From IMG/VR virus record IMGVR_UViG_3300032562_000147, positions 1 to 27,292 of that record: DNA of 27,292 nt. One strand, given 5' to 3'. The translations under genes and the position numbers were made by a program. This DNA comes from a virus. The notes under the pieces were generated by a model. It had not been told where the DNA came from. It did not search any database and saw nothing but the letters and a program-made list of their open reading frames with translations. Positions 1-27,292 of the stretch are shown here, piece after piece (the stretch's first letter is position 1; each line of letters begins with the position of its first letter).

Positions 1-1
1 G

Positions 2-268
2 CTGCGCGCGGTGCTGGTGGAGTTCGAGCGCCTGGGGCTGAAGCCGCGCCCGCGGCTTTCGGGCAAGGCGCATGTGCGCAAGATTTTCGCGCTGTGGGCG
101 GCGTTGAAGCCGCACCTGGAGAACCCTTCGCGGGAGGCGCTGCGGGCCTTCGTGCTGCGCCAGACGGGCGTGGCGGACCCGGAGTGGCTGAGCCCGGCGC
201 AGGCCAACCAGGTGACGGAGGGGCTGAAGGCCTGGCAGCGCCGCATGGAGGCGCCCCATGCCGATTAA
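2..268 (+). CDS. GemA-like regulatory protein (DUF1018), 5' truncated by window edge
   Basis: The frame is open from base 2, so the gene begins upstream and only its C-terminal part (about 88 residues) is seen. The GTG at 11 is an internal codon, not a credible start. The visible sequence runs LRAVLVEFERLGLKPRP, then a helical stretch HVRKIFALWAALK, and ends with SPAQANQVTEGLKAW. This order matches the end of the GemA/DUF1018 family found in the early/middle region of Mu-like phages, where Mu GemA is linked to modulation of host gene expression and DNA supercoiling. The TAA at 266-268 overlaps the start of the next gene at 258. Family assignment is from remembered motif order; the missing N-terminus cannot be checked here. 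Confidence 0.75.
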   Translation: MRAVLVEFERLGLKPRPRLSGKAHVRKIFALWAALKPHLENPSREALRAFVLRQTGVADPEWLSPAQANQVTEGLKAWQRRMEAPHAD

Positions 269-446
269 GGGCAACACCAAGGAGCAGCGCCCGAAGGGCT
301 GGCGCAGCCTGCCGAAGCATGAGCGGGTGGTGCGCAAATGCGTCCGCTGCGCTGAGACGTTCGAGGCGGAGACGCGGTATCTGTTCCGCTGCGAGCAATG
401 CCGGCGGCACCCCGACAACAGCCTGCCTTCGCTGTGGCAGTCATGA
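258..446 (+). CDS. Small zinc-ribbon protein of unknown role
   Basis: A 62-residue basic protein. Two CxxC pairs, C28/C31 and C45/C48, separated by 13 residues, form a likely zinc-ribbon or treble-clef knuckle. The N-terminus is rich in Lys and Arg. It starts inside the end of the GemA-like gene (11-bp overlap) and its TGA overlaps the ATG of the next gene (ATGA at 443-446), so it is translationally coupled on both sides. The position between GemA and the late activator suggests a nucleic-acid-binding or regulatory accessory protein. That role is inferred from the cysteines and context only; no specific family is recognised. Confidence 0.7.
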   Translation: MPIKGNTKEQRPKGWRSLPKHERVVRKCVRCAETFEAETRYLFRCEQCRRHPDNSLPSLWQS

Positions 447-697
447 CCGCCCTGTCGGATCAGGACCTGCACTTCATGCGCAACCTGCCGGACCGGATTG
501 GCGTGTGGACCCGCGCAGCCGATCGCACGTCCGGCGATGTGCGGACCGAGCAGCGGATCGCGCGGCTGCGCGCGGCGGGGCTGATCGCCTGGGTGTGGGA
601 CGAAAGGGCGAGCAGCGCCGGCTTTGCCGTGCGCGACGTGACGCTCACCGAGGCCGGGCTGGCCGCGCTGGCAGCGGCGTGGGAGGCCGGACGGTGA
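443..697 (+). CDS. Small winged-helix-like protein
   Basis: An 84-residue protein starting at the ATG of an ATGA overlap. An upstream in-frame ATG at 398 would overlap the previous gene by 49 bp and is less likely. The middle reads TEQRIARLRAAGLIAWVW and is followed by VTLTEAGLAALAAA. This is the helix-helix-wing-helix pattern of small winged-helix proteins, in which the LTEAG segment follows the wing. It may act as a DNA-binding accessory regulator of the phage early/middle region; this is inferred from the pattern. It ends in a GTGA overlap with the next gene. Confidence 0.6.
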   Translation: MTALSDQDLHFMRNLPDRIGVWTRAADRTSGDVRTEQRIARLRAAGLIAWVWDERASSAGFAVRDVTLTEAGLAALAAAWEAGR

Positions 698-1035
698 CTT
701 ATACCGCCGCCCTGCGCCACGGATGCGCGCGCGCGCGGGATGCGGCCCTTGCGCGCCATGGATTGCTGCTGGAGGAAGGAGACTTTCGTGCCATGGCACT
801 GGCCATCATCGCGGCGGTTTCGGGCGATGTCTCCGGCGCCATCCTGGTATCCCGCCAGGCGCAGGGGCGCGAAATATGGATCGTGCGCGTACCGGGCGGC
901 CCGGCGGTGCGGGTGGTCTACGCACCCGAGCGGGCACAGATCGTGACGGTGCTTTCATGCCGGCATGATCTTCCTCCGAGTCCTCGGGCGGCGCGGGAAA
1001 AACTGTTCATGGCGGAGGTGCGCAGGGCAAAATGA
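694..1035 (+). CDS. Hypothetical phage protein, alpha/beta fold
   Basis: A 113-residue protein from the GTG at 694, chosen because GTGA couples it to the previous stop; the frame is open far upstream (from 94) but that part is antiparallel noise over other genes. The N-terminal third is Ala/Arg-rich and helical. It is followed by alternating hydrophobic strands, roughly residues 47-88, containing IWIVRVPGGPAVRVVYAPE and IVTVLS. The strand pattern faintly recalls RelE/DUF4258-type beta sheets, but I see no catalytic signature and do not assign a function. The ATGA overlap at 1032-1035 links it to the late activator gene. Confidence 0.6.
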   Translation: MTYTAALRHGCARARDAALARHGLLLEEGDFRAMALAIIAAVSGDVSGAILVSRQAQGREIWIVRVPGGPAVRVVYAPERAQIVTVLSCRHDLPPSPRAAREKLFMAEVRRAK

Positions 1036-1544
1036 GCACGCTGGATTACCAACTCGCGCTGATGCCCGCGACGATCCAGCGCGTGGCGGCGCTTGCCACC
1101 CCTGCGCTGGCTATTCGCTTTGCCAGGCGGTTTGGGGGCCAGAAAATCTACGTGCCGAAGCGGGTCTATAGTGCGCATCCACTCGTCAAATGCCTTGGTT
1201 GGGCGGCGGCGCAGCGTTTGTGCGCAGAGTTTGGCGGTGAGGACTGGGCGGTGCCTTCGGCGAGCAACTATCTCACCTGGCTGGACGCCCGGGCGCTTCG
1301 GGTGTGCGGCCTGTCGAACCCCGATGTGGCCCGCAAGCTGGGCATCACCGTTCGCCACGTGCACCGCCTGCTGGCCGGCTTCGAACCTGACGACGTGGAG
1401 GTGACCGATCTCGTCCGGTCCATCGCGCGGCGCTACGCGGTCCGGCCGCAGGTTCGGTCATCGGTGGCGCCCTTGGTTGAGGACAAGCAGGCTTCCTTCG
1501 CCTTTCCCGCGGACTCGCTGGGGATGCGGCTGACCGAGTGCTGA
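1032..1544 (+). CDS. Mor/C-family transcription activator
   Basis: A 170-residue protein. Residues about 30-85 contain the Mor-family pattern: RFGGQKIYVPKR, then HPLVKCLGWAAAQRLCAEFGGEDWAVP. Next comes a helix-turn-helix around residues 95-120 with CGLSNPDVARKLGITVRHVHRLL. In Mu, Mor and C are dimeric activators of the middle and late promoters. The first gene after it (1643) is separated by a 98-bp non-coding gap, which is where an activated late promoter would lie. The C-terminal 50 residues are basic and unmatched. This is the strongest evidence in the window, with the terminase group, for a Mu-like regulatory logic. Confidence 0.82.
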   Translation: MSTLDYQLALMPATIQRVAALATPALAIRFARRFGGQKIYVPKRVYSAHPLVKCLGWAAAQRLCAEFGGEDWAVPSASNYLTWLDARALRVCGLSNPDVARKLGITVRHVHRLLAGFEPDDVEVTDLVRSIARRYAVRPQVRSSVAPLVEDKQASFAFPADSLGMRLTEC

Positions 1545-1642
1545 AGCTTCGCGGCCTGCCTGGGGCTGACATTGGGCAGTCTGATGAAGCTGTGGCGCTG
1601 TCCATACGCTGTGAGCCAACGCTCGCAACAGGGACAGGTTCC
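1545..1642 (+). promoter_or_regulatory. Intergenic gap, candidate Mor-dependent late promoter region
   Basis: This 98-bp gap separates the Mor-like activator from the first late gene in a stretch where neighbours otherwise overlap. It holds an inverted repeat CTGTCC (1598-1603) / GGACAG (1632-1637), and the second arm lies just ahead of the ATG at 1643. No good sigma-70 -35/-10 pair is seen, which would fit an activator-dependent promoter. The role is inferred from position and by analogy with Mu. Confidence 0.3.
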
Positions 1643-2149
1643 ATGGACATTCTCGCCTCCATCGCCGCCACGCCGCTTGGCACGGTTGTGCCCTACGTCA
1701 CGTTTGCCACTTCGGTTGCGACCGCGCTGTTGCTGTTGCTGCCGGCGCCGTCGGCGGCGAGTTCGGCCGCCTATGTGACGCTCTACAATCTGGTCCATGT
1801 GATCGCGAACTACCGTTCGCTGGCAGCTGCCGCGCCGCCGAGCGCAGCAAAGCCGAGCACGGGCAGCGTACCGCCCGCCGCGGTCGCCTTGCTGTTGCTG
1901 CTGTTTGGCGGCGTGCTGGCAGCCTGCACCGCAGCGCAGACCGCGCAGGTGCAGCAGGCGGTGACCGTGGCCTGCGAGGATGACGCCGCGGTGCAGCCGG
2001 TGATCACGAGCGTGGCGCTGACGGGCGCCGCAGGCGCCACGGTTGCCGCGATCGCCGCCACCGATCAGGCGCTGGTGCATCCGGCGGTGGTTGCGGCCTG
2101 CACGGCGATTTCCGCCACGGCGAAGCCGGTGAGCGTGAGCAGCAACTGA
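1643..2149 (+). CDS. Membrane protein with two hydrophobic segments and an internal lipobox
   Basis: A 168-residue protein from ATG 1643, with a purine-rich AGGGACAGG before it; an in-frame GTG at 1538 would extend it but lacks support. Residues about 12-34 form a first hydrophobic segment. Residues about 79-95 form a second one that ends in VLAAC, a lipoprotein-type lipobox with C95. The part after C95 is Ala/Val-rich with two more cysteines (C111, C153). It sits at the head of the late operon, before the DUF2730-like gene. The layout looks like a small holin-like N-terminus joined to a lipoprotein-like C-terminus. A lysis or envelope role is possible but unproven, and an internal lipobox may not be processed. 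Confidence 0.6.
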   Translation: MDILASIAATPLGTVVPYVTFATSVATALLLLLPAPSAASSAAYVTLYNLVHVIANYRSLAAAAPPSAAKPSTGSVPPAAVALLLLLFGGVLAACTAAQTAQVQQAVTVACEDDAAVQPVITSVALTGAAGATVAAIAATDQALVHPAVVAACTAISATAKPVSVSSN

Positions 2150-2197
2150 AACGGCCGCCTTCGCTTCGCCGCCCGCCGTCCCGTCCGGAGATCCCAC

Positions 2198-2578
2198 GTG
2201 CTCGAAATTCCCGAAGCGATCCGGTTTTGGATTGATCTTTTCGCCGTCATGGGCGGCGCGGTCGGTGTGATCTGCGGTGTGGCCTGGTTCGTCATTCGCA
2301 GCGCCCTGGTGACTCATCAGGCGCTCGGCCGCGCGCTGGAGCCGATGGGGGTGCAGATGGACGACCACGCCGAGCGACTGAGCAAGCTGGAGGGCGACAT
2401 CCGGCAAATGCCCGACGCCCGCGCCTGGGGCGACATGCGTGAGCAGATGGTGCGCCTTGAAGGCGGCGTTGATGCGATCCGCACGGAAACGCGTGGCCTG
2501 CGCGAGACGATGGAGCGGATCGAGCGGCCGCTGAACGTCCTGGTGGACGCCAAGCTGAAACAGCGGGGCGGCGCATGA
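2198..2578 (+). CDS. DUF2730-like (Mu gp25-type) membrane/coiled-coil protein
   Basis: A 126-residue protein from GTG 2198, preceded by GGAG. One transmembrane helix spans about residues 14-33 (VMGGAVGVICGVAWFVI). It is followed by a long amphipathic helix with repeated heptads, residues 50-118, containing HAERLSKLEGDIRQM and MVRLEGGVDAIRTET. This TM-plus-coiled-coil plan, directly upstream of the gp26-, gp27- and gp28-type genes, is that of DUF2730 proteins in Mu-like phages, whose function is not established. Its TGA overlaps the start of the next gene (ATGA at 2575). Confidence 0.72.
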   Translation: MLEIPEAIRFWIDLFAVMGGAVGVICGVAWFVIRSALVTHQALGRALEPMGVQMDDHAERLSKLEGDIRQMPDARAWGDMREQMVRLEGGVDAIRTETRGLRETMERIERPLNVLVDAKLKQRGGA

Positions 2579-2874
2579 GCTTCCGCGATGATTGGACGCG
2601 GGCACGCAGGGTGCAGATCCTGCGCTTTCTGGTGCGCACCGGTGGCGAGGCGAATGAGAGCGTGATCTGCACCGCCATGGAGCACACCGGCTTCGGGCGA
2701 GACACGCGTGAGGATTTCCGGGGCGACATCGAGCATCTGCGCACGCATGGCTGCGTGCGCGAGGAATGGTTCGAGGAGGTTCGCGTCGTCACTTTGACCG
2801 AGCGGGGCGACATGGCCGCGCAGGGGCGCCTGGAAATTCCGGGCGTGCTCTGCGAGCGCTGGCGCGCGCCCTGA
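2575..2874 (+). CDS. VpaChn25_0724-like phage protein (Mu gp26 position)
   Basis: A 99-residue protein with a winged-helix character: a helical N-terminus (RARRVQILRFLVRTGGEANESVI), a helix around DTREDFRGDIEHLRTHGCV, and strands EEVRVVTLTERGDMAAQG. This order matches the small phage proteins annotated as VpaChn25_0724 family. They sit between the DUF2730 and DUF3486 genes in transposable phages. Their role is unknown; DNA binding is suggested by the fold. It is coupled on both sides (ATGA upstream, TGATG downstream). Confidence 0.7.
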   Translation: MSFRDDWTRARRVQILRFLVRTGGEANESVICTAMEHTGFGRDTREDFRGDIEHLRTHGCVREEWFEEVRVVTLTERGDMAAQGRLEIPGVLCERWRAP

Positions 2875-3437
2875 TGCCGCGGCTTTCGCGCATCGATCAG
2901 ATGCCGGCGGATATCCGCGACGCGATCGCGCGCAAACGCGAGGCAGGGCACACGATCGACCAGATTCTCGCTCATCTAGAAGCGCTGGGTGTGCCGCCGG
3001 AGGAGATGCCTTCGCGCTCGGGGCTTGGTCGGAAGATACAGTCGATCGACCGCGTGCTGGAGATGGTGCGCAGCAGCCGCGGCATGACCGAGGCGCTGGT
3101 GGAGCGGCTGGGCGAGGCCAAGGAGGGCCGCGCGGCGCGCGCCAACATCGAGCTGATGCAAGCGCTCGTCATGCAGCTGCTGGCCGCAGCCGCGAGCGAG
3201 GAGAGCGATGTGCTGCTGTCCGCCAAGGAGGCGGCGCTGGTGGCCAAGGCGCTGGCCGATTTGAGCCGGGCGCAGAAGACGGACATGGAAAACACCATTC
3301 GGCTCAAGCGCGAGATGGCCGCCGAAATGGAGAAGAAACTCGCCGAGCTGGGCGATGAGGCGAAGGCCGCGGCGCGGCCGCCGACGCCGGATGAAATGAT
3401 CGCGCGTATCCGGGCGCTGTATGTGGGTGAAGGCTGA
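2874..3437 (+). CDS. DUF3486 family protein (Mu gp27-like, presumed small terminase subunit)
   Basis: A 187-residue protein starting at ATG 2874 in a TGATG overlap; the frame is open further upstream but overlaps the previous gene. It begins MPRLSRIDQMPADIRDAI, the usual DUF3486 opening with a helix-turn-helix-like segment (HTIDQILAHLEALGV). It continues with long helices rich in Leu, Ala and Glu (residues 65-150). The C-terminus holds a TPDEMIARIRALYVGEG tail. In Mu-like phages this gene directly precedes the large terminase and is thought to be the DNA-recognition subunit. The same adjacency, with a TGATG overlap at 3435-3439, is seen here. Confidence 0.82.
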   Translation: MPRLSRIDQMPADIRDAIARKREAGHTIDQILAHLEALGVPPEEMPSRSGLGRKIQSIDRVLEMVRSSRGMTEALVERLGEAKEGRAARANIELMQALVMQLLAAAASEESDVLLSAKEAALVAKALADLSRAQKTDMENTIRLKREMAAEMEKKLAELGDEAKAAARPPTPDEMIARIRALYVGEG

Positions 3438-4771
3438 TGGCGCCGCTGCTTTACCCCTATCAGGCGAAATGGCTGCGCGACCAGGCGCGGTTCAAGATCG
3501 GCATGTTCGCGCGCCAGACCGGCAAGACGTTCACCACCACGTTGGAGATCGTTGACGATTGCGTGGCGGCGGACCTGCGGCTGGGGCGCGCGCGCTGGGT
3601 GATCCTTTCGCGCGGGGAACGCCAGGCGCTGGAGGCGATGAACGAAGGCATCAAGCCGCACCTTCGGGCCTACGGGATCGCGGCCGATCTCATGGAATAC
3701 AATCTGCGGCTTGACGAAGGCACATACCGTGCCGCTGAAGTGGCTCTGCCGCATGGCGGCCGGATCACCGCGTTGCCCGCCAACCCCGATACGGCGCGCG
3801 GGTTCTCGGCCAACGTCTTCCTTGATGAGTTTGCCTATCACAAGGACAGCCGGGCCATCTGGAGCGCCCTGTTCCCGGTTGTGTCCAAGCCAGGGCTGAA
3901 GCTGCGGATCACCAGCACGCCGAACGGCAAGAACAACAAGTTCGCCGAGCTGTGGAGCAGCGACGACGCCACCTGGTCCCGCCACAAGGTGACGATCGAG
4001 GAAGCGGTGGCGGATGGCCTGCCGCGCGACCTGGCCGAGCTGCGGCGCGCCGCGGGTGACGAGGATCTCTGGCGGCAGGAATACGAGCTGGAGTTTCTGG
4101 ACGAGGCCAGCGCCTGGCTGCCTTATGCGGACATCATCGCCTGCGAAGACCCGGCCGCCGGCCGCCCAGAGGCATATCAGGGCGGCCCTGTGTTCGTGGG
4201 CAACGACATTGCCCGGCGCTCCGACCTTTGGGTGGCCTGGGTGCTGGAGCTGCTGGGCGATGTGATGTGGACGCGCGAGATCTCGGTGCTGCGCGGCGCC
4301 AGCTTCGCCGCTCAGGATGCCGAAATCGCCCGCATCATGAGCCGTTACAACGTGCAACGGCTGGTGATGGACCAGACGGGCATGGGCGAAAAGCCGGTGG
4401 AGGACGCGAAGGCGGCGCACGGCCGCGGCCGCGTGACCGGTCTGCACCTGATGGGCGCGGTGCGGATGAACGTGGCCTCTGTGGCCAAGCAGGCTTTCGA
4501 GGACCGGAAGATCCGCATTCCCGCCGGGGACCCGGTGCTGCGGGCGGATCTGCACAAGATCAAGAAGGTGAACAGCGAGACGGGCCTGCCGCGGTTGATC
4601 GCGGACCGTGATGGCGCGGGACACGCGGACCGCGCCTGGGCGGCGATGATGGCGATCGCCGGCGCCGACCCATTCATCACCAAGCCCGATGATGGGCTGC
4701 TGGAATGGATGCGGCGGGAACATGCCGCGATGCTGTCGCGTCGCGAAGCTGACAAGGGGACTGCAGCATGA
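3437..4771 (+). CDS. Terminase large subunit (Mu gp28-type)
   Basis: A 444-residue packaging motor ATPase/nuclease. The ATPase half shows a Walker A ARQTGKT at residues 25-31, a Walker B ending VFLDE at 127-131, and a coupling-motif-like TSTPNG at 159-164. The C-terminal half has an RNase H-like nuclease pattern with candidate metal ligands D257 (GNDIAR), D312 (MDQTGMG) and D398 (GHADRAW). The opening YPYQAKWLRDQARFKIGMFARQTGKT is typical of the Mu gp28 family. It pumps DNA into the prohead through the portal encoded next. It is coupled by TGATG to the small-subunit gene and by ATGA (4768) to the portal gene. Confidence 0.92.
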   Translation: MAPLLYPYQAKWLRDQARFKIGMFARQTGKTFTTTLEIVDDCVAADLRLGRARWVILSRGERQALEAMNEGIKPHLRAYGIAADLMEYNLRLDEGTYRAAEVALPHGGRITALPANPDTARGFSANVFLDEFAYHKDSRAIWSALFPVVSKPGLKLRITSTPNGKNNKFAELWSSDDATWSRHKVTIEEAVADGLPRDLAELRRAAGDEDLWRQEYELEFLDEASAWLPYADIIACEDPAAGRPEAYQGGPVFVGNDIARRSDLWVAWVLELLGDVMWTREISVLRGASFAAQDAEIARIMSRYNVQRLVMDQTGMGEKPVEDAKAAHGRGRVTGLHLMGAVRMNVASVAKQAFEDRKIRIPAGDPVLRADLHKIKKVNSETGLPRLIADRDGAGHADRAWAAMMAIAGADPFITKPDDGLLEWMRREHAAMLSRREADKGTAA

Positions 4772-7467
4772 GCGGTTCAGCGCCCGCGCGCCCCGGCATC
4801 CTCACCCGGCTGGTGGCAGCCGCCCGCTTCGCGGTGACCGGAACCGGCCCTGCGAACTGGTTTGGACCGGCCGAGCCGATCGCGCCGCAGGCGCCGCCCC
4901 AGGTCGCCGGGCGGCAGCTCGACTACACGCCGGCAGTCAACCTGAACTATTCGCCCCGGCACGATGAGGACATCACCGCCGAGCAGCTCCGCGCGCTCGC
5001 CGAGAACTGCGATGTGGTCCGCATCATCATCCAGACCCGCAAGGACCAGTTGGCGGCGCAGAAATGGCAATTCCAGCTGAAGGACAAGACGGCCCGCAAG
5101 CGGCCCGACCCGCGGATCGACCAGCTCAACGCGTTTTTCACGTCGCCCGACAGGGAGCACAGCTGGGACGAATGGATCGGCGCGATCCTGGATGACCTGC
5201 TGGTGATCGATGCGGCGACCGTGTATCCGCGAAGAACCCTGGGCGGTGCGATCTACGCGTTCGAATTCATCGACGGCGCCACCATCAAGCGCGTGATCGA
5301 CGACTGGGGCCGCACGCCGTTGCCGCCGGAGCCGGCTTACCAGCAGATCCTGCATGGGCTGCCAGCGGTGAATTACACGCGCGACGAGCTGCTGTACGCG
5401 CCCCGCAATCTGCGCAGCTACAAGCTCTATGGCATGTCGCCGGTGCAGCAGATCGCGATGACGGTGAACATCGCGTTGCGTCGGCAGATGAGCCAGCTGG
5501 AATACTACACCTCCGGCACCGTGCCGGATGCGCTGGCGGGCGTGCCGGACACGTGGAGCCCGGAACAGATCGGTGAGTATCAGCGCTACTGGGACGAGCT
5601 GCTGACGGACGACACCGCGGCCCGACGCAAGGTGCGGTTCGTGCCGGGCGCCGCGGCGAAGGCGTTCGTGCAAACGAAGGAGGCAATGCTCACCGACGCG
5701 TTCGATGAATGGCTCGCGCGGGTGGCCAGCTATGCCTTCTCGGTGAGCCCGCAATGGGCGGTGAAGCAGGTCAATCGCGCCACGGCCGAGACGGCTGAGG
5801 GCATGGCGAACGCCGAAGGGCTGCAGCCCCTGCTGAAATGGGTGGCTTCGCTGGTCAACCGGATGCTGATGCTGGGTTGGGGGTGGAGCGACATCGAATT
5901 CGCCTGGCATGAGGAGGAGGAGACCGACCCGCAGGCGCAGATGACGATCTCGACCGGCTACCTCAAGGTCGGCGCGCTGACGCTGAACGAGGTGCGCGCG
6001 GATATCGGCCGCGACCCTATCGCTGGCGGCGACGATCCGGTGATCTACACGCCCACCGGCATCGTGCCGCTGAAGGTGGCGCTGCGGCCGCCGCCGCCGC
6101 CCGCCGCGCCGGGAGGTGATGGCGGGGCGCAGGCCGACGAGGCCGATGCGGAGGAAGAGCTGCTGAAGGCGGCGGACCCCGAGACCCGCCTGATCGCGGT
6201 ATGGTCGCACTTCCTGACCAGCGAGGCGCCCCGCGTGGCCGCCGCCATTGTGGCCGCGCTGCCGACACCGGTGACGAAGGCTGCGGGTGACGAGGAAGTC
6301 GAGGACGACCTGCCGGCGCCGAAGAAGAAGGCGCACCCGGACGCGGCGGCCGCCGAGGCGGCGGCGGATGACCTGGCTTCGACGCTGCCGCCTTCCGTGG
6401 AGCGTGTCATCGAGCAGGCGGTGGCCGCGATGCCTTGGCCGGCGGTGCAGGCCAGCACCGAGGCCGTGCTGGCCACCGAGACGGCGGCCGGTGTGGTGGA
6501 GGGCTTGAAGTCCGGCGCCGAGGTGGCTGGCCTGAAGATCCCGAACCCGCTTCGCCAGGCGGACCCGGACGCGGTGCAGGCCGCCCAGGACCAGGCGGCG
6601 CAGCTGGTGAAGGGCGTGAGCCAGACAACGCGTGACGCGCTGAACCGGCTTGTGACGACCGCCGAGAGCGAAGGGTGGGCGCCGAAAAAGCTGGCGGCGC
6701 GGATCGTGGCCGACCACGCGTTCGACGACGACCGCGCTATGCTGATCGCGCGCACCGAGCTGAAGCGGGCGAAGGTGACCGGCAACATCGTCGCCTGGCG
6801 AAGGCAGGCCGCTATGACCGGGCTGATCTTCAAGAAGCGGATCATCCTCGGGCAGAACGAGAACCATTGCATCGCCTGTGAGGCCGCTGTGCGGGAGGGT
6901 GCGATCCCGCTGGATGAGGATTTCTCGGTGGGCTTCGCGCCACCGTTCCACCCGGCCTGTTACTGCTCGATCGTGCCGGTGGTGGAGCGGCCCGTGAAGA
7001 AGGGTTTCGTCTGCGACGACGGCTGCGTGGAGGTGACCAAGGCGTTCAACCCCGACCAGCCGCGCCGCGCCGACGGCAAATTCGCCGCGACAGGGTATGA
7101 CGCGGAGCGCGAGGTCGGGCGCGGCCGGGCGGCGATCGCCAATGTGCTCGCAACGCACCGCGATGCGGTCGATGCCATGACGGCGCGTGGCCTTGGAGCG
7201 GTCTCATTTGTCTGGGGCAAGGCAGGGCACGGAAAGGCATTCCGCCAAGGGTTTGGTCTTGCTCATGTGATCGCAAGACGCGAGGCGGAGGGGCTCGACG
7301 CCTACAGTCTGATCCACCGTATTCCCGAGGTTCTTGCGCATGGAACGGGTGCCCCAGACGGTCGTCGAGGATACGCCTTCGAACTCGGCGGCGAGCGTGT
7401 TGTTCTTGCTCAGGGAGGCAGCGGCCCGGAGGGACACTGGGTGCTGACTGCGTATGTCAAGAAATGA
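4768..7467 (+). CDS. Portal-MuF head morphogenesis fusion with C-terminal PBECR-like nuclease domain
   Basis: An 899-residue fusion. Residues about 50-440 resemble HK97/SPP1-type portals: DVVRIIIQTRKDQLAAQ, LLYAPRNLRSYKLYGMSPVQQ, and NRATAETAEGMANAEGL. Residues 440-630 form an Ala/Pro/Glu-rich linker and helices. Residues about 635-735 are a MuF/SPP1 gp7-type domain with ARTELKRAKVTGN (661-673) and a C-x2-C...PPFHPACYC ending. A short NPDQPRRADGKFAATG linker follows. Residues about 780-899 look like a PBECR nuclease: VSFVWGKAG, GFGLAHVIARR with H833, IPEVLAHGTG, and terminal HWVLTAYVKK. Portal and MuF roles are confident; the nuclease is a family-level inference. Bases 7201-7380 are about 61% G+C by hand count, lower than the preceding part. 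Confidence 0.88.
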   Translation: MSGSAPARPGILTRLVAAARFAVTGTGPANWFGPAEPIAPQAPPQVAGRQLDYTPAVNLNYSPRHDEDITAEQLRALAENCDVVRIIIQTRKDQLAAQKWQFQLKDKTARKRPDPRIDQLNAFFTSPDREHSWDEWIGAILDDLLVIDAATVYPRRTLGGAIYAFEFIDGATIKRVIDDWGRTPLPPEPAYQQILHGLPAVNYTRDELLYAPRNLRSYKLYGMSPVQQIAMTVNIALRRQMSQLEYYTSGTVPDALAGVPDTWSPEQIGEYQRYWDELLTDDTAARRKVRFVPGAAAKAFVQTKEAMLTDAFDEWLARVASYAFSVSPQWAVKQVNRATAETAEGMANAEGLQPLLKWVASLVNRMLMLGWGWSDIEFAWHEEEETDPQAQMTISTGYLKVGALTLNEVRADIGRDPIAGGDDPVIYTPTGIVPLKVALRPPPPPAAPGGDGGAQADEADAEEELLKAADPETRLIAVWSHFLTSEAPRVAAAIVAALPTPVTKAAGDEEVEDDLPAPKKKAHPDAAAAEAAADDLASTLPPSVERVIEQAVAAMPWPAVQASTEAVLATETAAGVVEGLKSGAEVAGLKIPNPLRQADPDAVQAAQDQAAQLVKGVSQTTRDALNRLVTTAESEGWAPKKLAARIVADHAFDDDRAMLIARTELKRAKVTGNIVAWRRQAAMTGLIFKKRIILGQNENHCIACEAAVREGAIPLDEDFSVGFAPPFHPACYCSIVPVVERPVKKGFVCDDGCVEVTKAFNPDQPRRADGKFAATGYDAEREVGRGRAAIANVLATHRDAVDAMTARGLGAVSFVWGKAGHGKAFRQGFGLAHVIARREAEGLDAYSLIHRIPEVLAHGTGAPDGRRGYAFELGGERVVLAQGGSGPEGHWVLTAYVKK

Positions 7468-7611
7468 TGCGGTGAGCGTCCCGGTGAACTGGGTCGGGGT
7501 TATCCCTCGCCGGTCTACGCAGCATGCCGCTCTGAGATACACGGTATGCTGGGAGCGGGACGCCCCATCCTATCGCGGAAGCATGATCGGTTTCAAGGAA
7601 AGAGCGGCCCG
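7468..7611. other. 144-bp intergenic gap with an RNA-hairpin-capable repeat
   Basis: This gap breaks a long run of overlapping genes directly after the nuclease-like domain. It contains an inverted repeat, AGCATGCCG (7521-7529) and CGGTATGCT (7542-7550), that gives a 9-bp stem with one G-U pair and a 12-base loop. No U-tract follows, so it is not a standard terminator. No convincing ORF or immunity gene is seen in it on either strand. A good AAGGAAAG ribosome-binding site near 7596-7603 serves the next gene. Confidence 0.4.
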
Positions 7612-7968
7612 ATGAGCTTCACGTCGCGCTCCCTGCCGGCCGAGCCGGAGGATGACGAGGCCGGGCGCGTCGCGCTGGCCCGCGAGGCGGCGATCCGCGC
7701 AACCGTGGAGGCGCTCAACCGGGTGACCTATTTGCCTGGATCTTCGCACAAAGCATTCGCGCGGCAGATCCGCCAACAGCTGGAGCACTCCGCCGTGCCG
7801 ATCACCGACCGGCAGGAACAGCATATCGCCCGCCTCGCCTGGCGCTATCGCCGGCAGATGCCCGCCCACCTGACGCCGAAGACAAATCCCGATGACCCGC
7901 TTTCGCCCGAGCGTGTTCTGCCGTGGCCGGGGCGGGCGCCCACCAAGAAGGAGCTGTTGGATGGATGA
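7612..7968 (+). CDS. Conserved hypothetical prophage protein
   Basis: A 118-residue protein. ATG 7612 is chosen over the in-frame ATG 7546 because an AAGGAAAG motif lies just upstream and the extra residues look random. The N-terminus is acidic, followed by helices. A characteristic ITDRQEQHIARLAWRYRRQMP segment lies at about residues 64-84, then a Pro-rich tail. Similar short RQ...WRYRRQ-P segments occur in small conserved proteins of alphaproteobacterial genomes and prophages, with no known function. It overlaps the endolysin start by 8 bp. As the first gene after the toxin-like domain it is a positional candidate for an immunity protein, but nothing in its sequence supports that. Confidence 0.65.
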   Translation: MSFTSRSLPAEPEDDEAGRVALAREAAIRATVEALNRVTYLPGSSHKAFARQIRQQLEHSAVPITDRQEQHIARLAWRYRRQMPAHLTPKTNPDDPLSPERVLPWPGRAPTKKELLDG

Positions 7969-8626
7969 CGCCCCCACCCTGTTCGATCGGTGCTTCGGGT
8001 TCCTGATGGAGCACGAAGTGGGTGCGAACCCGCTGGATGCCAGCGCCTGGTCCGGCGCGGCCGTGGGCGATGGCACCTTCCTTGCGGCCGATGATGGTCT
8101 GGACATGAGCGAGGGTGACAAAGGCAACTGGACCGGGGGTGCGGTGGGCGCGGGGGTGCTGGGGGGCACGCGATGGGGGATCTCGACCGCTGCCTATCAT
8201 GATGCCCTCGCACTTGTGCCTGGTGCCGAGCGGGTGGGGTTTCCGGCGCTCGTGAAGGATCTGACGCTGAGCCAAGCAAAGACGCTGTGCATGTTCGCGT
8301 ATTGGAAGCGCGTGCGGTGCGATGTCCTTCCGGGGCCGGTGGCGCTGGTGACGCTGGACGCGGCGTTCAATGCAGGCGTGGGCGCCGGCGCGCGCTGGCT
8401 GCAGGCCGCGGTGGGCGCTGCGCCCGACGGGGCCGTGGGCGCGCTGACCCTCGCGGCGGTGGCGCGCGCTTCGGCGACGGATTGCGGCACGGCGGTGGCG
8501 GCCGAGGCGCTGGCGCGGCGCATCGACGCGATGGCGCGGATGCCGGGATGGGCCACGGATGGGCTTGGCTGGTCCCGGCGTTTGGCGAAGCTGGGGTTCC
8601 AGGCCGCGTCGCTTTCGCGCCCCTGA
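7961..8626 (+). CDS. Endolysin, glycoside hydrolase 108-like N-acetylmuramidase
   Basis: A 221-residue protein. The N-terminal domain has a candidate catalytic E19 in FLMEHEVG and a downstream GDKGNWTGG...GVLGGTRWGIS block (residues 52-74). It continues with CMFAYWKRVRCDVLPGPVAL and AAFNAGVGAGARWLQAAVGAAPDGAVGALTL, which matches the GH108 domain plus its C-terminal peptidoglycan-binding region. It would cleave the glycan strands of the host wall at lysis. The usual EGG is EVG here, and about 30 residues separate it from the GNWTGG block instead of roughly ten, so the active-site loop is unusual. No signal peptide is evident, so export would need a holin. Confidence 0.83.
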   Translation: MDDAPTLFDRCFGFLMEHEVGANPLDASAWSGAAVGDGTFLAADDGLDMSEGDKGNWTGGAVGAGVLGGTRWGISTAAYHDALALVPGAERVGFPALVKDLTLSQAKTLCMFAYWKRVRCDVLPGPVALVTLDAAFNAGVGAGARWLQAAVGAAPDGAVGALTLAAVARASATDCGTAVAAEALARRIDAMARMPGWATDGLGWSRRLAKLGFQAASLSRP

Positions 8627-8633
8627 GCGCCGC

Positions 8634-9431
8634 ATGGAACGCACGGCCGAGCCCAGGCCGAGCTTGATGAGCGGCCTCGTGCGGCGATGGTGGGGAATCG
8701 CCCTGTGTGTCAACGTCGCTGCGCTGGTCTGGCGATGGAGCTATGGCATGGGGTCTTGGGGGTTTTCCGAGTGGGTGCAGAATGGCTCGTGCGGTATCGT
8801 CGCGGTGCTGATCGCGGTTGATCAGGCGGTGCTGGGCATGCCCGGCCTGCTTGCACGGCTGGGGCGGCCTCTCGGAGGCTGGCGATCGGTCATCCCCGTG
8901 ATCTTCATCTGTCTGGCCTGTGGGTCGTATGCGCTGCAATTGCTGCGGCCGGCTTCGTCGTTCGACCTGCCGAAGGGCTACGAGGTGGGCACGCCGTTCG
9001 ACGCGATCCAGGCATGGGGTGTCAACAACCAGGTGTTCTACATGGTGGCCCGCGCACCGCGGGCTGATGTGGGCAACAAGCTGAAGCGCCTGGTGTTGGT
9101 GGTGCAGCCGATCTACGCCAACGTCGATCCGATGACCGACACCTCGATCAAGAAGAGCCAAGCCTACACCATCCTCGACGGGTTCATGACCTTGGCGATC
9201 CCGGTGGCGGCGCCGCCGGTTTGGCGCGGCACACCCGGCCAGGCCGTGCAGCTGCGGTTCTCACTGGTGGAGCTGCCGACGATCTACGCGCCGGAGCAGA
9301 TCCGCTCGCTCGCCGATATCGAAACCCTCGGCGGCCGGATCATCTCGGCCGCGATCGCGGTGATGACGATGGCGGCGCCGCCCGTGGCGGGGGTGGCCGA
9401 CAGCGGCTGCCCGGCGCCGGCTGGCGGCTGA
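8634..9431 (+). CDS. Three-TM membrane protein with C-terminal soluble domain, lysis-adjacent, unknown
   Basis: A 265-residue protein from ATG 8634, seven bases after the endolysin stop; ATG 8667 is an alternative. Hydrophobic helices lie at about 19-35, 52-70 and 86-104. A mostly beta-like soluble part follows (residues 105-235), including LVLVVQPIYANVDPMTD and AVQLRFSLVELPTIY. A weak hydrophobic Ala-rich stretch is near the end (235-255). Its place beside the endolysin suggests a holin-like or envelope-modifying role. However, the 160-residue soluble domain is unlike ordinary holins. I recognise no family. Confidence 0.6.
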   Translation: MERTAEPRPSLMSGLVRRWWGIALCVNVAALVWRWSYGMGSWGFSEWVQNGSCGIVAVLIAVDQAVLGMPGLLARLGRPLGGWRSVIPVIFICLACGSYALQLLRPASSFDLPKGYEVGTPFDAIQAWGVNNQVFYMVARAPRADVGNKLKRLVLVVQPIYANVDPMTDTSIKKSQAYTILDGFMTLAIPVAAPPVWRGTPGQAVQLRFSLVELPTIYAPEQIRSLADIETLGGRIISAAIAVMTMAAPPVAGVADSGCPAPAGG

Positions 9432-9440
9432 GGGGAAGGA

Positions 9441-9605
9441 ATGAGCGAAGTCTTTTATCGATGGCATTGGCGAGCGCGGCTGCCCGAGCGCCACGGCGAG
9501 CTATTCCGCGTGCTGTGCAGGGGCGCGTTGAATTCATGCCTGATCGAATTCTTGTCGGACGGGAGGAGGGTTGTCACTTCGCGCAACGCTCTGCGGCGGG
9601 CATAG
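9441..9605 (+). CDS. 54-residue conserved phage small protein
   Basis: A short gene beginning MSEVFYRWHWRARLPERHGE and ending VVTSRNALRRA, with the core RVLCRGALNSCLIEFLSDGRR. An excellent ribosome-binding site AGGGGAAGGA abuts the ATG. The pattern LPERxGxxxRVLxRGxxNSxLxEFxxGxRVVTSRNAxR is one I have seen in small proteins of alphaproteobacterial prophages. It looks like a small beta-barrel that could bind nucleic acid or another protein. Function is unknown. It starts nine bases after the three-TM gene and is followed by the moron block. Confidence 0.72.
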   Translation: MSEVFYRWHWRARLPERHGELFRVLCRGALNSCLIEFLSDGRRVVTSRNALRRA

Positions 9606-9611
9606 GACGGC

Positions 9612-9623
9612 TCACAATTGTGA
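9612..9623. promoter_or_regulatory. Perfect 12-bp palindrome upstream of moron genes, candidate operator
   Basis: TCACAATTGTGA is a perfect palindrome about 58 bases before the lipoprotein start and just after the stop of the 54-residue gene. It is AT-rich at the centre in an otherwise GC-rich region. No clear -35/-10 pair at normal spacing surrounds it. It could be a repressor site that controls independent expression of the moron genes from the lysogen. This is inferred from symmetry and position. Confidence 0.3.
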
Positions 9624-9680
9624 CGTGACTGCCTGGCGGCAACAAGTACATGCTGGCTTCTTCCTGGTCGGGAGGATGAC

Positions 9681-10091
9681 ATGAAGACGGCCCTTTTTGC
9701 CTTGTTGCTGGTTGGGTTGGCGGCCTGCGCGACTTCCGGTGTGAAGATCGATATGAATCAGGTCGCGACGCTCAAGCCGGGCGTTTCGACCTACGCGGAT
9801 GTCGTTGGGAAATTTGGCCGCCCCACTACGGAGACCATGTCAAGCAACGGCATGCGTTTCGTCACCTATTCCTATTCGACAGCGGCTGCCCGTCCCGAAA
9901 CCTTCATTCCGTTTGTGGGGGGATTCGTCGGAGGCGCCGATGCCCAATCTCAAGTGGTCATGTTTCAGTTCGGCGCGGATGGCAAGCTCACAGGCACGAA
10001 CAGTTCAACCTCGAACATCGGCACCGGAACGGGCTTGCTGAGCGGTGGCAACCAGGCCCAGCGCACAAATCAACCAATCACGCCTCCTTGA
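9681..10091 (+). CDS. Exported lipoprotein, BamE/SmpA-like region, probable moron
   Basis: A 136-residue lipoprotein. The signal sequence MKTALFALLLVGLAAC ends in a lipobox with C16, and Ala at +2 suggests outer-membrane sorting. Residues 23-66 (QVATLKPGVSTYADVVGKFGRP...MRFVTYSY) follow the pattern of the SmpA/BamE/OmlA fold. The C-terminal third is Gly/Ser/Thr/Asn-rich and probably disordered. A strong GGAGGATGAC ribosome-binding site precedes it. It lies outside the coupled gene chain in lower-GC DNA, as expected for an accessory gene that alters the lysogen surface. Possible roles include superinfection exclusion or envelope remodelling; neither is shown by sequence. Confidence 0.78.
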   Translation: MKTALFALLLVGLAACATSGVKIDMNQVATLKPGVSTYADVVGKFGRPTTETMSSNGMRFVTYSYSTAAARPETFIPFVGGFVGGADAQSQVVMFQFGADGKLTGTNSSTSNIGTGTGLLSGGNQAQRTNQPITPP

Positions 10092-10149
10092 GGCCATCTG
10101 GCGGTGCGAGGCAGTCCGTCGAGTTTTTGAGGGTGCGGAGATTGATGTG

Positions 10150-10713
10150 ATGGGGCGCAACCGATGGTCGGCTTACGTTCTGGCGTGCCTTGCCTTGGTA
10201 AGCCCCCGCGCGGCGCATGCGGAGGCGCCGCAGGCGATTCAATACTATCGGACCCTGACGGGCTTGGTCATCAGGACGCTCACAGATAATGCACCGCCGT
10301 ATTTTCAGATGTGCACCCTCATCTTTTTTGGGGGAGAAGCTGATGTGACTTTCAGATGGATGCCACTGGAGAGCGGGGCGGTGATTTCGATCAATCAGGA
10401 AGGTTGGAATTTCGGTGGAATACGCTTCCACACGCGCGTTCGGGTATCGATCGATGGGCAGCCCATTGCGATTTTCCCGGGAGGGTCGCCAGACGGTATT
10501 GTTGATGCGACGACGAGCCGTGACGACGTGACATTGGTAGCCCGCTATCCCGTGCTGGCGGCGCTCCGGAACGCTGCGACTATCAAGGTCGAATTTCCGG
10601 GATCGCGTTCCCGACCAATCGAGATCCATCCCCGGGCCGTTCATGATGTGATGGCGGCGGTGGATCGTTGTTGGCGCGACACCGGATATATCGAGCATGA
10701 TTGGATACCTTGA
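10150..10713 (+). CDS. Secreted protein of unknown function, probable moron
   Basis: A 187-residue protein. ATG 10150 is preferred over ATG 10045 because it places a signal peptide (residues 1-24, ending AHA|EA) at the N-terminus and avoids overlap with the lipoprotein gene. The mature part has two cysteines (C55 and C174) that could pair in the periplasm. It contains alternating strands and the segment PVLAALRNAATIKVEFPG...VMAAVDRCW. G+C is about 50% by hand count in bases 10321-10440, far below neighbouring phage genes. I recognise no family. Its pairing with the preceding lipoprotein suggests the two act together in the envelope. Confidence 0.68.
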   Translation: MGRNRWSAYVLACLALVSPRAAHAEAPQAIQYYRTLTGLVIRTLTDNAPPYFQMCTLIFFGGEADVTFRWMPLESGAVISINQEGWNFGGIRFHTRVRVSIDGQPIAIFPGGSPDGIVDATTSRDDVTLVARYPVLAALRNAATIKVEFPGSRSRPIEIHPRAVHDVMAAVDRCWRDTGYIEHDWIP

Positions 10714-10840
10714 GGCTCGCGGAACGCGCGTGCCGTTCCTTGGGGCCAGCGCCCGAGTTGAAGGCACAATGACCCTGCATTCGGCGGGTTCCACGGCCCG
10801 GCATGAAGGTGTCTCGCGGTCCCGCCCGATGAATGCCGAT

Positions 10841-10858
10841 TAAGAGCGAATAAGAGCG
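10841..10858. repeat. Two TAAGAGCG direct repeats spaced one helical turn
   Basis: TAAGAGCG occurs at 10841-10848 and again at 10851-10858, giving a 10-bp period. Half-sites on the same face of the helix are typical of regulator binding, but two 8-mers could also be chance or a small slippage duplication. Confidence 0.4.
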
Positions 10859-10946
10859 CCCACAGGCCGATTTCGGCATCCAGCCGCATCACCATGGCCC
10901 GAACCCGTCGCGGCCAGCGTCGCGCGTCTGAGGCGGTCGCGCATTT

Positions 10947-10968
10947 GACTGGGTGACATCTGCCAGTC
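10947..10968. repeat. Inverted repeat ahead of protease/scaffold gene
   Basis: GACTGG and CCAGTC form perfect 6-bp arms with a 10-bp spacer, about 50 bases upstream of the protease start. It could be a dimer-binding operator or an RNA stem in the leader. It has no T-run, so a terminator is unlikely. Confidence 0.4.
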
Positions 10969-11019
10969 TGACCCGCCCGTTCGTTGAAAGGCATTGTGCC
11001 CTCCTGCCCAGGAGGCTCC

Positions 11020-12432
11020 ATGCTGCTCATTCCGCTGATCAAGGCCGACAGTTCGCAGCGCCGCGTCTATGCGCGGCTGACGGAGAGCGTCGATCGCGGG
11101 AACGAGGCGATGGATTATGTCGCCTCCGCCCCCGTCATCAAGGCGTGGTCGGACATGCAGCTGGCGGCCTCCGGCGGCAAGAGCCGCGGCAACGTGCGCG
11201 GCCAGCACGGCCGCGTGGTGGCCGGCATCGTCTCCGACATTCAGTTCGACGACGTCGCCAAGACCATCGACTTCGAGATCGACGTGATCGACGAGGGCGA
11301 ATGGGAGAAGGTGATCAAGGGCGCCTACACCGGCATTTCGCCCGGCGGGAAGGGCGTGCGGCGGAAAGACCCCGACGGCGTGGTGCGCTACGGGCTCACC
11401 CAGCTGAACGAGATCTCGCTGGTCGATGTTCCGGCGATCCCCGATGCGATGCTGACGGTGCTGAAGGCCGACGGGATCGAGGAGCGCATCGCGTTCGCCC
11501 CGGCGCAGGAGGGTGTGGATCTCGCGTTGATCCGCGCGCTGGGCGAGGCGCCCAACCTGCGCAGTTTCACCAGTCTGGTTGTGGGCCTGCCGGCCGACGC
11601 GGTGGAAAAGGCGCTTGGCGCCGCCAGCGGGATCGATGGCAAAGCCTCCTTGTTCAGCGCGGCCGTGCGCCGCGAGCTGGCGGCCGCCGGCGTGGCAATG
11701 CCCGATGGGTCCTTCCCCATCACCGACCAGGATGACCTGGAAGGCGCGCTGCTGGCGGTGGAAAAGGCATCCGCCACCGGCGGCGGCGACGTCCAGGCGC
11801 ACCTGGTCGCCCGCGCCGGTGCGCTCGGGCTGTCCGATGTTCTGCCGGAGGCCTGGGCCAAGCCCGAGGCCGTGGTCGAGAAGGGGCTTGGCGCGGTCTC
11901 GGAGCTCGCCCAGCTCATCCAGCAGCTGGCCTGGTTGGCCGGCAGCGTCACCAACGAGGCCGCGTTCGAGGGGGATGGCTCGCCGATCCCGGGCCGGCTT
12001 GCGGCCTGGATCGAGCAGGGCGCCGATATCTTGACCGGCATGGCCGGCGAAGAGGCCGCCGAGGCCGTGGCCGCCCTGACGGCGGCCGTCGCCGCATTGC
12101 CGATGCCGCTGGATGCCGACGTGCAGAAGGCGGCGGGGCTGGGCGCCGAAGGCGTTGGCGTGCTGGTGAAATTGGCCGGCGACTTGGCCGGCGCGCGCGG
12201 CGAGATCGAGAAATCCGCCGGCGTGATCGCCGATCTGCGCGCCGAGGTCGCGCGGCTGCAGGCACAGCCGGCGCCGGGCGGCATTCGGCTGCGCGCCGTC
12301 GGCCGCGGCGAGGATGTGACCACCGTCGAAAAGGCGGCCGACCCGGAAGCCGCGCTCGCCGCCATGCCGAACGGCTTCGAGAAGGCCGCCACACTCACCC
12401 GCCTCGCCTTGGCCAACGCCATCAGGTCCTGA
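11020..12432 (+). CDS. Prohead protease/scaffold fusion (HK97/XkdF-like serine protease)
   Basis: A 470-residue protein. ATG 11020 is chosen because AGGAGGCTCC lies directly upstream; ATG 10984 has no such site. The N-terminal 150 residues follow the phage assemblin-type protease pattern. A His candidate H63 lies in RGQHGRVVAGIV, then strands, then TGISPGG with candidate nucleophile S107, then LNEISLVDVPAIPDAML. Residues 150-470 are Ala/Glu-rich helices with a predicted coiled coil near 385-425 (EIEKSAGVIADLRAEVARLQAQ), fitting an internal scaffold. It would drive prohead assembly and then cleave itself and possibly the capsid protein. It lies just before the major capsid gene, ten bases away. 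Confidence 0.83.
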   Translation: MLLIPLIKADSSQRRVYARLTESVDRGNEAMDYVASAPVIKAWSDMQLAASGGKSRGNVRGQHGRVVAGIVSDIQFDDVAKTIDFEIDVIDEGEWEKVIKGAYTGISPGGKGVRRKDPDGVVRYGLTQLNEISLVDVPAIPDAMLTVLKADGIEERIAFAPAQEGVDLALIRALGEAPNLRSFTSLVVGLPADAVEKALGAASGIDGKASLFSAAVRRELAAAGVAMPDGSFPITDQDDLEGALLAVEKASATGGGDVQAHLVARAGALGLSDVLPEAWAKPEAVVEKGLGAVSELAQLIQQLAWLAGSVTNEAAFEGDGSPIPGRLAAWIEQGADILTGMAGEEAAEAVAALTAAVAALPMPLDADVQKAAGLGAEGVGVLVKLAGDLAGARGEIEKSAGVIADLRAEVARLQAQPAPGGIRLRAVGRGEDVTTVEKAADPEAALAAMPNGFEKAATLTRLALANAIRS

Positions 12433-12442
12433 AGGAAACCCC

Positions 12443-13939
12443 ATGAGCTCTCTGCTTCGCGCCGTCACCCAGGAATCCATCGATCTGACCCGCAAGATTT
12501 TGGCGGATCAGGACATCGAAAAGGCGTTCACCCAGCCCGCAGCGGGCTTTTCCGGCATCCAGAACTTCTCGCTTCTGGCGCCCGCGAAATCGCTGTTTCC
12601 GGTGCTCACGCCGCTGCGCAACCGCATTCCCCGCCGCATGGCGATGGGCGGCACGCAGGCGACCTGGAAAGCGTTCACCGCCATCAACACGATGAACCTG
12701 GATATCGGGATCTCGGACGGCAATCGCGGCGGCGTCACCACCACCACCGAGGTGGATTACAGCGCGGTGTTCAAGCAGCTGGGCCTGGAAGACTACGTGA
12801 CGCGCGCCGCCAAGCTGGCCGCCGACGGTTTCATCGACCTGCTGGCCCGGGCGCAGACCAATCTGCTGTGGGCGACGATGCTGGGCGAGGAGGCGCTCGA
12901 TCTGTGGGGCAACACCTCGCTGCCGCTCGGCACCGGCGCGCAGCCCACGGCGGCGGTGAGCACCACCGGCGGCACGATCGGGCAGACCGTGCAGGTCTCC
13001 ATCCGCGTCGCCCCGCTTTCGTTGCAGGGGCTGGTGAGCGGCACGGTCGCCGGCGGCGTGCGCACGAGCGTGACCCGCACGAACGCCGACGGTTCCACCG
13101 ACACCTACGGTGGCGGCTCCGGCATCGCCGGTACCGCGCAGGTGGTGACGACGCCCACGGACGGGCTGTCCACGCATTCGGTGGCCGCCTCGGTGGCGCT
13201 GACCCAGGGGGCGGCCGGCTACGCCTGGTTCTGGGGTCCGAGCGGCTCGGAGGTGCTGGGCGCCATCACCACCATCAACTCCCTGGTGATCACCACCGCG
13301 ACCGGCGCGGGCACGCAGGCGGCCTCGGCACTGTCCAGCGACAATTCGACCAACGCGCTGGTGTATGACGGCATCCTGACCCAGGCGGCGAAGACGGGGG
13401 CCGGCTATTTCGCCGCGCAGGCCACCGGCACCGCGGGGGTCGGCACGCCGCTGACCGCCAACGGCGTTGGCGGCGTGGTGGAGATCGACACCGCGCTGAA
13501 GTGGTTCTGGGACTACCACCGCCTGAGCCCCGACACGATCTGGGTGGCCAGCCAGGAGGCCCAGAACCTGACCAACAAGGTGCTCACCTCGTCCGCCGGG
13601 GCGCAGCGCTTCATGATCACCTCCGAGCAGGGCAACGTGACCGGCGGCGACATGGTCACCACCTACCTCAACAAGTTCTCGATGACCGGCGCGAAGGCGC
13701 TGCCGATCCGCATCCATCCCAACCTGCCGGCCGGCACCATCCTGTTCGACACCGAGACGCTGCCCTACCCCTCCAACGAGGTGCCGGACGTGTTGGTCAA
13801 GCTGCTGCGCGAGGATTACCGCGCGGAGATCTGGCCGCAGGTGACGCGGAAGGTGCCGTTCGGCGTGACGTTCGATGGCGTCCTGCAGAACTACGCGCCC
13901 TTCGCCTTCGGCATGATCACCAACATCGGGAATGGCTGA
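12443..13939 (+). CDS. Major capsid protein with inserted domain
   Basis: A 498-residue protein preceded by AAGGAAACCCC. Position right after the protease/scaffold and before the connector genes, size, and C-terminal features (WVASQEAQNLTNKVLTSS, IRIHPNLPAGTILFDTETLPY, LVKLLREDYRAEIWP) fit an HK97-fold capsid subunit. The opening LLRAVTQESIDLTRKILADQ is helical. Residues about 170-300 are Thr/Ser/Gly/Val-rich beta sequence (TVQVSIRVAPLSLQG..., AGYAWFWGPSGSEVLG) that looks like an Ig/Fn3-type insertion exposed on the capsid surface. Exact boundaries are uncertain. Capsid identity is from context and pattern, not from a remembered close homologue. Confidence 0.82.
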   Translation: MSSLLRAVTQESIDLTRKILADQDIEKAFTQPAAGFSGIQNFSLLAPAKSLFPVLTPLRNRIPRRMAMGGTQATWKAFTAINTMNLDIGISDGNRGGVTTTTEVDYSAVFKQLGLEDYVTRAAKLAADGFIDLLARAQTNLLWATMLGEEALDLWGNTSLPLGTGAQPTAAVSTTGGTIGQTVQVSIRVAPLSLQGLVSGTVAGGVRTSVTRTNADGSTDTYGGGSGIAGTAQVVTTPTDGLSTHSVAASVALTQGAAGYAWFWGPSGSEVLGAITTINSLVITTATGAGTQAASALSSDNSTNALVYDGILTQAAKTGAGYFAAQATGTAGVGTPLTANGVGGVVEIDTALKWFWDYHRLSPDTIWVASQEAQNLTNKVLTSSAGAQRFMITSEQGNVTGGDMVTTYLNKFSMTGAKALPIRIHPNLPAGTILFDTETLPYPSNEVPDVLVKLLREDYRAEIWPQVTRKVPFGVTFDGVLQNYAPFAFGMITNIGNG

Positions 13940-14219
13940 GATGGCAACCGTGAAACTGCACGCCAAGCCCGGCCTCGTCTCGCTGCATTTCGGCGGTGCC
14001 GAGCACACGGTGGACGCCGACGGCAGGGTCGAACTGCCGGAAGAGCATGTGGAGACCGCGCTCAGCCTCGGCTGCACGCGCGAGCCTCCGGTGCGCCTGG
14101 CCAACCCGGTGGAGGAACTCGCCGAGCTGAAAGCGCGCGTCGGCGCGCTGGAGGCGCGGGTAGCCGTTCTGGAGGCCGCCGCCGAACCCATCGCCGAAGC
14201 CGGCGGCAAGAAGAAGTAG
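13932..14219 (+). CDS. Small head-region protein with C-terminal coiled coil
   Basis: A 95-residue protein. ATG 13932 overlaps the capsid stop by 8 bp; ATG 13941 is an equally possible start. Residues 1-55 are beta-like (VKLHAKPGLVSLHFGG, HTVDADGRVELPEEHVETALSLG), resembling small capsid-adjacent proteins that recognise a surface. Residues 58-84 form a leucine/valine heptad coiled coil (ELAELKARVGALEARVAVLEAA), and the end is Lys-rich. It may be a head decoration or head-completion protein. Its stop overlaps the next start by one base (TAGTG). Confidence 0.65.
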   Translation: MAEMATVKLHAKPGLVSLHFGGAEHTVDADGRVELPEEHVETALSLGCTREPPVRLANPVEELAELKARVGALEARVAVLEAAAEPIAEAGGKKK

Positions 14220-14767
14220 TGGTCGCGCTCGCCGCCCTTGCCGACGTGGAGGCGTGGCTGAGCCTGCCGGCCGGCAACGCCGACGAGGCGTTGCTGACGC
14301 GGCTGCTGAGTGCCGCCAGCGATTTCGCTGAGACGTATTGCAACCGGCAGTTCTCCGTCACCGACTACGTCGAGGTGCGCGACGGCAACGGGCAGGCGCG
14401 GCTTTCGCCGTTTCAATACCCGATCACCGCCATCGCCGGCGTCACGATCTGCGACCAGGCGATCCCGGCGTTGAGCGGAACGGGGGGCGGATACTTCCTC
14501 GCGGGGCGGTCGATCGTGCTGCGTGGCTACGTGTTCGACCGCGGGACCGCCAACGTTGTGCTGAACTACAGCGCCGGGTTCGATGTGATCCCCGACGCCG
14601 TCCAGCAGGCCGTGATTGAGCTGGTGGCGATGCGCTATCGCGAGCGCGACCGGATCGGTCTCTCCAGCCAGCACGCCGCGGGGGAAACCACGAGCTACAG
14701 CCTCAAGGACATGCCGGCCTCGGCGGCCACGCTGCTGGCGCAGTATCGCGCGGTGGCGCCGCGATGA
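14219..14767 (+). CDS. Head-tail connector protein (HK97 gp6/SPP1 gp15-like)
   Basis: A 182-residue protein starting at GTG 14219. The N-terminal helices contain LADVEAWLSLPAGNADEALLTRLLSAASDFAETYCNRQF, the standard opening of phage gp6-type connectors. A beta insert carrying YVEVRDGNGQARLSPFQYPITAIAGVTI and NVVLNYSAGFDVIPDAVQQAVIELVAMRYRERDRIG follows. These rings sit under the portal and take over the DNA channel after packaging. It is coupled to the neighbouring genes by TAGTG and ATGA overlaps. Confidence 0.83.
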   Translation: MVALAALADVEAWLSLPAGNADEALLTRLLSAASDFAETYCNRQFSVTDYVEVRDGNGQARLSPFQYPITAIAGVTICDQAIPALSGTGGGYFLAGRSIVLRGYVFDRGTANVVLNYSAGFDVIPDAVQQAVIELVAMRYRERDRIGLSSQHAAGETTSYSLKDMPASAATLLAQYRAVAPR

Positions 14768-15219
14768 GCGACGAGCTGAAGGCCGAGACGCGCGGGCTGG
14801 AGGAAGTGGTCGTCGAGCTGCGCGAGCTGGGCGACGGCGCGCGGCAACGGCTGTTGATGGCGGTGACCGAGCAAGCGGTGACGTTCCAGCAGGTGGTGCG
14901 GGAGGACAAGCTTTCCGGCCAGGTGCTGAACGCACAAACCGGCAATCTGCGGGATAGCATCACGGAAACCGTGAGCGATGACGCGTCGGGCGTGAAGGCC
15001 ATTGTCGGCTCCAGCGTGATCTATGCCGCCATCCATGAATTCGGCGGGATCATCGAGCCGGTGAACGCCAAGGCGCTGCGCTTCGAGATCGACGGGCGCT
15101 TCATCATGGTGCAGCGGGTGGTGATGCCGGAGCGGTCGTTCTTGCGCTCCACCCTGGCGGACCGCGCCGACATCATCCGCGCCGCGTTGCTGGATGCCGT
15201 GCTGGGGCATGCCGCATGA
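14764..15219 (+). CDS. HK97 gp10-like tail-completion/morphogenesis protein
   Basis: A 151-residue protein with the family pattern: helical start (LEEVVVELRELGDGARQRLL), then QTGNLRDSITETV, VGSSVIYAAIHEFGG and ERSFLRSTLADRADIIRAALLDAV. The NLRDSI...YAAIHEFGG order is typical of HK97-gp10/Mu gpG-type virion morphogenesis proteins, which sit at the head-tail junction. ATGA overlap at 14764; its own stop overlaps the next start (ATGA at 15216). Confidence 0.83.
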   Translation: MSDELKAETRGLEEVVVELRELGDGARQRLLMAVTEQAVTFQQVVREDKLSGQVLNAQTGNLRDSITETVSDDASGVKAIVGSSVIYAAIHEFGGIIEPVNAKALRFEIDGRFIMVQRVVMPERSFLRSTLADRADIIRAALLDAVLGHAA

Positions 15220-15656
15220 GCAGCCCCACCCGCGAGCAGGTGTATACCGCGCTGTTCAACCATCTCACGCCGCTGCTGGGGGCCGGGTTCAACTCGGTTG
15301 GCCGGAAGCTGCGGTTTCTGGAAGACATGAAACCGCCGGAGATGCCGGCGCTCATCGTGGCGGTGGGCAACCAGAAGATCGCGCCGAAGCCGGGCGTGCC
15401 GCCGCGGCGAACCTATTCCGCCCGGGTGTTCGTCTACGCCGCAGCGCCGGAGGCGAGCGTTGCATCGGGCATCGAGCTGAACGGGTTGATCGACCTGGTG
15501 GAAGCCGCGCTGGCGCCGGCGAACGTGCTTCAGCCGTTGCAGACGCTGGGCGGCGTGGTCGCGCATGCCTGGGTCGAAGGCACGATCGAGATCTACGAGG
15601 CGATCAAAACGCAGCGTGCCGCCGCGCTGATCCCCATCACCATGCTGGTTCCGTAG
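15216..15656 (+). CDS. Probable tail terminator protein
   Basis: A 146-residue protein. Its start REQVYTALFNHLTPLLG and the middle MPALIVAVGNQKIA, YSARVFVYAAAPE and LNGLIDLVEAALAP resemble the small alpha/beta tail-terminator proteins that cap the tail tube and join it to the head. The position between the gp10-like gene and the tail tube gene is where the terminator is found in long-tailed phages. The match is by fold pattern and gene order; a neck protein is the alternative. Confidence 0.68.
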   Translation: MSSPTREQVYTALFNHLTPLLGAGFNSVGRKLRFLEDMKPPEMPALIVAVGNQKIAPKPGVPPRRTYSARVFVYAAAPEASVASGIELNGLIDLVEAALAPANVLQPLQTLGGVVAHAWVEGTIEIYEAIKTQRAAALIPITMLVP

Positions 15657-15664
15657 GAGCGACC

Positions 15665-15901
15665 ATGAGCGAAACCCAGGACCCCGTGCAGGAAGCCGAG
15701 GCGCAGCTGCAGGCGGCTTTGGCCGCCAAGGCCCCCGCCGCCGCCGCGGCCGCCTTCGAAGCCGCCTGGCCCGCCGCGATCGGCGCCTGGTTGGCCACGC
15801 AGGTGGCCAACAGCCCGATCGCGCAATCCACCCCGGCCTACAACCACCTGGTCAATGTGGCGCTGCCCGCGCTGCGCCAGGCCATTCTGGAGAACCTCTG
15901 A
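15665..15901 (+). CDS. Small Ala-rich hypothetical tail-region protein
   Basis: A 78-residue protein starting at ATG 15665 with GGAG just upstream. It is Ala-rich and helical, with a central AAFEAAWPAAIGAWLATQVANS segment and a tail PALRQAILENL. Its TGA overlaps the next ATG (TGATG at 15899-15903), so it is coupled to the tail tube gene. No family is recognised. Confidence 0.6.
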   Translation: MSETQDPVQEAEAQLQAALAAKAPAAAAAAFEAAWPAAIGAWLATQVANSPIAQSTPAYNHLVNVALPALRQAILENL

Positions 15902-16635
15902 TGCAGCTCTCATTCGGCGCCGGCTTCGCCTTCGGCATTCGCACCGATGTGGCCAATTCCACCCCAGTGCCGCTTGGCATCATGCAAGATATCAGCCTGA
16001 CCTTCTCGGGCGACCTGAAGCCGCTGTATGGCGGCAACCAGTTTGCCGTGGCGTTCGCGCGCGGCAAGATCAAGATCGAGGGCAAGGCCAAGCTCGCGCG
16101 GTTCAACGGTCGGCTGTTCAACGACACGTTCTTCGGCCAGACCATGGCCACAGGCCAGGTTCTCACGGCGCTGGGCGAGGCGCAGACCGTGCCGGCCGCC
16201 ACCACCTACACCATCACGGCCGCCAACGCGGCCACGTTCCAGACCGATCTGGGCGTGTTCTACGCCAACACCAACCTGCCGCTGACCAAGGTGGCAGCCA
16301 CCCCGGCGCAGGGGCAGTACGCTGTTTCGGCCGCGGGGGTCTACACCTTCGCCGCAACGGACGCGAACGCGCCGGTGCTGCTGGCCTACACCTACACCGC
16401 GACGACGGGGCAGACGATCACGCTGGTGCAGACGGCGATGGGCGCGGTGCCGACGATGAAGGGGGTCTTCACCACCACCTTCTCGGGCAAGACGATGACG
16501 CTGACGCTCAACAACTGCGCTTCCGAGAAGATGGCTTTCGCGACCAAGCAGGATGACTGGACAATCCCGGAGCTGGACTTCCTGGCGGGCGCCGATCTCT
16601 TCGGCAATATCGGCACGCTCGCGCTGTCGGAGTAA
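15901..16635 (+). CDS. Major tail tube protein with inserted Ig-like domain
   Basis: A 244-residue protein. N-terminal residues 1-95 (SFGAGFAFGIRTD, IMQDISLTFSGDLKPLYGG, GKIKIEGKAKLARFNGRLF) and the C-terminal third (TMKGVFTTTFSGKTMTLTLNNC, WTIPELDFLAGADLFGNIG) look like the two halves of a siphovirus tail tube subunit. Residues about 97-185 form an Ig-like insertion with TYTITAANAATFQTDLGV, GQYAVSAAGVYTFAA and VLLAYTYTATTGQTITL, which probably projects from the tube. It lies just before the chaperone pair and the tape measure gene, as expected for the tube protein. Confidence 0.85.
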   Translation: MQLSFGAGFAFGIRTDVANSTPVPLGIMQDISLTFSGDLKPLYGGNQFAVAFARGKIKIEGKAKLARFNGRLFNDTFFGQTMATGQVLTALGEAQTVPAATTYTITAANAATFQTDLGVFYANTNLPLTKVAATPAQGQYAVSAAGVYTFAATDANAPVLLAYTYTATTGQTITLVQTAMGAVPTMKGVFTTTFSGKTMTLTLNNCASEKMAFATKQDDWTIPELDFLAGADLFGNIGTLALSE

Positions 16636-16639
16636 GGCC

Positions 16640-16975
16640 ATGAACGACAGTGCGGACATGGCAGCGCCGGTGATCAGCATCGCGGGCAAGGATGTCACGC
16701 TGCCGGCGATCACCTTCGATATGACGCGGCGGATGGCGCCGCTGCTTGGAGCGATGGTGCCTGGCGCCTCGGACCTGGAGGTGCGCCAGGCGGTGGTGCA
16801 GGTGCTGGCCATCTTCCTGGGGCGCGAAGCCGCGGCATTGGAGACGGAAATCACCTATCGCGAACTTTCGGCCGTCTCGCGCCGTTGGGGCGAGATCCTG
16901 CAATGGGTCGGCTTGGAGATCGAGGCGCCCGCACCGGGGGAAGCGACGGCCGCCGGCTCAGCGCCGGCGGCATAG
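16640..16975 (+). CDS. Tail assembly chaperone, upstream product (G-like)
   Basis: A 111-residue protein from ATG 16640 after an AAGG motif; an upstream open stretch from 16553 overlaps the tube gene and is discarded. It contains VISIAGKDVTLPAITFDMTRRMAPLL and LEVRQAVVQVLAIFLGRE...ITYRELSAVSRRWGEILQWVG, the pattern of tail-assembly chaperones between the tube and tape measure genes. It is followed by an Ala/Pro/Gly-rich tail. A GGGGG run at 16936-16940 lies 33 bases before its stop, and the -1 frame is open from there through 17229, so a longer G-GT-type fusion product is likely. Confidence 0.75.
   Translation: MNDSADMAAPVISIAGKDVTLPAITFDMTRRMAPLLGAMVPGASDLEVRQAVVQVLAIFLGREAAALETEITYRELSAVSRRWGEILQWVGLEIEAPAPGEATAAGSAPAA
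16936..16942 (+). other. Candidate -1 programmed frameshift site
   Basis: GGGGGAA is read in the zero frame as G GGG GAA. The -1 slip leaves GGG paired in the P site and moves reading into the downstream chaperone frame, which is open without stop from 16885 to 17229. It resembles lambda's G GGA AAG but is not a perfect X XXY YYZ heptamer, so slippage may depend mainly on the P site. Confidence 0.45.
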
Positions 16976-16980
16976 ACGAC

Positions 16981-17229
16981 ATGGTCGCCGAGCTCGTGGC
17001 CTTCGGCTGTGGCTCCTGGCGCGAGGTTGAGCGCGGAATGGGGCTGCGGCAATACCGGGCGATGTGGCGGCATTGGGCGAAGCTGCCGCCGCTCAATTTG
17101 CTGGTGGCCAATCATTTCGGCTGGAAGCCGCCGAAGGCCGCCCCCGTGAACCAGGACTCGGCGGTCGAGCAACTGTTCGCCTTGTTCGGCGGCGCGCCTG
17201 AACCCGGCAAACCAGTGACGCTGCGATGA
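16981..17229 (+). CDS. Tail assembly chaperone, downstream product (T-like extension)
   Basis: An 82-residue ORF from ATG 16981, which has no good ribosome-binding site. It is more likely translated as the C-terminal part of a frameshift fusion of about 196 residues. It includes MVAELVAFGCGSWREVERGMGLRQYRAMWRHWAKLPPLNLLVANHFGWKP-type sequence with many Trp and basic residues, similar in style to the T domains that bind the tape measure protein. The stop overlaps the tape measure start (ATGA at 17226-17229). Independent re-initiation after the 16975 stop remains possible. Confidence 0.68.
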   Translation: MVAELVAFGCGSWREVERGMGLRQYRAMWRHWAKLPPLNLLVANHFGWKPPKAAPVNQDSAVEQLFALFGGAPEPGKPVTLR

Positions 17230-20219
17230 GCGGCACCGGAGACAGCGAGGTTTCCGTCAGCTTCGGCGGATCGACGGGGGAATTCGAGGCGGCTTGCCAG
17301 CGCGCCGTCGCGGCGATGCAAAGCCTCACCGCGGGCGTGGGCAACCTGACGACAGCGCTCACCAGCACGACGCAAGGGTTGAACGCCACGACGCCGGCGA
17401 TGAACGCCGCCTCCGCCGCGGCGGCGCAAGCCAGCTCGGCGCTGAACCAGGTGGCCAGCGCGTCGCGCACCACCTCGGCCGAGGTGCAGGCGACCGTGAA
17501 TGCCTTCGCGGGCATGACCCAGGCTTCGAAATCGGCCGCCGATAGCGCCGAGGTGTTCCGCCAGGCGCTGGGCGATCAGACCAATGAGGTGAAGGCGCTG
17601 CGCGCCCAGTTCGACGAGACCTCGGCCGCCGCCGGCCGCGCGGGGCATGCCAGCGGCGGCGTGACCCGCGAGCTGATCGTGCTGGGCCACGAGGCGATGA
17701 TGGGGAACTTCTCGCGCTTCGGCGGCTCCCTGATCGTGATGGCCGAGCTGATGGGCAATGTGTCCGCGAAGACCATCGCCGCCGGCGGCGCGATCGCGCT
17801 GGCGGCCGTCGCGGCCTATCGGCTGTACGAGAACTTCCGCACGGCGACGGTGCAAGCTCAGAGCCTCGCCGCGCAGATGGCGCTGATGGGGCGCGACCCG
17901 GAGGCTACAGCCAAGGCGTTCGATGATCTCGCCGCGAAGCTGCGCGAAAACGCCGATGTTGGGAGCATGGCGTCCCGCGAGATCGCCGACCAATTCATGC
18001 GACTGCGCGGCGGCGCCGTGGAGCTTCGCGCAAAGTTGGCAGAACTGGTGCCCGCGCTGCAGATGGCCGATGGGTCGAAGTCCGTCGAAGAGGTGGCGAC
18101 GAGCTTTGCGAAGACGGCGCAGAGTGTCAGCGGAATTAGAAAATTCCTTGAGGAAAACAACCTGCTCGTGAACGTCGGGCTGCGGGAGCAGATCGCCGGG
18201 TTCGAGGAGACGAACAATCTGGCCGGTGCGCAGGCGCTCTTGCTTGAGCGGGTCAATACCAAATGGGGCGGCCAGGCGGCGGAAATCCTGCGCGTTCGGA
18301 AGGGAATGAAGGACTTCGTCGCGCAGCAGGCGGCCTGGGGGGCGGAAGGCATGCCGGTGCTGCCGCAGGAAGCCCCCGCGCCGCCGCCGAAGCCGAAGAT
18401 GACCGAGTCGGCAGAGAGCCCGGAAGATGCGCACCTGGATGAGGTGCAGACCCGCCTCAACGCTCAGAAACGTGAGGAAGCTCAGCTCGATGAAGATATC
18501 CTTGGTCTCCGGCAACGCTTGGCCGCGACATCGGATGAAGAGGCTCGAAAGAGCATCGAGAACGCGTTGGCAGTGGCCGAGGCGCGCCGTGCCCAGCTGC
18601 AGCCGATGGAGGACGCCTCGTGGCTGCCGAAGCAGGAGGAGGCGCTTGCTGCCCAGAGCCTTGCCATCAAGCGAACGGCCGCCAGCAGCAAGGAGGCCAC
18701 CGCCGCGATCCTCGCGAACGAGGAACAGTTCTGGCAGAAGCAGCTCGCCGGAGACGAGCTGAACGGCAAGCAGCGGGAGCAGGCGCAGCAGCAACTGGCC
18801 CGTGTGCAGACGCAGATCGCCGACGAAGGGCTGCGCGCGCGAGACGCGGCCGCGGCCGCCGCCGCGAACACCGCGCGCAAATCGACGGCGGAGCAAATCT
18901 CCGAACTGTCGGCGCAGCAGGCGGCCAACCGGGAGAATTACACGCAATGGATGGCGCTGGAGCAGCAGAAGCTCGCCATCCTGCGTGCCGCCTACGGCGA
19001 GAAGAGCAAGCAGTTCCAGGACGAGTTGCGCGCCGAGGAGACCTATGAGCGGGAGCACGTGGCGCGGCTGCAGGCGATGGAACTCCAGGCCATCACGCAG
19101 AAGAACGCCCTGGGGGAGAAGTCGCTCTCGCAGAAGGTGAGCCAGCTGAGTGCGGAGGTTTCCCAGCAACTCCGCACGAAGGACGACGAGCTGCAGGCCG
19201 AGCGCGCGCTGACCGAGGCGGAGCGGGAGGAGGAGGTGAAGCGCCTGGCGCTGTTCATCGGCACGCTGGCGCAGGGCACCGACGCCTTCGAGAAATCGCG
19301 CCAGCGGATGCTCTCCCTGGAGCAGGGCTTCGCCAACAAGCTGGCCGATATCGACAAGCGGATCGCGGCATCGCAGGCGGAAGCCGCGCGGCGCGCGCAG
19401 CAATCCTACACCCAGGCGTTCGACCGCATCGGCTCGGAAGGCCAGAGGGTGATGACGGGGTTGATCACCGGCACCGAGACCTGGAAGCGCGCCGAGCAGC
19501 AAGTGGTGAGCAGCGTGTTGAGCAGCTTCATCGGCATGGCGAGCCACGAGGCGGCCACCTGGGCGGCGAAGGAATTCGCCAATTCGGCGATCTCGACCAC
19601 GCAGTCGAAAATTCGGATCGCGCAGGCCCAAATGGAAGGAAATTCCGGGCTGAGCGCGATCGCCGCGCAGGCGATGCACTGGGCGGCGATGCAGCTGGGG
19701 ATGACGACGGAGCAGGAGGCGCAGGGCGCGGCGCGCAAGGTCGAGCAGACGACCGATGCGACCGCCGGCGCCGCGGCCGCCTCCGCGGCCGGCCTTGCGC
19801 AGATCAAGATCGACGCGTCGGTGGCCGCGGCGGGCGCCTACGCGGCGACGGCGGCGATCCCGGTCACGGGTCCGGAAGCCGCGCCGGCGGCCGCCGCCGC
19901 GGCCTATTCCGCAACGATGGCCTATGGCGCGGCGATGGCGGTGCCGAGCTTCGATGTGGGGGCGTGGAACCTGCCCAGCGATATGCTGGCGATGGTCCAT
20001 AAGGGGGAGATGATCCTGCCGGCCAATGTGGCCAGCCAGGTGCGGGCGGGCGCCGGTGCGGGCATCTCGGGAGGCGGCGGTGGGGGAGACGTGCATTTCC
20101 ACATCAACGCGATCGACACCGGCAATTTCCAATCCTTCCTCAACGCCCAGGGCGGCGCGATCGCGCGCACGGTGATGCGCTACACGAACGCCAACCCTTC
20201 GGCCCGCCCGAGCTGGTGA
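17226..20219 (+). CDS. Tape measure protein
   Basis: A 997-residue protein, the largest ORF in the tail region. The N-terminal 150 residues are Ala/Thr/Ser-rich helices (AAMQSLTAGVGNLTTAL). A hydrophobic segment at about 183-200 (AAGGAIALAAVAAYRLY) is a candidate membrane-inserting segment used in DNA ejection. Residues 400-760 are long Gln/Glu/Ala/Lys coiled-coil helices. The C-terminus has Ala-rich hydrophobic stretches, MVHKGEMILPANVASQVRAG, a Gly run and VHFHINAIDTGNF, a common tape measure ending. At about 0.15 nm per residue it predicts a tail of roughly 150 nm, an inference from known phages. Confidence 0.9.
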   Translation: MSGTGDSEVSVSFGGSTGEFEAACQRAVAAMQSLTAGVGNLTTALTSTTQGLNATTPAMNAASAAAAQASSALNQVASASRTTSAEVQATVNAFAGMTQASKSAADSAEVFRQALGDQTNEVKALRAQFDETSAAAGRAGHASGGVTRELIVLGHEAMMGNFSRFGGSLIVMAELMGNVSAKTIAAGGAIALAAVAAYRLYENFRTATVQAQSLAAQMALMGRDPEATAKAFDDLAAKLRENADVGSMASREIADQFMRLRGGAVELRAKLAELVPALQMADGSKSVEEVATSFAKTAQSVSGIRKFLEENNLLVNVGLREQIAGFEETNNLAGAQALLLERVNTKWGGQAAEILRVRKGMKDFVAQQAAWGAEGMPVLPQEAPAPPPKPKMTESAESPEDAHLDEVQTRLNAQKREEAQLDEDILGLRQRLAATSDEEARKSIENALAVAEARRAQLQPMEDASWLPKQEEALAAQSLAIKRTAASSKEATAAILANEEQFWQKQLAGDELNGKQREQAQQQLARVQTQIADEGLRARDAAAAAAANTARKSTAEQISELSAQQAANRENYTQWMALEQQKLAILRAAYGEKSKQFQDELRAEETYEREHVARLQAMELQAITQKNALGEKSLSQKVSQLSAEVSQQLRTKDDELQAERALTEAEREEEVKRLALFIGTLAQGTDAFEKSRQRMLSLEQGFANKLADIDKRIAASQAEAARRAQQSYTQAFDRIGSEGQRVMTGLITGTETWKRAEQQVVSSVLSSFIGMASHEAATWAAKEFANSAISTTQSKIRIAQAQMEGNSGLSAIAAQAMHWAAMQLGMTTEQEAQGAARKVEQTTDATAGAAAASAAGLAQIKIDASVAAAGAYAATAAIPVTGPEAAPAAAAAAYSATMAYGAAMAVPSFDVGAWNLPSDMLAMVHKGEMILPANVASQVRAGAGAGISGGGGGGDVHFHINAIDTGNFQSFLNAQGGAIARTVMRYTNANPSARPSW

Positions 20220-20220
20220 G

Positions 20221-20880
20221 ATGACCCTACCCACATTTCCCGTGCTCTCCGGCGGCTTTCTGCCGAAGCGCTCGCCCCTTTGGTCCACCCAGAAGTTGCC
20301 GGCCTCGGGAGGGATGGAGTCGCGCATCCCGCTCTGGACGATGCCGAAATGGCGTTATGAGTTCGATCTCGAATTCCTGCTCAACGCGATTTCCGCGGCC
20401 GAGTTCGACGCGCTGGAGGGGCTCTACAACAGCGTGAACGGCGCGGCGGGCGTATTCGGCTACACCGACCCCGAGGACTGCACGGCGAGCGCGCAGACGT
20501 TCGGGGTTGGCGATGGAGCATCCGTGCTGTTCCAGCTGCAACGCGCGTTGGGCGGGTTTTCGGAGCCGGTGTTCCTGCCCGTGGGAACGCCGAGCATCAC
20601 GGTCAATGGCGTCGCCACAGCATGCACGGTCACACCGACGGGCACCGTGGCCTTCACGACGCCCCCGGCCACGGGCGCGGTGCTGAGGTGGAGCGGCAGC
20701 TTCATGTGGGCGTGCCAGTTCGACGACGACGCGATCCCGTTCGGGAAACTCTATGGCGGGATCTGGGGGGCGAAAGCAGTGAAGTTCACGACCGTGGACG
20801 CCGCCAAGATCCCGCTTCCCCTGGGGGCGACAGGGTATCTCGACGAGAGTTTCATCCTCAACATCAGTGAGTTGGCGTGA
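20221..20880 (+). CDS. DUF2460 protein, first copy (GTA gp12-like distal tail protein)
   Basis: A 219-residue protein starting one base after the tape measure stop. It opens MTLPTFPVL and shows the DUF2460/TIGR02217 pattern: SRIPLWTMPKWRYEFDLEFL, EFDALEGLYNSVNGAAGVFGYTDPED, FGVGDGASVLFQLQRALGGFSEPVFLPVG, and WSGSFMWACQFDDDAIPF. In the Rhodobacter gene transfer agent the related protein forms the distal tail ring. It is clearly paralogous to the protein at 23922-24509, from which it is separated by the fibre gene and one small gene. It has a C-terminal extension of about 25 residues (KIPLPLGATGYLDESFILNI) that the second copy lacks. Confidence 0.86.
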   Translation: MTLPTFPVLSGGFLPKRSPLWSTQKLPASGGMESRIPLWTMPKWRYEFDLEFLLNAISAAEFDALEGLYNSVNGAAGVFGYTDPEDCTASAQTFGVGDGASVLFQLQRALGGFSEPVFLPVGTPSITVNGVATACTVTPTGTVAFTTPPATGAVLRWSGSFMWACQFDDDAIPFGKLYGGIWGAKAVKFTTVDAAKIPLPLGATGYLDESFILNISELA

Positions 20881-23573
20881 TGGCAATCTTCTTCCCTGGC
20901 GCTATTCTCACCGCGGCTGAAATCACAGCGGCGACCGAAGCGCCTTCCGGTGATCCTGATTGGCTGACGACGGGCTCGGCCTACCAGCTCTCATGGCCGG
21001 TGACTGGTGCTCAGGGCTATATCCTGAGCGAAAACGGACAGATCGCGCTGACCGTCGGGTCGCGCGCCAAAGACCTTTCGAGCGGCTATGGCTCGCTGCA
21101 GACCACGATCGGACTGGCCCATTTCGCGTTCAACGACGACGTGTTCGCGACCTCGGGCCGACATGTCACCGTGTATGCGGGGTATTTCGAGGCGCAGACC
21201 CTTTCGGGGGCATCGGGGCTCGCCTTTGCGGCCGAGATGGACGCGGTCAATTTCGCGTCGGTGGCCACGCCCCCGACCCCCGGCACGCCGATCGTGTACG
21301 GATCGACCGTTGCTCTGTGGCTGGCATCCGGCGGCAGTCACACGAGCGTCAACGATGCGAGCATGGCGCTCGGGATCAAGGACAACGGCGCGCGGTTCCA
21401 GGCCGGCATCGTGTTCGGCGCCAACGCGCTGACGATGAGCGGCGGCTTCGGATCGGCGATCAAGATGGCCAAGGGCCACCTTCTCCAGTGGCATGATGCG
21501 TCCGACGCCGTGGGTTCTTCGGTGGGCAGCACCGTGGCCACCGCGGCCAACGCCCAGTATCTTCAGTTCCAAGACGGCGGCCTTGTCGTTGGCTCGGCAG
21601 CTACCGGCAACGCCTTGTTCACGGTCCAGCAGATCGCCAACGCGGTGAACGGCCTGGCTGTGCAGCCGGCCGTTTCGGGCGGGGGCGGCCAGCTGCTTGC
21701 CGTAGGCAGCGACACGAACATCAACATCAACTTGATCCCGAAGGGGTCGGGCGTCATCTACACGCCGGCCGGTATCTCGGTGAACGGTCCGGCCAGCCTG
21801 AACGGCGCGGTCGGTGGGACCGGTATTGCGAACCTTTTCGCCGCGCCCTACGCCATCGGTGAGACGACCGCCAACACGGGCGCATTCACCTCCCTCAGCG
21901 CCACCAGCACGGTTGTTACCGGCAATCCTACCCTTTCAACCGCCTATCCGGCTCAGGGCGGCGGGGCGTCCATCCTTTCGCTTGCCGAGGTGCTGGCAAC
22001 CACCGCACAGGGTGCCGAGACCACGGCTGGCAGCGTGGCGCATGCCGAGTTCGGCATGGCGGTGCGGATGACCAGCAACACGGGCAAAGGGTCCGCCGCC
22101 AATCTGAGCTCGAACAAGGTGGGGCTGTACGTCGAAATCGATGTCGGCTCGAACAGCGGCAATGCCTGGGCCTTCAACCCGGTGCTCAATCTGCAATCCG
22201 GGGCGGCGGTGTGGGGGCAGACGCAGATTGCCGAGTTCGACCTGGCAAACGGCACGGGCACGGCCTTTGGCAACGGCGTGCATTCGGCCGGCATTTATCA
22301 GCCGGCCGTGTTCGGCATGCAGATCACGGGGGTCGGGAGCAATGTGACCGGCGCGATCGGCTTGCTCGGCAGCATCTGGAACCGCGGCATCATCGCGTAT
22401 CCAGGCTCCGTCAAGCAGTCCCTCGTCGAGGACTATTCGAGCGCCACAACATCCTATTACGACGCGGGCACCCACACCTACGGGATCGACACCAAGGACG
22501 CGACCTATTCGGCGGCGACGGTGCGATTGGGTGCGCAACAGATCATCGCCTGGCGCAACCAAGCGGGCACGTCCGACCTCAATATGCTGCAATCGACAGG
22601 CACCGACGACCTGTTGATCGGCACGGGCGCCCACAGTGTCATCTTCAATCTCACCGGGAATGTCGGCATCGGGACGACGACGCCGAGCGCGACCCTTGAC
22701 GTGCTGGGGAGCACGCATTTGGGAGACGGCGTGACGCGGCTCTCGGTCTATGCCGACAATGCGCATGGCGGTATTTCGGTCGAGGCATCCAACTACGCCA
22801 ACACCACGAAAAAGAACATCTATCTCGCCGCCTACGGCGGGAATGTGGGGATCGGCACGACGTCACCGAGCCAGTTGTTGACGGTCAACGGGACGGTGGG
22901 CGCCTCCGCGCTCAACACCAGCCTCGTGACGGGGTCGAGCATCACGTTGCAGTCCACCTACTCGTCTTCCACGGTGGGGCAGGATGCGGCGCAGCTTTTG
23001 ATCCTGTCCAACAGCGCGAATTATGGCGCGAGCACTGTCAGCTATTCGACCTCCGACAACCGTATCTTCTCGGTCTCCGCCAACACCAGCACCCAGGTCC
23101 TGCTGCGCGCATCGAGCACCGCACAGATGGCCTTCACCGCCCAAAACTTCCAATTCGAAGCGGCGGTCGGGATCGGGGTGTCGAGCCCGGCGCAGGCTCT
23201 GGAAGTCAGCTCCTCAACGCCCGTGCAGCTGCGCCTGGGCGCTGGGGCGACCAGCGAGTTGCTGACCTACGACATCGGCCGATATGGCGTGACCGGCTAC
23301 CTGACCTTCACCGGCAACCAGGGCAGCAACGTCGGCTATGTGTTCAATGGCAACAGCAACACGCCGGTTCTGACCGTCGATTCAAATGCGAACATTTATG
23401 GCACCGGCGGCACCACATCGATGACGAACGGCTTCATCTACGTCCCGGCCGCGTCGGGGCCGCCAACGGGCACGCCCAGCAGCGTCTCCGGCCATGTGCC
23501 GATGTACTTCGATGCGGCGAACAACAATTTCTACCTGTTCAACTCTTCCTGGAAAAAAGTCGGAGTGGCCTGA
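20880..23573 (+). CDS. Large tail fibre / receptor-binding protein with VGIG repeats
   Basis: An 897-residue protein from ATG 20880 (TGATG overlap). It is Gly/Ser/Thr/Asn/Ala-rich throughout with almost no cysteine, typical of trimeric fibres. Residues 1-200 include a possible attachment domain. Three VGIGTxxPxxxLxVxG-type repeats lie at 22656-22709, 22839-22892 and 23160-23213. Such repeats are seen in beta-helical fibre shafts that often precede a peptidase S74 chaperone, but no S74 domain follows here. The end PPTGTPSSVSGHVPMYFDAANNNFYLFNSSWKKV-type sequence resembles a fibre tip. It probably decides host range; the receptor is not inferable. Confidence 0.82.
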   Translation: MAIFFPGAILTAAEITAATEAPSGDPDWLTTGSAYQLSWPVTGAQGYILSENGQIALTVGSRAKDLSSGYGSLQTTIGLAHFAFNDDVFATSGRHVTVYAGYFEAQTLSGASGLAFAAEMDAVNFASVATPPTPGTPIVYGSTVALWLASGGSHTSVNDASMALGIKDNGARFQAGIVFGANALTMSGGFGSAIKMAKGHLLQWHDASDAVGSSVGSTVATAANAQYLQFQDGGLVVGSAATGNALFTVQQIANAVNGLAVQPAVSGGGGQLLAVGSDTNININLIPKGSGVIYTPAGISVNGPASLNGAVGGTGIANLFAAPYAIGETTANTGAFTSLSATSTVVTGNPTLSTAYPAQGGGASILSLAEVLATTAQGAETTAGSVAHAEFGMAVRMTSNTGKGSAANLSSNKVGLYVEIDVGSNSGNAWAFNPVLNLQSGAAVWGQTQIAEFDLANGTGTAFGNGVHSAGIYQPAVFGMQITGVGSNVTGAIGLLGSIWNRGIIAYPGSVKQSLVEDYSSATTSYYDAGTHTYGIDTKDATYSAATVRLGAQQIIAWRNQAGTSDLNMLQSTGTDDLLIGTGAHSVIFNLTGNVGIGTTTPSATLDVLGSTHLGDGVTRLSVYADNAHGGISVEASNYANTTKKNIYLAAYGGNVGIGTTSPSQLLTVNGTVGASALNTSLVTGSSITLQSTYSSSTVGQDAAQLLILSNSANYGASTVSYSTSDNRIFSVSANTSTQVLLRASSTAQMAFTAQNFQFEAAVGIGVSSPAQALEVSSSTPVQLRLGAGATSELLTYDIGRYGVTGYLTFTGNQGSNVGYVFNGNSNTPVLTVDSNANIYGTGGTTSMTNGFIYVPAASGPPTGTPSSVSGHVPMYFDAANNNFYLFNSSWKKVGVA
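22656..23213 (+). repeat. Three VGIG-type repeats in fibre shaft
   Basis: Coding repeats at 22656-22709 (GNVGIGTTTPSATLDVLG), 22839-22892 (GNVGIGTTSPSQLLTVNG) and 23160-23213 (AAVGIGVSSPAQALEVSS). The first two are close copies and the third is more diverged. Each is followed by a region of different sequence, as in fibre shafts built from repeated beta-helical turns. Confidence 0.75.
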
Positions 23574-23574
23574 C

Positions 23575-23925
23575 ATGCGCATGATCCCACTGAAAACCGT
23601 CGCCTTCATGCCGATCAGCGAGGGGGGGGATGCGCAACCCGTTCCCTACGCCATGCTCATCCGCACCGTGCTGCTGCATCCCGGGCAGCCTGGGCAGACC
23701 GGCGCGGCCGAGATCGAGCAGATCTGGAAGATCCTTGATGCCGTGGATGCCGCGACGGCGAGCGGCAACGACGCTGTTGTCCTGGAGGAGGAGCGGTATG
23801 CGTTCCTCAATCGCAGGGTGCAGGAGTTCCGCTTCTGGGCGCGGCCCGACCGTGCGTTGCTCGAATTCATCACCGACGTCAAAGGCGCCACAGAGTTCGA
23901 TCCGAACGCGACGAAGGCGGCATGA
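23575..23925 (+). CDS. Small hypothetical protein next to fibre, possible fibre-associated factor
   Basis: A 116-residue protein from ATG 23575, one base after the fibre TGA; an earlier ATG at 23494 overlaps the fibre and is discarded. It starts MRMIPLKTVAFMPISEGGD and includes IEQIWKILDAVDAATASGNDAVVLEEERYAFLNRRVQEFRFWARPDRALLEFITDV, a helical and beta mix. It is coupled to the second DUF2460 gene (ATGA at 23922). It could be a fibre assembly factor from its position. No family is recognised. Confidence 0.65.
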   Translation: MRMIPLKTVAFMPISEGGDAQPVPYAMLIRTVLLHPGQPGQTGAAEIEQIWKILDAVDAATASGNDAVVLEEERYAFLNRRVQEFRFWARPDRALLEFITDVKGATEFDPNATKAA

Positions 23926-24509
23926 CACTTCCGGTTTTCCCCTCTCTGACCGCGACGATCGGGCTCGCAACGCGCTCTCCCACCTGGAAGACGCTGAAGT
24001 TTCCGAGCATCGACGGCAGCGAACCCCGGTATGCGACGTGGTCGTATCCCCGATACGCCTACGAGATCCCGTTCGAGCTGCTGCGCAACACGGCGACCAT
24101 CACCGAGTTTCAGCTATTGGCGGGCTTCTACAATGCTGTGGGAGGCGCCGCGCTGCCCTGGCAGTTCAACGACCCCGATGACTACCTCGCAGTGGCCCAA
24201 CCTTTCGGCACGGGCGACGGCGTGACAACCCAGTTCCAGCTGTGCCGGGCGAAGGGCGGCTTCACGATGCCGGTGTTCCAGCCGATAGGCACGCCCGCCC
24301 TGCTCGTGAATGGGGCCACGGCCTCGGCCAGCGTCAATGGGGGCGGCCTTGTGACCTTTGCCACCCCACCGGCTGCGGGCGCGGCGTTGACCTGGTCTGG
24401 CACCTTCAACTGGTTGTGCCGCTTCGATGACGATCAGATTGATTTCGCCGAGCTGGGGCGTGGCATGTGGTCGCTGTCCTCGCTCAAATTCACCACCGAG
24501 AAGCTCTGA
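23922..24509 (+). CDS. DUF2460 protein, second copy (GTA gp12-like distal tail protein)
   Basis: A 195-residue protein: MTLPVFPSLTATIGL, PRYATWSYPRYAYEIPFELL, EFQLLAGFYNAVGGAALPWQFNDPDDYL, FGTGDGVTTQFQLCRAKGGFTMPVFQPIGTP, and WSGTFNWLCRFDDDQIDF. It shares the motif order and many identical positions with the protein at 20221 but is clearly diverged, so the duplication is old or the copies have separate origins. This copy sits directly before the DUF2163 hub gene, the order seen in gene transfer agents, so it is the better candidate for the standard distal tail protein. TGATG overlap with the hub gene. Confidence 0.87.
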   Translation: MTLPVFPSLTATIGLATRSPTWKTLKFPSIDGSEPRYATWSYPRYAYEIPFELLRNTATITEFQLLAGFYNAVGGAALPWQFNDPDDYLAVAQPFGTGDGVTTQFQLCRAKGGFTMPVFQPIGTPALLVNGATASASVNGGGLVTFATPPAAGAALTWSGTFNWLCRFDDDQIDFAELGRGMWSLSSLKFTTEKL

Positions 24510-25450
24510 TGAAGACCGCGAAATGGGAGGCCAGCACCGGGGCTCTGCTGGCGCTGCTGGCCACGCGGCGCTTTGTGTGGGGCGACCTTTACACGATCAC
24601 CCTGGCTGGCGGCGGCGTGCTGCGCTACGCCAAGGGCGATACCGATTGGACCGTGCAAGGCAATGTCTGGGTCCACGGGGGGCCGGCCGTTGAACACCCC
24701 GACCGCAAGCCGACCATGCACCAAAAGGTCGGGACGGACGTTGATACGTGGCAATTCAGCCTGATCCCCCGGCCATTCGACCTGATCACGGGTGCGCCGT
24801 TCCCTGACATGATCGGCAATGTGCCGATGTTGAACGCCATCCAGGCGAAGGTGTTGCGCGGTGCCGTTGTGGAGGTGGACCGAGCGTTCCTGCCGGCGTG
24901 GCCGACATTTCCTCGGCCGGTCGCGCTGACGCCGACGGGCACGCTCAACGTCTTCACCGGCCGCGTGGCGAGCGTGGATCTCGACCGTTCCTCAGCCATG
25001 ATTTCGTTGAACAGCCACCTTGAGCTGTTGAACCTCAACATGCCGCGCAACCTCTACCAGGCCGGGTGCGGGCACGTCCTGTTCGACGGTGGTTGCACGC
25101 TCAACGCCGCGCTGTACGCCACGGCGTTCACCGTGGCGGCCGGAAGCACGAAGTCCGAGCTGGTGGTGGAAGGAGCGCTCCCCGCGGGGTCGGGGACGTA
25201 TGCGCTCGGCCGCGTGGCATTCACCAGTGGCCTCAACGCAGGATACACCCGATCGATCCGCACAATGACCGCGAGCGGCTCGACCCTGCAGCTGAAACTG
25301 GTGGCGCCGATGCCGTTCCCTGTTACGGCGGGCGACACGCTGACGGCGTGGCCCGGGTGCGACAAGCAGCTGACGACCTGCCAGGCCTTCGGGAACAGCG
25401 CCAACTTCGGCGGCGAACCGTATATCCCCTCACCGGAGTTGGCGGTCTGA
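24509..25450 (+). CDS. DUF2163 tail hub protein (GTA gp13-like)
   Basis: A 313-residue protein from ATG 24509. The N-terminal half (LYTITLAGGGVLRYAKGDTDW, MHQKVGTDVDTWQFSLIP, GRVASVDLDRSSAMISLNSHLELL) is DUF2163/TIGR02218. The end (GCDKQLTTCQAFGNSANFGGEPYIP) is the BR0599 C-terminal region. Four conserved cysteines, C187 and C196 in AGCGHVLFDGGC plus C284 and C291, are arranged like the metal or Fe-S ligands reported in related hub proteins such as lambda gpL and, to my memory, the GTA hub. It forms the tail hub between distal tail ring and tip. It is coupled by TGATG to both neighbours. Confidence 0.87.
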   Translation: MKTAKWEASTGALLALLATRRFVWGDLYTITLAGGGVLRYAKGDTDWTVQGNVWVHGGPAVEHPDRKPTMHQKVGTDVDTWQFSLIPRPFDLITGAPFPDMIGNVPMLNAIQAKVLRGAVVEVDRAFLPAWPTFPRPVALTPTGTLNVFTGRVASVDLDRSSAMISLNSHLELLNLNMPRNLYQAGCGHVLFDGGCTLNAALYATAFTVAAGSTKSELVVEGALPAGSGTYALGRVAFTSGLNAGYTRSIRTMTASGSTLQLKLVAPMPFPVTAGDTLTAWPGCDKQLTTCQAFGNSANFGGEPYIPSPELAV

Positions 25451-25932
25451 TGGACGCCCGCGAACGCATCGAGCGGGAGACCGTTTTGCGGGAGGCACGC
25501 TCCTGGGTCGGGACGCGATTTCATACACGCCAAGCGGTGAAGGCGCGGTGGGAAGGTGGTGTGCGCGTCGATCCCGGCGGAGTGGACTGCGCGACTCTCA
25601 TCGCCGAGGTGTATCGGCGGGCCGGCCTCATCGAACCGGTGCCTATGCCGCAATACCCTGGAGACTGGCATCTGCATCGCAAGACCGAGATGTATGCCGG
25701 TCTGGTGGGGGAACGCGCGCGGGAAATCCCGATGGACCAGGTGCTGCCCGGCGATCTCGTGATGTTCAAGTTCGGCCATGTCTACAGCCACGCAGCGATC
25801 GTGATGGCACCTGGCTGGCCGCGCATCTGTCACGCCAGCTTCAAAGCGGAGTGCGTGCACCTGGATGATGGAGAACAGGGCATGTTGGCGCCGCGGCCGA
25901 AGAAGTTCTTCTCGCTGTGGGGGAGGCCATGA
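25450..25932 (+). CDS. NlpC/P60 tail-associated cell-wall peptidase (GTA gp14-like)
   Basis: A 160-residue protein from ATG 25450 (TGATG overlap). The NlpC/P60 papain-like fold shows catalytic C47 in GGVDCATLIAEVY, H114 in FGHVYSHAAIVMA, and a third polar candidate H128 in RICHASF. The opening VLREARSWVGTRFH and LPGDLVMFK are typical of the family. TIGR02219-type phage members cut peptide bonds in peptidoglycan to let the tail reach the inner membrane during DNA delivery. It lies between the hub and the large tip protein, as in gene transfer agents. ATGA overlap with the next ORF. Confidence 0.9.
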   Translation: MDARERIERETVLREARSWVGTRFHTRQAVKARWEGGVRVDPGGVDCATLIAEVYRRAGLIEPVPMPQYPGDWHLHRKTEMYAGLVGERAREIPMDQVLPGDLVMFKFGHVYSHAAIVMAPGWPRICHASFKAECVHLDDGEQGMLAPRPKKFFSLWGRP

Positions 25933-26387
25933 ATTTTCTGGGGATGGGCGGCAAGCAGAATGCCGGCACGCAGCCTGCCACCCAGCTGCGCGTGCAGACC
26001 AGCGTGGCGGGCCTGCCTCGGCCGATAGGGTGGGGCACCAACCGCATCGCCGGGAACCTGATCTGGTACAATGATTTCAGCCAGAGCGGCGGCGGCGCGG
26101 GCGGCAAGGGCGGCGGCTCCGGCAAGGGCGGCGGAAACCTCAGCTATTCCGCCTCGGTGATCATCGCGATCTGCGAGGGACCCACGAACGGCGCAACGGG
26201 GTTGATGTGGACGAATGAGAACACCGGCAAATTGAGCGACTACGGCTTCACGGCGTTTTCGGGCCGATATGATCAGGGTGTGTGGAGCTACATGGCGGGA
26301 GCGGGTGACGCCGGCGCCGCGCCCGCGCCGATCGACAGCTGGACGGAAATCAACAGCGGCCCCGAAGGCGGCGCAGGGAGCGGCTGA
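25929..26387 (+). CDS. Tail-tip (megatron-type) protein, N-terminal ORF of a split gene
   Basis: A 152-residue ORF from ATG 25929. It begins MNFLGMGGKQNAGTQPATQL, then VQTSVAGLPRPIGWGTNRIAGNLIWYNDF, a Gly/Lys-rich loop (about 55-73), and YSASVIIAICEGPTNGATGLMW. This is the standard N-terminus of the large phage tail-tip protein that follows NlpC/P60. It ends in an Ala/Gly/Pro-rich stretch and TGA at 26385-26387, while the expected continuation (EALNYRGLAYVAA) starts in the -1 frame at 26387 through TGATG. It may be a coupled two-subunit protein, a programmed frameshift, or a frameshift mutation. Confidence 0.8.
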   Translation: MNFLGMGGKQNAGTQPATQLRVQTSVAGLPRPIGWGTNRIAGNLIWYNDFSQSGGGAGGKGGGSGKGGGNLSYSASVIIAICEGPTNGATGLMWTNENTGKLSDYGFTAFSGRYDQGVWSYMAGAGDAGAAPAPIDSWTEINSGPEGGAGSG

Positions 26388-27292
26388 TGCCCTGGGAGTC
26401 GGAAGCACTGAATTACCGAGGGCTCGCCTATGTCGCGGCGGCCAAGGCGTCGATCGGCTCGTCGCCCGATTTGCCGGCCTGGACGTTCGAGTGGCAGTTC
26501 AGCGTTGACCCAATGGGCATCGGCCCGGATGCCAATCCGGCCACAGTGGTGGCCGACTATCTTACCAACCCGCACTACGGTGCGGGGTTCCCGCCTGAAT
26601 ATCTTGGAGATCTGACGACCTACGCGGAGTATTGCCTGGCCGCCGGTCTCGTGGTCTCGCCGGTGCTGAGCACCCAGGCGGAAGGGCGGCAGTTCCTGGA
26701 AGATCTGATGGCCGCCACCAACAGCGAGTGCGTGTGGTCAGGCGGCAAGCTCACGGTGGTGCCTTACGGCGACACGGCGCTCGCCGCGAATGGTGCCACC
26801 TATACGCCTCCTTCCGAGCCATTGTTCGCCCTGACCGACACCGACTTCAAGAAGCTCAACGGTTCCAACAACAACTCCACGGCCGGCAGTTCGGTCGATG
26901 GGCCGATCGCGTGCACACAGCTTTCGCCGAACGATCAGCCGAACCAGTGGAGCGTCGAGTTCCTCGACAGGACCAACAACTACAATCCTGGCGTCGTCAC
27001 CGTCTCGGACGATGCCGGCGTTGCGCTGCATGGTCTTCGCCCCGCCGATCGGAAGCAGCTGCACTTCTTCACGCTGGCGGGGCCGGCCAACGTGTCCGCA
27101 CAGCTCACCATGGGGCGAGCGCAGGTGGTCAACACCTATGCGTTCACCTTGGGACCCGAGTACATCGTCTTGGACCCGATGGACATCGTCGCCATCAGCG
27201 ATGCCGCCCTTGGGTTGGACCAGCAATGGGTCCGCATCACTGAAATCACCGAGAACGACGACAACTCGCTCACCATCCAGGCTGAGGAATAC
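26387..27292 (+). CDS. Tail-tip (megatron-type) protein, C-terminal ORF, 3' end outside window
   Basis: An open frame of 302 codons from ATG 26387 to the window edge. Visible sequence includes WESEALNYRGLAYVAAAKASIG, DYLTNPHYGAGFPPEYLGDL, MAATNSECVWSGGKLTVVPYGD, YTPPSEPLFALTDTDF, VEFLDRTNNYNPG and YIVLDPMDIVAISDAALGLDQQWVRITEI. These are the ordered motifs of the phage tail-tip protein (Phage-tail_3 type) that binds the hub and contacts the cell surface. Start by TGATG coupling to the upstream fragment; without fusion it lacks the normal N-terminal 150 residues. No extra ribosome-binding site is obvious except GGGAGCGG upstream. Confidence 0.83.
   Translation, partial: MPWESEALNYRGLAYVAAAKASIGSSPDLPAWTFEWQFSVDPMGIGPDANPATVVADYLTNPHYGAGFPPEYLGDLTTYAEYCLAAGLVVSPVLSTQAEGRQFLEDLMAATNSECVWSGGKLTVVPYGDTALAANGATYTPPSEPLFALTDTDFKKLNGSNNNSTAGSSVDGPIACTQLSPNDQPNQWSVEFLDRTNNYNPGVVTVSDDAGVALHGLRPADRKQLHFFTLAGPANVSAQLTMGRAQVVNTYAFTLGPEYIVLDPMDIVAISDAALGLDQQWVRITEITENDDNSLTIQAEEY

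What the first reader, a model, noticed from the sequence alone, without database searches (positions are those of the whole stretch)
7040..7467. Portal-MuF protein carries a C-terminal PBECR-like toxin/nuclease domain
Seen: a single ORF continues past the MuF ending (PPFHPACYC) through an NPDQPRRADGKFAATG linker into about 120 residues with VSFVWGKAG, GFGLAHVIARR, IPEVLAHGTG and a terminal WVLTAYVKK. Known: phage-Barnase-EndoU-ColicinE5/D-RelE nucleases end this way, and MuF proteins of temperate phages can carry polymorphic toxin domains. Inference: the portal itself would carry a nuclease that could be injected with DNA or act in competitor cells. A portal+MuF+nuclease triple fusion in a Mu-like alphaproteobacterial phage seems unusual.
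Basis: partly seen in the sequence, partly recalled or inferred. Interest (0 to 1): 0.78.

Follow-up and report, generated by a model that had tools for sequence, protein, structure and literature searches.

The report
Phage portal with swappable nuclease tip
A phage portal protein, the gate through which viral DNA enters and leaves the head, ends in a predicted RNA-cutting toxin domain that close relatives lack or swap for another; the domain sits behind a short sequence tag that many unrelated phages also place in front of toxin domains.

Summary
One 899-aa ORF (4768-7467) encodes portal, MuF, a short junction and a C-terminal domain. That domain passes Pfam's cut-off for PBECR1 (2.7e-8). 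It models confidently (pLDDT 89, pTM 0.83), and its best structural matches are BECR toxins. The helix histidine (H833) and strand threonine (T894) expected of an active PBECR are kept. The domain is not a constant part of the portal: relatives 60-65% identical stop after MuF, a 52% relative keeps PBECR1, and a 48% relative carries PBECR3 there instead. Its third-codon G+C drops from 0.88 to 0.60. No cognate immunity gene was found. The architecture itself is known: Iyer et al. 2017 describe PBECR-MuF-portal fusions. New here is the linker: [FY][ND]P[ND]QPR-D-x-x-G-[RKQ]-[WF] recurs in at least 134 phage ORFs with 37 unrelated N-parts (portals, MuF) and 40 unrelated C-parts (ADP-ribosyltransferases, zeta toxins, CdiA RNase A, PBECR1/3). 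Tagged stand-alone genes lie beside head genes. The protein is best read as a head carrier with an exchangeable toxin tip behind a shared junction tag. RNase activity, injection and the tag's function are untested.

The parts
4768..7467 (+). portal-MuF-junction-PBECR1 protein, 899 aa
   Evidence: single open frame; PHROG 2662 portal E 2.3e-99 over residues 45-744
5017..6000 (+). portal domain, residues 84-411
   Evidence: Pfam PF04860 E 8.8e-18, above cut-off
6649..6972 (+). MuF domain, residues 628-735
   Evidence: Pfam PF04233 E 5e-4, below cut-off; PHROG 2468 head morphogenesis 7.5e-16
7045..7083 (+). junction motif FNPDQPRRADGKF, residues 760-772
   Evidence: same motif in at least 134 phage ORFs with unrelated flanks
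7087..7464 (+). PBECR1 nuclease-like domain, residues 774-899
   Evidence: Pfam PF18809; AlphaFold pLDDT 89.3, pTM 0.83; best VIA-align matches are BECR toxins; GC3 0.596 against 0.88 upstream
7264..7266 (+). predicted catalytic H833, in the helix
   Evidence: H in 29 of 36 aligned sequences and in all 23 of the nearer set
7279..7281 (+). conserved R838
   Evidence: R in all 23 of the nearer set
7447..7449 (+). predicted active-site T894, last strand
   Evidence: T in 32 and S in 3 of 36 aligned sequences
7612..7968 (+). small downstream gene, also present behind portal-MuF genes that lack PBECR1, so not a cognate immunity gene
3437..4771 (+). terminase large subunit
   Evidence: Pfam PF03237 / PF17289
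2766..3437 (+). Mu Gp27-like terminase small subunit
   Evidence: Pfam PF11985 1.6e-28
1032..1544 (+). Mor-family late activator
   Evidence: Pfam PF08765 6.2e-6; PHROG 836 6.1e-21

Best explanation
The protein is a head carrier (portal-MuF) that holds an exchangeable PBECR1 ribonuclease-type tip behind a shared junction tag (shown by sequence and model). The tip was gained or swapped relative to close kin (shown by presence/absence, replacement and codon composition). It is made late, built into the portal ring, and probably released or exposed at DNA delivery, so that it cuts RNA in the newly infected cell, for the phage's benefit (inferred). The junction tag is probably a processing or head-association signal shared by many phage head proteins that carry toxin domains (inferred).
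For: PBECR1 profile above cut-off. By title about 25 of the top 29 VIA-align rows are BECR-clan toxins: CdiA-CT BWH57 Z 5.8, NC101 Z 5.2, BrnT 4.6, then RelE/YoeB/HigB/ParE; PMC8616854 and PMC9086364 state that these two CdiA-CTs have the BECR fold. H833 and T894 are kept, the configuration PMC5512222 gives for PBECR families. The tip is absent in L045-L047 and nowhere else in genomes G001 and G002, replaced by PBECR3 in L060, kept in L005. GC3 drop. Junction tag.
Against: Nothing tests activity or injection. Foldseek against PDB gave no E below 0.001, and Z under 8 can be a common arrangement. A tip fused to every portal subunit cannot be ejected without cleavage, and no cleavage was shown. 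The MuF hit is below Pfam's cut-off. The GC3 drop could also reflect weaker constraint on codons.
Confidence: 0.6

Rival explanations
1. It is a classical MuF polymorphic toxin used by lysogens against competitor bacteria, with a protective immunity gene.
For: MuF toxins of temperate phages are described (PMC5576092); the tip varies between relatives; the phage has Mu-type regulators.
Against: [quoted passage not shown] here the small ORF is also present in relatives without the toxin. No other candidate was conserved.
Confidence: 0.2
2. The domain is catalytically dead and serves as an RNA-binding or structural part of the head, as PMC5512222 proposes for the PBECR domain of phage Mu gp30.
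For: Mu gp30 is described as carrying an inactive PBECR domain; the domain is part of a structural protein.
Against: H833 and T894 are both kept here and in the 52% relative; close portals do without the domain, so it is not needed for the head.
Confidence: 0.15
3. The junction motif is only a flexible linker or a shared recombination site without a role of its own.
For: It is followed by Gly-rich sequence; it joins many different domains.
Against: R/K/Q, T/G/A/S and G positions outside the search patterns are conserved; codons vary as in the background, so DNA identity is not what is kept; 31 of 134 ORFs carry it within 60 aa of the ORF start, where no linker is needed.
Confidence: 0.35

Closest known systems
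PBECR1 (Pfam PF18809) in polyvalent and MuF/portal proteins, Iyer et al. 2017, PMC5512222
   Same: profile, active-site residues, fusion to MuF and portal
   Different: this member sits on a Mu-like portal whose nearest kin lack it; a junction tag is recognised here
MuF polymorphic toxins of temperate phages, Jamet et al. 2017, PMC5576092
   Same: MuF carrier with a variable C-terminal toxin-type domain in the packaging module
   Different: portal and MuF are one polypeptide; no toxin-specific small ORF downstream
BECR-fold CdiA-CT toxins (S. marcescens BWH57 7m5f, E. coli NC101 5i4r)
   Same: closest solved folds to the model (Z 5.8 and 5.2)
   Different: other delivery system, other active-site residues, 12-13% identity over the aligned part
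PBECR domain of phage Mu gp30 (as described in PMC5512222)
   Same: C-terminal PBECR on a MuF head protein
   Different: Mu's is described as inactive; here H and T are present and the portal is fused too

Membership tests
PBECR1 (PF18809) | profile score above Pfam's curated cut-off | tested here: met
   34.7 bits against 27.6
PBECR1 (PF18809) | histidine in the helix and threonine/serine in the last strand | tested here: met
   H833 and T894, conserved in the relatives; helix and strand in the model
PBECR1 (PF18809) | BECR fold | tested here: inconclusive
   top VIA-align rows are BECR toxins but Z is at most 5.8; Foldseek E above 0.3
PBECR1 (PF18809) | metal-independent RNase activity | not testable with these tools
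   needs protein; the only open paper that names PBECR1 is the computational one
MuF polymorphic toxins | MuF domain with C-terminal toxin-type domain | tested here: met
MuF polymorphic toxins | cognate immunity gene immediately downstream | tested here: not met
   downstream small gene also follows toxin-free portals
MuF polymorphic toxins | temperate phage | tested here: inconclusive
   Mor activator and Gp27 present; integrase or transposase was not sought in this 27-kb fragment; relatives lie in MAG contigs
portal-MuF-PBECR fusions (as in Iyer et al. 2017) | portal, MuF and PBECR in one polypeptide | tested here: met

The most novel reading that the evidence does not exclude
The sequence [FY][ND]P[ND]QPR-D-x-x-G-[RKQ]-[WF]-x-x-G is a functional tag of phage head proteins, a processing or head-loading signal comparable in role to the T4 capsid targeting sequence or to the pre-toxin junctions of polymorphic toxins. 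With it, unrelated phages attach interchangeable toxin domains to portals, MuF proteins or stand-alone head cargo.
Probability: 0.4. Interest if true: 0.8.

Novelty: new variant of a known kind. Interest (0 to 1): 0.58.

Why it matters
If the tip is delivered it is a phage weapon built into the DNA gate itself, and close relatives with and without it make its effect testable. If the junction tag is functional it gives a simple sequence handle for finding virion-delivered phage effectors: of 107 tails behind the tag about a quarter already match known toxin families, and most of the rest match nothing.

Tried and rejected
Immunity gene downstream: rejected, the small gene is conserved without the toxin. 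PBECR1 as a constant part of the portal: rejected. Sequence search of solved structures with the PBECR1 profile: nothing below E 0.16. Close relatives of the tip alone in viral contigs: only the same phage and one more. PBECR1 in genomes is rare: 3 of 385 Alphaproteobacteria and 3 of 398 Pseudomonadota (one shared, that one below cut-off), none a portal fusion among those read. NCBIfam gave no hit for the tip. A DNA-level recombination anchor for the motif: codons vary as in the background. Literature strings of the motif found only unrelated proteins. An alignment of distant PBECR1 was too divergent to scan with.

Full report
What was checked. The window is a 27,292-base virus record. The quoted left coordinate, 7040, is in another frame; the in-frame junction starts at 7045.

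What the protein is. Pfam finds a portal domain (84-411, above cut-off), a MuF domain (628-735, below cut-off but supported by PHROGs head-morphogenesis profiles) and PBECR1 (803-898, above cut-off). The neighbours are a Mor-family activator, a Mu Gp27-like small terminase, a large terminase, an endolysin-type gene and head/tail genes, so 'Mu-like' is fair. The nearest portal-MuF relatives lie in MAG contigs named Rhodospirillales. One named Burkholderiales comes from a bin of the same number and has the same coordinates of match, so it is probably a mis-binned copy.

Fold and active site. With 36 aligned sequences the domain models at pLDDT 89.3 and pTM 0.83, with helices followed by a four-stranded sheet. 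VIA-align ranks CdiA-CT BWH57 (7m5f, Z 5.8), CdiA-CT NC101 (5i4r, Z 5.2) and BrnT (Z 4.6) highest, then a long run of RelE, YoeB, HigB and ParE toxins. Each Z is modest and Foldseek E-values are not significant; the argument rests on the uniform identity of the top rows plus the sequence profile. Both CdiA-CTs are described as BECR-fold (PMC8616854; PMC9086364). Iyer et al. [quoted passage not shown] Here these are H833 (H in 29 of 36, and in all 23 of the nearer set) and T894 (T or S in 35 of 36); R838 is also kept in the nearer set. CdiA-CT EC3006, another BECR tRNase, likewise lists H, R and T among its active-site residues.

The tip is exchangeable. Relatives L045, L046 and L047 share 60-65% identity over portal and MuF and end right after MuF; the genomes G001 and G002, in which L045 and L047 lie, hold no PBECR1. 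L005/L004, 52% identical, keep PBECR1 with 44-46% identity in the tip. L060, 48% identical over portal-MuF, has PBECR3 above cut-off in the same place. Other portals of the family continue into unrelated tails (L061, L062, L064). Third-position G+C falls from 0.88 in portal and MuF to 0.60 in the tip, a value reached by only 1.2% of 253 coding windows of the phage. This reads as a module gained or swapped relative to kin.

Immunity. Jamet et al. use a small downstream ORF as the sign of immunity (PMC5576092). The small gene at 7612-7968 has counterparts directly behind the toxin-free portal-MuF genes of L045-L047, so it is not specific to the tip. This lowers the competitor-killing reading and favours a virion-borne effector, though immunity elsewhere in the genome is not excluded, since the record is a fragment.

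The junction tag. A DNA search for FNPDQPR...G in viral contigs gave 62 stretches with 68 reading frames, whose N-parts of 40 residues or more fall into 25 groups and C-parts into 31 groups with no BLAST similarity between groups. Together 134 distinct ORFs in 110 records carry it, with 37 unrelated N-parts and 40 unrelated C-parts. Positions that neither search required are conserved across the 40 C-groups: +11 R/K/Q in 36, +13 T/G/A/S in 37, +15 G in 32; upstream of the F there is only a weak K/A preference. Codons in the motif vary like those of the same ORFs, so the protein sequence is what is kept. Only three uncut ORFs end within 60 residues after it, while 31 begin within 60 residues before it, some directly as M-FNPDQPR. 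The window's own copy is slightly divergent (R instead of D after QPR).

What the tag joins. N-parts match several portal families, MuF, 2H phosphoesterase and InPase. Of 107 C-parts, 14 match ADP-ribosyltransferase exotoxins, 9 zeta toxin, 4 ART, and one each polyvalent ART, CdiA RNase A, PBECR1, PBECR3 and Tox-REase-5 (some members may match two of these). Explicit cases with the motif between carrier and toxin: portal-ART (L206, L219), MuF-ART (L202), MuF-PBECR3 (L220). Genes with the motif near their start lie beside portal, MuF, capsid and terminase genes. In 372 alphaproteobacterial genomes the exact pattern occurs once, in the portal relative L062, and its reversed control never. No open paper text holds the strings tried, and neither Iyer et al. 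nor the polymorphic-toxin survey mentions such a linker in the passages searched. This is absence from what was searched, not proof of novelty. The comparisons with the T4 capsid targeting sequence and with the pre-toxin junctions of CdiA and Rhs proteins are from my own knowledge and are leads, not tests.

How it probably works. Shown: gene in the packaging module, carrier plus tip, exchange of the tip, active-site residues. Inferred: the tip is incorporated with the portal ring and acts on RNA in the infected cell. Since a portal subunit stays in the particle, delivery would need cleavage or exposure, and the junction tag is the natural candidate site; this is a hypothesis. PMC5512222 suggests host or phage mRNA, or CRISPR RNA, as targets of PBECR domains; nothing here chooses among them.

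Verdict. The triple fusion itself is a new member of a described kind. The evidence that the tip is a swapped module is clear, and the shared junction tag is an extension that was not found in the literature searched. Activity, delivery and tag function are untested.

Noticed in passing
L045:10366-10806: A second, free-standing MuF-like gene about 2.3 kb downstream of the portal-MuF gene in the same prophage-like contig (31% identity to the window's MuF).
   Followed up: no
L061:1099-3252: Portal relative whose frame continues, without MuF, into a tail with a GYRGQDHYHRENP motif resembling polymorphic-toxin C-termini; no Pfam hit for the tail.
   Followed up: partly
L085, L089, L093 near 5800-6350: Small stand-alone PBECR1 genes directly behind a large ORF in what looks like a tail gene cluster.
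   Followed up: no
L051 and L235: Adjacent phage genes repeat the junction motif before metallopeptidase-like, pentapeptide-repeat and ADP-ribosyltransferase-like parts.
   Followed up: partly
L208:1715-6134: Three successive reading frames of one phage each carry the junction motif before a different C-terminal part.
   Followed up: partly
window 8559-10713: Between the endolysin-type gene and the protease-type gene lie ORFs (a membrane protein, a lipoprotein-like 136 aa, a signal-peptide 222 aa) mostly without match in the relatives; possible morons.
   Followed up: no
NZ_CP034394.1 (L073): A 43-kb circular Herbaspirillum 'plasmid' carries terminase and a portal-MuF relative, so it may be a phage-plasmid or circularised prophage.
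   Followed up: no
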